Of a stretch of DNA of 62,289 nt, positions 1-62,289 are shown piece by piece. The position numbers and the translations under genes are program-made. Source of the DNA: Armatimonadota bacterium (GTDB taxonomy: Bacteria; Armatimonadota; Fimbriimonadia; Fimbriimonadales; Fimbriimonadaceae); the NCBI GenBank assembly GCA_018268395.1, contig JAFDWQ010000012.1:1-62289 (forward strand), written 5' to 3'. Numbering within the stretch: the stretch's first letter is position 1; each line of letters begins with the position of its first letter. The notes below the pieces were generated by a model. The model was given only the letters and a program-made list of their open reading frames with translations. It did not search any database and was not told the origin of the DNA.

Positions 1-3000
1 GGCCACATCGAACTGGCCGCGCCGATCAGCCACATCTGGTACCTCAAGGGCGTCCCGTCGCCTCTCTCGCTGATCCTCGACATCAGTCCGCGTCAGCTCG
101 AGAAGGTGATCTATTTCGCCAGCTTCATCATCATCGACCTCGAGTCGGAGAAGATCCAGGAGTTGCTCCCGAAAATCCTCGAAACGGTGGAGGAGGAGAA
201 GATCAACATCCAAGAGCAGATGCGCGAACTCGAGTTCGAGTCGCTTCAACGGCTCTCGAAGGAGATGATCGACAACCCGGACGAGTACTTCGACGAGAGC
301 TTCGTCCGGGACCGCATGAAGGCGAACTTCGACCGGATCCGGGCCGAATACCGTGACGCCGACGAGCGCGTCCGCGACCTTGACATCGCCGCCGAACTTC
401 TCGGGAAGCTGGAAGTCAACCAGCTCATCGAGGAAGACAAGTGGCGCGCGATCAGCAAGATGCTGGACGCGGTCAGCCGACGCTGGAAGACCGACCTTGG
501 ATACCTCGTCCACGCCAACATCGGCGCGGACGCCATGAAGGAGCTCCTTCGGCGCGTCGACCTCGACCGGATGGTCCGCGAACTCCGGCAAGAGATCGTC
601 GTCACGACGAGCCAGCGCCGGGCCCGCGCGATCAAGCGCCTCGAACTGGTCGAAGCCTTCCAGCAGTCGAAGAGCCGGCCGGAGTGGATGATCCAGGACA
701 TCGTCCCGGTCATTTCGCCCGAATTGAGGCCGATGGTCCAGCTCGACGGTGGCCGCTTCGCGACGTCCGACCTCAACGACCTTTATCGGCGCATCATCAA
801 CCGGAACAACCGGTTGAAGAAGATCATCGAGATCCAAGCTCCGGAATCGATCATCAACCACGAAAAGCGGCTCTTGCAAGAGGCCGTCGACGCACTGATC
901 GACAACGGACGAAGGGCCCGGCCCGTCGTCGGCAGCAACCAGCGACCGCTCAAGTCCCTCAGCGACATGCTCAAGGGCAAGGAAGGCCGCTTCCGAAAGA
1001 ACCTGCTCGGTAAGCGCGTCGACTACTCGGGGCGCTCGGTCATCGTCGTCGGCCCGAACCTGAAGCTTCACCAGTGCGGACTCCCGAAGGAGATGGCGCT
1101 CGAGCTCTTCAAGCCGTTCGTCATGAAGACCCTTGTCGAGCGGAAGATCACGCAGAACATCAAGACCGCCAAACGGATGATCGAGCGGATGCACCCGGTC
1201 GTGTGGGACGGTCTCGAGGACGTCATCAAGGAGCACCCGGTGCTTCTCAACCGCGCCCCGACGCTCCACCGTCTCGGTATCCAGGCGTTCGAACCGATCC
1301 TGGTCGAAGGCAAGGCCATCCAGCTCCACCCGCTGGTCTGCCACGCGTACAACGCGGACTTCGACGGAGACCAGATGGCCGTCCACGTCCCGCTCAGCAT
1401 GCAGGCCCAGTCCGAGGCCCGTGTCCTGATGCTGTCGACGCAGAACCTGTTCTCGCCTGCGGACGGTAAGCCCGTCGTGTCGCCGATCCAGGACATCGTC
1501 CTCGGCTGCTATGCACTGACGTACACGTTCAAGGAAGCGGCCAACAAGCTCGCGAAGCTCGAGGAAGCCTACAAAGCCGACCCCGAGAAAAATCCGGCCC
1601 CGTACGTCTACGCAAGCCCCGAGGAAGTTCTCTTCCACTTCGACACTCCGAATTCGGAAAAAATCGGGCTCAACGACCCGGTCAAGGTCAGGATCCAACG
1701 GCCTGTGTTCCGAAGCAACGAGGAGATCGATTTCCGTGACCCGGTCACGGGCGTCGAGTACTTGTACGAGACGAACCAGAACGAGTTCGGCGAAGACGTA
1801 CAGGAGCTCAAGGCCCTCGACCAGGAGTTCGAGAGCTTCATCGCGACCACGACCCCGGGCCGCTTGATCTTCAACGAAGTGCTCCCGCACCCGATGAAGT
1901 ACAGCGATAAGTTCCTTCAGGTCGAGCTGACGAAGAAGGCGATCGCCGACACGATCATCACCTGCCACAAACAAGTCGGCACGAACGGCACGATCAAGCT
2001 CCTCGACGACATGAAGCAGCTCGGGTTCACCTGGGCCAGCCGGTACGGGATCAGTATCGCGCTCACCGACATGGACCCGCCGCGCCGAAGGGAAGAGATG
2101 CTCGGCGAAGCGGACGCCAAGGCGAACCGCGTCCTGGAACAGTTCCGCCGCGGCCTCATTTCGTTCCGCGAAATGCAGGAGTCCCTCGTCCGTCTCTGGA
2201 CGAGCACGTACGACGAGATCGGTAACGCCATCGTCGACGCCATGACGCAGGAGAACCCCCTGTCGATCATCACGGTCTCGGGCGCACGCGGTTCGATCAA
2301 GCAGCTCGCGCAGCTTTCGGGCATGCGCGGCCTCATGTTCAACCAGTTCAACGAGGTCATCTACGAGCTCCCCGTCAAGTCGTCGTTCCAACGCGGCCTG
2401 TCGATGCTCGAATTCTTCGTCACGACGCACGGCGCCCGTAAAGGTCTCGCCGACACCGCCCTTCGAACGGCCGACGCGGGATACCTCACGAGGCGTCTCG
2501 TCGACGTCTCGCAGGACGTCATCGTCCGGTCGAAGGACTGCGGGACGGCCGAAGGCATCAGCGCTTGTCGTCTGACGTTCGAAGGGAAGACCCTCGAAAC
2601 GATGGGCGACCGCGCTCAAGGCCGCGTCTCGCTCCTGGAGGTCACCGATCCTGCGGACAAGTCTGTCGTCTATGAAGCCGACACGCTCTTGACCCAAGAA
2701 CACGCCAAGCGACTCGACAAGGTCGAGAACGCGTATTACGCGGAGATGGAGACGGCCGAGGGCGACGATGCCCAGCGCAAGATCATCGACAAGTACGAAG
2801 CGCACGGCTACAAGGTGGACGAACACGGACGCCTTGGCGCGATCGTGCGGTCGCCGATCTCGTGCGAACTCGAACAGGGCATCTGCGCGAAGTGCTACGG
2901 GCTCGACCTCGCTTCGCACAAGATGGTCGAGCAGGGGGTCGCGGTCGGCATCATTGCCGCCCAGTCCATCGGCGAACCCGGCACGCAGCTCACGATGCGC

Positions 3001-4422
3001 ACGTTCCATACGGGCGGCGTCGCAGGCTCCAAGACCATCGCCCGTACGAACCAGTACAAGACCGGTAAGTTCGTCCGCCAGTTCCAGGAAGACTTCCAGC
3101 AGGCGACCAGCACCGACCTCGCCACGTTCGATCCGGGCAAGCTGCTCGAGTCCCAAGAGTCCGTCGTCAAAGGCCTGATGCGCCCGAGCGCAGAGGTGCC
3201 GGAGGAGGACGGGAAGAAGAAGACGACGGCCCGGACGACCAAAGCTGCGGAGAAGCTGGTCGAGAAGAAGGACTCGGAAAGCCGCAAGCTCTGGGAGCGC
3301 AGCCGTAAGACGTTCTTCTACTCCTGGACCGGTGAGTCCAGCGGTATCGTCCGTGTCGAGGAGATCTTCGAGGCGCGACGCCAGCCGCGGGGCAAGGCGA
3401 TCATTTGTCCGGTCACGGGCATCGTGGTCGACATTCAACGCTCGAACTACGGTCGCTGGGTCGTCGTGGAAGCCGAAGTCGGCACCGATCTCTCGGCCCA
3501 GAAGCACGCTTACATCGCGAGCGAGCAAAACTGGCCGAAGGGCAAGGACGGACAGTTCGACAGTGGTCTCGACCGCGTCGTCGGCCAGAAGCTGACCACC
3601 CAGGTCCTGCAGACCTTACGGAAGAACAACGTCGAACGCGTCCGGGTCTTTTACACGATCCTGGTCCCGCCGCTCGGCAACCTGCCGGTCCAGAAAGGTA
3701 GCCGCGTCATCAAGGGCGACCCGTTGACCGAAGGCCCTCTCGATCCGCACGAAGTCCTCGACCTCGCCGGCTCGACCGCGGTGCACGAGTACTTCATCGA
3801 GAACTTGCAGAGCGTTTACAAAGACCAGGGCGTCGACATCAACGACAAGCACCTGGAGGTCATCGTCCGGCAAATGCTTCGGAAGAGGCAGGTCAAGGAG
3901 CCGGGTGACGCGCCCTTCCTCCCGGGCCAAGTCGTCGACCGCTTCCGCTTCAAACGGGAGAACGAGCGCGTCCGGCAGGCCATCGCCGCCGGGACGAAGA
4001 TCAAGTACATCGACCCGATCGACGGGGAAGAGAAGGAGCGCGATCCGAAGGAAGCGACCGCGAACTGGATCCTCCTCGGCATCACCGAAGCTTCGCTCGC
4101 GACGGACTCGTTCCTGTCGGCCGCTTCGTTCCAAAAGACGACGCGCGTCCTGACGGAAGCCGCCGTCCGTGGCAAGCACGACGTGTTGCTCGGCCTCAAG
4201 GAGAACGTCATCATCGGCCGTCTGATCCCCGCAGGAACGGGCGTCAAGGCGTACCGCGACTTGGCGATCGAAGTCGACCGCAGCCAGCCGATCTGGGCCC
4301 AGCAGCCGCTGACGGCCTTGATCGAAGCCGAAGAGGTCGAATCGATGGGCGCGAGCGGCGCCTTCGACGGAATGTCCTTGGCCGACCTAGCCGCAGCAGA
4401 AATCGACGAACACGCCGAGTGA
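1..4422 (+). CDS. rpoC: DNA-directed RNA polymerase subunit beta' (5' end missing)
   Basis: Catalytic beta' subunit of RNA polymerase. The reading frame is open from base 1 and begins [19 protein letters not shown], which in the family follows the N-terminal zinc ribbon, so roughly the first 100 codons lie outside the window. The Mg2+-binding loop NADFDGDQ is at 1351-1374. The bridge-helix/trigger-loop region follows, with [19 protein letters not shown] near 2280. The second zinc site is visible as the Cys of KDCGTAEG plus [11 protein letters not shown], followed by [20 protein letters not shown] Lys/Thr/Ala-rich low-complexity stretch near 3210-3270 is a lineage-specific linker or insert. 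rpoB would be expected just upstream. A strong hairpin follows the stop. Confidence 0.98.
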
Positions 4423-4443
4423 CCTGACCGTCCTCCGCGTGCG

Positions 4444-4484
4444 GTCCGGCCCGTCCCCTTGTCTGGGAACGGGCCGGACTTTTC
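4444..4484 (+). terminator. Intrinsic terminator of rpoC
   Basis: A 10-bp perfect stem, GTCCGGCCCG / CGGGCCGGAC, encloses a 16-nt loop and is followed by TTTTC, 20 bp after the rpoC stop. It lies between rpoC and the convergent LuxR-type gene. Confidence 0.8.
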
Positions 4485-4514
4485 ATGGGCCAAGCCTTCG
4501 GTACTGCGATCGGG

Positions 4515-5099
4515 TCAACGTCTCCGGCCGGGATATTGGAACGTCACGAGGAGCGCGACGGCCGTACCGGACGAGACGACAGGCGAGACCGTTCCGCAAA
4601 ACGCGTCGGGGTGGAGCCGCTTCCTGTCGTAGGGGACGTCGAAGGCATGCTGTTCCAAGGACGTCACGGCATTCTTGACCGCCGTGTCGACGGCTTCGTC
4701 GAGGGGAGGAGGCAGCTGCTCCGTGAGGGCTGATCCGGGTTGGATCGCGATCCGGCAGTAGGGGCCAGGAAGGCTCGCGGCGATCACATGGGCCTTGGAG
4801 TCCAGGACGGCCATGCAGACGGGGGACACCTTCAAGACGGCCTGCCACCACTCGGTACGGTCGATCGGCCGGTTCTCGATTCCAAGGGCATGGTCCGAGA
4901 CATAGGGCCGGACGACTGCTACGGCCGCCGCGCGGTTCGCGACGTTGAGCTTTCCTCGGATGCGGCCCCAATAGGTTTTCACCGTTCCAGGTGCGATCTG
5001 CATCTTGACGGCGATCTCCTTATCGGTATAGCCCTGCGCGGCCCATTCGAGCACGCAAGTCTCCCTGTCAGACAGCTCCCCTAAAGTCCTCTCCTTCAT
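4515..5099 (-). CDS. LuxR-type HTH regulator with the HTH at its N-terminus
   Basis: 194 residues. A LuxR/FixJ DNA-binding domain occupies residues ~8-60: LSDRETCVLEWAAQGYTDKE, then IA..M.IAPGTVKTYWGRIRGKL. Residues ~80-190 form an uncharacterised alpha/beta segment (EWWQAVLKVSPVCMAVLDSKAHVIAASLPG) resembling a PAS-like sensor. This order is the reverse of most LuxR-family proteins, where the HTH is C-terminal. The start is uncertain: the ATG at 5099 has no Shine-Dalgarno before it, whereas AAGGAGAGG lies directly after it, so initiation could be leaderless at the ATG or at a CTG just before LSDRE. Divergent from the dockerin-like gene with ~290 bp between them, so it may regulate that gene (inference). 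Confidence 0.85.
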   Translation of the reverse strand: MKERTLGELSDRETCVLEWAAQGYTDKEIAVKMQIAPGTVKTYWGRIRGKLNVANRAAAVAVVRPYVSDHALGIENRPIDRTEWWQAVLKVSPVCMAVLDSKAHVIAASLPGPYCRIAIQPGSALTEQLPPPLDEAVDTAVKNAVTSLEQHAFDVPYDRKRLHPDAFCGTVSPVVSSGTAVALLVTFQYPGRRR

Positions 5100-5386
5100 T
5101 TGTAAAACCTATGTCGTTGCTTACGCAAGTGTTCTTGTCGCCAGTTGGGGCCCTTTCAAGAACTATTAAGGTTTCTCAAGTAGGCATTCTAACAGTTGGA
5201 ACGCAACCGGAGTACGGCCTTGACTCGCTTGTCTCCCAAAAGGAGGACACCAAAAGTCGGATTCTTTTGTCGGGAATGCCTGAGGGACACTTGCTGGCGG
5301 TCGGGGATTCCGGCGACGGCTTGCAGATTAAGGGGTCTTGCCACCTGCAGACGTGAGTCCGGAGGGATGACCTGGGACGAAACTTG
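5100..5386. other. Divergent intergenic region between the LuxR-type and dockerin-like genes
   Basis: A 287-bp non-coding stretch, locally A+T-richer than its neighbours around 5160-5200. It should carry promoters for both divergent genes. I could not assign convincing -35/-10 pairs or any known riboswitch. GGAGGG at 5361-5366 precedes a seven-codon open frame (ATG 5367 to TGA) that ends at the start of the next gene, so a tiny coupled leader peptide is possible. Confidence 0.4.
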
Positions 5387-8254
5387 ATGAGCAATCGCAA
5401 TGCTTGGTGCACAGGAGGGAGAGCGGCGGCCGCTCTGGCGGCCATCGGGCTGCTTGGAGTCGGCGCGTACGCTTCGAACTACTTTGTCAACCCGTTCGAC
5501 AATCCGGTCCTGATCGGTCCGACAGAATCGACGACCGTCTGGGGCGTCGACCGCTATGCCCCCAACGCGTTCGAGAGTCTGAACTGGGGCGGCGACAACC
5601 GGCTCCACGTTCGGATCGATAACGCCGACTTCCAGGGATCCGGGTTTTACAACACCCAAGGCCGGAAGCTCGATCTCGGCAACGGACGGTACACGTCGAT
5701 CAGTGGCGAAGTCTACGTCAGTAGCGACTTCGACACGAACGAGCGCCGCTCGGGGATCTGGGGCGTTGCGGTGGACGGTTCGAACACCATCGTAGGCTAT
5801 CCCATCTTGGACGTCGCCAACGACTCGTCGACCGCCGGTCAGACGACCAACGGGTGCGTCTTCCGTTATTACACGCAGGACACGCGCCAGAAACCGGCCG
5901 ACGACGCCAATGCGACGGCAGGCTTCGTGGAGCTGAAGCAGCTCACGGCCTCGGACTACGACAAGTGGCACAAGTTCGAGATCCGCCTGACGCCCTATGC
6001 GTACGAAGTCTACGTCGACGGCACGCTCGTGTTCGTGGACAACTGCGTCTATGGCGCGGACAAGTTCGACGAGATGATCTTGAACTCGAAGAATTACAAC
6101 CAGGACTATGACGTCTACTGGGACAACGTCGCGGCGCAGCCGTCGGGTAACCCGTGGGGACTGCCCGTCGACTTGAACGGCAAGTATTACGAAGCTTCGG
6201 TCGGTAACGTCTTCAGCGACGGTACGGCCGCATCGACCAGCAACGTGGAAGGCTTCACCGTCATCGAAAGCAGCAACGGCGCCGCTGCGGTCCAGGGCAG
6301 CTTCACCCCGTTCTCGACCGGCTTGAAGCCGCCGAAGGCTCTCGAAGCCGATCTGCTGGGCCGAAGCTTCCAGTTCAAAGCCGAGCTGGGCGGCACATGG
6401 ACGCTCACGAACGGCATCGTGGGTCCGAACGTGCGACCGGGCTCGTCGTTCATTGCCGGCGCGCACGATGCGGCCGGGTACAGCGGAGCCTATGGCGAAG
6501 TCGTCATCGACAGACCGGACAACACCGGATACCGGTTCGACCTCTCGACGAACGTCGGGGACGAGCTGATCTCGGACACGACGGGAGCGACGAAGTTCCT
6601 CGTCCGCGTGGACGTCGACGGGGCCGGTGCCTGCACGATGACCGTTTCGACGGTCGACGGCAACGAGCCGGGCAAGACGTACACGTCGAACGCTTTGGCT
6701 GCGGGAGCGAGTCTTGCGAACTCCCACTTCTACACGGGCTTCGACCGCTACTACAGCCAGCACCTGGGCGGTACCGCGACGGTCAAGATCTCCGAGTTCA
6801 CGACGACGGCCGTCGACAACGCCATCTATGCGTTCTCGGACGACCCCTATGTGAAACCTGGCGAGCAGGCCGGATACCGCGTCGGTATGGCGAATATGAC
6901 CGACCTGATCGAAGGGTTCCAAGCGTTCGGATCGACCACGGGTTCGCCGACTCTCGTGAATCTCGGTTCGCCCTTCCCTTACTACACTCCCGCCCCGTTC
7001 GCCAACGTGTTCCTCGACCCGAGGACGCAAGGCCTCTCGTCGGGAGCGGCGCCGCTCGGTGCCGAAGGCACCCAGGCCGGTTCGCCCTTGGCGGTCTTGC
7101 CTTACAACACGACCATCGAGGACACGGCGACGCTCGGAATCGCCGCGAACAACGGTAACGTCAACTTTCCGACCCGCTTCAGTGTGAACGGCGGCCTTGA
7201 GCTCCTGCCTGGCCTCAGGCAAGGGTCCAACACCGTCGTCGTCGACAACACGGCCCCGAGCGTCGTGATCACCAGCGCGACCCAGTCGCACGGAAACGTG
7301 CTGAGCTCGACCGCGATCCAGGGACTCCTGACGATCCACATTGACGCGAAAGACCTGGGCTCGACCCCGTCTGGCCTGACCGGCTACCCGACAGTCCAGA
7401 TCACGTGGTCGGACGCCAGCGTCACGACGCTCAGCGCCGCGCCATGGGCCGGCAACGACTACATTGCGACGACGAACATCGGTGCCTCCGTTCCGTGCGG
7501 CACGGCCACGATCCTCGTCACGGCGACCGACGACGCGGGCAACGTCAATACGGCTTCGGGCACGTTCAGCGTGAACAAGTCGCAAGTGACCGCTACCGTT
7601 CAACTCGCGGGCGTTTCGACGAACCCGAACCGGGAGGTCACGTTCGTCCTTGGCGGGACGGGCGGTTCGAACGGCCCGATCACGGTCCACAAGTCGCTGG
7701 CCTTTACGGCCGGCTCCGCGATGGTCACCTTGACCGCTCTCGACGGACTTCCGGACTGCTCTAAGACCATGACCGTCATTTGGGCGAAGGACGAAGTCCA
7801 TACGCTCGGCAAGCGTGAAAACCTGACGAAGGACGTCAACGCGCAGTACATCTGCCCGACGATCGTCCTCAAGGGCGGCAACGCCAACAAGGACACGGTC
7901 ATCGACATTCTCGACTACGGCAAGTTCGCCTTCCAGTGGGGTTCCAGCCAGTCCGTGAACAGCTTGTACACGGATCCCGGCAACGCGGACTTCAACTGCA
8001 ACGGCACCGTGGAGATCGGGGACTACAGCTATATCCAGCTCGGGTTCCTGAGCGGGGACGAGCCGTTGCCCGGCAACTTCAGCCCGGTCCCGAATCCGAA
8101 GGACAAGTGCACGATCAAAGACATGTTCGGTGCCGGTGTCCCCGAGCGAGTGGCTCAGGACATGGACGCCGACAAGGACGGTTGGATCACAGTGAACGAG
8201 GTTTCACAGTGGCTCTCGGCTAAGCAAAAGATCTTCAAGAACGGGGGTCGCTAG
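5387..8254 (+). CDS. Large secreted protein with C-terminal dockerin-like repeats
   Basis: 955 residues with an N-terminal signal segment (AAAALAAIGLLGVGAYAS). The first ~230 residues read like a concanavalin-type lectin/glucanase beta-sandwich (KWHKFEIRLTPYAYEVYVDG), followed by a second similar block and Ig-like segments. Residues ~828-895 hold two dockerin type I-like calcium loops, GNANKDTVIDILDYGKF and ADFNCNGTVEIGDYSYIQLG, spaced like a dockerin pair. An EF-hand-like DMDADKDGWITVNEV follows near residue 924. A TTG at 5384 is an alternative start; ATG 5387 was preferred. Dockerins bind cohesins, and the next gene encodes a cohesin-like protein. No catalytic domain was recognised. Confidence 0.85.
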   Translation: MSNRNAWCTGGRAAAALAAIGLLGVGAYASNYFVNPFDNPVLIGPTESTTVWGVDRYAPNAFESLNWGGDNRLHVRIDNADFQGSGFYNTQGRKLDLGNGRYTSISGEVYVSSDFDTNERRSGIWGVAVDGSNTIVGYPILDVANDSSTAGQTTNGCVFRYYTQDTRQKPADDANATAGFVELKQLTASDYDKWHKFEIRLTPYAYEVYVDGTLVFVDNCVYGADKFDEMILNSKNYNQDYDVYWDNVAAQPSGNPWGLPVDLNGKYYEASVGNVFSDGTAASTSNVEGFTVIESSNGAAAVQGSFTPFSTGLKPPKALEADLLGRSFQFKAELGGTWTLTNGIVGPNVRPGSSFIAGAHDAAGYSGAYGEVVIDRPDNTGYRFDLSTNVGDELISDTTGATKFLVRVDVDGAGACTMTVSTVDGNEPGKTYTSNALAAGASLANSHFYTGFDRYYSQHLGGTATVKISEFTTTAVDNAIYAFSDDPYVKPGEQAGYRVGMANMTDLIEGFQAFGSTTGSPTLVNLGSPFPYYTPAPFANVFLDPRTQGLSSGAAPLGAEGTQAGSPLAVLPYNTTIEDTATLGIAANNGNVNFPTRFSVNGGLELLPGLRQGSNTVVVDNTAPSVVITSATQSHGNVLSSTAIQGLLTIHIDAKDLGSTPSGLTGYPTVQITWSDASVTTLSAAPWAGNDYIATTNIGASVPCGTATILVTATDDAGNVNTASGTFSVNKSQVTATVQLAGVSTNPNREVTFVLGGTGGSNGPITVHKSLAFTAGSAMVTLTALDGLPDCSKTMTVIWAKDEVHTLGKRENLTKDVNAQYICPTIVLKGGNANKDTVIDILDYGKFAFQWGSSQSVNSLYTDPGNADFNCNGTVEIGDYSYIQLGFLSGDEPLPGNFSPVPNPKDKCTIKDMFGAGVPERVAQDMDADKDGWITVNEVSQWLSAKQKIFKNGGR

Positions 8255-8269
8255 GATCGCAGACACTTT

Positions 8270-8309
8270 GCCCGGGCCCCGTTGCAGAGCGGGGTTCCGG
8301 GCACTCTTT
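8270..8309 (+). terminator. Terminator-like hairpin after the dockerin-like gene
   Basis: GCCCGGGCCCCG and CGGGGTTCCGGGC pair with a small bulge around an 8-nt loop, followed by ACTCTTTC. It lies 16 bp after the stop and upstream of the cohesin-like gene. Confidence 0.6.
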
Positions 8310-8374
8310 CGGCCGCTTCCGACGGGAGACCGTGGGGAGCGGCCCGACAGGTTCCGGACAGGAGTGTTTTTCTG

Positions 8375-8977
8375 ATGAGGACGCACAAGTTTTTAAAGAG
8401 GGCGGACCCGGTCCGCCCGATGGCTGTGGCCCTATGGGCCCTCGCCCCGATGACGGGCCTTGCAAACGTCAATCTGGAGTTGCGGCCGTTGCGGACCGAC
8501 TATCGCGTCGGCGAGCAAGTCAGCATCGACGTCGTCGCGGTCAGCGACCTTCCGTTCGAGACCGTCAGCGCTCTGGACGTGATCGTCAAGTGGAACCCGA
8601 CGAGCCTCAACCCGCTCACGTCGACGAACTCGAGAAGCCAGGACGCGAACGGGCCGTACTCGTGGTTCACGTCAGGATTCATCAACCCTACGCCTTTGAA
8701 CAGCAGCCGGTCGGACGGGGACGCGGTCTGGAGCGGGCTTGCCCAGTTCCTGCTACCGTATGTCGCAACGGACCAGGGCACGATCGTGACCACGTTGCGG
8801 TTCAACGCCCTCAGAAAGGGAAGCATCGGCCGCCTCACGCGGGTCGACCTGCCACCAGTCTATATGGGTTTCTCGACCGCCGTTTTCGGTGGGGACTTCG
8901 TGAACCAGAACGTGACGGGTTCGCTGACGGGCGTCGAGATCCTGATCCGTCCTGCTCCGGTCGGGCCTCACGATTGA
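8375..8977 (+). CDS. Secreted cohesin-like domain protein
   Basis: 200 residues. A Lys/Arg-rich start and a hydrophobic signal segment (PMAVALWALAPMTGLANV) precede one domain resembling a cohesin or cohesin-like beta-sandwich: DYRVGEQVSIDVVAVSDLP, then ALDVIVKWNPTSLNPL, and later ..IVTTLRFNALRKGSIG. The pattern 'Y.vGe.v.idv', 'ld..v.wnp..l' and a late 'tlrF.A...G' is characteristic of that fold. The start ATG 8375 was chosen because GGAG lies 10 bp upstream and a signal peptide follows; the frame is open further upstream but reads through the terminator hairpin. It follows the dockerin-like gene in the same orientation, which suggests a binding partnership (inference). Confidence 0.65.
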   Translation: MRTHKFLKRADPVRPMAVALWALAPMTGLANVNLELRPLRTDYRVGEQVSIDVVAVSDLPFETVSALDVIVKWNPTSLNPLTSTNSRSQDANGPYSWFTSGFINPTPLNSSRSDGDAVWSGLAQFLLPYVATDQGTIVTTLRFNALRKGSIGRLTRVDLPPVYMGFSTAVFGGDFVNQNVTGSLTGVEILIRPAPVGPHD

Positions 8978-9030
8978 GCGGCATGTGATAACGTAAGGGT
9001 GCCCTCGGGACGACCCGCTGGGCGGGATGT

Positions 9031-9549
9031 ATGATGTTCGGCCTCTCACTCGTATCCTGGGTGGTATCCCCGGTTGCGGAAGACAAGATCGCACTCACGT
9101 TGTCCATCGCCGAGTCGACGATGGCGCTCGGAGTCAAGGACGCCCAAGTCAACCTCTATGTGACCTTTGCGAACGAAGGAAACCGTCGGATCGACTTCTG
9201 GAGCCCGCGGTATTCGAAGGGATACGAACTCCTCTCGTTCGAACTCCAGCCCTTGCCGAAAGGAGTCAGCCGCACCGTGACGCGGTTGCCCCGTGCATGG
9301 GACAAGAACTGGCCCGAGGTCTTTTCGCTCCCGCCCGGCCGGCACATGACGCGGCCCATCGCGCTGGGTGACGGGACTTGGGAGCCTTTGCCACTTGGTA
9401 CGGACAAAGTCGGCAAGTTCAGGATCAGGGCCGTTTTCGTCGAAACGCCCGAGCGGGGCGACACGACGAAGGTCTGGCTCGGACGGGCGACGAGCAACTG
9501 GGAGACGGTCGAACTTCGGAACCACATGTCGGCCCGCAAAGGGTTCTGA
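9031..9549 (+). CDS. Secreted protein of unknown function
   Basis: 172 residues starting with a short hydrophobic signal-like segment (MMFGLSLVSWVVSPVAEDK). The rest is a single beta-rich domain (VNLYVTFANEGNRRIDFWSP, FRIRAVFVETPERGDTTKVW) like the small Ig-type domains of exported proteins. I do not recognise a named family or catalytic motif. It stands alone between the cohesin-like gene and a WD40 gene, all on the same strand. Confidence 0.65.
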   Translation: MMFGLSLVSWVVSPVAEDKIALTLSIAESTMALGVKDAQVNLYVTFANEGNRRIDFWSPRYSKGYELLSFELQPLPKGVSRTVTRLPRAWDKNWPEVFSLPPGRHMTRPIALGDGTWEPLPLGTDKVGKFRIRAVFVETPERGDTTKVWLGRATSNWETVELRNHMSARKGF

Positions 9550-9597
9550 AACGACCTGTCCGTCGGTTCCTTCGAGCGTCATGTACACTCGCTTGAC

Positions 9598-10530
9598 ATG
9601 ACCTCACTGCTCCTCTGCGCAGCCTTGCTTCCTCAAGCCCATCCCGGCGGGGCGCGCAGCGCGTGCATCCGCCAAGACGGACGTACGGTCACGACGGTCG
9701 GTGACGACGGGATGGTCCGAGTGTGGCGGCTGGCCGACGGCCGCCTCGTAAAATCGGTCCGGGCCACTTCGAACGGCCACCTCACGGCCGTTTCCCAGAG
9801 TCCGGACGGGCGGCTGATCGTGACTGCCGGTTACGACGGGAAAATCCGGCTCTGGGACGCGGATCTCAAACGGATCAGAAGCTGGTCTGGCGGAACGTCT
9901 TACGTCTCCGGAGCAGCGTTCTCCTTTGACGGGACAAAGGTCTATTCCTGTGGATACGACAACCGGGCGAAGGAGTGGTCGCTTCGCGGAAAGCTCTTGA
10001 GGACCTACACAGGACTGCCTTCGGACGCCTACGGTCTGGCCGTCTCCCGGGACGGTCGGCACGTCGCCGCGGTCGGTCCGAGCGGCGGGTTCGTCGTGTG
10101 GCAGGCCAGGACCGGAAAGGTGGTGCTGAAGGGGTCCGAGCGATCTTCGGACTTTTGTGCGGCAGCTTTCGATCCGACAAGCGGCCGCGTCGCCATCGTC
10201 GCTCTCGGGGGCCGTCTCGAGGTGTGGGACGTTGTCGCTAAAGCGAGGGTGTCGTCCGTCGACACAGGCCCGAACGGCTTGATCGGGGTCGCATGGAAGA
10301 GCCCGTCGGACATCGTCGCAGCGTCGTACCGGAGAGAGCTGTACCTTGTCCAAGCGGCTTCTGGCGAAGTGAAGCAGCGGATCGAAGCCGCACCAGAAGG
10401 GACGTTCCTCATGGGCTTGTCCACCGACCACAAGGGTCTCCGTGCTGCGACTTGCGATTCGGCCGGCGACGTCAAGATCTGGAACACGTCGGACGGGACG
10501 CTGGACTTTACGGCCGGCCACGCGCGCTAG
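9598..10530 (+). CDS. WD40-repeat beta-propeller protein
   Basis: 310 residues with five to seven WD40-type blades: TVGDDGMVRVWRLADG, TAGYDGKIRLWDADL, SCGYDNRAKEWSLRG, GGRLEVWDV and GDVKIWNTSDG. The N-terminus (MTSLLLCAALLPQAHPG) could be a short signal peptide, so the propeller may act outside the cytoplasm as a protein-binding scaffold. The ATG follows TACACT at 9584-9589, a possible -10 box. No enzymatic domain is present and the partner is unknown. Confidence 0.8.
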   Translation: MTSLLLCAALLPQAHPGGARSACIRQDGRTVTTVGDDGMVRVWRLADGRLVKSVRATSNGHLTAVSQSPDGRLIVTAGYDGKIRLWDADLKRIRSWSGGTSYVSGAAFSFDGTKVYSCGYDNRAKEWSLRGKLLRTYTGLPSDAYGLAVSRDGRHVAAVGPSGGFVVWQARTGKVVLKGSERSSDFCAAAFDPTSGRVAIVALGGRLEVWDVVAKARVSSVDTGPNGLIGVAWKSPSDIVAASYRRELYLVQAASGEVKQRIEAAPEGTFLMGLSTDHKGLRAATCDSAGDVKIWNTSDGTLDFTAGHAR

Positions 10531-10584
10531 AGGTTTTTCTTCGACTTTCGTCCGTTTTGACGGAACTCGGCAGATAATGGGAGC

Positions 10585-10809
10585 ATGTCACCCATGACGC
10601 ACCGGATCCTGACGTGGGCCGACCAGCGGGGACGGCTCGACCTGCACGTGCCGGGTCTTCTTCCGGGGGAGGCCGTCGAGGTCACCGTCTGCAAGATCGA
10701 AGGAGACTGGAACGCCTACCTCGAGAGCGATTCCTTTCTTCGTTTCGGTCTGAGCCGGGAAGAGGTCGAGGACATGTTCCTTGCCGAGCGTCAAGCTTGG
10801 GAAGGCTGA
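10585..10809 (+). CDS. Small acidic protein of unknown function
   Basis: 74 residues with a beta-rich first half (GRLDLHVPGLLPGEAVEVTV) and a helical acidic tail (GLSREEVEDMFLAERQAWEG). The first half resembles small antitoxin-like or DUF104-type folds only loosely, so no family is claimed. GATAAT at 10573-10578 lies just before the start. Its stop sits 2 bp before the likely TTG start of the DUF5655-like gene, so the two are probably translated from one transcript. Confidence 0.6.
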   Translation: MSPMTHRILTWADQRGRLDLHVPGLLPGEAVEVTVCKIEGDWNAYLESDSFLRFGLSREEVEDMFLAERQAWEG

Positions 10810-10811
10810 AC

Positions 10812-11276
10812 TTGGGGTCCGACAGGAACGCGCCTGAAGACAACCCTCTTTGGACCTGCCCGGAATGCGGCAACCGGTTCGTGACGGCGAAGATGTGGCA
10901 TTCGTGCGGGACGTTTGCGCTGGACGGTCTCTTCCTTCAGTCGTCGCGAGAGGTCCGTGGAGCCTACGACGCCTTGGAAGCCATGGCCAGGGAACTGGCC
11001 GACATCATCGTCACGCCTCAAAAGACGCGGATCGCGTTCCAAACGCGGACCCGCTTCAGTGGTGGTGTGCCGAAGAGGGACCACTTTGACGCGGGGTTCG
11101 TCTTCTTCCGCCGACACCCGTCTCCCCGGTTCTACAAGATCGAGGACTATTCCGCGAAGTGGTTCGTTCACCGCACACGGTTGACTTGCGCCGCAGACGT
11201 GGACGACGAGGTCCGGCAATGGCTGGTCGAGGCTCTCGAATACGGGGACCAGTGCCGGACCGGTCGATTCGCCTGA
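10812..11276 (+). CDS. DUF5655-like zinc-ribbon protein
   Basis: 154 residues. The N-terminus carries a zinc-ribbon-like pattern, WTCPECGNRFVTAKMWHSCG, followed by a domain matching DUF5655 in length and layout: a helical segment with FLQSSREVRGAYDALEAMAREL, then TPQKTRIAFQTRTRFSGGV and a hydrophobic beta core (HFDAGFVFFRR). The function of the family is unknown. I chose the TTG at 10812 because GGGAAGG sits 6 bp upstream; no ATG is available in the right place. It is probably co-expressed with the 74-residue gene before it. Confidence 0.7.
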   Translation: MGSDRNAPEDNPLWTCPECGNRFVTAKMWHSCGTFALDGLFLQSSREVRGAYDALEAMARELADIIVTPQKTRIAFQTRTRFSGGVPKRDHFDAGFVFFRRHPSPRFYKIEDYSAKWFVHRTRLTCAADVDDEVRQWLVEALEYGDQCRTGRFA

Positions 11277-11357
11277 CGCCTGTTAAGTCGCAAAAACCCT
11301 CTCCGTTCATCCAGGTTACGGGCCCTCACGGTGGTCCCGTTCGAACGGAGAAGGAAA

Positions 11358-12992
11358 ATGGAAGAGAGACCGATCAGTAGGGCGCCCTGGAACTGGGGCG
11401 CGAAGGCGCTCGCGTTGGCGACGGTCGTCGCCGCAACCGGTTGCGGCGGCGGGGGAGGAGGGACGGGCACCGGAGGAGGCGGTGGCGGCGGCACGAGCAA
11501 CCAAGGGCAATTGGCCAAGAACACGTTGTTGGTCGATAAGTCCGGGGCGTCGCAGGTCGTCAGCCAGAACGGCTCGTCGATCACGTTCCGTGGACAGCGG
11601 AACGACATCAAGCCAGGTTCTGTCGTCTTCAACACGAACGGTACGGGTTCGATCCGAAAGGTCAAAGCCGTGTCGTTTTCCGGCGGCAACACGGTCGCTG
11701 TGACCGAGGACGGGGGGCTTGTCGACGCCGTCGAAACCCTCAAGACGAAGACGGCTCTGCCCTTCAGCCGCGAAGCCATCGGTGAGATCAAGAGCAAGGA
11801 TCCGGCGGTGTCGTTCACCTGGGTCAAGGGAGATCCGATCAAGTCGCGGGACGTGTCTTACAACGTCCTTGAGATCAATTTCAAGGACTTCTCGCTCGGG
11901 TTGTCGAAGGGCATCGATATCGATGGTACGGCGACCTTCCAGGCAGAACCGCAGTTCGACTTGAACATGGACCGTGAGCCTGGCAAGCTCCTTCCCTCGG
12001 TCTCGTACATGAAGGCCGGGATGTCGGCCCGGCTGGGCGGTTCTCTGTCCGTGACCTCCAAATACGGCGGGAGCGTCGCCGCGACCAAGACGGTGTTCGA
12101 CGAATATGTCGGGCCCCCGCAGGTCTACGGTTGGCTCGTCTTCCGGACGCGCCTCAAGGTCGAGGCCGGGATCGAGGGTACGGCATCGGGCGGGGTGACC
12201 CACACAGAGTCTCTCGGCCTGACGGCCGACGTGTCGGAAACGTACGTCCGCAACACGGGGTGGAGCACCGCAAAGTCACTGACGCCGTCCTATCAGGCGT
12301 CCGAAGCCGACGTCGACGCGGAGTTCAGTCTGAGACTGCGGCCACTGGTCGTCACGCTCGCCTACGAACTGTACGGCGTCGCCGGTCCTTACGCCTCGCT
12401 GGAATCGTATGCGGAGGCCGTCGGCACCCACACCGTTCAGAACGGGGAAGAAGGCATCGAGGCCGTCGTGAACAAGGGTCTTAACGGCTTGATCGGACTC
12501 GTCGCGGAACTGCCCGCAGGGTTGGAAACGATGTTCGGCGGGACGTGGAAGCCGTTCGATTTCACGTTCGAGGTCACGAAGACGGAGTTGTTCCGGAAGT
12601 TCTTCCCGTTCACGGGCACGTCCAGCATCTCGGTCGGCGACAACGGGCCGGCCCCGGACGACATCTTCTCCGTGAGCCTCGACGGAACGTTGCTCGGACA
12701 GACCGACAAAGGCGGGACGGGGGCCTTTCGGGTGACGTCGTTACGGCCTGGACAGCACACGTTGACCGTGACGTGCCTCGACGACGGAGCCAACGGGAAC
12801 GACGCCGGAACGCTCGGTTTGAGCTTGGCGAACGGGTTCACGTTCCTCGACGGCGGCACGACCGTCAGCGACGTTCTGGCGCTCGGAGAATCGAAGGACT
12901 ACACGGTGGTCGTCCCGGACACCGGGAAGCCGTGGATCAAACCGAAACCGTTGCCGAAGAGCAGGCTCGCACAAGAGCATCCGCGACGATAG
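11358..12992 (+). CDS. Glycine-linker lipoprotein of unknown function
   Basis: 544 residues. A signal segment (GAKALALATVVAATGC) ends in a probable lipidated Cys at residue 29, followed by a ~17-residue Gly/Thr linker that would tether the body to the membrane. The remainder is beta-rich with no recognised catalytic motif. Residues ~430-500 resemble an Ig-like/PEGA-type domain (DIFSVSLDGTLLGQTDKGGT, LRPGQHTLTVTC). GGAGAAGG 4 bp upstream supports ATG 11358 over an upstream GTG. A perfect 38-bp palindrome follows the stop. Confidence 0.75.
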   Translation: MEERPISRAPWNWGAKALALATVVAATGCGGGGGGTGTGGGGGGGTSNQGQLAKNTLLVDKSGASQVVSQNGSSITFRGQRNDIKPGSVVFNTNGTGSIRKVKAVSFSGGNTVAVTEDGGLVDAVETLKTKTALPFSREAIGEIKSKDPAVSFTWVKGDPIKSRDVSYNVLEINFKDFSLGLSKGIDIDGTATFQAEPQFDLNMDREPGKLLPSVSYMKAGMSARLGGSLSVTSKYGGSVAATKTVFDEYVGPPQVYGWLVFRTRLKVEAGIEGTASGGVTHTESLGLTADVSETYVRNTGWSTAKSLTPSYQASEADVDAEFSLRLRPLVVTLAYELYGVAGPYASLESYAEAVGTHTVQNGEEGIEAVVNKGLNGLIGLVAELPAGLETMFGGTWKPFDFTFEVTKTELFRKFFPFTGTSSISVGDNGPAPDDIFSVSLDGTLLGQTDKGGTGAFRVTSLRPGQHTLTVTCLDDGANGNDAGTLGLSLANGFTFLDGGTTVSDVLALGESKDYTVVVPDTGKPWIKPKPLPKSRLAQEHPRR

Positions 12993-12994
12993 GG

Positions 12995-13032
12995 AAGTTC
13001 AGGCCCTGGCCGATCGGCCAGGGCCTGAACTT
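12995..13032. terminator. Perfect 38-bp palindrome, bidirectional terminator
   Basis: AAGTTCAGGCCCTGGCCGA is followed immediately by its exact reverse complement. It lies between two convergent genes, starts 3 bp after one stop and overlaps the last bases (TAA) of the other. The 19-bp arms have no spacer, so the transcript from either strand can form the same hairpin. No T-run follows on the + side. Confidence 0.7.
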
Positions 13033-14038
13033 AGTCGTGGTGGTGGTGTCCGTGTTCGTAATGATCGGCCAAAGCGTCCCGACCAAAGTCGCCTTTGAAG
13101 TCGCGCCAGACGGTGTGGATATGGTTACCGTCCGCTTGGGTGTTGTCGTATTCGACGACAAAGGTGTCGCTCTGGATGCGATAGTAGTGCCGGGCGTCAC
13201 GCCGGACCGGGCCGAGCCATGCGAACACGACGTGGCCGTAGCCATCGGCTTGGACGGCCTTCATCCTTCGCGATCGTTCGGAGGCCTGTTGGACCGAGGA
13301 ATGAACGTCCAACAGCTGTCGTAGCAACGCCTTCTGACCCTTGTCCATGTCGTCGTATGGCAACCCCGACCGACCATCGATTCCCGCTTGGCGAGAACTC
13401 CCCGTGACGATGTCCGTCGGCGCCTCTTCAGAGAGGACCGCCTTCCGGCGTTGTTCGGGACGGAACGAGTCGACCAGTCGAAAGGCCAGGTCTTGCTCTT
13501 TGGCAAGGACGCGTTGTCCCTTGAGAGGCCCGGACCGGACTTCGGCCGGGTTACTTCCCAGAAACTGCGGTGTGCTGGACACGACGATCCCTCCGGTGTG
13601 GCCGAAGGTCAGTGAAACGTGATGGCCCTCGTACCTCCACAGCCACGGCCCGGTCGCACTCGGTTCACCGAAGAAGACGAACCAGTACTTCTCAGGATCA
13701 CGCGACGGGTTCTTTTCCATTTCGGCCAGGACGGACTCGAGGGACCGGATCTTCTCGACCTTCTCAAACCCCTCTGGACTCAAGGAGGCCCTGAGCAATT
13801 CGACGGCCGCTTTGCGTTGGGTTCCGTCCATCTCGGACCAGCTCACGCCCCTCCGTCCCCCAGGCACGTAAGTCCAAGTGTCGCGATCGGCCGAAGCGGC
13901 GGGTAAGACGGCCTTTTCTCGGAGCGGCTCGCTCAAGCTCGCGACGAAGCGCCGCGCCGCCTGGCTCATGGAGGACTCGGAGGCCGGTTTCGGGACGACC
14001 AACGTGGCCAGGACAAGGAACGCGGAGAAGAGCCGCAT
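13031..14038 (-). CDS. DUF3500 family secreted protein with His-rich tail
   Basis: 335 residues: signal peptide (MRLFSAFLVLATLVVPKPAS) then a DUF3500 domain. Family hallmarks are visible: WLWRYEGHHVSLTFGHTGG, STPQFLGSNPAEVRSGPLKG, RVLAKEQDLAFRLVDS and a C-terminal YYRIQSDTFVVEYDNTQ.. followed by HIHTVWRD. The protein ends HYEHGHHHHD, a likely metal-binding tail. The biochemical role of the family is not established. I set the start at the ATG before the signal peptide; the frame continues 22 codons upstream without a signal. It converges on the lipoprotein gene through a shared palindromic terminator. Confidence 0.85.
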   Translation of the reverse strand: MRLFSAFLVLATLVVPKPASESSMSQAARRFVASLSEPLREKAVLPAASADRDTWTYVPGGRRGVSWSEMDGTQRKAAVELLRASLSPEGFEKVEKIRSLESVLAEMEKNPSRDPEKYWFVFFGEPSATGPWLWRYEGHHVSLTFGHTGGIVVSSTPQFLGSNPAEVRSGPLKGQRVLAKEQDLAFRLVDSFRPEQRRKAVLSEEAPTDIVTGSSRQAGIDGRSGLPYDDMDKGQKALLRQLLDVHSSVQQASERSRRMKAVQADGYGHVVFAWLGPVRRDARHYYRIQSDTFVVEYDNTQADGNHIHTVWRDFKGDFGRDALADHYEHGHHHHD

Positions 14039-14111
14039 GTCGACATTGTAGATCGTCCGACAAGGGTCGCCTTTATCAGGCGTCAAGGTACGCTGGCGGG
14101 CCAAGAACGTG

Positions 14112-15290
14112 ATGATCCTCTTCGCGATCGCAGTCTGGCCGGGCCCCCTCAGCGTGCCGCATCAGGGACAGGAGACGGTCCGGGTGAAGGACAGCGCCCA
14201 GTTCTCTTCTGCACTTCGCAAAGCGAAGCCAGGGACGACGGTCTTGCTCGAACCTGGCCGTTATGAGGGGGGCGTGTACGCTGAAAACGTCCACGGGGCA
14301 GAAGGGCGCGCGGTGACCGTACGGGCGGCCGACCCGGCGGACCCGCCCAGGATCTCAGGCGGAACAGGAGGGATCCACTTGTCGAAAGTCTCCTACATCG
14401 AAGTGCGGGACCTCGTCGTCGAAGGAGCGTCGCACAACGGGATCAACATCGACGACGGCGGCGACATTGGACGACCGTCGCACCACGTCGTGATCCGTAA
14501 CGTCCGGGTCAGCGACCTTCCGAAAGGAAACCACGACGGGATCAAGCTGTCCGGTGTCGACGACTTCCTGGTGACCGGGTGCTCGGTCGCCCGATGGGGC
14601 GGGTCGGGAATCGACATGGTCGGGTGCCACCGAGGAGTGATCGAGGGCGGAACGTTCTCGGACGGCGGGGATTCGGGAGTCCAAGCGAAGGGCGGTTCGT
14701 CGGACATCGTTGTACGGACGTGCCGTTTTGTGGACGCAGGTCAGCGCGCCGTCAACATCGGAGGCAGTACAGGCCTCGACTACTTCAGGCCACCTTTGTC
14801 GCTAGTGCCCGAAGGACGGAGGTACGAGTCCAAAGACGTGACGGTCGAAGGATGCACGTTTTCAGGGAGCCTATCGCCAATCGCCTTTGTCGGAGCCGAC
14901 GGTGCGGTCGTGAAGTTCAACACGTTCTATCGGCCTGGGAGGTGGGTCGTCCGCATCCTGCAGGAGACCTCGACTCCCGACTTCGTCCCCTGTCGCAACG
15001 GCGTGTTCGAAGACAATCTCGTGGTTTTCTCGTCTTCGGCCTGGAGCGCGGGCGGCTTCAATGTCGGACCCGGCACGGACGCTCTCTCGTTCGCGTTCCG
15101 GAGAAACCATTGGTACTGCTTTGACGATCCGTCCCAGAGTCCGCCCCGGTTGCCGGTCGCCGAATCCGGCGGTGTCATCGGCAAGGATCCGGGTCTGGTC
15201 GATCCCGCTCGGGGCGACTTCGGAGTCAAAGCGGGTCGTGATCCCGTGCCGGCAGGGGCCCATGCTTTCCGACGGCGCGAAGGCGGCTGA
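14112..15290 (+). CDS. Secreted right-handed parallel beta-helix protein
   Basis: 392 residues with a short hydrophobic leader (MILFAIAVWPGPLS). The body is a parallel beta-helix with PbH1-type repeats: VSYIEVRDLVVEGASHNGIN, VVIRNVRVSD, FLVTGCSVARWGGSGIDM, GVIEGGTFSDGGDSGVQ and IVVRTCRFVDAGQRAVNIGG. The opening motif FSSALRKAKPGTTVLLEPGRY is typical of pectate-lyase-like/DUF1565 polysaccharide-active proteins. A polysaccharide lyase or epimerase role is plausible, but catalytic residues cannot be assigned. GTG 14109 directly precedes the chosen ATG. Divergent from the DUF3500 gene, 73 bp away. Confidence 0.8.
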   Translation: MILFAIAVWPGPLSVPHQGQETVRVKDSAQFSSALRKAKPGTTVLLEPGRYEGGVYAENVHGAEGRAVTVRAADPADPPRISGGTGGIHLSKVSYIEVRDLVVEGASHNGINIDDGGDIGRPSHHVVIRNVRVSDLPKGNHDGIKLSGVDDFLVTGCSVARWGGSGIDMVGCHRGVIEGGTFSDGGDSGVQAKGGSSDIVVRTCRFVDAGQRAVNIGGSTGLDYFRPPLSLVPEGRRYESKDVTVEGCTFSGSLSPIAFVGADGAVVKFNTFYRPGRWVVRILQETSTPDFVPCRNGVFEDNLVVFSSSAWSAGGFNVGPGTDALSFAFRRNHWYCFDDPSQSPPRLPVAESGGVIGKDPGLVDPARGDFGVKAGRDPVPAGAHAFRRREGG

Positions 15291-15326
15291 AACCTGCGGC
15301 TCGGCCGCCCGGTATGATCTCGCGGA

Positions 15327-15833
15327 GTGGACGAAGGACGCCAAACCGCCCGGCAAACGACGGCGCTCAAAAGCCTCCATCCCATGATCCGTAGCGTCTG
15401 GCGGCTAGGGGGCCTGATTTCTGGACTCGTCGCCGCAACGTCGATCACGGCCTTTTCGTTCCTGTTCATCAAGGTCTTCGAAGGCCCGGTCTGGATCGCT
15501 CCTCTCGTGTTCGTCGTTTCCTTCTTGATGTTCGGCGGCGTGGCGATGTTGCTCGTCGACAAGCAGTTCGAGCAATGGCGGTACCAACTCCGGGAGTTCG
15601 ACGTGGTCATCCGCAAGGGGCTCGTCTGGCGATCCGAGCGGTACATCGCCCGGGACCGCGTCCAGCACATCGACATCAACACGGGTCCGCTCGACCGCAA
15701 GTTCGGCCTTGTCCAAGTCGTGGTGTACGCGGCCGGCGTGACGGGCTCCGTCGGACTGATTCCCGGTCTGACCCCGGAAGAAGGGGAATGGCTCAAGGAA
15801 CAGCTCCTGGCCACCCGGGCCGAGGACGCCTGA
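15327..15833 (+). CDS. Bacterial PH-domain membrane protein, YdbS type
   Basis: 168 residues. The N-terminal segment reads ..LKSLHPMIRSVWRLGGLI, followed by two transmembrane helices (~25-75) and a bacterial PH domain (bPH2) with REFDVVIRKGLVWRSERYIA, RDRVQHIDINTGPLDRKFGL and VVVYAAG. This layout is that of YdbS, which is usually encoded next to a YdbT-like protein as it is here, 3 bp from the next gene. The family acts at the membrane, but its molecular role is not settled. A GTG start at 15327 is used because LHP belongs to the family N-terminus; TATGAT at 15313 could be the -10 box. Confidence 0.85.
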   Translation: MDEGRQTARQTTALKSLHPMIRSVWRLGGLISGLVAATSITAFSFLFIKVFEGPVWIAPLVFVVSFLMFGGVAMLLVDKQFEQWRYQLREFDVVIRKGLVWRSERYIARDRVQHIDINTGPLDRKFGLVQVVVYAAGVTGSVGLIPGLTPEEGEWLKEQLLATRAEDA

Positions 15834-15836
15834 CAC

Positions 15837-17339
15837 ATGCGCAGGCTCGATCCACGATCGGTCCTCGTCCTGTCCATCGAGTGGCTGCGAAAAGCCGTGT
15901 ACCCGATGGTCATTGCCGTCTTCGCGAATAGCGGCCCAATGATGCGGAAGGGGATCGAGGGCAAGACCTTGCTTCTGGTCTTGGCGGTCCCTGTCCTCTT
16001 CGGAGCCCTTGCGATCATCGGTGGGATCGTGAGCTACGTCGTCACGAGCTTTGGCATCGTGGCAGGATCCTTGATCGTGTCAAAGCGCGGAATTTGGCGT
16101 CAAGAACGGACGATCCCGCTCGAACGCGTGCAGAACGTCCACATCACCCAGGGTTTGTTGGAGCGGATCTTAGGAATCGCGACCGTCCGCGTCGAAACCG
16201 CGTCCGGCCCGGGCGTCGAGGCCAACCTAAAGTCCCTTTCGCTGAGCGACGCCCGGCACATTAAGGACGAACTGCTCCGAACGGGCCCGGTCGTCTCTCC
16301 CGAGGCTTCGGAGCCGGCTGCGGTCTACCGACCGGGATTCAAGGACATCGTCCTTGCCGGCGCGCTGCAAAACCGGGCGTTGATCGTGATGGCCGCGATC
16401 CTGGGCGTGTTCGGCCAAGGCCTCGACGATCTCGCCGTCTCAGGAGTCCGCTGGATCGAACGGTCGCCCGTGACCCAGTCGGCGTCGAAGAACCCGGTCT
16501 TGTTCGGCACGTTCTTCGTGATCGGTGGCCTTCTGTTCGTCGTGTTCGGCTGGTTCCTGTCGATCCTCTATGCCGTCTTCGTCTATTACGGGTTTAAGGT
16601 CGTCCGGACGGAGAAAGGACTGCAGGTCTCGTACGGCCTCGTCAACACCGTTCAGACCGTCATTCCGGTCAAGAGGGTCCAAAGCGTCCAGACCCGCGCG
16701 TCTTGGCTCTTCAAGGCGCTCGGGCTCAACCAACTTTACGTCCAATCGATCGGGGGCCACGTGGCTTCCGGCGAACAGCGCCACGTCGCCGTCGGTCAGA
16801 CGTTGTTGGCCCCCGTGTGCCGTCCGCAGGTCCTTCGCACGTTGCTCCGTTTGATCGATCCGGCCCTCGACGTGGACAAGGCGACGTTTCTCGCCTCCGA
16901 CAGGTTCCTCTTGCGGCGTCGGGTGTTCCGCTCGGTCTTCTGGACGACGTTGACCATCTTGGCAGTCTCGGTCGAGGCAAGGATGATGTTCCACAAGGTC
17001 GACTGGGTCTGGCCCATCGTCCTAGGGTCGACCTTCGTCGTGCTCCTTGTCTTTCTTTCGGTCATGTCGTACCGGCGTCAAGGCTATGCGGTGACGCCTG
17101 AGGTGTTCATGGTGTGCCAAGGAACGCTGGGGCAGAACGTGACGATCATCCCTGTCACGAACGTCCAAGTCGTCGAGTTGACATCGGACTGGTTCCAAAG
17201 ACGTCGCGGGCTTGTCGACCTCAGAGTCATGACTCCCGTCTCTGTCGCCGTCGTCCCGTGCTTGGCGCGGTCAGTGGCTGAGAGCGTCCAAGAAGACCTC
17301 CAGAGTTCGACGTTCCGATACGGACGAAAGGGACTGTAA
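15837..17339 (+). CDS. Bacterial PH-domain membrane protein, YdbT type
   Basis: 500 residues with three bacterial PH domains alternating with transmembrane helices, as in YdbT. Repeats of the same signature are visible: SKRGIWRQERTIPLERVQNV..TQGLLERILG, GLVNTVQTVIPVKRVQSVQT and TPEVFMVCQGTLGQNVTIIP followed by VTNVQVVEL. Hydrophobic helices lie near residues 40-75, 180-195, 215-245 and 360-405. The start is 3 bp after the YdbS-type stop, so the two form an operon. In Bacillus, YdbS/YdbT-type pairs have been linked to antimicrobial peptide tolerance, but no specific substrate can be read here. Confidence 0.85.
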   Translation: MRRLDPRSVLVLSIEWLRKAVYPMVIAVFANSGPMMRKGIEGKTLLLVLAVPVLFGALAIIGGIVSYVVTSFGIVAGSLIVSKRGIWRQERTIPLERVQNVHITQGLLERILGIATVRVETASGPGVEANLKSLSLSDARHIKDELLRTGPVVSPEASEPAAVYRPGFKDIVLAGALQNRALIVMAAILGVFGQGLDDLAVSGVRWIERSPVTQSASKNPVLFGTFFVIGGLLFVVFGWFLSILYAVFVYYGFKVVRTEKGLQVSYGLVNTVQTVIPVKRVQSVQTRASWLFKALGLNQLYVQSIGGHVASGEQRHVAVGQTLLAPVCRPQVLRTLLRLIDPALDVDKATFLASDRFLLRRRVFRSVFWTTLTILAVSVEARMMFHKVDWVWPIVLGSTFVVLLVFLSVMSYRRQGYAVTPEVFMVCQGTLGQNVTIIPVTNVQVVELTSDWFQRRRGLVDLRVMTPVSVAVVPCLARSVAESVQEDLQSSTFRYGRKGL

Positions 17340-17418
17340 CGACGTGCCTAAAGCTTGAGGGAACGGATAAGATGGGCAACTCGGTGCACCCGTGACCGGT
17401 CGCCGAGAAGAGTGGCCT

Positions 17419-18195
17419 ATGTCCGATCCAAACCCCGCTATCTATACGCTTGCCCCTGACGAAACCCTATGGATGTTCAAGGGCGGAATCAGTGACCTAC
17501 AAAGCCTGTTGGAAGGCCCTGACGAGTGGGTCAAGACGCACGTCAAGGCTTGTAGTTCACCGCCTTCGGGCGTCTACATCGTCGAGTTCTCCTCTCAGTC
17601 CGGAGAAGGCGATATGGATCTCAGCTTTTTCGGGACTTGTGGGACTTCCGTGATCTATGTCACGGGCCACGAGCACGTGTTCCAGTTGCTGTCCGGCCCC
17701 CGGGCCCTTGTGGCGCCCAATGACTTTTGGACAGGTCTCGACGACCGGTTGGAGGCGGCCACCGGAGCGTCCGGAATCGAAGTCTTCGTCATGCCTTCCA
17801 GCGGACGGGTCTTCGTCCACTATGAAAGCGGCACCGACCGGCTCTTTCATGCCGAAATGATGTGCGCGGCCACATTGGACCAACCGGGGTATTTGAAGTG
17901 GTTGAAGGGTGAAGTGGACGGCGTCAAGTTGCCTCGGATCTGCCACAGAAAAGAGCCGGAAGATCAATCGAGCGTCTTGTCCATGGACGAAGTGGTCTTT
18001 CAGCCAAGAGGAACGCACGAACGGAACGTCAGGGACATCCGGATGCTGTACCAGTCTCTCTCTCCCGGCGGTTCTAAGGGACAGATCAGGGAGAAGGCCT
18101 GTAACGGGACGCACGGGCGTATCGTCGGCCGACAAGGCGGCAAGTACGTCTGCGAACCCGACTTCATGTTCACGAAGCCCTATCCTCTACGTTGA
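17419..18195 (+). CDS. Protein of unknown function
   Basis: 258 residues, no signal peptide or membrane segment. Soluble mixed alpha/beta sequence (FKGGISDLQSLLEGPDEWVK, GIEVFVMPSSGRVFVHYESG). The C-terminal third contains one Cys/His cluster (PRICHRKEPEDQ) and a basic tail. I do not recognise a family. ATG 17419 follows AGAAGAG, a weak ribosome site; GTG 17392 is an alternative start nine codons upstream. TAAGAT at 17368-17373 may be a -10 box. It converges on the STAND NTPase gene. Confidence 0.6.
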   Translation: MSDPNPAIYTLAPDETLWMFKGGISDLQSLLEGPDEWVKTHVKACSSPPSGVYIVEFSSQSGEGDMDLSFFGTCGTSVIYVTGHEHVFQLLSGPRALVAPNDFWTGLDDRLEAATGASGIEVFVMPSSGRVFVHYESGTDRLFHAEMMCAATLDQPGYLKWLKGEVDGVKLPRICHRKEPEDQSSVLSMDEVVFQPRGTHERNVRDIRMLYQSLSPGGSKGQIREKACNGTHGRIVGRQGGKYVCEPDFMFTKPYPLR

Positions 18196-18224
18196 CCGGA
18201 ACGTCCGCCCGTAAGGCTTGCGAC

Positions 18225-20378
18225 TTAGGGGCTGGACGACCGTTCCAGGATCTCGTCGATCACCCGTTCCCATGCTCTCGCCCGGGCAGCGGCGACGAGG
18301 TCCTGACCCTGGGGCCCGGCACGCTCGACGAACGCGCGAAGAGCGTCTTCGGCCAGCGCTTTGTGTTTGGTCGCGTATTGGTTGTGGACGGCGACCGAGG
18401 CGACGAGGCACTCGGCCGTCGTCCTGGCGTCTCCCTTTGCTTCGAAGACGGGCGCCAGGTGACGCAACGCCCAGCCTGTCATGACAGCGCGCCGACCTTC
18501 CCAAGATTCCTTTAGGAGGGTCGTCAGATGGGTTAGCGAGCGATCCGACTCGCCCAGTCCCGCCAGAACTCTGACCAGTGTCTGGTAGACGAACAACGTC
18601 AAATCCCGGTCGTGGCAGTCGTGCAACAGTTGCTCCGTCCGGTCGGCTGCCGCACGGGCCTCGTCCGTACGGCCGGCTTCCTCCATGACCTTCGCTTCGA
18701 TGACTTCGGCCGTGGCGACGAGTTCGACGACTCCCGCCCGGCGTCCGGCGAGACGGGCCTCGTCGAGAACGGACAGGGCCCGGTCCAGATCGCCGTGTTC
18801 GAAAGCTTGCCAGGCGAGGTCCGTGAGGGTGTCCGTTTCGGCGAACGCGTCGCCCGTGATCCGACTCAGTCGGAGCCGCTCGTTCCATAGTTTCGTGCAG
18901 CGCTCTTCGTCCCCCGAACGGGAGGCCAGGGCGCCCATAAGGCCGAGGAGGCGCACCCGGAGGCTGTCGTCGCCGTGGCGACGGCTCGATCGGTCGGTCG
19001 CGCGCGCCAATCGGTCGAAGTCGGTGAGATAGCCGGCTTCGAAGTACGACCGTGAAAGTCCGTCCGAGAGCCTCCTCGTCAACTCGTGGTCCTGAGTTTG
19101 GACCGCCCAGGCCGTCGCGCGGCGAAACTCCGCGTTCGAATCGTGCAGGGTTTCCCAACCGTGTTGCCAGTCGCCTGCCGACATCAGGTTTCCGACTTGA
19201 GAGGCCCGCTCGGCGAAGTGCGCCGCATGCCTCTTCCTGGCATGGGCAAGGGTGACGGCATCGTCGATGCCGCGGCCGGCAAGAGCGTCTTTGATCGAAT
19301 CGTGGAGCCTGTAGCGTCCCGTTCGGAAAGAGGGGTCTGGGGCGACGAGACCCTTTAAGACCAGCGAACGGAGGGTGTCCGGACGGCTTGACGCGACGAT
19401 CGAAAAGTCCTCGACGTCGAAGTCTCCGGCGAACGCGGTGATCGCGAACAAGGCCGCCCGGTCCTCTTTTCCCAACGATTCCAGCGCAAGGACGAGCATC
19501 TCGTCCAACGGGCTTGTCGCGGCTCCACGTGACACGTGGTCGTTGCGGACCGAGTCCAGTGCGTCAAGGATCTGGTCAGGTGTCTGATCGGCCAGACATC
19601 CCGCTGCCATGCCGAGCGCAAGGGGAAGGCCGGCCAAGCGCCGACAAAGGGCCGAGGATTCGCTTGCGGTCGGGAAGGACAGCGTTCGACCGACACCGCG
19701 CCACGCTTCGACGAGGTTTCGGAACGCTTCGGTTCCGACCCGAGAGCCCAGTGGCGCGACCTTCAAGACCGTTTCTCCTGATACGCCGCGACGCTTTCGC
19801 GACGTGACGATCACCTGGGTCGACCTTTCGGGGCCGCACAGGGCACTCAAGGCTTCCGTCCACCGGAAGGCGGGCGGCAGGTCGTCGAAGACGAAGACCT
19901 TGCCCGCCTGTTCGCACCGCTCGGGTAGTTCCTCTGGCCCTGGGACGGACGTCCATCCCAGGGCGCGGGCCACGGACCGGGCCAAGTCGCCGGGAGTCTC
20001 GCAATGGGAGCATGTGATCCAGACGGACGGGAAAGCGGTAGCCGCCTCTCGGACGAGCCTGGACTTTCCGACTCCTCCTCGGCCGGTGACGGTGGTCCAA
20101 CGCGCCCCAGAACCAATGGATTCTCGCAGTGCGGCAAGCTCGGCCGACCGACCCACGAACGATGGAGACGGGGCCGCCCGCTCGGCCAGTCGGATCCGGC
20201 CCTCTCGGTCGGATAAGAGCGACTCGACGATCCTTTGGGCGCGCAACGGATCGAGCGAGCCGTCGAGCAGTGCGGACATCTCGTCGTCCGTTACCGTGCG
20301 GCCGTCCCATGCCGACCTGTGCGTGCAAAGTGCCAGCAGGAAGGCGGCTTCGTCCTCGTCCCAGATCCGGTCAGGCAC
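18225..20378 (-). CDS. STAND-class NTPase with anti-sigma-like N-terminus and helical repeats
   Basis: 717 residues. Residues ~30-66 (TDDEMSALLDGSLDPLRAQR, IVESLLSDREGRIRLAE) have the layout of an anti-sigma/ZAS N-terminal helix pair, but without its Cys/His zinc ligands. Then comes an NB-ARC/STAND P-loop ATPase: FVGR at 74-77, Walker A GRGGVGKS at 99-106, Walker B VFVFDD at 161-166, sensor VTSRKR at 191-196 and GLPLAL at 250-255. The C-terminal half (~380-717) is helical and TPR-like (LTDLAWQAFEHGDLDRALSV). STAND proteins are signal-responsive switches that oligomerise. The start overlaps the sigma-factor-like stop by 8 bp, which implies coupled translation and a working partnership. Confidence 0.85.
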   Translation of the reverse strand: MPDRIWDEDEAAFLLALCTHRSAWDGRTVTDDEMSALLDGSLDPLRAQRIVESLLSDREGRIRLAERAAPSPSFVGRSAELAALRESIGSGARWTTVTGRGGVGKSRLVREAATAFPSVWITCSHCETPGDLARSVARALGWTSVPGPEELPERCEQAGKVFVFDDLPPAFRWTEALSALCGPERSTQVIVTSRKRRGVSGETVLKVAPLGSRVGTEAFRNLVEAWRGVGRTLSFPTASESSALCRRLAGLPLALGMAAGCLADQTPDQILDALDSVRNDHVSRGAATSPLDEMLVLALESLGKEDRAALFAITAFAGDFDVEDFSIVASSRPDTLRSLVLKGLVAPDPSFRTGRYRLHDSIKDALAGRGIDDAVTLAHARKRHAAHFAERASQVGNLMSAGDWQHGWETLHDSNAEFRRATAWAVQTQDHELTRRLSDGLSRSYFEAGYLTDFDRLARATDRSSRRHGDDSLRVRLLGLMGALASRSGDEERCTKLWNERLRLSRITGDAFAETDTLTDLAWQAFEHGDLDRALSVLDEARLAGRRAGVVELVATAEVIEAKVMEEAGRTDEARAAADRTEQLLHDCHDRDLTLFVYQTLVRVLAGLGESDRSLTHLTTLLKESWEGRRAVMTGWALRHLAPVFEAKGDARTTAECLVASVAVHNQYATKHKALAEDALRAFVERAGPQGQDLVAAARARAWERVIDEILERSSSP

Positions 20379-21513
20379 GGGCCACCTCCGGGGACGCTCG
20401 CCGCAGGAACGCGATCAGTTCTTTGGCCAATCGTCGGTTGCTGATCCAGGCATGGACGGTCATCGTTTCAAGACGGAAACCGGCGACCTCGGCGGCCGGG
20501 CCGAGCCAAGCGACGAGGTCGAGGTGCGGCAGGCCCTGCGCCGCATAGTGAAAGGCCAGGCGCTTCCAAAGCCCGGGCGTTGTCAGTGCAGGCTCTCGGG
20601 TCGGCGTCTCCCTCAGCGAGTCCCAAACCAGCCGCATCACCGGTAAGAACGGGAGTCGGGGGCCGCATCTCTCAATCGTTCTGTCGACCTGCACCGAGAG
20701 TCCTGCATCTTCGGCCCTTCGGGCGACTTGGGTCGTCGGTTCGAAACAGTAGAACTTCCAGACCACGATCGCGACTTCCTCGGACGTGAACCCGCCGAGG
20801 TCCGGCGCTCGGCCGGAGCCGACCTTTCCGACGGCGTCCGCCAGCGTGTCCGAGGCACAACCGAGGACGATCCTCGCCAGGTCGGGGCCGCTGTAGGACA
20901 GTGCGTCGCCCGCCAGAGACCGGACGACACGGACTTCGGCGGCCCACTCCAAGACAGAGCGACCGGTTTCGTCGACAGGACCGGCGTCACGGATCCGGCG
21001 GACGATCTGGGCGACCGACCTCGGATCTTGGCCATCGAGCACGACCATCTTGGCCGCGAGCAGCTTTGTGGTGAACTCGGGCGGCTCTTCTCCGAGCCAC
21101 AGACGGTCGGCGGCCCTGTCCAGTTCGCAACGCTCCAGGGCGTCGGCGATGTCGTGGACGAACGAACGGGCACGGTCGTCGGACACGTCTTGCAACGGGA
21201 CCGAATCGGCCTCGAGTTTGGCGCGACCGCCCCGGTGAAGGTCGATGACCGCGCGGTCGACGACCCGTTTCATGTATCCGAACCAATGAGCGACGTCTGG
21301 GAACGAAAGCACGTCTCTTCGTTCCCAGATCTTCATCAACGCGCCTTCGACGACGTCTTCGACATCGTCTCGGTCCAGACCTTTGAGACGAAGATAACCG
21401 GTAAGGACGGGTCTTGTCGCATCGCAGAGACGTCCGAAAGCCTCGTCATTGCGACCGTCCCGACGGGCGAAGTGCTCAAGCGCGCGTTCGACCCTGAGCC
21501 GCCCTTCGTTCAT
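20371..21513 (-). CDS. Sigma-70-family-like factor with a long middle region
   Basis: 380 residues. Residues ~25-100 match sigma-70 region 2 of ECF type: FGRLCDATRPVLTGYLRLKG, DDVEDVVEGALMKIWERRD, FPDVAHWFGYMKRVVDRAVI. A normal ECF factor is ~170-200 residues, so this one carries ~200 extra residues. Only a weak region-4/HTH-like end is seen at ~330-370 (HLDLVAWLGPAAE..., TVHAWISNRRLAKELIAFLR). The middle section is mostly helical and unrecognised. ATG 21513 is preferred over GTG 21549; CATAAT lies ~12 bp upstream. It overlaps the following STAND gene by 8 bp. It could be a true sigma factor or a sigma-derived regulator. Confidence 0.75.
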   Translation of the reverse strand: MNEGRLRVERALEHFARRDGRNDEAFGRLCDATRPVLTGYLRLKGLDRDDVEDVVEGALMKIWERRDVLSFPDVAHWFGYMKRVVDRAVIDLHRGGRAKLEADSVPLQDVSDDRARSFVHDIADALERCELDRAADRLWLGEEPPEFTTKLLAAKMVVLDGQDPRSVAQIVRRIRDAGPVDETGRSVLEWAAEVRVVRSLAGDALSYSGPDLARIVLGCASDTLADAVGKVGSGRAPDLGGFTSEEVAIVVWKFYCFEPTTQVARRAEDAGLSVQVDRTIERCGPRLPFLPVMRLVWDSLRETPTREPALTTPGLWKRLAFHYAAQGLPHLDLVAWLGPAAEVAGFRLETMTVHAWISNRRLAKELIAFLRRASPEVARA

Positions 21514-21744
21514 CGGTTGTTCCGCATTATGTCGGATCGTTCGGACCAAAAACGTGTGAGATCGGTCTGTCCGCGTGCGTTCACAGCGAGAGGAGGTCCG
21601 GGGCGGCGCCGCCCGGCAGGCCCAAGGGGAGCTTGCCGGACGCGTGCCGTCGACGTTCGCCCGGACGCTGTTCCGAGGTCGGACGCGGGCCGTGTCCTCC
21701 TAAAGTGATCGCGATCGGCGCGGCCCGTGCCGCGCCACTTTTTT

Positions 21745-22248
21745 CTACAGACCCCTTGTTCGGGTTTGCGCTTCCAGTTCGGAGATGCGCTGCTCGAACG
21801 ACCTTTTGGAAATGCCAAGGAACCCGCCTTTCAAACCGTACTTCTTCGCTTCGGACTGGACGATCGTCTGGATCACGGCGACTCCGCCGAGACCGCAAAA
21901 GCAGGGGGAGACCAGAGACGTGGCGAGGGCCGTTCCCACGACGTACACTGACGACTTGCCCTTCGCTTCCGCGATCATGCGTGCACACTGGAACGCGATG
22001 AAGAAGTTGGCGGCGAACATGAGGAACAGACCTCCCATGACGAGGACGGCCCCCAAGTCCGCCTGAGCGTCCGAAACCGCCAACAAGACTCCAAGACCTC
22101 TGACGCCGATACCGAAGACGAAGAAACCTAAGACCATCCACCACGAACGAAAGTACGCCGTCATGAGTGCGCGGAGCTTTTCGGGGTCGTCAAAGCCATC
22201 GTCGCGGGGGTAAGCGGCATAACCGGATCCGGGTGGAGGCGGTTGCAT
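21745..22248 (-). CDS. Small multi-spanning membrane protein
   Basis: 167 residues. A Pro-rich N-terminus (MQPPPPGSGYAAYPRD) precedes three or four hydrophobic helices: WWMVLGFFVFGIGVRGLGVL, LGAVLVMGGLFLMFAANFFI and SVYVVGTALATSLVSPCF. The soluble C-terminus (SKRSFEQRISELEAQTRT) is predicted helical. No named family was recognised. The ATG before the Pro-rich segment was chosen; a TTG at 22284 is in the same frame. Divergent from the 22301 gene. Confidence 0.65.
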   Translation of the reverse strand: MQPPPPGSGYAAYPRDDGFDDPEKLRALMTAYFRSWWMVLGFFVFGIGVRGLGVLLAVSDAQADLGAVLVMGGLFLMFAANFFIAFQCARMIAEAKGKSSVYVVGTALATSLVSPCFCGLGGVAVIQTIVQSEAKKYGLKGGFLGISKRSFEQRISELEAQTRTRGL

Positions 22249-22300
22249 GCCGTGATTCTGATGCGGAGTCCAGGGAAATGGCAAACTTTGAGGTCAAGAC

Positions 22301-22897
22301 ATGCCTTCGAGCGATGGGAAACGGTTCCGCGACAGCATGATGATCGACTACGAGAAGTGGCACGACGGGATCGGCTACGACCTCGAATCCCTCGATGGGC
22401 TTGTCGGAGCCGAAAGGCGTGAGATCGAAGGGCTATTGGTTCCTCGCGCTGGAAACGATTGGCGCGACCTTGAAGCCTTAGCCCGATTGGGAACGCCGGG
22501 CGCCGTGAGTGCGATCCTCGAGGTCAGGCGGACAGGAGAGCCTGAGATCCGCATGGTCGCCCACACGTATGGGCCTCCGCCGACGGACAGGGAATGGGAC
22601 GCCGTCATTCTCGAAGCGCTGACCGTCGTCGAGCCGTTCAGCGGTCTGACCGTGACGATGAGGTGCGCCAAGGCTCATCCGTCACCTGCCGTGATCGGTG
22701 CGCTTTGGGAGCGTGTCCGCAACCGTTGCGGCATCAGCTATCATGCCGCCGAGTGCCTTTGCTTGATCGGCGGGATCCTCCAGGACGACTGGGACATGTC
22801 GCAACGAGACTTGTGCCTGAGGCTCCAGGCTGCCGACTCGCCGGACCGACGGTCCGCCCTAGCGGAGCTGGAAGCCTTGCTGTCCGGGCGACTCTGA
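22301..22897 (+). CDS. HEAT-like helical protein of unknown function
   Basis: 198 residues, cytosolic. Paired helices such as RDLEALARLGTPGAVSAILE, AVIGALWERVRNRCGISYHA and AAECLCLIGGILQDDWDMSQ suggest HEAT-type repeats (protein-protein interaction). No catalytic motif is visible and I do not recognise a specific family. It converges on groEL, with the groEL terminator hairpin 10 bp after its stop. Confidence 0.6.
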   Translation: MPSSDGKRFRDSMMIDYEKWHDGIGYDLESLDGLVGAERREIEGLLVPRAGNDWRDLEALARLGTPGAVSAILEVRRTGEPEIRMVAHTYGPPPTDREWDAVILEALTVVEPFSGLTVTMRCAKAHPSPAVIGALWERVRNRCGISYHAAECLCLIGGILQDDWDMSQRDLCLRLQAADSPDRRSALAELEALLSGRL

Positions 22898-22907
22898 AGG
22901 CACCGAC

Positions 22908-22937
22908 GAAAAAAGCCCCGTTCCGAGGGAACGGGGC
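22908..22937 (-). terminator. Intrinsic terminator of groESL
   Basis: On the minus strand GCCCCGTTCC-CTC-GGAACGGGGC is followed by TTTTTTC, a textbook terminator 32 bp after the groEL stop. In the other direction the hairpin may also end the transcript of the convergent gene. Confidence 0.9.
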
Positions 22938-22969
22938 CTTGGTGCAAGACGGCCTAGGGCCGCCGGGCC

Positions 22970-24610
<1,641 letters not shown>

Positions 24611-24955
24611 TCACTTCTTGGCGCCGACCTTCTCCTTCTTGGCCGGCTTGTCGGTCTTGGCGGTGCTCCCGGTCACGGTGCCGAGGACGTCGTCGTTGCG
24701 CAGGATCACGTAATCGGTGCCGCCCACGGTGACTTCGGTACCGCTGTACTTGCCGTAGAGGACGGTGTCGCCGACCTTGACGTCGACGGGCGCGGTCTTG
24801 CCGCTGTCAAGGGTCTTGCCGGGGCCTGTCGCGACGACGGTCCCGCGCATGGGCTTCTCCTTTGCCGTGTCGGGGAGGATGATGCCGCCGGCCGATTTTT
24901 CTTCGTGCGCGGCCGGCTCGACGACGATGCGGTCGTGGAGGGGTTGTAGCTTCAT
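24611..24955 (-). CDS. groES: Co-chaperonin GroES with Lys-rich extension
   Basis: 114 residues. The GroES fold is seen in MKLQPLHDRIVVEPAAHEEK, the mobile-loop region KSAGGIILPDTAKEKP, VVATGPGKTL, VKVGDTVLYGKYSGTEV and YVILRNDDVLG. Typical GroES is ~95-100 residues; this one has a ~15-residue Lys/Ala/Thr tail (STAKTDKPAKKEKVGAKK). The start is the conserved MKLQPL, preceded by GGAGAG. First gene of a groES-groEL operon. Confidence 0.97.
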   Translation of the reverse strand: MKLQPLHDRIVVEPAAHEEKSAGGIILPDTAKEKPMRGTVVATGPGKTLDSGKTAPVDVKVGDTVLYGKYSGTEVTVGGTDYVILRNDDVLGTVTGSTAKTDKPAKKEKVGAKK

Positions 24956-24994
24956 TTCGGTAAGGTCTCTCCTCGCAAGAGTAGGGTGAGGATG

Positions 24995-25021
24995 TTGGCA
25001 GTATACCGTCGAGAGTGCCAA
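24995..25021 (-). promoter_or_regulatory. CIRCE-like operator (HrcA site) before groES
   Basis: On the minus strand TTGGCACTC-N9-TACTGCCAA. The consensus is TTAGCACTC-N9-GAGTGCTAA. The left arm matches 8 of 9, the right arm is more degenerate, and the 9-nt spacer is exact. It lies 40 bp upstream of the groES start, as expected for an HrcA-repressed groESL operon. hrcA itself is not in the window. Confidence 0.75.
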
Positions 25022-25137
25022 CGCCGGGCCCGGTCCCTTCGGGCGTCACCGGATTCGCGCGACGACAAAAAAGCCGGCGTACAATGAGGGCGGCCTCGGA
25101 CAATTCCGATTGCCCGACGGCCGGAGAGGTACGAACG

Positions 25138-25935
25138 ATGAAAAGGACACTCTTTTCGGCGATGGCGGTCATCGCCGTCGCTACGGCTCAGGCGCAAGGC
25201 GGCCCGATGGGCTACTGGATGTCGGCCGGCAACAATCAGAACATCACGCGGTACGACGCCGGCGTGACCAACGTGTACAAGACGTCCGGCGGTCAGGACT
25301 ATCCGATCGCCGTGTCCGGGGACGTCCGGACGGCGGCGTCTGGGCAGATGGACGCGGCCGACCACGGCGGCCTTTACGATCTGAACGGGAACTGGCAGGG
25401 GACCGACTATTACGATTTCGCTCCCAACAACTTCGACATCCTCGCCTATGACGGAACGACCGACGGAAGCCGCAACTATATCGTGAACTACGGCAACCTG
25501 GGCGGAGTGTGGGCGACGGACCGGGATTGGACGAACGCGACCAAACTGTTCGACCTGGGCGGGTTCGGCAACTACCTCGGCATCACGTACGACGTCCAGA
25601 ACAAGAGTCTCTGGGTGTCACGGTGGGACTCGGGCATGGTGGAGGAGTACGACATGACCGGCAACCTGGTGTCGAAGTTCGACTCGGGACTAGGGTTCGC
25701 CCAGACCTGTCTCGCCATGGACTATTCGACCGGGCTGCTCTGGATCGGACAGCAAGGGAACGGCGGCCTGTTCACGGGATACGACCGGAACGGCGTGATC
25801 GTCGACAGGTTCTCGGACGGGACGCTCGCCCAACTCAACACTTTGGGCGGCGAGTTCAACGTCGTACCAGAGCCGGCGACCATGCTCGCCTGCGCCGCTG
25901 GGCTCGCGGCCCTCGCACGGCGGCGCCGTAAGTAA
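25138..25935 (+). CDS. PEP-CTERM sorting-domain protein, beta-propeller-like
   Basis: 265 residues: signal peptide (MKRTLFSAMAVIAVATAQAQ), a repeat-rich body (FDILAYDGTTDGSRNYIVNY, LGITYDVQNKSLWVSRWDSG, TCLAMDYSTGLLWIGQQGNG) suggesting a propeller, and a C-terminal PEP-CTERM anchor (VPEPATMLACAAGLAALARR then RRK). PEP-CTERM proteins are processed by exosortase and delivered to the envelope or exopolysaccharide; no exosortase is in the window. GAGAGG ~9 bp upstream supports ATG 25138. Divergent from groES. Confidence 0.9.
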   Translation: MKRTLFSAMAVIAVATAQAQGGPMGYWMSAGNNQNITRYDAGVTNVYKTSGGQDYPIAVSGDVRTAASGQMDAADHGGLYDLNGNWQGTDYYDFAPNNFDILAYDGTTDGSRNYIVNYGNLGGVWATDRDWTNATKLFDLGGFGNYLGITYDVQNKSLWVSRWDSGMVEEYDMTGNLVSKFDSGLGFAQTCLAMDYSTGLLWIGQQGNGGLFTGYDRNGVIVDRFSDGTLAQLNTLGGEFNVVPEPATMLACAAGLAALARRRRK

Positions 25936-25950
25936 CGTCGCTCTTACGGT

Positions 25951-25983
25951 ACAGGGCGCTCCGACCGGGGCGCCCTGTTCCTT
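25951..25983 (+). terminator. Terminator of the PEP-CTERM gene at 25138
   Basis: ACAGGGCGC and GCGCCCTGT pair around a 10-nt loop, followed by TCCTTC, 15 bp after the stop. Confidence 0.75.
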
Positions 25984-26003
25984 CTCCGGGCCAAAATCCG
26001 ACC

Positions 26004-26438
26004 ATGGAGGCGCCTCGACCCAGGATTCCGTGTCCCGCCGCACTGGGAGCCATCGGCGTCCCGGCGAAGCGATGGGCGACCCGGATCGACCTCTATTCAC
26101 AGCTCGAAGCAGGAAAGGCCGTGCTCGCTCGGGGCGATGGAAGTCCGGTATCGGAAGCGGCCCGGGAAGCCGGCATGAGCGTCGAGCGCTTCCAGCGCGT
26201 GTTCCGTGAGACAGAAGGGGTCGACCCTTCGCGGTTCGCCCAGACGGCGCGCCTCGGAAGGGCGAGGACGCTCCTGCGCGGATCAGACGTTCCGGTCGTG
26301 GACCTCGCGTTCCTCTGCGGCTATCAAAGCGCCAGCGGCTTCTCACGCGCCTATCGCCGTCGGTTCGGACGATCCCCGTCCTCCGAAAGGCCGAAAATGT
26401 CGGATCGTGCACAGCTTGAAGCCGCTCCGGTCGCTTAG
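26004..26438 (+). CDS. AraC-family DNA-binding regulator (Ada-like layout)
   Basis: 144 residues. The C-terminal ~100 residues form two HTH motifs of the AraC type: VSEAAREAGMSVERFQRVFR and VVDLAFLCGYQSASGFSRAY followed by RRRFGRSP. The N-terminal ~45 residues are too short for a normal effector-binding domain; the DNA-binding half resembles the AraC module of Ada. Located 26 bp upstream of a VOC-family gene that it may control. Confidence 0.85.
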   Translation: MEAPRPRIPCPAALGAIGVPAKRWATRIDLYSQLEAGKAVLARGDGSPVSEAAREAGMSVERFQRVFRETEGVDPSRFAQTARLGRARTLLRGSDVPVVDLAFLCGYQSASGFSRAYRRRFGRSPSSERPKMSDRAQLEAAPVA

Positions 26439-26464
26439 AATCGTCGACGTCAAGGATCTTGCTC

Positions 26465-26821
26465 ATGGCTGAAAACACCGTGTGTCACATCGAATGGGAC
26501 GTCACCGATCTGGAACGCGCCCAGACCTTTTTTGGAGCCGTCTTCGAATGGACGTTCCGTTCATTCGGAGGCGACATGGTCGTGTTCGGGTCCGGCGACA
26601 AGCACCTCGGCGGGTTCATGAAGGTCGACTCGGTCCACGCCGGGTTCTCCCCGAGCGTCTGGATCGAGGTCGGTTCGATCGAAGCGACGCTGGCCAAGGT
26701 CGCGTCGGTCGGTGGCTCCGTCGTGAAAGGAAAGGGAGACGTGCCCGGCGTCGGATGGTCTGCCGTCTTCACGGACCCTGACGGTAACCGCGTGGGCATC
26801 GTCCAGTTCTCCGGCTCCTGA
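26465..26821 (+). CDS. VOC-family (glyoxalase/bleomycin-resistance-like) protein
   Basis: 118 residues with the betaalphabetabetabeta repeats of the VOC superfamily: CHIEWDVTDLERAQTFFGAV, FEWTFRSFGGDMVVFGSG, and a second half ending GWSAVFTDPDGNRVGIVQF. These small proteins bind metals and act on diverse small substrates; the substrate cannot be read here. AAGGA 8 bp upstream supports ATG 26465. TAGAAT at 26436 may be a -10 box. Confidence 0.85.
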   Translation: MAENTVCHIEWDVTDLERAQTFFGAVFEWTFRSFGGDMVVFGSGDKHLGGFMKVDSVHAGFSPSVWIEVGSIEATLAKVASVGGSVVKGKGDVPGVGWSAVFTDPDGNRVGIVQFSGS

Positions 26822-26871
26822 ACGGCGGAACGCCTCCGGCCGATAATTGGGGTACCTTGTCCCCCGGTTCG

Positions 26872-28701
26872 ATGTTGCGGGTCACGTTCGCGTTGTTGTG
26901 CTGTCTGGTCGTGCGTCTTGGGTTCGCCCTGGACGCTCGTTCTGTCGGGGCCGATCTGTTCGTGAACGAAGTGAAGATCCATACGTTCATGACCCCGCAC
27001 GCGGGGCTGACCCCTGCGCAACGGGCCGCCGCTGCTTCCTCGAACCTCCAAAAGCTGACACAGGCTTCGACGTTCACCAAAGTCGCGAGCGGCAAGAACT
27101 GGTTGGTCAAGATGGGTGCCGCGACCGTTTTGATCGTGACGCCCGCCGAAGCGAAGGCCCGGAGGGTTTCGGCCCAGACGCTTGCGGCGACGGTGACGCA
27201 ACGGTTGATCGACGCCGCGAACCAGCCGCCTCTGAAAGTCGTGCAGAAGACGCTCGACATCCCGACCGACCGGGCAGGGACCCTGACCGTGACCGGGTTC
27301 GCTGCCTCGAAAGCGCTCGCGACCGTCTCTGCTCCCGACGTCGTCCGGGTGGAGAAGACGCCAGGCGGATTCAAGGTCAGCCCGCTCGGACTGGGGACGG
27401 TCCAAGTGTCCGTCGTCTCCGGCGAATGGAAGGAGACGGTCGCGGTCACGGTTCGGCCGTACGCGTTCACTCCGAGCGGCCCGCTCTGGACTCAAGTCAC
27501 GGGCGATCCGGCCGACAAGACCGTCGTGTCCGGGGCTGTCTCCGCTCTTCTCCAAGCCCATACCCCATGCCCGCCGGGTGCCAAGGTCTGGGCGAAGGTG
27601 TCGAACGCAGGGCCCGTAAGCACCGGGATGGAGCGCAAAGTGACGGCCAAGGTCTTTGCGACCGGCCCTGGTTGCTTCCCCTTCGAAGGCGAAGTGACGG
27701 TCACGGTCTTCAACATCGGCAAGGGTCCGGGCCGGGAGGACGAACTTTGGTACAGCAACAACCCGGAAAGCGTGGAACGGCCGGGAAGACTCTATTGGGG
27801 CGAACTGACCGAGGGCCGATCGGCCCGCCTGCTTTACCACCACCAGAACGACAATCCGCTGCCACAAGTCATCCAGTACGTCATCGTCAACCCGACCGAC
27901 CAGCCTGCGGTCGTGACCTTGAACTTGGGTGAAAGCCGACCCGATAAGAACCCGACCCGGGCCGGATACGTCGCCGGTGAAAGCTATCTCGCGAAGTGGC
28001 TCAGCCGGAGCGGCGAAGTCGTTTCCGTGCCCGCGGGCAGCGCCGTCCCGATCACGGTCCGCAGGTTGGCCAAGGGCGAAACGACGAGCGGACTGGCTTC
28101 GATTGGACTTCGGAAGGGTGGCGCCTCAAGGATCGTCGTGTTCGGGGACGCCGTCTTCGACCAGCGGAGCCCGTCGTCCTGGATCCCCGGGCGGGAGGTC
28201 GTCGGCGCTTGGCACAACTGTCGTGCGCTTCCGGTCCGCACACTCAGCATGAGGATCGAGGGCGAAGCGAAAGACGTCTATCCCGATCCGTTCCGTGACG
28301 AGCGGTTCGAATATCAGATCGGAGGCAAGTTCGGCGTCGTCCGGATCGGAGAAAAGGCGATCCCCGACGCGGCCCAGCACCGGTCGCTCGACGGCAACTT
28401 CGGCGTCATTTACGACATCCAAGGCTCGATCTACAACCCCACTCCCGAACCCGCTGAAGTCGAACTTCTGCTCGAGGCCAGCGCGGGTTACGGGAGCGGA
28501 CTTTTCGTCGTGAACGGCGAATGGATCCGGCTCGGTCTCATTTCTCCGAAGCGCGAAGTCGTTCTGATGAACATCAAGGTTCCGGCAGGGGCGACCAAGG
28601 ACCTTCGGATCCAAACCTTGCCGTTGTCCGGTGCGAACTACCCCGTCACGCTGATCGTGAGGCCCACCGGGTTCGAACTCGCTTCGCGCCACCAACGTTG
28701 A
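26872..28701 (+). CDS. Large secreted protein of unknown function
   Basis: 609 residues with a signal peptide (MLRVTFALLCCLVVRLGFAL). The body is beta-rich, with Ig/BIG-like segments (GTLTVTGFAASKALATVSAP, LGTVQVSVVSGEWKETVAV) and a C-terminal jelly-roll-like part (LDGNFGVIYDIQGSIYNPTP, EPAEVELLLEASAGYGSGLF). It may bind glycans or proteins, but no catalytic motif was recognised. ATG 26872 begins the signal peptide; a TTG at 26857 is in frame. GATAAT at 26842 is a possible -10. It is followed 10 bp later by a TPR gene. Confidence 0.75.
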   Translation: MLRVTFALLCCLVVRLGFALDARSVGADLFVNEVKIHTFMTPHAGLTPAQRAAAASSNLQKLTQASTFTKVASGKNWLVKMGAATVLIVTPAEAKARRVSAQTLAATVTQRLIDAANQPPLKVVQKTLDIPTDRAGTLTVTGFAASKALATVSAPDVVRVEKTPGGFKVSPLGLGTVQVSVVSGEWKETVAVTVRPYAFTPSGPLWTQVTGDPADKTVVSGAVSALLQAHTPCPPGAKVWAKVSNAGPVSTGMERKVTAKVFATGPGCFPFEGEVTVTVFNIGKGPGREDELWYSNNPESVERPGRLYWGELTEGRSARLLYHHQNDNPLPQVIQYVIVNPTDQPAVVTLNLGESRPDKNPTRAGYVAGESYLAKWLSRSGEVVSVPAGSAVPITVRRLAKGETTSGLASIGLRKGGASRIVVFGDAVFDQRSPSSWIPGREVVGAWHNCRALPVRTLSMRIEGEAKDVYPDPFRDERFEYQIGGKFGVVRIGEKAIPDAAQHRSLDGNFGVIYDIQGSIYNPTPEPAEVELLLEASAGYGSGLFVVNGEWIRLGLISPKREVVLMNIKVPAGATKDLRIQTLPLSGANYPVTLIVRPTGFELASRHQR

Positions 28702-28711
28702 ATCCAGTGTC

Positions 28712-29584
28712 ATGGGGCAGGCACCGGACTTCGAGCTGATCAAGGAACTCTTCGACCTGCCAGGGGCAGCCGCCGAAAGGGCTGCCAAAAGCACGACCCG
28801 CGGCAAGGTCGGAAAGACGACGTCCGAAAGCGCCACGCTCGGTCGCCAGGCCATGACGGAAGGCGACTACGAGTCCGCCGTCGAACATTTCAAGCGCGCC
28901 GTCGAGCAAAGCGACGAAACCTCGCCGTGGCCCTTGATGGACTTGGGAGCGGCCTATGCGGCATCGGACCAAGTCCCTCAGGCGTTCCGCCAATACGAGA
29001 AGGCCAAGCGTATTCAGAAAAGCGGGGAACTGATGGTCTCAATGGCGGGCCTCTACCGTCAGATGGGCCGGATGAACGACGCGATCGTGAAGCTGAAAGA
29101 AGCCGTCGACCTTGATCCGCAAGACGCCTACGCCCACCACAAGCTCGCCGAAGCGCTGCGCAAGGCCGGTCACCGGAAAGAAGCGGTCGATGCCGCCCAA
29201 GTCGCTGTCGCCTGCGCCCCGGACCAGGCGTTCTACCATTACTGGCTGGGAGAACTGCTTCTGGAATGCAGACAGTTCGAAGAGGCCGCCCATGCCCTCC
29301 ATGCGGCGATCGAACTCTCACCGGGAGACGACGGGCTCTATTTCCTTGTGAGCCAGGCCTTCTGGGGGCAGGGCAAGCAGGAGGAAGCCGTCCGAGCGGT
29401 CCGGCTCGCGAGCGACATCGACGCGTCGAAGCCGCTGTACCACGGCCTACTCCGGTTGTTCCTGACCGCTATGGGGCTCAAAGACGAAGCGGCACAGGAA
29501 GACCGCAAGGCCAAAACGATGGACGCCTACGACCGGGACGTGCTTCGTCGGGCTTTGGAACGGATCGGGCTCCGCACGGCCTGA
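28712..29584 (+). CDS. TPR-repeat protein
   Basis: 290 residues, cytosolic. At least five tetratricopeptide repeats are visible: YESAVEHFKRAVEQSDETSP, PLMDLGAAYAASDQVPQAFR, YRQMGRMNDAIVKLKEAVDL, AHHKLAEALRKAGHRKEAVD and LGELLLECRQFEEAAHALHA. TPRs mediate protein-protein contacts; the partner is unknown. The stop overlaps the rsmG start (TGATG), so the two are translationally coupled. Confidence 0.85.
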   Translation: MGQAPDFELIKELFDLPGAAAERAAKSTTRGKVGKTTSESATLGRQAMTEGDYESAVEHFKRAVEQSDETSPWPLMDLGAAYAASDQVPQAFRQYEKAKRIQKSGELMVSMAGLYRQMGRMNDAIVKLKEAVDLDPQDAYAHHKLAEALRKAGHRKEAVDAAQVAVACAPDQAFYHYWLGELLLECRQFEEAAHALHAAIELSPGDDGLYFLVSQAFWGQGKQEEAVRAVRLASDIDASKPLYHGLLRLFLTAMGLKDEAAQEDRKAKTMDAYDRDVLRRALERIGLRTA

Positions 29585-30261
29585 TGGACCTTTCTCCGTT
29601 CCTTGAGCCGTCCCGACGTCTCGGTCTGGTCCTGACGGAGGACAGGCTCGAGAGTCTGAAAGCGTTCGGAACGGCCCTTTACGAACGGAACGAAGTCGTG
29701 AACCTCACGCGGGTCCCGTTCGAACAGTGTGCCGTACGGCATTTCCTGGATTCTGTGTTGATCTTCAGGCTCCTTCCCTCAGGAGCGCGCGTTCTGGATA
29801 TCGGATGCGGACCCGGCTTTCCGTCCTGGCCTCTCGCACTTGTCCGGCCGGACCTCTCCGTCACGGCCCTTGATAGTTGGAGGAAAGGCCTCGATTTTCT
29901 GAGGGAGCACCCCTTGCCGAACCTGGAAGTCATGGAGGGGCGGGCCGAAGAACTGGGAAGGCAAGAATCGTATGACGTCGTCACAGGACGTGCCTTCGCA
30001 CCTTTCGCCGTCCAAGCCGAGTGCAGTGCGGCGTGGCTGAAGGTCGGAGGTGCGTTCGTCCCGTTCCGTACTCCGGTCGAACGGGGGACGGCAGAGTCCT
30101 TCCGTGGTGAAGGCCTTGGCCTCCAACTTGAGACGGTCGAAGCGTCGTCGTTGCCGGACGGGGCAGGTGAACGGTTGTTCCCGGTCTTCCGAAAAGTCTC
30201 GCGGACCGACCGTAAGTACCCGCGGCGCTGGGCCGAAATGAAGTCGCGCCCGTTGGCCTGA
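29584..30261 (+). CDS. rsmG: 16S rRNA (guanine-527-N7) methyltransferase RsmG
   Basis: 225 residues. RsmG layout: an N-terminal helical part with YERNEVVNLTRVPFEQCAVR and HFLDSVL, the SAM motif I VLDIGCGPGFPSWPLAL, LSVTALDSWRKGLDFLREHP, and the conserved VVTGRAFAPFAVQAECSAAW. The enzyme methylates G527 of 16S rRNA in the small subunit. Start by the TGATG overlap with the TPR gene. The stop abuts that of the convergent lipoprotein gene with no spacer. Confidence 0.93.
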   Translation: MDLSPFLEPSRRLGLVLTEDRLESLKAFGTALYERNEVVNLTRVPFEQCAVRHFLDSVLIFRLLPSGARVLDIGCGPGFPSWPLALVRPDLSVTALDSWRKGLDFLREHPLPNLEVMEGRAEELGRQESYDVVTGRAFAPFAVQAECSAAWLKVGGAFVPFRTPVERGTAESFRGEGLGLQLETVEASSLPDGAGERLFPVFRKVSRTDRKYPRRWAEMKSRPLA

Positions 30262-30891
30262 TCACTTCGCGGCGGGATCGATAAGGCGCTGGAGCTGCTT
30301 CGTTCGCGCGTCGTTCGGATCCAGTTTTGCGGCCTGCGTGAGCAGCTTCCTCGCTTCATCGAGCTTGTTCAATTGGATCTTGACGCTGGCCGCGTTGGCG
30401 AGGACGGACGGATTGTCCGCGCTCAGGGAAACGGCCTTGTCCGCGTGTTCCTCGGCTTGAGCATAGTTCTGCTGTTCGAAGTAGAGCGTCGCGATCTCGT
30501 CGTAGATCTGCGAAACGGCGATCTTGTCTTCCGGCTTCATCGTCTGGGGCGTGTAAAGAAGCCCCTGTTTGTACGCCCGTTCGGCTTCCTTCGGCCGATC
30601 GAGGGCACGCAAGGTCAGGCCTTTTAAGATGTAGGGCCCGTAATTGTCCGGCTTGTACGCGATCAAGGACTCGATCATCTTTTCGGCCTTGGTCAGGTCC
30701 CGCCGCTCGTTGTCACTGATCGGATGACCGTCGTGGACCGCCGCGAACGGGCCGCGCGTCAAATCGGCGACCTGTCCGAGGGTCGCGACGTACTGGTCAT
30801 TGTCCCGGATGAGGTTTCCGGGGGCGTCGTTCGGGCCGCACGAACAGCACAAGACCGCCAAGAGTCCGAAGATCAACCCGTTTGCCCTCAT
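30262..30891 (-). CDS. TPR-containing lipoprotein
   Basis: 209 residues. A lipoprotein signal (MRANGLIFGLLAVLCCSC) ends at Cys18 as the likely lipidated residue. Three to four TPR units follow (YGPYILKGLTLRALDRPKEA, YDEIATLYFEQQNYAQAEEH, SVLANAASVKIQLNKLDEAR). Probably anchored on the periplasmic side as a scaffold; no partner is identified. Downstream of leuS by 38 bp in the same orientation, so it may share the leuS transcript. Confidence 0.85.
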   Translation of the reverse strand: MRANGLIFGLLAVLCCSCGPNDAPGNLIRDNDQYVATLGQVADLTRGPFAAVHDGHPISDNERRDLTKAEKMIESLIAYKPDNYGPYILKGLTLRALDRPKEAERAYKQGLLYTPQTMKPEDKIAVSQIYDEIATLYFEQQNYAQAEEHADKAVSLSADNPSVLANAASVKIQLNKLDEARKLLTQAAKLDPNDARTKQLQRLIDPAAK

Positions 30892-30929
30892 GGTTTCACC
30901 ATACCAGTCGTGTGGCGAGGTCCCTGACA

Positions 30930-33875
30930 CTAGGTCGCGACGACGTTGACCAGTTTTCCGGCGACATAGACGACTTTTCTGACGGTCTTGCCCTCGAGGT
31001 GCTGCGCGACTTTCGGCGATGCCAGCGCGGCAGACTCCACATCGGTCTGAGACGCCTCGGCCGGCATGTCCACCGTATCCCGGAGCTTTCCGTTGACCTG
31101 GACCGCGATCGTGACGAGGTCGTCCTTGGCCAGCGCGGGATCGTATGCCGGCCAATCGGCCGCGAACGTGAAGCCGTCCTTGCCGAGCGACTCCCACAAT
31201 TCGTCCGCGGAATGCGGCGCACCCGGTGCGATCGACAGTACCAGCGTCTCGGCCGCCTCGCTGAAGGCGGCACGTTCCGTGTCCGACCCTGTGGACTTCT
31301 TACGGAGATCGTTCAACGTGTTCAAGTGCTCCATGAGCGTCGACACGTACGTGTTGAAGGAGAACCTCTCGATCTCTTCGGTCGCCTTGCGGAGGGCCTT
31401 GTGGGTCGACCTTCGGACGTCGCGGCTGACGCCAACGTCCGGAAGCGTTTTGAGGGCCTGTTTCCAATCGGGTCTGAACTCTGGACCGACTTCGGCCACG
31501 AACTTGAAGACCCTGCCCAAGAAACGGGCCGTCCCTGTCATTCCTTCGTTGTTCCATTCGACGTCCGCGTCGAAAGGAGCGACGAAAAGCTCGAACAACC
31601 TCAAGGCGTCAGCCCCGTATTTCTCGACCGCTTCGTCAGGCGTGACGACGTTGCCCTTCGACTTGCTCATCCGGACCCATTTCCACGTGACCTCCTCCTC
31701 GGGCATTGCCGCGGCTTCGGCGGAACTGATCAGGATCCCGTCTTCTCCGACGTCCAACGTCTCGTCCCCTTTTGGCTTCCGGTAAGGCGTGCGGCCGAGG
31801 ACCTGTCCTTGGTTCTTCAACCGCTGGAACGGTTCCTTGACCGGCACGAGCCCTTCGTCAAAGAGCACTTTCGTCCAGAACCGCGCATAAAGAAGGTGCA
31901 TGACGGCGTGTTCCGCGCCACCGACGTAGGTGTCGACGGGCATCCAATAAGCGACCTTCTTCGGGTCCCAAGCTTGGTCGGCGTTGAAGGGGTCGCAGAA
32001 CCTGAGGAAGTACCAAGAAGAGCAGGCGAAGCCGCCCATCGTGTCGGTTTCGCGCCTCCCCAAGCGTCCTTCCGGCGTCGTGCAGTTGACGAAGTCTTGG
32101 ATGCGGGACAGCGGGGAAGAGCCGTCGTCGGTCGGTTCGTAACTCTCGACGTCGGGCAGTTCGACGGGCAACTGGTCTTCAGGGATCAGCATCGTGTCGC
32201 CGTCCTTGTCGTAACAGACCGGGATCGGACAGCCCCAATAACGCTGGCGGCTGATCAGCCAGTCCCGGAGACGGTACTGGACCTTGCGCTTACCGAGACC
32301 TTGGTCTTCGACCCACTTGCCCAACTTTTCGGTCGCGGCCTGGAAGGACAGGCCCGTACAGGCACCCGCGCCGATCAGAGGCTCGTCCTTCGAAACGAAC
32401 GCGCCGGAAAACGATTTGGGATCTTTGAGGTAAACGGCGAAGGATGCTTCGGTGTCGCTGCGGCCCTGTGACGCGAACCACGCCGCCGTCGGTCGTTGGA
32501 TCGGCACGACGGGAAGCCCGAATTTGACCGCGAACTCGAAGTCGCGCTCGTCTCCGGCCGGAACGGCCATGATGGCGCCGGTCCCATAACCCATGAGGAC
32601 GTAGTCGGCGATCCAAATCGGAACGCGCCGCCCCGTGACGGGGTTGACCGCGTAGGCGCCTGTGAAGACACCTGTCTTCTCCCGGTCTTCGGCCGTGCGG
32701 ACCGCTTCGCTCTCGGACTTGACCGCCTCTACGTAGTCCTCGACGGCGGCCCGACGGTCAGCAGGGACAAGCCCCTTGATCTGGGCGACCAACGGGTGCT
32801 CCGGAGCGAGGACGCAGAACGTCACTCCGTAGACCGTATCGATGCGTGTGGTGAAGACTTCGAACGTGAACGGCCTTGCGCGGACGACTTCAAAATCGTC
32901 TCCGAGAGGCGTCGCCGCGTTCTGCACCTTTTCCTTGGCCGATGCGAACATATCGTTGGCTCGGGAAAAGACGTCTGGACCAAAGGTCAGATCCTCTCCG
33001 ATCGATCCAAGACGGGACAGGATCTCTTCGGCCTTTTCAGTGGACCGAGGATCGGCCGACGCCGCTTCGGTTGCGACTTCGAGCTTGAGGGCCGCGAATT
33101 CGTCGTCCGGCAGGGCCTCTTTCACCGTTCCGGCCGGTTCCGGCAAGTTTGAGTCGGCTTCGAAGACGACCTCCATCCTGAACTGGACGCCTTCGCTCCG
33201 GCCGATCCAGTTCCGCTGCATCGCCTTGATGCCTTCGGGCCAGTCCAGATCGTCGAGGTCGTCGATCAAGCGCTGAGCATAGGCCGTGATCTTGAAGTAC
33301 CACTGGGGGATGGCCTTGCGCTCGACGGGCGTGCCGCACCGTTCGCAGAGTCCGCCGACGACCTCTTCGTTGGCGAGGGCCGTCTTGTCTTTCGGGCACC
33401 AGTTGACTTCGGCGTTCTTCCGGTACGCGAGCCCCCTCTTGTAAAGCAGGCCGAAGATCCACTGCGTCCAGCGGTAATAGTCCTCGTCGCACGACTTGAA
33501 GGAACGCGACCAGTCGTAGCTGATGCCGACCAAGTCCATTTGCCGACGGTACGTCTCCGCATACCGGTCGATCATGGGACGAGGATGGCTCTTCGTCTTG
33601 ATCGCCTCGTTCTCGGCCGGAAGCCCGAAGGCGTCGAAGCCCATCGGATGGAGGACGTTGTAGCCCTGCATGTGCCTCAAACGGCACAGGACGTCCGTCG
33701 GGACGTAGTTCCGGCAATGCCCGACGCTCAGGCCTGCACCGCTCGGATACGGAAAGAAATCGAGCCCGTAGAACTTGGGACGGCTTTCGTCTTCGCGCGT
33801 GCGGAAGAGGTCGGCGTCTTTCCAGCGCTGCCGCCATTTCGCTTCAAAAAGCTGGGGCTCGTACCGGTCGGTCAT
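30930..33875 (-). CDS. leuS: Leucyl-tRNA synthetase with unusual HIGH motif and editing-domain insert
   Basis: 981 residues, about 100 longer than usual. Charges tRNA-Leu and proofreads in its CP1 domain. Conserved parts: FFPYPSGAGLSVGHCRNY, GYNVLHPMGFDAFGLPAENE, NWCPKDKTALANEEV, editing motif FTTRIDTVYG, GYGTGAIMAVPAGDERDFEF and the KMSKS-equivalent MSKSKGNVV. Two oddities. The HIGH motif reads SVGH at residues 50-53, so its first His is Ser. A ~90-residue acidic helical insert (about residues 238-330) sits at the entry to the editing domain. In the editing domain PAGDERD has Gly where many LeuRS have His. The start is MTDRYEP. Confidence 0.95.
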   Translation of the reverse strand: MTDRYEPQLFEAKWRQRWKDADLFRTREDESRPKFYGLDFFPYPSGAGLSVGHCRNYVPTDVLCRLRHMQGYNVLHPMGFDAFGLPAENEAIKTKSHPRPMIDRYAETYRRQMDLVGISYDWSRSFKSCDEDYYRWTQWIFGLLYKRGLAYRKNAEVNWCPKDKTALANEEVVGGLCERCGTPVERKAIPQWYFKITAYAQRLIDDLDDLDWPEGIKAMQRNWIGRSEGVQFRMEVVFEADSNLPEPAGTVKEALPDDEFAALKLEVATEAASADPRSTEKAEEILSRLGSIGEDLTFGPDVFSRANDMFASAKEKVQNAATPLGDDFEVVRARPFTFEVFTTRIDTVYGVTFCVLAPEHPLVAQIKGLVPADRRAAVEDYVEAVKSESEAVRTAEDREKTGVFTGAYAVNPVTGRRVPIWIADYVLMGYGTGAIMAVPAGDERDFEFAVKFGLPVVPIQRPTAAWFASQGRSDTEASFAVYLKDPKSFSGAFVSKDEPLIGAGACTGLSFQAATEKLGKWVEDQGLGKRKVQYRLRDWLISRQRYWGCPIPVCYDKDGDTMLIPEDQLPVELPDVESYEPTDDGSSPLSRIQDFVNCTTPEGRLGRRETDTMGGFACSSWYFLRFCDPFNADQAWDPKKVAYWMPVDTYVGGAEHAVMHLLYARFWTKVLFDEGLVPVKEPFQRLKNQGQVLGRTPYRKPKGDETLDVGEDGILISSAEAAAMPEEEVTWKWVRMSKSKGNVVTPDEAVEKYGADALRLFELFVAPFDADVEWNNEGMTGTARFLGRVFKFVAEVGPEFRPDWKQALKTLPDVGVSRDVRRSTHKALRKATEEIERFSFNTYVSTLMEHLNTLNDLRKKSTGSDTERAAFSEAAETLVLSIAPGAPHSADELWESLGKDGFTFAADWPAYDPALAKDDLVTIAVQVNGKLRDTVDMPAEASQTDVESAALASPKVAQHLEGKTVRKVVYVAGKLVNVVAT

Positions 33876-33912
33876 GACCCGTTGTACCTTCCGCGCCAGG
33901 TTCGAAAGAGAG

Positions 33913-33940
33913 CGGGCCCAGCTTGGAGAAGCCGGGCCCG
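33913..33940 (-). terminator. Possible terminator between the RGG-rich gene and leuS
   Basis: On the minus strand CGGGCCC pairs with GGGCCCG around a 14-nt loop, followed by CTCTCTTTCG. It lies 20 bp after the stop of the upstream gene and before leuS. Confidence 0.55.
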
Positions 33941-33959
33941 ACAAGGTCGTTCCGCCGAA

Positions 33960-36488
33960 CTACGGTCCCGGAGGCCGCTGTTGGCCGCGCTGTCCGCCGG
34001 GACGCCCGCCGCGCCCGTTCTGTCCGCCTTCCTGCCTGCGCCTCTGCATTTCGGCGAACTGGTTTTGGGCCGATTTGTACGACGACTGGTACTGCGAATA
34101 AAAGTCGCCTGGCAGTTTATCGAGGGACGAGACAGCCGAACCTTGGTAGGACGTGTCTTGGAGCATCCGGGACATCGTCACTCCGTCGGCGAACGTGAAC
34201 TGGAACAGCATCATCCGTCGCTCACCGGGCATGTACGCGTTCCATTGGACGTTCGTCAGAGGCCGGTCGGTCTGGACCGGATTGTCGAACATCGCCTTCT
34301 CCATCGCGAGCGACTGAGGCGTGAAGACACGGGCCGCGTTCGAATCGGATTGGACCGCCTTGGCCACCTGTTCCGTGCGCACCGTCACGACGAGGGTCGT
34401 CGCTCCCGGGACGCCGGTCGGCAAGACTTCGGTCCGTTCGGTCATCGCGTTGCCGCCACCGAACGTTCCGAACCCGCCACGGCCGCCGCCTTGAGGTTGG
34501 ACAATGAATCCAGCCGCGCCGCCCCGAGGCCCAGCCTGCGGTCCGCCTGCGGCAAAGCCTCCGCGGCCCCCGCGCCGACCTTGCCCCGGCTGCCCTGTCG
34601 CTTGTTGAGGTGGGCCGACTTGCGCGTAAAGACCGCTGTGGACCATGACTTCTTGGCCACCGCCCGTTCCTCCGCCCCGGCGTCCGCCCCGACCCTGGCC
34701 GTTGGTTCCGTTGTTGCGGCCCGATCCTGCCGTCCCGTTCTGACGGTTCGGCCCGGCCGTGACCCTTTGAGTCGCCGCGACCCGTGGCCCGTCCATCGAG
34801 TTGTAGACGAGGTCCGCAAGCAAAGCCGACGCGTTGTTGCTGACGCTCGTCGCGGGCATCCGTCTTCCTTCGAACAGCGCCGCTTTCGTCTGGGGGGTCA
34901 TAGCCGCGTACATCATCAAGACGTCGCGGTTGTCGCCATAGGCTTGCTGCAGCACGTCTCCGGCCGTCGGGTCGACCGCCCTCATGACGGCCAGGTCCAG
35001 AGCACCGTTGGTTCCTGCAGGGGCCTTGAGCGCGTAGTTCGCGACGTCATCGAGCCGGAGGCCGGCCGGCCCCTTGGCCGAAGCGATCGCTTTCGCCAAC
35101 GCCTTTCGGTCGACCCGGGCTTCCCGGGCTTCGAACTTACGCGCAGGCCAGACGGTCAGCCAACCGTCCTTATTGACGACCTCGAGGCCCCATTGCTGCT
35201 CGAACGCAGCCTGGACCTGAGAGGGGGCCGGATTGCGGGAAAGCGTCCTCGCGGAGTCGACGAGCAACGAGTCGGGCAACAAGGCGACGATGTTCGACTC
35301 CTTGGCGAGCACGCCGATCGTCTCCTCGACGTGGATCGAAAGCGGGTCGAACGTGTCCGGTTTGGCAAGGGCCTCTTTCAGTTCCGGCATCTGAGAGCGA
35401 CCGGACGGAACGTTCGTCCCGAGGCCTCTCGGGCCTCCTTGCATCCGTCCACCTGTCGCGAAGGCGCTGATCGAGCTCATCGAAACGTCGGACAAGGCGA
35501 ACGGCTTCTCTGCGGTCGTCCCGCCAGTAGCGGCAGGCAATGCGGCGGGGGGCCGGAAACCAAGGAGGTTCATGTTCCCTTGGCCGATGATCTGCCCGGT
35601 CGCGTCGGAGACGAGGTACTGGAGCATGAGACCGTCGTTGGAACCGACCCGGTTGACGATCAAGAAAGCCTTCGAGGGAACGGGTGGAGCTTGAACGTTC
35701 TGCTGTTGCGTTTGGGGGATTGTCCGTGTCCCGGCCTGCCGTTGCGCGCCCCCGTTGGCCCCTTGTCCGGCCCGGCCGAACTGCTGTCGCAACGTCCTCA
35801 TCGACTCCGTCAGTTTGTTCTGGTCTGCCGCGAACTGGCGCATGACCTGGACGCCGTTGCTGGGCAGCATCCGTTGCATCCGGGTCGGGGCGGTCGTGTA
35901 GACGACGCGCTGGCCGGGGGCGATCTTGGCCAGATCGTCGGCCCTCAACGCTTGGAGCAACTTCAAAATCGCCCGGTTCGCAGGCATGGCGTTCATCATT
36001 CCGCCGATCTGTTGAAGGCCCTGCGGCGGTCCTCCTTGGGCACCGCCTTGGTTCCTGGCCTGCTCCATAGCTTGGCGGGCTTGCTCAAGGGACTTCTGGA
36101 ACTGCTGGGGATCGAACTCGCCCTGCTTGGCCGCTTCGGCTCCCAGCTTGGCGATCTCGTCGGCCAAAAGCTTCGTCCGCTGCTCCAATGCGGTCTGCCG
36201 CTCCTTCTTGTCCGATTCAAGATCGAGCTCAAGACGGTCACCCTCCGACGTCTTGACCCATTTTCCGCCCGTGACCAAAGCGATCCGCTCGGTCAAGACC
36301 GACGGGTCGGACTGTCGGACGTCCACGAGCACGACCTCTTGGGCGAGGGTCGGGCTGACCGAGAGACGCTTGCCCGTCGTTTCGGACAGCTTGGCGACCA
36401 CCTTTTCGAGCGGTGAGGCCGCCATGGTGAAGTCGACCGGCCGTTCGGTCACGGCCAAGAAGGCGAGAGTCGCCAGTGTCATGTTCAT
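33960..36488 (-). CDS. Secreted STN-like protein with Gln/Gly/Arg-rich low complexity
   Basis: 842 residues. A signal-like N-terminus leads into an STN/secretin-N0-like segment at ~20-75 (FTMAASPLEKVVAKLSETTG, KRLSVSPTLAQEVVLVDVRQ). A long Gln-rich helix follows (QQFQKSLEQARQAMEQARNQ). Two RGG/Gly-Gln-rich disordered regions are present (~570-670 and the last 35 residues, GGQNGRGGRPGGQRGQ). Secretin-like N0 domains occur in outer-membrane export and in TonB receptors, but no secretin pore or barrel domain was recognised. The role is unknown. A terminator-like hairpin separates it from leuS. Confidence 0.75.
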   Translation of the reverse strand: MNMTLATLAFLAVTERPVDFTMAASPLEKVVAKLSETTGKRLSVSPTLAQEVVLVDVRQSDPSVLTERIALVTGGKWVKTSEGDRLELDLESDKKERQTALEQRTKLLADEIAKLGAEAAKQGEFDPQQFQKSLEQARQAMEQARNQGGAQGGPPQGLQQIGGMMNAMPANRAILKLLQALRADDLAKIAPGQRVVYTTAPTRMQRMLPSNGVQVMRQFAADQNKLTESMRTLRQQFGRAGQGANGGAQRQAGTRTIPQTQQQNVQAPPVPSKAFLIVNRVGSNDGLMLQYLVSDATGQIIGQGNMNLLGFRPPAALPAATGGTTAEKPFALSDVSMSSISAFATGGRMQGGPRGLGTNVPSGRSQMPELKEALAKPDTFDPLSIHVEETIGVLAKESNIVALLPDSLLVDSARTLSRNPAPSQVQAAFEQQWGLEVVNKDGWLTVWPARKFEAREARVDRKALAKAIASAKGPAGLRLDDVANYALKAPAGTNGALDLAVMRAVDPTAGDVLQQAYGDNRDVLMMYAAMTPQTKAALFEGRRMPATSVSNNASALLADLVYNSMDGPRVAATQRVTAGPNRQNGTAGSGRNNGTNGQGRGGRRGGGTGGGQEVMVHSGLYAQVGPPQQATGQPGQGRRGGRGGFAAGGPQAGPRGGAAGFIVQPQGGGRGGFGTFGGGNAMTERTEVLPTGVPGATTLVVTVRTEQVAKAVQSDSNAARVFTPQSLAMEKAMFDNPVQTDRPLTNVQWNAYMPGERRMMLFQFTFADGVTMSRMLQDTSYQGSAVSSLDKLPGDFYSQYQSSYKSAQNQFAEMQRRRQEGGQNGRGGRPGGQRGQQRPPGP

Positions 36489-36593
36489 ATCGTTCGCTCT
36501 AAGGGGCGCACCCCTTGCCCAACGGGTTCAGACGTCCGAAAACCGCTAGAGTTCGCTAAGAAGGTCTGAAGGTTCCGTGCCCATAATCGGGCT

Positions 36594-36992
36594 ATGCGGT
36601 CCAGCTTCATGGTCCTCGCGAACTTCGCGTCGCAGCTCGAAGGCGGATCGCCCGTGATCGTCGGGGTCTTCCGAGGGATCCAAGTCCAGTCGTTTCCGGC
36701 CCGGTTCGAGCCGATGTACGTCGCGACGGAGATCGAGGCCGATCCGCACGAAGCCGGTGGACACACGTTCCACTTGAGGCTGATCGACGAAGACGGCCGC
36801 GTGATCTACGAGAACGGGTTCGAGGCGGTGTTCGTCAAGCGCCCCGACTTCGTCCCCAGCTACATGTACTTTTGCGGCCAAGTCTTCGTCGAGCACCCCA
36901 TGGAACGCCCGGGTCTGTACAGGTTCGACCTCTCCTGGAACGGACAGACCCTGGCCGAAGCCCGGCTCGAGGTCTATGCTGCGGACCCGTGA
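36594..36992 (+). CDS. DUF6941-like protein
   Basis: 132 residues forming one beta-sandwich-like domain: MVLANFASQLEGGSPVIVGV, FRGIQVQSFPARFEPMYVAT, HTFHLRLIDEDGRVIYENGF and GLYRFDLSWNGQTLAEARLE. This matches the layout of DUF6941, a family without known function. No signal peptide. CATAAT at 36582-36587 lies just before the ATG. It converges tightly on the glycosyltransferase gene, 7 bp between stops. Confidence 0.75.
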   Translation: MRSSFMVLANFASQLEGGSPVIVGVFRGIQVQSFPARFEPMYVATEIEADPHEAGGHTFHLRLIDEDGRVIYENGFEAVFVKRPDFVPSYMYFCGQVFVEHPMERPGLYRFDLSWNGQTLAEARLEVYAADP

Positions 36993-36999
36993 CGGCTCC

Positions 37000-38193
37000 C
37001 TAAGACCGGCTCTTCCGGTCGAGGACGGCGCGGTAGACGTCGAGCGTCCTGGAAGCCATCCTTTGAGCCGTGAACTCGGTGCGCGCCCGTTCGGCGGCGG
37101 CAGAGCCGACCGTCTTCCGAAGGACAGGATCGCGCAGGTAGTCCAAGGTGGCCTCGGCCATCGCGACAGGGTCCGAAGGAGCGACCAGGCGCCCCGTTTC
37201 TGGAGTCAAGACCTCTGGAATGCCTCCGATGCGCGTCGCGACCGAGGGCAGCCCCGCCGCCATGGCTTCCACGATCGCGATGCCCATCGCTTCGCGGAGC
37301 GAAGGGAAGAGAAAGACGTCTAAGGCCGGAAGAAGGGCAGGGACGTCTTCACGGTATCCGACGAACTGGACGTTCGCGCTGATCCCAAGGGTCTCCACGA
37401 GTTCTTGGAGCCCGGCCGACTGGGGTCCGCTCCCGAAAACGACGTACCGCGCGTTCGGTAGGTCTTGCACGATCTTGGCGAAGGCGTACAGGGCGTGGTC
37501 AACGCCTTTCAGGGGCGTCAGTCGGGCGGTCGTACCGACGACGGGCGCATCGAGCGGTAAGCCAAGCGCGAGGCGGGCCGCCGTTCGGTCGGGCGGTGTC
37601 GCCTGGGACAAGACGATCCCGTTCGGCACGATCGAGATCTTCGACTCGTTGACGCCTTGCTGGATCATGTGCCGCCGGACTTCGGCGGAGACCGCGATCA
37701 GGTGCTCGGCGGGGAGGAAGGACAGCTTGCCGCTGAGTCCGTGGACCGTCGCGACTCCGGGGACGTTGGCCAGGCGCGCGGCAAAGGAACCGTTGATCGA
37801 CGACGTCGAGAGGTGGCTGTGGACGACGTCGGCGCGAGTCCTCCGGACGATGCGCGCGATCGAAGCGATCGCGAACGGGTCGACTTTGAACCGGACCTTG
37901 ACCTGGTGGTCCTCGAAACCTTCGGAGCGGACGTGGCTGCCGAGATGGCGACCTTTGAACGTGACGAAAGCGACGTCCTGACCTCGGGAACGGAGCTCCG
38001 TCGCCAAAGTCATCATGCTTGCGACCGCGCCGTAGGTGGCGCGTCTGGCCGAGCAGACTTGAAGGACCTTTAACCGACCGCCGGGCTTCGACGGCTCGCC
38101 CGCCAGATCTTCCAAAAGAGGATCGGGGTCGTCGTGTCGCTTCGGACGTTGATCCGCTTCCAGCGGTACCGGTCCGTCTCCGGGTCGTTGCAT
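37000..38193 (-). CDS. Family 4 glycosyltransferase
   Basis: 397 residues, GT-B fold of the GT4 family. After a ~38-residue Pro/Asp-rich N-terminus the domain starts at LKVLQVCSARRATYGAVASM. Other family features: VVHSHLSTSSINGSFAARLA, SIVPNGIVL, FVGYREDVPALLPALDVFLF and the donor-binding E-X7-E motif SLREAMGIAIVEAMAAGLPS. It transfers an activated sugar, likely to an envelope or exopolysaccharide. ATG 38193 has GGTGGAG 5 bp upstream, so the first 124 bp overlap the end of the deacetylase gene in another frame. No better internal start is present. Confidence 0.88.
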   Translation of the reverse strand: MQRPGDGPVPLEADQRPKRHDDPDPLLEDLAGEPSKPGGRLKVLQVCSARRATYGAVASMMTLATELRSRGQDVAFVTFKGRHLGSHVRSEGFEDHQVKVRFKVDPFAIASIARIVRRTRADVVHSHLSTSSINGSFAARLANVPGVATVHGLSGKLSFLPAEHLIAVSAEVRRHMIQQGVNESKISIVPNGIVLSQATPPDRTAARLALGLPLDAPVVGTTARLTPLKGVDHALYAFAKIVQDLPNARYVVFGSGPQSAGLQELVETLGISANVQFVGYREDVPALLPALDVFLFPSLREAMGIAIVEAMAAGLPSVATRIGGIPEVLTPETGRLVAPSDPVAMAEATLDYLRDPVLRKTVGSAAAERARTEFTAQRMASRTLDVYRAVLDRKSRS

Positions 38194-38798
38194 CCTTTCT
38201 CCACCGAACACGCCGCGGCATATCCCGCGTCCCTAACGGCCGCCCTCACCCTCCCGTCGTGGGCGCCATAAGGATAACAGAACTGCGTGACGTCCTTGTT
38301 CAACAGGGTACTTAGGTCTTCCCGTGACCTGACCAGTTCGTCCCGGAGGCGGTCGTCGTCGCAATCGGTCAGCCGGGCGTGGACGACCGTATGGGACCCC
38401 ACCTCGAATCCGGCCTTGTCGAGTTCGACGATCTGCTCGGCCGTGAGCAACCGTTCGACGGCGTCGCCACGATCGGAATCCCACTTGTTCTGTCCGCCGA
38501 TGAGGCCACTGACCACGAAGACCGTTCCGCTCGCGCCATGGGCCGCCATTCTCGGCGCGGCCTCGGTCCCGAAATTGGCATAACCGTCGTCAAAGGTCAA
38601 AACGATCGGCTTCGGCGGCAGGCCGGAGCCGGTCGCGAACGCTTCCGTGAGGCGGCTGAGACTGACCGTCGCGTACCCCGTCCGGGCCAACCCTTTGACG
38701 TGGCGCCCGAAACGCTCCGGATGGACGTAGTGGTGAGGCACCGTCGTTTTCGCGGGCCTTGCCGCGATCCGGTGGTACATCAGGATCGGGACGCCCAT
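38070..38798 (-). CDS. NodB-type polysaccharide deacetylase
   Basis: 242 residues. NodB homology motifs are visible: VPILMYHRI, PIVLTFDDGYANFG with the catalytic/metal Asp pair, GSHTVVHARLTDC (the HxxxH metal motif) and FCYPYGAHDGRVRAAVRDAG. Likely removes acetyl groups from GlcNAc-containing glycan. No signal peptide is seen. Its ATG overlaps the VOC stop (TGATG) and its end overlaps the GT4 gene by 124 bp, so VOC, deacetylase and GT4 form one operon. Confidence 0.9.
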   Translation of the reverse strand: MGVPILMYHRIAARPAKTTVPHHYVHPERFGRHVKGLARTGYATVSLSRLTEAFATGSGLPPKPIVLTFDDGYANFGTEAAPRMAAHGASGTVFVVSGLIGGQNKWDSDRGDAVERLLTAEQIVELDKAGFEVGSHTVVHARLTDCDDDRLRDELVRSREDLSTLLNKDVTQFCYPYGAHDGRVRAAVRDAGYAAACSVEKGCNDPETDRYRWKRINVRSDTTTPILFWKIWRASRRSPAVG

Positions 38799-39115
38799 CA
38801 GGCTTTGCGCGTCAGGCAGAACGAATGCCCGAAAGGATCGGTCACGAAGACTTCGCCGTCTTTCTCGCCTACGACGGAGCAGCCCCTCTGGACGGCCGTC
38901 GACTTCGCGTCGTCGACGTCGTCCACCGAGACCGCGAACATCGGGCTCGGGCCGTCGTCGCGGACCAAGTAGAGCCGGAAGGGCCCCGACGCCATCTCGG
39001 TCCATTCGGGGGTCGTATCGACGAGACGCCAGCCGAAGACGTCCGAGTAGAACCGGGCGGCTCCGTCGACGTCGGTGACGGTGAGCGAAACGTGCGGGGT
39101 CAGTTCCGGACCCAT
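38798..39115 (-). CDS. VOC-family protein
   Basis: 105 residues. VOC fold: HVSLTVTDVDGAARFYSDVF, GWRLVDTTPEWTEMASGPFR, and second half SVDDVDDAKSTAVQRGCSVV then VFVTDPFGHSFCL. The start ATG 39115 was chosen at MGPELTPHVSL, the usual beginning of the fold; the frame is open further upstream. First gene of the operon with the deacetylase and GT4 genes. The substrate is unknown. Confidence 0.82.
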   Translation of the reverse strand: MGPELTPHVSLTVTDVDGAARFYSDVFGWRLVDTTPEWTEMASGPFRLYLVRDDGPSPMFAVSVDDVDDAKSTAVQRGCSVVGEKDGEVFVTDPFGHSFCLTRKA

Positions 39116-39150
39116 GGCCGCCAGGATACCGGTATAGGTAGATTGAACCC

Positions 39151-40113
39151 GTGTTGATTCCGCCTCACCCAAGAGGCTACGTCTGTGTCCGTGCCAAGCA
39201 CGCTCCACAGTTGACGGGCAGGCTCGACGACCCCGCATGGCTCGACGCCCCTTGGTCGTTGGAGTTCGTCGACATCGAAGGCGAGGTCCGTCCGAAGCCG
39301 TGGTTCAGGACGCGGGTCAAGATGCTTTGGGACGACGACTACTTCTATGTCGGTGCCGAAATGGAGGAGCCGCACGTCTGGGCGACGCAGACCGTCCACG
39401 ATTGCGTCATTTTCCATGAGAACGACTTCGAGGTCTTCATCGATCCCGATGGCGACAACCACGACTACTATGAGTACGAGATCAACGCGTTAGGGACGGA
39501 TTGGGACCTCAGGTTGCCGAAACCCTACCGGGACGGCGGCCCAGCGTTGAACGATTGGGAGATCCCGGGCCTGAAGAAGGCCGTCCACGTGTCGGGGACG
39601 ATCAACGATCCCGGTGACACGGACAAGGGGTGGAGTATGGAGCTGGCGTTCCCTTGGAAAGTCCTCGGCGAGTTCGCCCGATGTCCGGCACCTCCGCGAC
39701 CCGGACACCAGTGGCGCGTCAACTTTTCGCGGGTGCAATGGGACTTGAGGATCGTCGAAGGCAGGTACGAGAAAGTCCCGGATCATCCGGAGCACAACTG
39801 GGTCTGGTCACCACAGGGCGTCGTCGACATGCACAGGCCGGAAACCTGGGGATACGTCCAGTTCGAAGACGAGCGGAAACCGTTCCGAAAGGACTCGGAC
39901 TGGGACGCCACGTGCAAAGTGATGTCCGTGTACTGGGCCCAACGGACGTTCAAGGAAGCGCACGGACGTTACGCGGCGACTTCGGAAGAACTGGGCACGG
40001 AGTACAAGGACGTCCACGTGACACCTACCGAAACAGGCTATCGGGCCGGCGCGATGGGAGCGAAAGGTTGGGTCTTCGTCCGTGAAGACTCGCTGCTCTC
40101 GAAGGGTTCGTGA
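39151..40113 (+). CDS. Carbohydrate-binding family 9-like protein
   Basis: 320 residues. The CBM9-like signature is clear: LTGRLDDPAWLDAPWSLEFV, RTRVKMLWDDDYFYVGAEME, HENDFEVFIDPDGDNHDYYE then YEINALGTDWDLRL, and WSMELAFPWKVLGEF. CBM9 modules bind ends of glycans such as xylan. No catalytic domain and no signal peptide are evident. The start codon is GTG (39151), close to a TATAGG box. Divergent from the VOC gene. Confidence 0.88.
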   Translation: MLIPPHPRGYVCVRAKHAPQLTGRLDDPAWLDAPWSLEFVDIEGEVRPKPWFRTRVKMLWDDDYFYVGAEMEEPHVWATQTVHDCVIFHENDFEVFIDPDGDNHDYYEYEINALGTDWDLRLPKPYRDGGPALNDWEIPGLKKAVHVSGTINDPGDTDKGWSMELAFPWKVLGEFARCPAPPRPGHQWRVNFSRVQWDLRIVEGRYEKVPDHPEHNWVWSPQGVVDMHRPETWGYVQFEDERKPFRKDSDWDATCKVMSVYWAQRTFKEAHGRYAATSEELGTEYKDVHVTPTETGYRAGAMGAKGWVFVREDSLLSKGS

Positions 40114-40116
40114 CCT

Positions 40117-40749
40117 TTAGGAAGCCTGGCGCTGCTTGCGGATCTCTTCCGACTTCCTGAGCGCCCTCGCTTTGCGCCGCCGCACGGCCCAAGGGACGAC
40201 GGATTCGTTCGTCGTGTAGTGGCCGAACGCCAAGTCGTAGAAGGGAAGGACGACGTTGTAGTTCCTGTCGTCGGCGATGTGGTGGACGTAGTGCCGCTTA
40301 TCGAACCACTCGAACAGCTCTTTCGTCGGCGGGAACCGGTGGTACCAGCGCGGCTTACCGTCCGGTCGGGGGAAGTGCATGTGCCAGTGCAGGAACTCGT
40401 ACGCGGCGTAGTAGAGGGTCAGCGTCACAGGGACGGCCAGGCCGGCCTGCCAGCCCAGAGTCTTCCAAACGAGGAACGTGATCGGGCTGGTCACGATCAT
40501 CGTCGAGGGCCACATCAGCGGCCCGAGGCTGATCGGTTTTTCCTCGTCGGGGGCAGGCCTGTGGTAGTTCTCCGCACGGTACGCCGGATGGTGCTCGATG
40601 GAATGCAGGTGATAGCTCATGAACAGTGCGCCACCGAACAGCTTCTTCTGCGGAGTGTGGAGGATGTACTGGTGGAACAGGCCCTCGAGCACGCTGGCGA
40701 AGACCAGACAAGCTAGGGCGACGAGGGAGACTGTCAGAACTACGGACAT
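40117..40749 (-). CDS. Fatty acid hydroxylase / sterol desaturase superfamily protein
   Basis: 210 residues with hydrophobic helices at ~3-25, 85-105 and 110-125. The di-iron His boxes are HQYILH, HSIEHH, HWHMH and HYVHH. Members are membrane di-iron oxygenases acting on lipids or sterol/carotenoid rings; the substrate is not readable here. ATG 40749 at the first hydrophobic helix was chosen; the frame is open upstream. Its stop lies 3 bp from that of the convergent CBM9-like gene. Confidence 0.85.
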   Translation of the reverse strand: MSVVLTVSLVALACLVFASVLEGLFHQYILHTPQKKLFGGALFMSYHLHSIEHHPAYRAENYHRPAPDEEKPISLGPLMWPSTMIVTSPITFLVWKTLGWQAGLAVPVTLTLYYAAYEFLHWHMHFPRPDGKPRWYHRFPPTKELFEWFDKRHYVHHIADDRNYNVVLPFYDLAFGHYTTNESVVPWAVRRRKARALRKSEEIRKQRQAS

Positions 40750-40926
40750 GTGCGACTTCCGTGTGCCTTTGCCCGCCAAATTTAGGACGCTCTCAAAGAC
40801 CTGTCCATTATGACGGCGCAAGGGCCCGATCCGTCGCAGACATGGGCACGTTGCGAGACGCACGCCCGGGCCGCGTTCCCGCCGGGATTAACCGGGACTT
40901 AACGTCCGCGTCCACAGAATCGTAGG

Positions 40927-41733
<807 letters not shown>

Positions 41734-41745
41734 CGATGGAGATGC

Positions 41746-41782
41746 GGACGGCCCGTGCCTTCGGGCCTTTGCCGTCCCCTTC
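41746..41782 (+). terminator. Terminator after the prepilin-like gene
   Basis: Outer stem GGACGG/CCGTCC and inner stem GCCCG/CGGGC form a two-part hairpin, followed by CCTTCC, between two convergent genes. Confidence 0.6.
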
Positions 41783-41784
41783 CG

Positions 41785-42279
41785 TCAAGCCAGGTCGGTG
41801 ACGTCGGGCTGCTTCGCGTTATTGATCCACATGACCGCGCCGGTAACGGTCACGACGGCACCGATAAGGCCGATAAAGATCGGGACGGGCCCGAGCGGGG
41901 ACAACTGGAACGTGGGGCCACGGTCGCCCTCGTCGAGTTTGCCTTCGGCTTCGATCCGGTTCCGTTCGGCCATCATCCTGTTGAAGTTCGCCGTGTCGAC
42001 GGCCGCGACGATCAGGAACAGGACGATCGCGGCCACCAGGATCCCTGCGCCGACCATCGTGATCTTTTTCCCCTTCTCGGCGTCGATCGCCTTGATGATC
42101 CGTAGTTCGTCCAAGGCCCCGCAGCTCGTGCAGTACTTGGCCCCCTCGGGATAAAGGTGGGTGTGGTGACCGACCGGCATCCGATGGCTCGGCGGGCGGT
42201 TGTCCGTCCCGCAAAACGGACAAAAACTGTAATCGTCCTCGATGATCTGCCGGCACGTGGACGAAAGACACGTGGTCAT
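41785..42279 (-). CDS. Zinc-ribbon membrane protein
   Basis: 164 residues. Two Cys pairs near the N-terminus (CRQIIEDDYSFCPFCG and YCTSCGAL) look like zinc ribbons. They are followed by two transmembrane helices (VGAGILVAAIVLFLIVAAV and PIFIGLIGAVVTVTGAVMW) separated by a polar helix (MMAERNRIEAEGKLDEGDRG). The family and function are unknown. The start MTTCLSS was chosen because the zinc ribbon follows at once. Divergent from dnaK. Confidence 0.7.
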   Translation of the reverse strand: MTTCLSSTCRQIIEDDYSFCPFCGTDNRPPSHRMPVGHHTHLYPEGAKYCTSCGALDELRIIKAIDAEKGKKITMVGAGILVAAIVLFLIVAAVDTANFNRMMAERNRIEAEGKLDEGDRGPTFQLSPLGPVPIFIGLIGAVVTVTGAVMWINNAKQPDVTDLA

Positions 42280-42375
42280 GGGCGATTCTGGCACGAGAGG
42301 AGGGCTCGTTCTCAAGGCCGTCGCACGGCCGGTCGGCCCATGCACGGGAACCTCAGAGGTATCCTTTCCGTTAGA

Positions 42376-42396
42376 CATGAGTGCGGGGCGCTCAAG
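42376..42396 (+). promoter_or_regulatory. HAIR-like operator (HspR site) before dnaK
   Basis: CATGAGT-N7-GCTCAAG matches the HspR-associated inverted repeat CTTGAGT-N7-ACTCAAG at 12 of 14 positions with the exact spacer, 52 bp upstream of dnaK. The same extended sequence ATGAGTGCG-N6-TCAAGTGAC recurs before clpB. An overlapping palindrome AGTGAC-N6-GTCACT spans 42395-42412. Confidence 0.7.
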
Positions 42397-42447
42397 TGAC
42401 GTGCTAGTCACTGTTAACGCTGTCGCAACGGAGTCATCAGGAGCACA

Positions 42448-44346
42448 ATGGGAAGAGTCGTAGGAATCGACCTCGGGACGACGAACAGCGTCGTCGCGAT
42501 CATGGAAGGAGGCGAGCCGAACGTCATCAGTACGGCCGAAGGCACGCGGACCCTTCCGAGCGTCGTCGCGTTCAAAGCGACGGGTGAGCGCCTCGTCGGC
42601 GTCACGGCCAAGCGACAAGCCGTCACGAACCCCGGCAACACCGTGGCCAGCATCAAACGGTTCATGGGCCACAGCGTCAGCGAAGTCCGCGAAGAGACCA
42701 AGCGCGTCAGCTACAAAGTGGTCGAAGGGAAGAACGGTGCCGCCGCCGTCCACATCCCCGCCGTGGACAAGACGTTCACGCCGGAAGAGATCAGTTCGAT
42801 GATCCTCCAGAAGTTGAAGGCCGACGCCGAAGCCTATCTCGGCGAGACGGTCGACCAGGCGGTCATCACGGTTCCGGCCTACTTCAACGACAGTCAACGC
42901 ACGGCGACGAAGAACGCGGGCGAAATCGCGGGCCTCAAGGTGCTGCGGATCATCAACGAACCGACCGCTGCCTCCCTTGCCTACGGTCTGGACAAAAAGT
43001 CGAACGAGACGATCTTGGTCTTCGACCTGGGCGGCGGAACGTTCGACGTCTCGATCCTCGACGTCGGCGACGGCGTGTTCGAAGTCAAATCGACGGCCGG
43101 TGACAGCCACCTCGGCGGCGACGACTTCGACCAGAAGATCGTCGATCATATCGCCAACGAGTTCATGAAGCAGCACGGCATCGATCTGCGCAAGGACACC
43201 AAGGCGCTTCAACGCTTGCGAGAGGCGGCCGAGAAGGCTAAGATCGAGCTGTCCAGCCAGGTGACGACGGACATCAACCTGCCGTTCATCACCGCGATCG
43301 AGAACGAGCCCGTCCACCTCGAGATGAATCTGAGCAGGGCTCAGTTCGAGGGCCTGTGCGCCGATCTGTTGAAGCGGATCGAGTCTCCGATGAAGAGCGC
43401 CTTGACCGATTCGAAGCTCGACTTGAAGGACATCAACGAAGTCATCCTTGTCGGCGGTTCGACCCGGATGCCGATGGTCCAAGACCTCGTGAAAAGGTTG
43501 ACGGGCAAGGAGCCCAACAAGAGCGTGAACCCGGACGAAGTCGTCGCCGTCGGAGCCGCGATCCAAGCGGGCGTGCTCGGTGGAGACGTCCGGGACATCC
43601 TCTTATTGGACGTCACGCCGTTGAGCCTCGGCGTCGAGACGCAGGGCGGAGTCCTGGACAAGCTGATCGAACGGAACACGACGATTCCGACCAAGAAGAG
43701 CCGCACGTATACGACCGCGGTCGACAACCAGACCGAGGTCACGATCCATATCCTTCAAGGCGAGCGACCGATGGCCAAGGACAATAAGAGCCTTGGTCAG
43801 TTCAACCTCAGCGGGATCCCGCCCGCCCCGGCCCGGGTGCCGCAGATCGAAGTGACCTTCGACATCGACGCGAACGGCATTCTGAACGTCAGCGCTCAGG
43901 ACAAAGCGACGGGCAACCAGCAGAAGATCACGATCACGGGCTCGGGCAACCTGGGCAACGACGAGATCGACCGCATGGTCAAGGAAGCCGAGTCGAACGC
44001 CGACCTCGATGCGCGGCTCCGTGAAGTCGCCGAACTTCGTAACGACGCCGACCGACTGGTCTTCACCGTCGAAAAGGCGATCAAGGACCTTGGCGACAAG
44101 GTGGAAGAAGCCGAACGGACGGAGATCGAGGCCAAGGTCGCGGCCGTGAAGGAAGCGAAGGAGCGCGACGACGTCGAAGGCCTGCGCAGCGCGTTCCAAG
44201 AGCTCGAACAGGTCTCGCACTCGCTCTCGCAGAAACTGTACGAGCAGGCGGGCAGCGGTTCCCAAGAGGAGCCTGTCGGTGCCGGCGTCGGTGCCGGGAA
44301 GAAGGACGAGGACGTCATCGACGCCGAGTTCAAAGAAGAGAAGTAA
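42448..44346 (+). CDS. dnaK: Chaperone protein DnaK (Hsp70)
   Basis: 632 residues, normal length. The ATPase domain (~1-380) contains [55 protein letters not shown] and [14 protein letters not shown]. The substrate domain begins after the linker [19 protein letters not shown], and the C-terminus ends [13 protein letters not shown]. Hsp70 chaperone working with DnaJ and GrpE, which are not adjacent here. AGGAG lies 5 bp before the ATG. Probably HspR-controlled through the upstream HAIR-like site. Confidence 0.98.
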
Positions 44347-44371
44347 GCCGGAGCGTCCTTGGCCGACTCCA

Positions 44372-44405
44372 GAGGCCGCCCTTGTTCACAGGCAAGGGCG
44401 GCCTC
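44372..44405 (+). terminator. Terminator of dnaK
   Basis: A perfect 13-bp stem, GAGGCCGCCCTTG / CAAGGGCGGCCTC, with an 8-nt loop, followed by GTCTGTTCC, 25 bp after the stop. Confidence 0.8.
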
Positions 44406-44436
44406 GTCTGTTCCCGCTAGGCGTACAATCGGTCGG

Positions 44437-45342
44437 ATGGACAGTCCGGCGGTGCAGAGGGCGGCGGAACTCTTCGAAAAGGCCCGGGCGGCGACGGGAG
44501 TCAGCGTCCTCTCCTCGCTTCGACTGGCCGAAGAAGCCGCGGCTCTCGACCCTGACCTTCCAGGTGTCAACGCCCATATTGCCCGTTGCCTCACCGGACT
44601 CGGACGGTTCGCCGAAGCGAAAGTCAGGATCGAAGCCGAATCGCGTTTGGATCCGGCGTCGAAAGAAGCTGCCGACCTGAGGGCGCTCATCGATGACGCG
44701 GCCGTTCGTCAGAAGTTGGCCGCGCCGCAAGACCGGCCCTGGGCCTCGAGCATCAGACCGGAAGCCTTGCAAACGATCGAAGCCGCCGCGCACCGCTATA
44801 CGTACCGAGGCCACGCGATGATCAAGAACCCGTTCGATCTGGCGCTGTACCCGGTCCTACTTTGGAACTTGAAGCCGGCCACGGTCTTCGAGATCGGGTC
44901 GTTCAACGGGGCGAGCGCCCTATGGATGGCCGATCTGATGCGCACGTTCGGGATCGCGTCCCGCGTCCGATCGCTCGACATCGTCAAGGTGACCGGCATC
45001 GAAGACCCCATGGTCGAATTCGCGGAAGGCTCGGGCCGGGAGCTAGAAACGGTCTATCCGTCGGACATGCTGTCCACGCTCCCGCATCCGTTCCTCGTCA
45101 TCGACGACGCCGATCACACGTACGAGACGTCGAAGGCCGTCCTGGACCATTTCCATCCGCACCTTGTCAAGGGCGACTACGTCGTGGTCGAAGACGGCTT
45201 GACGGCCGAAGGGCCGCGTCGGGCCGTCGAGGAGTTCCTCAAAGTGCAGGACGGACGGTACAAGGTCGATGCGAACTACTGCGACTTCTTCGGCTACAAC
45301 GCGACCTGGTGCGTGAACGGCTTCCTCAAACGCCTGTACTGA
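44437..45342 (+). CDS. CmcI-like protein with N-terminal TPR-like helices
   Basis: 301 residues. Residues ~1-85 are TPR-like (AAELFEKARAATGVSVLSSL, NAHIARCLTGLGRFAEAKVR). The rest is a Rossmann-fold domain of the cephalosporin hydroxylase (CmcI) type: HAMIKNPFDLALYPVLLWNL, ATVFEIGSFNGASALWMADL, PFLVIDDADHTYETSKAVLD and GDYVVVEDGLTAEG. Family members are SAM-dependent methyltransferase-like enzymes of secondary metabolism or glycan modification; the substrate is unknown. TACAAT at 44424 precedes the ATG. Confidence 0.8.
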   Translation: MDSPAVQRAAELFEKARAATGVSVLSSLRLAEEAAALDPDLPGVNAHIARCLTGLGRFAEAKVRIEAESRLDPASKEAADLRALIDDAAVRQKLAAPQDRPWASSIRPEALQTIEAAAHRYTYRGHAMIKNPFDLALYPVLLWNLKPATVFEIGSFNGASALWMADLMRTFGIASRVRSLDIVKVTGIEDPMVEFAEGSGRELETVYPSDMLSTLPHPFLVIDDADHTYETSKAVLDHFHPHLVKGDYVVVEDGLTAEGPRRAVEEFLKVQDGRYKVDANYCDFFGYNATWCVNGFLKRLY

Positions 45343-45379
45343 GAGGCGCGAAAGCGCACGTCCGTCGCGGTCGGCCGGA

Positions 45380-46126
45380 TCAGGTTTCGCTTTCGCTCAA
45401 GTGTGGTTCCCGAAGCACGACGGGCTTTGCCGCCTTCTTCATCTTGAGGTTCAGCATTTCGACCCCGACGGAGAACGCCATCGCAAAGTACGTGTAGCCC
45501 TTCGGGATTTCGAAGTGCGTCCCTTCGGCGACAAGGTTGACACCGATCAGGATGAGGAACGCCAGTCCCAGCATCTTGACCGTCGGATGCTTCTCGACGA
45601 ACTCGCCGACGGGCCGTGCGAAGCCGAGCATGAACGCTGTGGACAGCACGATCGCCGCGACCATGACGCCATACACCTTGGTCATACCGATCGCGGTCAA
45701 AACGGAGTCCAACGAGAACACCAGGTTCAGGATGGCAAGCTGGACGACCACCGCCCCGAAAGCGGACACGGCTTTGTCGACGCCGTGCTCCTCGCCTTCC
45801 AGCTTTCCATGGATCTCCTTGACCGCCTTCCAGATCAGGAACAGTCCGCCCGCGAGGAGGACAAGGTCGCGCCCCGTGATCGTCCGCCCTGCGATGGGGA
45901 AGAGCCCCTGTTCGAGCTTCAGGATCAACGACAAGCCCCCAAGGAGGACGAGCCGCGCGACCAGCGCGAGCATAAGCCCCGCGTTCCAGGCTTTCTTCCG
46001 CTCCTCGGCCTTTAATTTGCCCGCCATGATCGAGATGAACACGACGTTGTCCACGCCGAGGACGATCTCTAAGACCGTCAACGTGAGCAGGCTGATCCAA
46101 ACCTGAGGATCGGCTAAAGAAGGCAT
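45380..46126 (-). CDS. TerC-family integral membrane protein
   Basis: 248 residues with about seven hydrophobic helices. TerC signatures: LTVLEIVLGVDNVVFISIMA with the membrane Asp, and ILNLVFSLDSVLTAIGMTKV with the second Asp. TerC-type proteins are linked to metal-ion (Mn2+) efflux and to loading of metal-requiring secreted enzymes. No Mn2+ riboswitch fits in the 44 bp upstream. Downstream of a pyroglutamyl-peptidase-like gene on the same strand. Confidence 0.9.
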   Translation of the reverse strand: MPSLADPQVWISLLTLTVLEIVLGVDNVVFISIMAGKLKAEERKKAWNAGLMLALVARLVLLGGLSLILKLEQGLFPIAGRTITGRDLVLLAGGLFLIWKAVKEIHGKLEGEEHGVDKAVSAFGAVVVQLAILNLVFSLDSVLTAIGMTKVYGVMVAAIVLSTAFMLGFARPVGEFVEKHPTVKMLGLAFLILIGVNLVAEGTHFEIPKGYTYFAMAFSVGVEMLNLKMKKAAKPVVLREPHLSESET

Positions 46127-46170
46127 AGCGGCAAGTGTGACCCGGAGGGCGCACGGGTGACAAGCCGGCC

Positions 46171-46746
46171 CTAGTCGCGGGACCGGACCGAGAGCGTCGG
46201 CGCCAGGACGGCGACCAGTCGGACAAGGGTCTCCGACTGCTCTTCGATGCTCAAAGTGTCGAACGGAGGCACATGGAGGAATCCGGTCTTGCGGTCGGGG
46301 AACGCCCGTAACGACCGGTAGAGAAGGTAGTTGCAGAGGTAGGTTCCGGCGTCGTCTCCGTCGGTCCAGCCCTCGGGATCACGGAAGCACTCAGGGTTCC
46401 ACAACGTCGCGCTGACCGTCCGCGGTCCGTCCGGATCGATCACGGAAGCGGTCGCGACGGTTCCGGTGACGTCGGCGGCAGCACCCACGACGTTCCGTCC
46501 CAACGTTTCGATCCGCGGCACCGAGGCCTTCGCATCGACGCCGAGCGCCAACAGGGCGGTCCAATCCGTGTCCCGTTGGTCCAAGATCCAGGCGTCGACC
46601 GCACGGTAGGAGACTTCGATCTCCTCGACGTCCGCGAAGACCGCCCGCGCCAGCTCGAGGGACGGGTTCGACGCGAACACGCCGAAAGCTCCGAACGCCG
46701 TCACTTTGAGGCCCGGAACGGAGACCTCCCACGGTCCCATGGGCAT
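46171..46746 (-). CDS. Pyroglutamyl-peptidase I-like (C15) protein
   Basis: 191 residues. It follows the C15 peptidase plan: VTAFGAFGVFASNPSLELA at the start (family G.FGPF...NPS), a catalytic-Glu candidate in VPRIETLGRNV, the Cys candidate in GTYLCNYLLYRSL and the His candidate in GFLHVPPFD. These enzymes remove N-terminal pyroglutamate. The sequence is diverged from characterised members (Ala-Phe for Pro-Phe in the first motif, weaker context around Glu), so substrate specificity is uncertain. TerC follows 44 bp downstream. Confidence 0.78.
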   Translation of the reverse strand: MPMGPWEVSVPGLKVTAFGAFGVFASNPSLELARAVFADVEEIEVSYRAVDAWILDQRDTDWTALLALGVDAKASVPRIETLGRNVVGAAADVTGTVATASVIDPDGPRTVSATLWNPECFRDPEGWTDGDDAGTYLCNYLLYRSLRAFPDRKTGFLHVPPFDTLSIEEQSETLVRLVAVLAPTLSVRSRD

Positions 46747-46822
46747 CGCGACAGTTTACAGGGCCAAGGAACCTTGCGGGCACGGGACGCGTTCCGCAGG
46801 CGAGGATTCCAAAGAAGAACCC

Positions 46823-47341
46823 ATGAAAAGACTCGCTTCCTTGTTGCTCGTTCTCGCCGTCGCCGCGTTCGCGGCCGCTTTCATCGTCTTTCCGAACACG
46901 ATCACCGTGACCCGCGGCAAGCTGGTTTCGGGGAACGTGAACAGTCTGGTCTCCAGCGACGACGACCGTCTCGTCGTGCAGATGGGACCGAAGCTGTCGT
47001 TCTACGATGCTCCCCTCGACCTCCAGTTCGACGCCTTGTGCAGCACTGACACGCCGAGCGTCCTGCTGCTCGACCTGGAGACCAAAGCCAACGCGGCCGG
47101 TCTCGTCCAATACGTCGAAATGTTCGAGTGGCAGTCCGGTCAATGGGTCACGCTCGACGTCCGGCCCGTCTCCACGACCGACCAGACGACTCAGTTGAAC
47201 ATCCCGACGTGCTGGCGGTTCGCGAAGCCGGGGACAGGACAGATGAGGCTCCGCTATTGGGTCTCCAACATCGGGCCGGTCACGATCCCGAACTGGAAGG
47301 TCAGTATCGACAAGCTCAACTGGGACGTCGACCCCCAGTAA
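46823..47341 (+). CDS. Exported protein of unknown function
   Basis: 172 residues. A strong signal peptide or N-terminal anchor (MKRLASLLLVLAVAAFAAAF) precedes a single beta-sandwich-like domain (LSFYDAPLDLQFDALCSTDT, MFEWQSGQWVTLDVRPVSTT, GQMRLRYWVSNIGPVTIPNW). No family recognised. AAAGAAG lies before the ATG. A terminator follows. Confidence 0.65.
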   Translation: MKRLASLLLVLAVAAFAAAFIVFPNTITVTRGKLVSGNVNSLVSSDDDRLVVQMGPKLSFYDAPLDLQFDALCSTDTPSVLLLDLETKANAAGLVQYVEMFEWQSGQWVTLDVRPVSTTDQTTQLNIPTCWRFAKPGTGQMRLRYWVSNIGPVTIPNWKVSIDKLNWDVDPQ

Positions 47342-47363
47342 GACTCCTTCATCTCAGAGACAC

Positions 47364-47396
47364 GACGGCCCGCCTCTTGGCGGGCCCGTCCGTTTT
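47364..47396 (+). terminator. Terminator of the 46823 gene
   Basis: GACGGCCCGCC pairs imperfectly with GGCGGGCCCGTC around a short loop and is followed by CGTTTTC, 22 bp after the stop. Confidence 0.75.
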
Positions 47397-47571
47397 CGGG
47401 CCGAACAGAATGAGGGGGACGAGGAAAGTTCAAGGGGCGGGACCGCAAGGCGACGAGCACCTTTGGAGGGTCGAGATCCGGTGAGACCGTGATCCGGGAG
47501 CCGGAGTGCCGACAGCGACACCAGGAACTCCCCAAGAGGGCCTGGCGTAGACTTCGAACGTGGACGGTCAA

Positions 47572-48135
47572 ATGTCACGCCGGAACATGCTCGCCGCTTC
47601 GGCGACGGCACTCGTCGCTCCTAGCGTCTTGGCCCAAGAGCGGGCCAAAGAGGCGGAGTTCACCCGCGACTATCCCGAACCGGGCTTCAAACCGTCCTGG
47701 AAATCGCCTCAGACGAACAGGACCCTTGTGACCGACTTCGTGATCTACGCGCACTCGGACCTGGACATGACCAAGAAGCTCCTCGATCGGGACGCGAGCC
47801 TCGTCAACGCCTTTATGGACTGGGGGTCTGGAGACTGGGAGTCAGGTCTGGGCGGCGCGTGCCACATGGGACGGCACGACATCGTCAGGTTCCTCCTTTC
47901 GCGCGGGGCAAGGATGGACGTCTTCTGCGCGACGATGATGGGGCAGCTCGACGTCGTCAAGGCGATGCTGACTCTGGAGCCCAAGTTGATCGATTCGCGC
48001 GGCCCGCACGGCTTTTCGCTGCACTTCCACGCGCAACTCGCAGGGAAGGACGCCGACCGGATGGTGGAGTACCTCCAGAGCGTCAAGAAGGTGGAGTTGA
48101 AGCCGAACCCGTTCGTCAAGAAGGACGGCGGCTGA
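47572..48135 (+). CDS. Ankyrin-repeat protein with Tat-like signal
   Basis: 187 residues. The N-terminus MSRRNMLAASATALVAPSVL followed by AQ has the twin-Arg pattern of a Tat signal. The body holds ankyrin-type repeats: SDLDMTKKLLDRDASLVNAF, ACHMGRHDIVRFLLSRGARM and ATMMGQLDVVKAMLTLEPKL. Ankyrins bind proteins; no catalytic domain is present. GTG 47560 is an alternative start four codons upstream; TAGACT at 47548 is a possible -10 box. It converges on a PEP-CTERM gene. Confidence 0.8.
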   Translation: MSRRNMLAASATALVAPSVLAQERAKEAEFTRDYPEPGFKPSWKSPQTNRTLVTDFVIYAHSDLDMTKKLLDRDASLVNAFMDWGSGDWESGLGGACHMGRHDIVRFLLSRGARMDVFCATMMGQLDVVKAMLTLEPKLIDSRGPHGFSLHFHAQLAGKDADRMVEYLQSVKKVELKPNPFVKKDGG

Positions 48136-48149
48136 CTCTCGGAAGGGAA

Positions 48150-48182
48150 CGGCCCCTGGTTTCACACCGAAAGCAGGGGCCG
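48150..48182. terminator. Bidirectional terminator between convergent genes
   Basis: CGGCCCCTG and CAGGGGCCG form a perfect 9-bp stem with a 15-nt loop between the ankyrin gene and the PEP-CTERM gene at 48191. Confidence 0.65.
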
Positions 48183-48190
48183 AACCTGGT

Positions 48191-48823
48191 TCAGGACCGT
48201 CGTCTTCGCCTGAGCGCAAGAGCGCCGAGACCGAAGGCGAGAAGCGTGGCGGGTTCTGGCACGACGTCGGCCTGAATGTCGTCCATGACCGGCGCGAGGT
48301 TGTTGCCGAACTTGATGCTCGCGATCCCGTTTCCGGTCGACTCCCAACCGAACCACACCATCGCGTTGCTGCCAGTGCCGAACGTGTCGCTCCCCATCAA
48401 GGCGCCGGCCGCGTCGTAGAAGTCCACGGTCGTGATGCCGTTCAGGTTGGAGTCGGACGCCATATAGCCTCCGAACCTCTTCACGGCGGTCGTGAAGTTC
48501 AGGTTGACGTCGATCGGGCTCCCATTGTTGTAAAGTCCGAGTCCTTGGTCGCCCGATGTGGTCAGCGCAGAGCCATAGCCGCCGAGGCCCCATGTCGCCA
48601 CGTTGACGTCGTAGATCCAGACTTGGGCGCCGCCGTTGCTGGCGAATGTGGCGCCGCCGCCCATGACGGCGAGCGAACCGAGGCCGCCCGTCGAGTTGTA
48701 GTCCTGGTAGCTCTCAAAGTCGTCGTTCATCGAACCGACGAACGGCCCGATAGGATTGATGACGGCGTGAGCGGACACGGTCGCCAGCACGAGGGCAGAC
48801 AGCATTGCTGTTCGAGTTAACAT
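48191..48823 (-). CDS. PEP-CTERM sorting-domain protein
   Basis: 210 residues: signal peptide (MLTRTAMLSALVLATVSAHA), a beta-rich lectin-like body (NDDFESYQDYNSTGGLGSLA, TTVDFYDAAGALMGSDTFGT, NGIASIKFGNNLAPVMDDIQ) and a C-terminal anchor VPEPATLLAFGLGALALRRR then RRS. The middle matches the 'PEP-CTERM DUF' pattern in which a final MDDIQ/VDDI segment precedes the anchor. An AGGAG site before the ATG is clear. Exosortase substrate by inference. Confidence 0.92.
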   Translation of the reverse strand: MLTRTAMLSALVLATVSAHAVINPIGPFVGSMNDDFESYQDYNSTGGLGSLAVMGGGATFASNGGAQVWIYDVNVATWGLGGYGSALTTSGDQGLGLYNNGSPIDVNLNFTTAVKRFGGYMASDSNLNGITTVDFYDAAGALMGSDTFGTGSNAMVWFGWESTGNGIASIKFGNNLAPVMDDIQADVVPEPATLLAFGLGALALRRRRRS

Positions 48824-49274
48824 GTTTTCTCTCCTGGCGTTTGGCGCCGCCTCTAATGTACACGCAAAAAAGGGGAAACGTTCGGACACGGCCCGCCGTT
48901 TTCCAAGTGCCCTTGCGGGTGGCATGACCAAGTTGGCTGCCTCCAGACTCCGGAAACCACCTCATGCCGCACGCCGCCGAACTTAGTCTGGAGGCTTCGT
49001 CCGTACCCACTCGAAGTCTAGGCACATCGTCGTGAAGACAACGCCGGCATCCGGGCCACCCCGGTTCTGGTCGTGCCGACACTTGGCCAAGCAGGGGGAA
49101 GGTTACCGCCGGAGCAGTCCGTCAAGCCTCCAGACGAGGTTGGCTTCTCGTCGCCAGCGCGAGAACTTTGGAGTCTGGAGGCAGCACCAAGGAACATCTC
49201 CAGGTGAAGCGGCGCTGAATCGGCCGTAGCGGCCCCGGTAACGGTTCTTCGGGGGACCGTCGTTTACTTGACCC
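48824..49274. other. 451-bp non-coding region between divergent PEP-CTERM genes
   Basis: No credible gene is present. The central 250 bp (48936-49185) form a nested inverted-repeat element, annotated separately. The flanks should carry the two divergent promoters, but none could be assigned with confidence. Confidence 0.6.
48936..49185. repeat. 250-bp nested inverted-repeat (REP/BIME- or MITE-like) element
   Basis: Four copies of one core occur in alternating orientation. Outer arms GCTGCCTCCAGACTCC (48936-48951) and its exact complement GGAGTCTGGAGGCAGC (49170-49185). Inner arms AGTCTGGAGGCTT (48985-48997) and AAGCCTCCAGAC (49124-49135). The left and right halves can each fold into a 10-11-bp hairpin. 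ACCAAG occurs just outside both ends (48927-48932 and 49186-49191) and could be a target duplication. It carries no ORF of its own. Confidence 0.75.
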
Positions 49275-49949
49275 ATGTTTCGCTTATCGAGAGGAGCGGC
49301 GGCTTGCGCGGCGGCCGCAGCGTGTGGCCATGCCTTGGCCTACGTCAACATCGAGGACTTCACGGTGGGATCCTTCACCGTAGACGCCACTCACGGCTAC
49401 AGTAAGGGACAGACCGGTCTGGACACCGACCACTCCGTCTTCGGCAAGAGGGGGTGGTTCATCGGAGGTATCGGAAACCCTGAGAACGCGACACTGACGC
49501 TTGACGTTCGCGACCATGAGCAGAAGCTCAGCACGACGTCCGATCTGCTGACATACGACATGAGGCTGGGCCTAGGGGTCAGCGGCAACGTCCTCATCGA
49601 TCTCAGCCGCGAGACGAGCGTCCTCGTCGACCTGTACACTGATCCCCCTCAGCACTTTGCCGATCAGTGGTCGATGCTTATCACCGATGTGAACGGAGTT
49701 GACACGAGCAACGACGGCTGGCTCCTCCGGCCCGGGGGCATTCGGTTCGACATCGACTCGTTCTCAAGGCAAATCGACTGGTCACGTGTACGAAGCATAG
49801 AGTTCACGGAAAACATGAACCACAGTACGAATCCGCAAGTGTACTCCGTGACCCACATTTATGCAGTGCCCGAGCCTTCCCTCGCATGCCTTGGGGCGCT
49901 GCTTCCCGTACTTCTCAGGAGGAGGACGGGCAGCGCCTCGCGCCCTTAA
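49275..49949 (+). CDS. PEP-CTERM-like secreted protein, copy 1 of a duplicated pair
   Basis: 224 residues: a signal segment rich in Ala (RGAAACAAAAACGHALA), a beta-sandwich body and a PEP-type end (IYAVPEPSLACLGALLPVLL then RRRTG). It is clearly related to the protein at 51009: both contain GWL.RPGGIRF........DWS.VR...FT and end IYAVPEP. The family function is unknown. Its TAA overlaps the TTA stop of the convergent beta-helix remnant by 4 bp, the same arrangement as in the second copy. Confidence 0.85.
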   Translation: MFRLSRGAAACAAAAACGHALAYVNIEDFTVGSFTVDATHGYSKGQTGLDTDHSVFGKRGWFIGGIGNPENATLTLDVRDHEQKLSTTSDLLTYDMRLGLGVSGNVLIDLSRETSVLVDLYTDPPQHFADQWSMLITDVNGVDTSNDGWLLRPGGIRFDIDSFSRQIDWSRVRSIEFTENMNHSTNPQVYSVTHIYAVPEPSLACLGALLPVLLRRRTGSASRP

Positions 49950-50310
49950 GGGAGTCGCCCAGAAGGTTGGTTGTCTGCAAGAACGACCCAATGCGGATCG
50001 TCAGACTCGTCGACGTAGAACAGGAACTCCGAGTACCGGTCCGCCGCGTCGATCACAGACAGGTTCGAGCCGCCTACCTTGACGAGGATCGTGTCCCCGT
50101 CGAAGTTGAACACCCGGACGGAGGATCCGCGAGGAACTTTCGTCACATCGGTCGAAAGCGTGATCGTGAGCTCGTCGAAGTCGGTGCAGAGGATGTTCCT
50201 TGCGTTGCCGCCGATCCAAGTGAAGTCGTCGTTCTGCACCTCGAAACGCTCGGGCTGGACGACGTTGTACCAAACAGGGTCGACGAAACCCATGACGGCG
50301 GGTGGCCCGA
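49946..50310 (-). pseudogene. 3' remnant of a beta-helix/tail-like gene cut at the transposase element
   Basis: About 120 codons remain, running into the transposon end at 50311. The reading frame encodes WYNVVQPERFEVQ, NARNILCTDFDELTITLSTD, VTKVPRGSSVRVFNFDGDT and YSEFLFYVDESDD. This is the counterpart of the C-terminal ~110 residues of the 754-residue protein at 51701 (WYMLHQPERV, KNIICTATSLPYTINLPTSL, TDIVPGTVVRVFWKPSSNT, GAEFVFYNDSGTG). The upstream part of the gene is gone. The frame stays open into the element to 50410, but that N-terminal piece is transposon-derived. Confidence 0.75.
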
Positions 50311-50907
50311 CCACAGGCGTGTGCGAAGCGCCTAAGGGGTAGAAAGCCCGGATGGCGGAACGGGCGAGGAGGCGCGTCTTCAACGATCCCGGCCACGCGC
50401 ACGAGCTCACCTTTTCGACCTACCGCCGCAAGCGCCTGCTTGAAGACGAGACCGTCTGCCGCGCCTTCCTCTCCGCCCTCGACGCCGCCCGGAAGGAGCA
50501 CGCCTTCCAGGTCTGGGCGTACGTGCTCATGCCCGACCACGTCCACCTGCTCCTCTTCCCGACCGGGCTGGAGGATTCGATGGCGGGGATCAGGCAAGCC
50601 GTGAAGCAACCCGTAGCCAAGTTCGGCCTGGCGACGATGAGGGAGCTCGCCGACCCTCGCCTTCAGCAGCTCCACGACGGCCGCAGACCGCGCTTCTGGC
50701 AGCCCGGCGGCGGCTACGACCGGAACATGCACTCGTCGAAGGCGTGCCGGAAGAGCATCGGCTACATCCACGACAACCCCGTCGTCGCGGGTCTTTGCGC
50801 GCACCCTTGGGACTGGGAGTTCTCCAGCGCGGCGGCCTATCGGGGCGACGACTGTGACTTCCAGGTGGACTTCCCGACGCTATAAGCGCTCGCGCACACG
50901 CCTGTGG
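50311..50907 (+). mobile_element. REP-associated transposase element with inverted ends
   Basis: The left end CCACAGGCGTGTGCG (50311-50325) and the right end CGCACACGCCTGTGG (50893-50907) are perfect 15-bp inverted repeats. The similarity continues inward as AAGCGCCTA versus CGAGCGCTTA. The 597-bp unit holds a single transposase gene. The junction at 50311 coincides with the truncation of the beta-helix remnant. Confidence 0.8.
50352..50885 (+). CDS. REP-associated tyrosine transposase (RAYT, Y1_Tnp/IS200-like)
   Basis: 177 residues. The HUH motif is in LMPDHVHLLLFPTG and the catalytic Tyr is in SIGYIHDNPVVAG; the C-terminal PWDWEFSSAAAYR is typical of the family. These single-strand-specific Y1 transposases act on REP-type hairpins and can mobilise themselves or scatter REPs. 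The gene appears intact. It sits between inverted 15-bp ends, inside the duplicated PEP-CTERM/beta-helix region. Confidence 0.93.
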   Translation: MAERARRRVFNDPGHAHELTFSTYRRKRLLEDETVCRAFLSALDAARKEHAFQVWAYVLMPDHVHLLLFPTGLEDSMAGIRQAVKQPVAKFGLATMRELADPRLQQLHDGRRPRFWQPGGGYDRNMHSSKACRKSIGYIHDNPVVAGLCAHPWDWEFSSAAAYRGDDCDFQVDFPTL

Positions 50908-51008
50908 GCCGAGATTCCACCGGGCGTGCCGTCTCCCTGCGTAGCCCACAAGCGTGCCACCCAGGAGGAGGTCACCCTGAGTCTTGCCACCCGTCGTATA
51001 CTCAGGGT

Positions 51009-51704
51009 ATGCATTTTTTGGTGAGAGGATCACTAGTAGCAGTACTATGCGTCGTTGCCGTCTCCGAGTCGGACGCCTTCATCATGATCGACGACCTGAC
51101 GGGCGGGGACTATACGACCACGATCACGCACGGGGTCGACTTCCATTTCGTCGACGGCCTGGACAAAGCGCACACGGCTTGGGGGAACAGGCAGACGATG
51201 CTCGACGTTGTGGCGAACCCTCGGGACACACCCATCACGCTGTCGGTAGGCGGCGGCCAGATGAAGACGACCATTCCGCCGGGCACTGGTGGGATGTCGA
51301 CACGGCTCAGATTGGACTGGGGGCTGGGGAACCACCCCCTGGACATGGACTTTTCCAAGGAGACGGAGATCTGGGTCGACCTGAAGGTCGAAAACCCGGA
51401 CGGACGGTTCGCGAGCATTTGGTCCGTTCGGGCGATCAATGCGGACGGTACGAGCGGATCCAATGGAGGTTGGCTTTGGCGCCCTGGAGGCATTAGGTTC
51501 AAGCTGAGCGGGTTCACTGGCCACTTGGACTGGTCCGCGGTCAGATACCTCAGCTTCACCACTGACTTCGACCCGCCCGGCTATCCAGAGAGCTACAAAG
51601 TGACAAGGATCTACGCAGTGCCAGAACCGCATACGGCGGTTCTGGCACTGCTAGGATTTTCCACCGTGATCCTACACCGGCGAAAACATGGAGACGGACG
51701 CTAG
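51009..51704 (+). CDS. PEP-CTERM-like secreted protein, copy 2 of a duplicated pair
   Basis: 231 residues: signal peptide (MHFLVRGSLVAVLCVVAVSE), a body related to the 49275 protein (NGGWLWRPGGIRFKLSGFTG, HLDWSAVRYLSFT) and an end IYAVPEPHTAVLALLGFSTV then ILHRRKHG. The two proteins are perhaps a third identical by eye, so the duplication is old. The TAG stop overlaps the CTA stop of the convergent 754-residue gene by 4 bp. The ribosome site is weak. Confidence 0.85.
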   Translation: MHFLVRGSLVAVLCVVAVSESDAFIMIDDLTGGDYTTTITHGVDFHFVDGLDKAHTAWGNRQTMLDVVANPRDTPITLSVGGGQMKTTIPPGTGGMSTRLRLDWGLGNHPLDMDFSKETEIWVDLKVENPDGRFASIWSVRAINADGTSGSNGGWLWRPGGIRFKLSGFTGHLDWSAVRYLSFTTDFDPPGYPESYKVTRIYAVPEPHTAVLALLGFSTVILHRRKHGDGR

Positions 51705-53965
51705 CTCCTCGTCCCGACGTTCGCCTGTGTGACCAGCCACCTTCCGGTGCCGCTATCGTTGTAGAAAACGAACTCAGCTCCTTGGTGTTGCGTTAGGAGC
51801 ACGTCGTTCGTTCCACCGAAGTCCACCGTCACGGTGCCGATCGTGTTCGAACTAGGCTTCCAGAAGACCCGTACGACGGTTCCCGGCACGATGTCCGTCA
51901 GTGACGTAGGAAGGTTGATCGTGTAAGGCAGCGATGTGGCCGTACAAATGATGTTCTTCTCATCGCCCACCGCCCATGTGTGCGGCGAGGCCCCTAAGCT
52001 TGGAAGCACGCGTTCGGGCTGATGAAGCATGTACCAACCGTTGGCCATCCGGCAAACCACACCTTGCTGGACCTCGTCCCAACACAACTCTCCGTCAGCT
52101 AAGTCGTAATCGCCATTTTCGTCGTAGGGGTTCTTCCAACCGACGTTGACCTCCTGGTCGGCTGTCTGATCCGGATTCAGGTTCGGTATCTGCAACCTCC
52201 CGACCGCCTTTATCGAAAGGCTGTTCACGCCCCAGGCGAAGTCGCCTCTGACCGCTGTGTTCGTGTCAGTCCTGACGAACCCCGTGTTCCTGAGCCCGTC
52301 TTCGGCGATGTAGCCAGTGACGACTGGGGGGTCTCCTGCGATGGTCGGCGTGCTTCCCCACGCCTGTTGCCAAAACACCTGCCACTGCGCCGCCCCTTCG
52401 TCTGCCTCGATCAGAAGGGCCAAATATGGGTGCGGGTCGCCCGGATCCGAAAGAACCTCGACGGCTTCGACCTGCGCACGCAGCGTCATGAGCGTCGTCT
52501 CAGAGAAGGAGTTCACGCTCGTCAGGACGATCTGGTCGAAGACCGTCGAAGTGTCGATCGTCCCGTCCACCTCCCGAACGAGCGAGAACTTGACCGTACC
52601 GCTGACCCGGCAAAGGCACTGGTAGGTCACGAGCTTCAGACCGGGCGCAGACAGGTCGATCTGGAATCCGTCCTCGTCAAACGGCTGCCAGAGCTTCGTG
52701 TCGTCGAGAAGGGCCATGAAGAACGCCTCGGGACTGGGCGAGAGGTCCGGAAGGTTTGAAGCGCCCGCGTAAGCGCCCCACTTGGCGAACCCGAAGAGCT
52801 TGTCGTCGGCCTGCTCTAGCACCCAAGGTGAGGGCATGGTCACGCCGTAGCCACCGAGGTTCAACGCCGAGGGACCATAGTCGAGACCCACGAAGTCGGC
52901 GTTCCGCAAGATGTTCACCCGCGGCCCGGTCTGGATCCACGGCGTGTCCTGCCAGGCGTTGCGGAGCGACTGCATCCTATTGCCCGGCACGCTCGGCTCC
53001 ATCGAGAACTGACGCATGTAGCTGTCGTTCGTGTAAGCCGCGATGAAGTCGCTCTTGTAGCAGCGCACGAACTCGCAATCGAAACTCTGTCGAACGAGCG
53101 CGCCCACCGCTAGGAACCTGCACTTTTCGAAGACGCACCGCAGCCGGTCGCCCGGCAGCGATTCGAAGACGAGGTTTCCCGCGCCGGAAGCCCCGTATGT
53201 CGGCCCGGTCGCGAAGGTGCAGGTGTCGACAAAGAGGCCGTACTGCGTCCCGCTCGCCTCGGTCGTCGGCCCATCGTCGTTGTTGTCGAAGCCCTTGACC
53301 AGTACCCGGTCGTCGCCGGTGGCGACCGTGAACTCCATGCCACGGACGATCACGTCCATGTTGTTGTTGAAGCTCTGGCCGTTCAAGCAGTCATAGTCGA
53401 AGAGCCGTCCCAGGTGCTCGATCCTGCCGCCGACGATCTGCAGCGCCCCCGTCCCCCGCCGTAGCTTGATCAAGGTCCCTCGGCCGACGATCTGATCGAT
53501 CGGAACGTTCTTGAACGTGCCGTGCAGGTTATAGGCATTCAGCCCGACGCCACGGTCTCCCATTCTATCGAACTGAAGATAGACGCCGGTCTCGTCGAGC
53601 GCCATGTTCCAGCCGTCCAGTTCCTGTTCGAAGGCCTGTGGCGCGTTCGAGTAGTAGCCCCGGCGACATTCCGTGCCGTAGATTCGGGAGAGGCGGGTCT
53701 GTTCCCCGTTGTCGCCCGAGCCCTTGAGCAACCCTACCGCGGTATCGACGAAGTTCAGGTAAAGCCGTTCGACGATGTGGCCCACGAACTGGCTTGACAC
53801 GAAGACGATGCCGAACGAAGCGAAACGCCTTGTGTCGTCGACTGCGACGTCGTCGACGATACGCGTGTTGTGGGGGTTGCCTTTCAGGGTCAGGTTCTCG
53901 ACCCTCATGCGGACGCCCGCACTACGCCTGAAACTGATGATCCCGCAATCAGGGAAGCAGTGCAC
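51701..53965 (-). CDS. Large beta-helix, tail-spike-like protein
   Basis: 754 residues from a GTG at 53965. The first ~350 residues form a parallel beta-helix (MRVENLTLKGNPHNTRIVDD, LQIVGGRIEHLGRLFDYDCL, LFVDTCTFATGPTYGASGAG, LRCVFEKCRFLAVGALVRQS). Then comes a jelly-roll/CBM-like region (VNILRNADFVGLDYG), and the C-terminal ~110-residue domain is shared with the remnant at 49946. Such proteins resemble phage tail spikes and pectate-lyase-3-type glycan-active proteins. The start is doubtful: the frame is open upstream to ~54273 through the 21-bp array with no ATG/GTG/TTG. Confidence 0.75.
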   Translation of the reverse strand: MHCFPDCGIISFRRSAGVRMRVENLTLKGNPHNTRIVDDVAVDDTRRFASFGIVFVSSQFVGHIVERLYLNFVDTAVGLLKGSGDNGEQTRLSRIYGTECRRGYYSNAPQAFEQELDGWNMALDETGVYLQFDRMGDRGVGLNAYNLHGTFKNVPIDQIVGRGTLIKLRRGTGALQIVGGRIEHLGRLFDYDCLNGQSFNNNMDVIVRGMEFTVATGDDRVLVKGFDNNDDGPTTEASGTQYGLFVDTCTFATGPTYGASGAGNLVFESLPGDRLRCVFEKCRFLAVGALVRQSFDCEFVRCYKSDFIAAYTNDSYMRQFSMEPSVPGNRMQSLRNAWQDTPWIQTGPRVNILRNADFVGLDYGPSALNLGGYGVTMPSPWVLEQADDKLFGFAKWGAYAGASNLPDLSPSPEAFFMALLDDTKLWQPFDEDGFQIDLSAPGLKLVTYQCLCRVSGTVKFSLVREVDGTIDTSTVFDQIVLTSVNSFSETTLMTLRAQVEAVEVLSDPGDPHPYLALLIEADEGAAQWQVFWQQAWGSTPTIAGDPPVVTGYIAEDGLRNTGFVRTDTNTAVRGDFAWGVNSLSIKAVGRLQIPNLNPDQTADQEVNVGWKNPYDENGDYDLADGELCWDEVQQGVVCRMANGWYMLHQPERVLPSLGASPHTWAVGDEKNIICTATSLPYTINLPTSLTDIVPGTVVRVFWKPSSNTIGTVTVDFGGTNDVLLTQHQGAEFVFYNDSGTGRWLVTQANVGTRS

Positions 53966-54084
53966 GAACGTCGGGTATTTGGGGTCGTCCGGATAGTCCG
54001 TGTCGACCGCCAGGATTTCACCGACAAAAGCTTCCTCCGGCGGCCCGCCTTCAGGTTGAACCTGAGCGGCGCGATTTGAGAGGC

Positions 54085-54231
54085 GACTTTCGTCTTCTGG
54101 AGCACGACTTTCGTCTTCTGGACCACGACTTTCGTCTTCTGGACCACGACTTTCGTCTTCTGGACCACGACTTTCGTCTTCTGGACCACGACTTTCGTCT
54201 TCTAGAGCACGATTTTCCCTTTCTGGAGCAC
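54085..54231. repeat. 21-bp tandem array, seven units
   Basis: Unit GACTTTCGTCTTCTGGACCA + C. Copies start at 54085, 54106, 54127, 54148, 54169, 54190 and 54211. The middle four are identical; the first differs at one base, the sixth at two and the seventh is degenerate. Because 21 is a multiple of 3, each frame repeats a heptapeptide: on the minus strand PEDESRG (the frame leading into the beta-helix protein), VVVQKTK and SRRRKSW. In the VVVQKTK frame a TAG breaks the sixth unit. Confidence 0.95.
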
Positions 54232-54326
54232 CACTTTGTCGACGGGTGGCCCCACCGTGACGTGTGAAAGATCAATGGTCGGGCCGCCCGGCGGTCGGGC
54301 CGCACCGAGCCGCCGAAGGACAGGGC

Positions 54327-55352
54327 TCAGGATTGCGCTTGCGCCGCGGACTGGGCCGCCTGTTGAGCCTTGCACTTCATGTCCCAGAACCACTCGTTCG
54401 TCCAGATCGCGCGGGTGCACATGTTCACGCACACCTCCTCGAGGTATTCCGGTGCATAGAGGCCGTTCGGGACGAACTCGCGGAAGGCGAGCTTGCCTTG
54501 ATGGCCGCACCACGAGCCGAGCGTATGGCAGCGCTTATACTCGGTCTTCTCGTACGTGTTGAGGTCAAGGACGAGGTGCCCGATCGCATCGACGGACAGG
54601 TGCATGGGAACGCTCAGGGTCACGTGGAGACCGTGACCGAGGACCGGGTGAGGCTCGTCTGTCCGGATCTCAAGGACCATGGAGTCTTGACCGCCGCAGA
54701 CCCAATCGAACTCGGCGCGCAACCCTGAGCCTGGCAGCAGTTCGAAGCGCCGCGCCTCCCGTTCCATCACCCAACCGGCTTGTTGCCAACTGGGGTCGGT
54801 CGTCCAGACGGACTGCGGATCGCCGCTTGTGAGAGTGCCCCGGCCGGGATCGGCGATCAACGGATCGGGTTCGACGCGGAAACCGACGTGCGGATGGGCC
54901 GAGGTCGCGAGCGTGGCGTGGAACAGCGCACTGAGCCGACGGGCCATTTCGTGCGCCTGCGACATTTGCAGCGCGACCGCCGACGCGAACGTGCGCTTCA
55001 GCCACTCTTGGTCGTTCGTCGCATAGACGCCGCAGAAGAGGCGGAACGTGTCGGACGGTTGGTCGTAGACGGGCCCGCTGAACGTGCACTGGTCCATTTC
55101 GTGTTCCAGCGCGACCGCCAGTTCTTTCAAGTGGCCCCGGCCTTTGAGAAAGTCCGTCTCGGCCGTGACGCGGTAGACGCTGTACGATTGCCGGAACACC
55201 CCCATGTCCGTCCGGACCGTCGTCGCGAAGTCACCGCCCCAATAAACGAATCCGTCGCCCGTGTCGAGCAGATACGTGTCGTCGATCTTCAGGAGGTCGT
55301 AAACGTCCGCTACGAACTCCTCGCCCAGGGTCTGGCGTTGTTTCCAAGACAC
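54327..55352 (-). CDS. Soluble protein of unknown function
   Basis: 341 residues, no signal peptide. Mixed alpha/beta sequence: YLLDTGDGFVYWGGDFATTV, GRGHLKELAVALEHEMDQCT, SQAHEMARRLSALFHATLAT, and a Cys-containing C-terminus (CHTLGSWCGHQGK, EEVCVNMCTRAIW) with an Ala/Gln tail. I do not recognise the family. It lies upstream of the 21-bp array and beta-helix gene on the same strand, about 360 bp before the annotated GTG; that gap holds the array and no other gene I can support. Confidence 0.65.
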   Translation of the reverse strand: MSWKQRQTLGEEFVADVYDLLKIDDTYLLDTGDGFVYWGGDFATTVRTDMGVFRQSYSVYRVTAETDFLKGRGHLKELAVALEHEMDQCTFSGPVYDQPSDTFRLFCGVYATNDQEWLKRTFASAVALQMSQAHEMARRLSALFHATLATSAHPHVGFRVEPDPLIADPGRGTLTSGDPQSVWTTDPSWQQAGWVMEREARRFELLPGSGLRAEFDWVCGGQDSMVLEIRTDEPHPVLGHGLHVTLSVPMHLSVDAIGHLVLDLNTYEKTEYKRCHTLGSWCGHQGKLAFREFVPNGLYAPEYLEEVCVNMCTRAIWTNEWFWDMKCKAQQAAQSAAQAQS

Positions 55353-55478
55353 CCTCGATTTGCCTCCTGGTACATCTTACGTTATCGCAGGGCGCGAGGT
55401 GGCGTCCTTTGTCAGAATCTTTGAAGCGCCTGGAGGGCCTCGGGAACGCGGGGACGAGGGCCGGGTGTTTCCTGGAGC

Positions 55479-56960
55479 ATGGCCAGAGCCGTCGCCTGGA
55501 GGACCTTGACCGTCGCCGTGTTCTTGGGACTCGTGGGCGAAACGCTCTTCTACGACGCGCCTTGGGGTCTGAACGTGCTCCTTTGGACCGTGTTCCTTGT
55601 CGGAGCGAGCCTGCTGACGGCCGTCACGTCCGGAGGCGTCCCGACGGTGTCGGCGGTCGCGCTCTCCTTGGCCGCACTGGTCTTCGGCGCAGGCTTCGCC
55701 GTCAACGATTCCTGGGGGATGTCCGTCGTCAACGTGTTGGGTCTTGGCACGTGTCTGGCCCTCTTGACCACCCATTCTTGGGGACGGCGGATCCGGGACA
55801 TGAACGTCCTGGACGCTTCCGTCGGGGTCATGACGACGTGGCTCGGCTACGTGGTCGACGCGTTCGTCCTCTTCTTCTCGGAACTGGGTTGGACGGAAAT
55901 GGCCCGGAAGGTGAACACCAAGCAGGCTGCCCCTTATGTCAGGGGCCTTCTCGTCGCGGTGCCGTTGATCCTCGTGTTCGGTGGACTGTTCGCGTCGGCC
56001 GACGCGGTGTTCCGGAGTTACGTCGCTCGGCCGTTTTCATTTGACGGCATCACCGGAGCCATGCACTTCGGCCTGTTCGTGACGTTCTTCGTCATCGGTG
56101 CCGGCGTCGTCCGGAGGGCCGTCCTTGGCGAGCCCGTCGCGGACTGCACGATCAAACCCTCGGACCAGGACTGGTCGAAGTACTCGACCGAGGCCTCGGT
56201 GGTCCTTGGAGCCTTGAACCTCCTGTTCGCGGGCTTTGTCATCGTCCAGTTTGGGCACCTGTTCGGCGGCAGAGGGACGGTGGGGACGCACGCCGGCCTC
56301 AGCTACAGCGAATACGCTAGGGAAGGGTTCTTCCAGTTGGTGACGGTTGTCGCCCTTTCCGTCCCGCTCTTGGCCCTGGCCGACCGCGTCTCGAGCGGGA
56401 GACCCCTGTCCCGATGGCTGTCGCTGGCGATGGTCGTCCAACTCGGTGTCGTCATGGCGTCGGCGTTCTTGCGCATGGGGCTCTACGTGTCGTACGCGGG
56501 CTTGTCCGAGTTACGGCTTTATCCGAGCGCCTTCATGGTGTGGCTTGCCGTGGTCATCATCGCCGTGACGCTGAAGTCGGTCACGGGAAAGGAAGGGCGT
56601 CCCGTCCTTACTTCCGTTGCGGCCGCGCTCGTGATCGGGATCGGGTTGAACGTCTTACGGCCCGGCGTGTTCATCGCCGAAACGAACTACCGTCTCGCCA
56701 AGTCGCCGGAACAGGTCGATACGGACTACCTGATGACGCTCGGCGCCGATGCTGGGCCTACACTTGTCCGGACGCTTCCTCGTCTGACCGGGGACAGAAG
56801 GCACCAGGTCGCGGTCTGGCTCCGGAACACCGCGGACAGCGGTCGCACGGACTGGCGGGGCGCGAACCTGAGCCGGACCAGCACGGTCGCCGCCGTCGCG
56901 GACCACCAGGACATCGTCGATCCGGCCCGGGACGGAACCTTGAGCCGGCTCGACCGTTAA
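55479..56960 (+). CDS. DUF4173-type multi-spanning membrane protein
   Basis: 493 residues with about ten transmembrane helices in the first ~400 residues. The family motif [20 protein letters not shown] is clear, together with [20 protein letters not shown]. The C-terminal ~100 residues are soluble ([20 protein letters not shown]). The function of the family is unknown. It overlaps the end of clpB tail-to-tail by 4 bp. Confidence 0.88.
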
Positions 56961-59569
56961 CCGACCGCAGGCGCCGGGGACTCGGCTTGGAAGACGAACC
57001 CCCCGTCCTTAAAGTCGACGACGACGCGCTGGCCGTCCCGGACTTCTCCCGACAGTAATCGGACGGCGAGCGGGTTCATGACCTCTTTCTGGATCGCGCG
57101 CTTCAACGGCCGCGCTCCGTAAACCGGGTCGTACCCGGCCGTCGCGAGGTGCGTGAGCGCCTCGTCCGTCAATTCGAGCTGCACTTGCCTGTCGGCCAAG
57201 CGGCCGGCTAAGGCGGCGACCTGGATCCGGACGATCTTCCGGATCTCGTTCACGCCCAAGGACCGGAAGACCACGATGTCGTCCAAACGGTTGATGAACT
57301 CCGGCCGGAAATGCGCCCGGAGCTCCTCCATCACTCGCGCACGGACGGCGTCGAACTCGTCGCCGCTTAAAAACCCTTCGCCGTAGTGGTGCGAGCCGAT
57401 GTTGCTCGTCATGATCACCACCGTGTTCTTGAAGTCCACCGTCCGGCCCTGACCGTCGGTGAGCCGACCGTCGTCCAAGACTTGGAGCAGGACGTTGAAG
57501 ATCTCGGGGTGCGCCTTTTCGACCTCGTCTAGGAGAACGACCGAATACGGCCGACGACGGACGGCTTCGGTGAGTTGCCCTCCTTCTTCGTAACCGACAT
57601 ACCCCGGGGGCGCACCGATCAAACGGGCGACGGCGTGCTTCTCGCCGTACTCGCTCATGTCGATGCGGACCATGGCGCGCTCGTCGTTGAAGAGGAACTC
57701 GGCGAGGGCCCGGGCCGTCTCCGTCTTGCCGACGCCCGTCGGCCCGAGGAACAGGAAAGACCCGACAGGCCGGTTCGGATCGGAGATTCCGGCCCGGGCG
57801 CGGCGGATCGCGTCGGCGAGCAGTCGGAGGGCTTCGTCCTGGCCGACGACCCGCTTCTCCAAATGGCCTTCAAGCTCGATGAGCTTCTGCGTTTCACCCG
57901 CGAGCAACTTCGTCACGGGAACGCCCGTCCACTTGCTGACGATTTCGGCGACGTCGTCCGAGGTGACTTCCTCGCGCAACAGCCGCGCCCCGGTCTGGGA
58001 CGCTTCCATCCGCTCCGATTCCTCGCGCAGCTTTTTCTGGAGGCTGGGTAACAGACCGTTCACGATCTCGGCCTCCCGGGCCAGGTCGCCGTCGCGCTCG
58101 GCGGACTGCAGCTCCATCTTGAGGCGCTCGATCTCGCCTTTGATCTCGCGGATCGATTCGATGTCGGCCTTCTCGCGGTCCCATTGCGCGCCAAGGACGG
58201 CGCGCTGGTCTTTCAACTCGCTTAGCCGCTTCTCGGCCGTCTTCAGCCGTTCTTGACTGGCTTCGTCCTCTTCCTTTTTGAGGGCGACGAGCTCGACTTC
58301 GATCTGTCGGATCTGACGGTCGAGGGTGTCGAGCTCTTGCGGCTTGCTGTCGATCTCCATCTTGAGGCGGCTGGCCGCTTCGTCGACCAGGTCGATCGCC
58401 TTGTCCGGAAGGAACCGGTCGCTGATGTAACGGTCGCTCAAAGTGGCGGCGGCCACGATCGCGCCGTCCGTGATCCGGACGCCGTGATGGACTTCGTACT
58501 TCTCCTTCAGGCCGCGAAGGATGGAGACCGTCTCGTCCACGCTCGGCTCGCCGACATAGACCGTCTGGAACCGCCTCTCGAGAGCTTTGTCCTTCTCGAC
58601 GTGCTGTCGGTACTCGTTCAGGGTCGTCGCCCCGATGCAGCGCAGTTCGCCTCGGGCCAACATCGGCTTGAGCATGTTCGCCGCATCGAGCGAACCTTCG
58701 GCTTTGCCCGCTCCCACGAGGGTGTGGAGCTCGTCGATGAACAGGATCACCTGACCGTTACTGCGCTTGATTTCTTCCAAGACGGCCTTGAGCCGCTCCT
58801 CGAACTCGCCTCGGTATTTGGCACCCGCCACCATCGCGCCGAGGTCGAGGGCCACCACGCGCTTGTCGCGCAGACTCTCAGGAACGTCGCGGGCGACGAT
58901 CCTTTGGGCGAGCCCTTCGACGACCGCCGTCTTCCCGACGCCGGGTTCGCCGATGAGGACTGGGTTGTTCTTGGTGCGACGGCTCAAGACCTGGACCGTA
59001 CGGCGGATCTCGTCGTCACGGCCGATGACCGGGTCGAGCTTGCCTTGGCGCGCACGTTCCGTCAGGTCTTGGCCGTACTTCTCCAGTGCCTCGTACGTCG
59101 CCTCCGCGTTCGGATCGGTCACCTTTCGGCCTCCGCGGATGTCTTCGATCGCGGCGAGAAGCCCTTTCCGTTCCACTCCGGCTTTCTTGAGGGCGCGACC
59201 GGAAGCCCCCGCGTCTTCCAAAGCGGCTAAGAGGACGTGCTCGGACGAGACGTACTCGTCCCCCATGGCGTCCGCCTCCTTGAAGGCGTTGTTGAACAAG
59301 GTCTGGGTGCGGTTGCCGATCGTCGACCCGTGCATCGCGGCACCGCTGACTTTCGGCATGCGGGAACACTCGGCGCTCAACGTCTCCAGAAGAGGCGCCG
59401 TCGCGACCCCAAGACGCTCCAATAGGGAAGCGCCGACACTGTCCGGAGACGAGAGCACGGCCAGGAGCAAGTGCTCGGGCTCGATGGCCTGCGCCTCGAA
59501 GGTGGCGGCCGTTTTTTGCGCCTCCTGCAAGGCTTCTTGGGCGCGAAGAGTGAGTTTGTCCGTGCGCAT
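56957..59569 (-). CDS. clpB: ATP-dependent disaggregase ClpB
   Basis: 870 residues, standard ClpB length. N domain starting [18 protein letters not shown], first AAA+ domain with [18 protein letters not shown], a coiled-coil middle domain (~400-530, [20 protein letters not shown]) and second AAA+ domain with [20 protein letters not shown]. Works with DnaK to dissolve aggregates. The start fits the family; a HAIR-like site abuts the start codon, so the leader must be very short or the operator lies within it. No ribosome site is obvious. Stop overlaps the convergent DUF4173 gene. Confidence 0.97.
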
Positions 59570-59589
59570 ATGAGTGCGTCACTGTCAAG
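59569..59589 (-). promoter_or_regulatory. HAIR-like operator touching the clpB start codon
   Basis: Read on the + strand, TATGAGT-N7-TGTCAAG matches 10 of 14 positions of CTTGAGT-N7-ACTCAAG with the exact spacer. It shares the longer sequence ATGAGTGCG-N6-TCAAGTGAC with the dnaK site. GTCACT-N4-AGTGAC (59578-59593) overlaps it. Confidence 0.6.
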
Positions 59590-59662
59590 TGACCTACCTC
59601 ATATTACGTTAGGACGGGACGGAAGGTGCCAGACCGGAGGGGAACTTAGGTACCTCGGCGTA

Positions 59663-60367
59663 TCACGGCTTGACCGCTGGGCCCTTGATCTCGGCCCACG
59701 TCTTCTTTTGTCCGTCGGTCAGGGTCGCGTTCACGACGCCGTCGAACTCCTTCTTCAGCTTCTCGATCTCGGGCATGATCTTCGCGGTCGCGTCCGCCAG
59801 TTCCGCTTGAAGCTGCTTGGTCAGCTTGTCCCGCTCCGCCTCGTCTGAAGGCTTCATCGCGCGGTACTTGTCGATGATCGGCTTCTTGGCCGTCGATTCG
59901 AGGTTGGCGACGCGTTGGCCGGTGGAGTTCCAGGCGTCGGTCAGTTTTTGAGCCTGGGCTTTGGTCAGGCCGATCTTCGCGACGACCACAGGGTCGAACA
60001 GGGCGACGACGCCGAGCTGCTGGACGGAGAGTTGGCCCCATCGGACGATCTGCTCGGGTTTGAGGACGGCCATGATCTTCGACTTGAGCGACGTCTTCGC
60101 TTCCTCGACCGATTGTTTCGCCTCGACCGGGCCGACCTTGCCGGCTTTGACGTCGTCAAGGATCGCCGTCATCCGTTTGGAATAGCCGCCCGCCTCTTGG
60201 TTCAGCTTGTCGCGCTGGGCGTCGGACAGCTTGATCTCGGCCTGGAGCTTCTTCGACTGCAAGAGCTCGACGCTCGCGACTTGCCGGTAGAACTCCTGAT
60301 CGATCGACTGGGCGAAGGCCAGCGTCCCGAGGAGCAACAGGGGCAGCACCATGGTCCGACGTCCCAT
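59663..60367 (-). CDS. Small secreted helical protein (Spy/CpxP-like layout)
   Basis: 234 residues. Signal peptide (MVLPLLLLGTLAFAQS after a short basic start) and then almost entirely helical: LLQSKKLQAEIKLSDAQRDK, VLKPEQIVRWGQLSVQQLGV, IGLTKAQAQKLTDAWNSTGQ and NATLTDGQKKTWAEIKG. The repeated 'L(T/S)..Q..k' segments resemble LTXXQ/Spy-type periplasmic proteins. The function is unknown. Its ATG lies 7 bp after the dnaE stop, so it may be co-transcribed; an in-frame ATG at 60352 is an alternative. Confidence 0.75.
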   Translation of the reverse strand: MGRRTMVLPLLLLGTLAFAQSIDQEFYRQVASVELLQSKKLQAEIKLSDAQRDKLNQEAGGYSKRMTAILDDVKAGKVGPVEAKQSVEEAKTSLKSKIMAVLKPEQIVRWGQLSVQQLGVVALFDPVVVAKIGLTKAQAQKLTDAWNSTGQRVANLESTAKKPIIDKYRAMKPSDEAERDKLTKQLQAELADATAKIMPEIEKLKKEFDGVVNATLTDGQKKTWAEIKGPAVKP

Positions 60368-60374
60368 ATCGGTT

Positions 60375-62289
60375 TTAACGCACCGTCGCCGCGACGGCTA
60401 CTGCGGCTTGGGCCCGCTGGGCCCTGTTGTGGTCGTAGGTCACCGTCTCGATCGTCGCCTCGGGCACGGCGCGGGCAGCTTGGACGAGGAACTCCTCGCA
60501 CGGATCGATGCGGTGGACGAGGATCTGAGGCATCTCGGTGCCTTGGGCCACGACCTGTACGGCGACTTCGTAAGACCCGGGGAACGATTCGATCAGTTTC
60601 TTCAACACTTCGAGTTGGGCTTTCTTGGCGCGGGTGATCCGCACGAACACCGTGCCTTCGACGGCTTCGTCCACAGGGCCGAGGTTGTCCGGGGCGGGCA
60701 AGAACGCCATCTCGTCGACCAAGACCTCGATCTGCTTTTCGCCGCCGCTGCCCGGGCGGTCGCGATGGCTGACCGTGCCCTTCAGCCGCACCACACTGTC
60801 CTTCTGGACCAGCCCTTTGAACTTGGCGTAGGTGGCGGGGAAGAGCGTGCAAGGGATCTGGCCGCTCAGGTCCTCCAGGACGATCGACGCCATCCGCTCG
60901 CCGCGGGATCGCGTCACGATCTCGCGCACGTTGGCGACGACGCCCGCCAACCGAACCGTCGTCTGCTCGTCGAGTTCAGGCACAGAGACGCACGTGTGGC
61001 TCGCGTTCTGCGCCAGCGACCGCTCGTAACCGCGCAACGGGTGGTCGGAAAGGTACACCCCCATCACCTCCTTCTCGAGCGCCAAAAGCTGCGACTTCTC
61101 GAACGGCTCCATGACGGGCAGTTGCGGATAGGCGAGCTTATCCTCGGCCGGCCCGCCGCCGAAGAGGTTGTCCTGACCGGCGAGTTTCTCCTTGAGGTTG
61201 ATGTCGGCGAACGCGAGCGCCCCTTCCAAGTTGTCGAGCAGCACGGCCCGGTTGGTCTCGATCTGGTCGAGCGCCCCCGCCTTGACCAGCGCTTCCAGCG
61301 CGACCTTGTTGAGCCCGAACGGTCGCATCCGCTCGGCGAACTCGTAGAAGTGCTCCGAAGGCTTCTTCGTCCGCTCTTCGATGATCCGCCGCACGAGCCC
61401 TTCGCCGACGCCTTTGATCGCGGCGAGCCCGAACCGGACCGCTTTCGTCCCGTCCGCTGTCCGCTCGATGGAGAAGTCGGCGAGCGAGCGGTTGACGCAC
61501 GGCTGCAGCACCGCGATCTTCTGCCGGCGGCACTCGTCGATGAAGTTCGTGACGCGGTCTTCCTTGTCCCGGTAGACCGCCATCAGCGCGGCCATGTACT
61601 CCACGGGATAGTTCGCCTTCAGGTACGCCGTCTGGTAGGCGAGGATCGCATAGCACACCGCGTGCGCCTTGTTGAAGGCGTAGCCCGCGAAGGGAAGGAG
61701 CAGCTCCCAGATCCGCTTCGCGACTGCCTCGCTGACGCCGTGCGCGGCGCAGCCCTCCATGAACTCGGCCTTCATGGACTCCATGACCGCGAGGTCCTTC
61801 TTGCCCATCGCTTTGCGGAGGATGTCGGCCTTGCCGAGGCTGAACCCGGCGAGCGCCTGCACGACCTTGAGGACCTGGTCCTGGTAGACGATGACGCCGT
61901 AGGTCTCTTCGAGCAGCGGGCGCATGCGCTCGTCGAGGTATTCGATCGGCCGGCGCCCGAACTTGCAGTCGATGTACTTCGGGATGTGCTCCATCGGGCC
62001 GGGCCGGTAGAGCGCGACCATGGCGGCGAGCTCGCGCACGTCCTTGGGCTTGAGCTCCATGATGTTGCGCTTCATCCCGCCCGATTCGAGCTGGAACACG
62101 CCCACGGTCTCGCCCCGCGAGAGCATCTCGTACGTCTTGGGATCGTCCGGGGGGATGTCTTCGACGCGGGTGGGGAAACATGTCGAAACTTGCCCGAGCG
62201 ATGGAAGTCCGGGAGCCTCCGGGCGGGCTCCGGAAGTCTCCGGTCGGGCTTCGGAAGGCTCCGGTCGGGCTTCGGAAGTCTCCGGTCGG
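60375..62289 (-). CDS. dnaE: DNA polymerase III subunit alpha (N-terminal part outside window)
   Basis: About 638 codons, open to the window edge. The region matches the C-terminal half of DnaE: IPPDDPKTYEMLSRGETVGV then FQLESGGMK, MVALYRPGPMEHIPKYIDCK, YQDQVLKVVQALAGFSLGKA and FAGYAFNKAHAVCYAILAYQ. A helix-hairpin-helix segment (GLAAIKGVGEGLVRRIIEER) and an OB-fold domain (TTVRLAGVVANVREIVTRSR) follow. Replicative polymerase. Upstream of RVEDIPPDD the frame no longer looks like DnaE and reads into Pro/Glu/Ser/Arg repeats (62220-62289). Confidence 0.93.
   Translation of the reverse strand, partial: RPETSEARPEPSEARPETSGARPEAPGLPSLGQVSTCFPTRVEDIPPDDPKTYEMLSRGETVGVFQLESGGMKRNIMELKPKDVRELAAMVALYRPGPMEHIPKYIDCKFGRRPIEYLDERMRPLLEETYGVIVYQDQVLKVVQALAGFSLGKADILRKAMGKKDLAVMESMKAEFMEGCAAHGVSEAVAKRIWELLLPFAGYAFNKAHAVCYAILAYQTAYLKANYPVEYMAALMAVYRDKEDRVTNFIDECRRQKIAVLQPCVNRSLADFSIERTADGTKAVRFGLAAIKGVGEGLVRRIIEERTKKPSEHFYEFAERMRPFGLNKVALEALVKAGALDQIETNRAVLLDNLEGALAFADINLKEKLAGQDNLFGGGPAEDKLAYPQLPVMEPFEKSQLLALEKEVMGVYLSDHPLRGYERSLAQNASHTCVSVPELDEQTTVRLAGVVANVREIVTRSRGERMASIVLEDLSGQIPCTLFPATYAKFKGLVQKDSVVRLKGTVSHRDRPGSGGEKQIEVLVDEMAFLPAPDNLGPVDEAVEGTVFVRITRAKKAQLEVLKKLIESFPGSYEVAVQVVAQGTEMPQILVHRIDPCEEFLVQAARAVPEATIETVTYDHNRAQRAQAAVAVAATVR
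62220..62289. repeat. 21-bp tandem array in frame with dnaE at the window edge
   Basis: Units CGGTCGGGCTTCGGAAGTCT + C and variants start at 62220, 62241 and 62262, with a partial copy to 62289 and a degenerate unit at ~62199. On the minus strand they encode ETSEARP-type heptapeptides continuous with dnaE. The array is cut by the window end, so its full length is unknown. Confidence 0.85.

Follow-up and report, generated by a model that had tools for sequence, protein, structure and literature searches.

A tailspike-like gene and a PEP-CTERM-family gene form a recurrent convergent pair in Fimbriimonadaceae (Armatimonadota)

The window analyzed here is a stretch of 62,289 nucleotides from an Armatimonadota bacterium (assembly GCA_018268395.1, contig JAFDWQ010000012.1; its genome is called G000 below). 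Two convergent gene pairs within it belong to a recurrent module of the Fimbriimonadaceae (Armatimonadota), in which a gene resembling those of phage tailspikes (the spike gene) meets a gene of the PEP-CTERM family (the partner) tail to tail. The most likely reading, to which we assign a probability of roughly one half, is that of a co-inherited convergent module composed of a domesticated tailspike and a secreted surface-glycan protein, which is now eroding in many of its copies. The spike gene would encode a solitary, phage-tailspike-like product comprising (i) an N-terminal cap, (ii) a beta-helix, (iii) a jelly-roll body and (iv) a C-terminal tip. The partner would be a secreted-type, all-beta protein of the PEP-CTERM family, and the stops of the two genes overlap or nearly touch.

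The window pairs and their shared 3' end

The features of the two window units are as follows:

48932-49186, plus strand: dispersed palindromic repeat R1 with two hairpins (GCCTCCAGACT/AGTCTGGAGGC), upstream of PEP copy 1; 28 matches in the genome
49275-49949, plus strand: PEP-CTERM-family gene, copy 1; 224 aa, 37% identical to copy 2
49946-50290, minus strand: tip-only remnant of a spike gene; ~114 codons, BLASTP E 7e-11 to copy 2, tip HMM E 1e-41
50311-50325: left arm of the RAYT inverted repeat, CCACAGGCGTGTGCG; 15 bp, 100% complementary to 50893-50907
50352-50885, plus strand: RAYT gene (REP-associated tyrosine transposase; Y1, IS200-like); NF047646 and PF01797
50893-50907: right arm of the RAYT inverted repeat; perfect 15-bp match to the left arm
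50974-51008: hairpin ACCCTGAGT...ACTCAGGGT directly upstream of PEP copy 2; part of a dispersed repeat with matches at other pair loci
51009-51704, plus strand: PEP-CTERM-family gene, copy 2; 231 aa, PF07589 at 16.6 bits, below the gathering score of 20.7
51615-51651: perfect hairpin with a 16-bp stem within the coding region of PEP copy 2, encoding its VPEP segment
51701-53965, minus strand: spike (beta-helix) gene, copy 2, 5'-truncated; 754 aa called, homology extending to ~54040
54063-54240: 21-bp minisatellite at the break of spike homology; eight copies, spacing 21

An earlier note on this DNA had described two diverged copies of a PEP-CTERM gene, each converging on a beta-helix gene. The two PEP-CTERM-like ORFs proved to be homologous (37% over 205 aa, E 1e-39), with the GWL.RPGGIRF and DWS.VR motifs in both, and in each case the overlap with the stop of the opposing minus-strand ORF measures exactly 4 bp (TTAA at 49946-49949, CTAG at 51701-51704). 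A C-terminal domain of ~109-110 residues (37%, E 7e-11) is common to both minus-strand ORFs. Both pairs are therefore real; however, the 154-aa ORF has no beta-helix and the 754-aa ORF is 5'-truncated, and the genome holds at least nine pairs instead of two.

In copy 1, the formal ORF spans 49946-50410 (154 aa), only the last ~114 codons of which are tip; the upstream rest is readthrough of the 5' flank and start of the RAYT gene. Spike homology stops just before the left RAYT arm, near 50290. The RAYT gene itself scored 86.8 bits against NF047646 (curated cut-off 80) and above the gathering score of PF01797. PEP copy 1 has an A-rich hydrophobic N-terminus and ends in VPEP, a hydrophobic stretch and RRR; it falls below the Pfam and NCBIfam cut-offs, Pfam giving no report for it. 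The spike gene of copy 2 is 44% identical over residues 2-752 to a full-length gene on contig C14 of the same genome, and is short of ~310 N-terminal residues relative to its relatives of 1017-1144 aa. Both window units are eroded, and neither convergent gene is intact.

Several R1 matches adjoin other pair loci of the genome. Short tandem-repeat arrays similar to the minisatellite occur at C14:12495-12702 and C1:391127-391325 of G000, at or near truncated pair units. A separate PEP-CTERM gene (48191-48931, minus strand), scoring above the PF07589 cut-off, is also present in the window, and a 58% relative of it lies at the syntenic pair locus of genome G027.

A hairpin was found no more than ~45 bases past the spike stop at 14/14 pairs. 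Its mean best energy was -32.6 kcal/mol as compared with -21.1 (sd 4.4) at random positions, which are an imperfect control for gene ends, and nine of the 14 lay beyond the 1% tail. Viewed from the PEP side, the hairpin starts before the PEP stop in 12/12 pairs and is thus located inside the PEP coding sequence. The 13 unpaired or unrelated PEP-type genes gave a mixed picture, several distant ones having weak hairpins or hairpins beyond the stop; unpaired PEP copies in G000 also have strong internal hairpins. In the window, no U-tract follows the hairpins, and Rfam returned no match to a structured RNA. Situated in the final codons of the partner gene, this strong hairpin would probably terminate transcription arriving from the spike side.

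Occurrence and co-inheritance of the pair

Both proteins were searched against G000 and 60 relatives, and a profile of the C-terminal half of the spike was searched against 85 genomes of the family, the positives then being searched with a PEP profile. This search for the same convergent pair in related genomes, as the earlier note had proposed, detected 17 tip 3' ends in six genomes of three genera (nine in G000, three in G090, two in G013 and one each in G001, G002 and G027), and each of the 17 lies tail to tail with a gene of the PEP family. Stop-to-stop spacing ranged from a 20-bp overlap to ~15 bp apart in the pairs read in detail. Beyond these 17, one further tip on contig C15 of G000 is worn to ~14-20 residues. 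Collection scans returned no match for a single query sequence; the alignment-based scan gave two named matches, one MAG assigned to Fimbriimonadaceae and another to Armatimonadota.

Within the genomes searched, every tip 3' end detected for the close subfamily had a partner. The three more distant full-length spike relatives in G003 are all unpaired. PEP genes with no detectable tip occur in G000, G001, G003, G013 and other genomes. Independent occurrence of the two families, which the earlier note had named as speaking against the pairing, thus holds for the PEP genes but not for the close-subfamily tips. The G001 pair sits between a prfA-like and an oxidoreductase-like gene, and at the same place in G003 there is a PEP gene alone. 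Such PEP genes without a spike, including this one where the sister species has the pair, count against the module reading. Intact full-length spikes with a partner are found in two genera (C14 in G000 and C1 in G090). The partner genes of G002 and G013 contain stop codons, a further point against the module reading.

Some further genes were observed near these loci. Beside the unpaired distant spikes on contigs C4 and C9 of G003 (L068 8557-10089 and L067 11731-13266) lies a divergent neighbor of another family, with 51% mutual identity, perhaps a different partner. In two genera, a gene family of unknown function (MANIAYSALVNAVRGKIGTVVF...) neighbors both a RAYT gene and a pair (L057 2426-3133 and L070 9499-10197), and relatives of it lie within ~7 kb of pairs in G090.

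Tip and PEP distances are correlated over 15 pairs (Mantel r 0.49, p 0.0002); within G000 alone the correlation was not significant (r 0.37, p 0.06). G013 and G027 are reciprocal nearest neighbors for tip and PEP alike; window copy 2 has its closest tip and its closest PEP in G090b, and the C14_1 unit has both in G090c. Part of the window shows synteny with the pair locus of G027 (DnaK-like gene, 82%; the 48191-48931 gene, 58%), and contig C8 of G000 has both genes flanking that same G027 locus, an M16-type peptidase and its neighbor; the gene names at these loci were read from sequence, not from annotation. From the synteny and the cross-genus nearest neighbors, it therefore appears that the lineages of pairs arose before the genera separated. 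Distribution and nearest neighbors indicate that the pairing itself also predates this split. Estimates of dN/dS were ~0.17-0.35 for tips and 0.2-0.5 for partners, with dS saturated in most comparisons.

The duplication of the whole unit proposed earlier was confirmed in G013, where tip and PEP gene are tandemly duplicated exactly with a period of 1107 bp, the partner carrying a stop, and it is further seen in the three-unit array on C14 and in the correlated distances. Duplication as a unit and co-inheritance are thus well supported. The main rival to the module reading, which we consider somewhat unlikely, is passive linkage: a tailspike-like gene would have landed tail to tail beside a PEP gene and segmental duplication would have copied both, with no joint function. 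The survival of PEP genes alone speaks for it, and so does the distance correlation, since linkage alone suffices for the co-inheritance of overlapping neighbors; the intact full-length spikes with partners in two genera are harder to reconcile with it.

The spike and partner proteins

An hmmsearch with the full-length spike alignment matched the tailspike gp49 of phage LKA1 (4ru4, E 1.4e-6) over ~120 profile positions only, within the N-terminal part of the spike, in agreement with the earlier suggestion of a tail-like fiber. Sequence comparison supports a tail-like nature of the convergent protein. A GDGGGG motif was read at the spike N-terminus. Pfam gave nothing significant on the full-length spike relatives other than the one on contig C5 of G003. 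A known phage protein was rejected for the window genes: a PHROG search of the window pair genes gave no significant match, a full-length spike relative had no match among phage records, and only one distant relative, 24% identical, was found on a viral contig. By inspection, the neighbors of the pair loci are ordinary chromosomal genes. The AF2 model of the window spike (mean pLDDT 33) was too poor to judge a right-handed beta-helix. A distant spike on contig C5 of G003 (L066 6343-9777) has a collagen-like N-terminal stretch that gives strong tail-fiber PHROG matches, and its surroundings are phage-like by eye.

Frame breaks between the helix and the jelly roll were seen in G027 and G001 and had raised the possibility of a programmed frameshift. 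This was rejected, and assembly error is the likely cause, because the overlapping G001 contig ends C73 and C98 differ by one base. A tailocin or eCIS was likewise rejected, as the contractile sheath PF04984 had no match in the genome. The lack of such a sheath in the genome and of an obvious signal peptide on the spike, the latter judged by eye from the sequences, leaves the spike without an evident export route, which counts against the module reading.

An A-rich hydrophobic N-terminus characterizes the PEP-family proteins, and a low-confidence AF2 model predicts a mostly beta core with a C-terminal helix. There are two partner subtypes, one bearing VPEP and the other a PPA-type tail without PEP-CTERM. 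As to the earlier idea of a surface-sorted partner, the motif is visible in both window copies, although below the Pfam cut-off, and is missing in 6/9 paired partners of G000; exosortase sorting as a constant feature of the partners is therefore weakened. The genome contains an EpsH-like ORF of 355 aa, whose pieces of 88.9 and 20.8 bits lie under the curated cut-off of 105.55. Anchoring by exosortase would thus concern one subtype only.

Upstream of five subtype-2 PEP genes of G000, 56 bp are 87-98% identical despite widely diverged coding sequences (C14:15513-15568, C14:32089-32140, C8:66237-66292, C1:899-952 and C1:389926-389981). This stretch is either a conserved promoter or a recombination flank.

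Joint action of the putative spike and partner at surface glycans is plausible. In this proposal, polysaccharide at the surface or outside the cell would be the common target of the two products, bound or cleaved by the spike tip and bound by the partner. It counts against the module reading that the majority of spike copies have been truncated and are perhaps silent.

Recombination, erosion and relation to known systems

The C14 array of G000 consists of a full-length spike (1087 aa) with its partner, followed by two orphan tip-partner units. Between the full-length gene and orphan 5, ~470 bp of the body are 97-99% identical (dS 0.06); at the segment NAGQARVTTTEPVKNTYNWAVNALGIKAASKFQLP, the hinge, identity drops to ~60% and stays so through the tip (dS 1.45) and the partner (dS 1.58). 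Orphan 4 has only this ~90-bp hinge in common with the full-length gene (93%). This mosaic requires recombination, which may have been ordinary gene conversion between the tandem copies or part of a switching mechanism. Tandem duplication together with gene conversion has expanded the unit in G000.

One could envisage exchangeable tip-partner cassettes, in which silent orphans recombine through the conserved hinge and change spike specificity together with the matching partner, as in rhs/CDI loci. The near-identical body followed by a diverged tip and partner, the hinge of orphan 4, the start of another orphan (C14_1) at the hinge and the 87-98% identity of the 56 bp upstream of several partner genes all fit such an exchange. 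The same mosaic is, however, expected from gene conversion of ordinary tandem paralogues; the frame of orphan 5 is shifted by a deletion, several orphans start at repeat elements instead of the hinge, and Pfam, PHROGs, NCBIfam and PADLOC revealed no toxin, immunity or delivery domains. We therefore do not claim membership of the rhs/CDI class, and we judge cassette exchange to be distinctly unlikely. The corresponding view of a domesticated tailspike diversified from one expressed spike and silent cassettes, joined at the ~90-bp hinge with a cognate secreted surface protein changing alongside, is equally doubtful. PADLOC identified no defense system, and integron cassettes were dismissed, no TIGR02249 integron integrase matching above the cut-off in the genome.

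The dispersed palindromic repeats R1, R2 and R4, with ~28-35 genome matches each, crowd the pair units. The same R2 end abuts the spike at the hinge in C14_1 and at 77, ~65 and ~14 residues from the stop in C14_2, C1 and C15, respectively, and abuts a truncated partner on C8b. Because these truncation points are graded, they suggest deletions starting from a fixed element end. Spike genes have been cut from the 5' end at REP/RAYT-type and other repeats with most partners intact, presumably by such deletions. The genome has six RAYT genes, two of them beside pair units (the window and C1), and a RAYT gene also lies beside the G013 units. The first bases of contigs C1, C14 and C15 of G000 fall within or close to R2 repeats that adjoin PEP or tip sequence; the assembly therefore breaks there, and the true array may be larger.

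These boundaries bear on passive linkage, under which the tips would be fossils, left where trimming deletions halt at a selected PEP gene. The graded truncations at R2 resemble deletions, and spike genes are far more often truncated than partners. Against this, tips of 65 to 190 codons are still open to the stop although the copies differ at dS above 1. They also bear on a REP-bounded mobile unit, in which tip and partner would move as a composite element whose palindromic ends are recognized by RAYT transposases. In its favor, R2 keeps one orientation where it borders the tip (C14_1, C14_2, C1 and C15), and it also borders the truncated partner of C8b; the opposite side is occupied by R4 in C14_2, C15 and C8b, and RAYT genes stand beside the window, C1 and G013 units. 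We nevertheless hold this to be very unlikely: R1, R2 and R4 matches are often away from pairs, adjacent deletions can explain the graded R2 boundaries, and a vacant target site of a moved unit was not found.

If spike and partner are consistently coupled, as the module reading has it, they would give a tangible example of a tailspike being domesticated, in a phylum that has received little study. The pairing also names a partner candidate for PEP-CTERM proteins, a class with mostly unknown roles, and the C14 array makes tip exchange testable. Should the functional link fail, there is still a clear record of repeat elements trimming a gene family from one end.

Four known systems invite comparison. 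LKA1 gp49 (4ru4) is described in PMC5701251 as having a beta-helix, an insertion domain and a C-terminal discoidin-like domain; the spike resembles it in the N-terminal profile match and in a similar putative order of helix then jelly roll, but the pair loci are chromosomal and solitary, a tip is added at the C-terminus, and a PEP-family partner converges on the gene. As in the PEP-CTERM/exosortase (EpsH) system (PMC1569441), subtype-1 partners carry VPEP, a hydrophobic stretch and a basic tail, and an EpsH-like gene is present, whereas subtype-2 partners have lost the motif, and motif and EpsH scores are below curated cut-offs. The RAYT gene with inverted repeats and the dispersed palindromes recall REP/RAYT elements (PMC3733652, PMC2817692), and R1 and R2 end in CGTC; the repeats here, however, are ~75-170 bp long as opposed to the 20-40 bp of described REPs, and sit at the truncation points of one gene-pair family. 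Finally, rhs/CDI orphan modules (PMC3150448, PMC3967940) share with C14 a full-length gene followed by truncated copies with a conserved hinge, a variable tip and a linked partner, but the partner here is convergent and of secreted type, and the scans detected no toxin, immunity or delivery domain.
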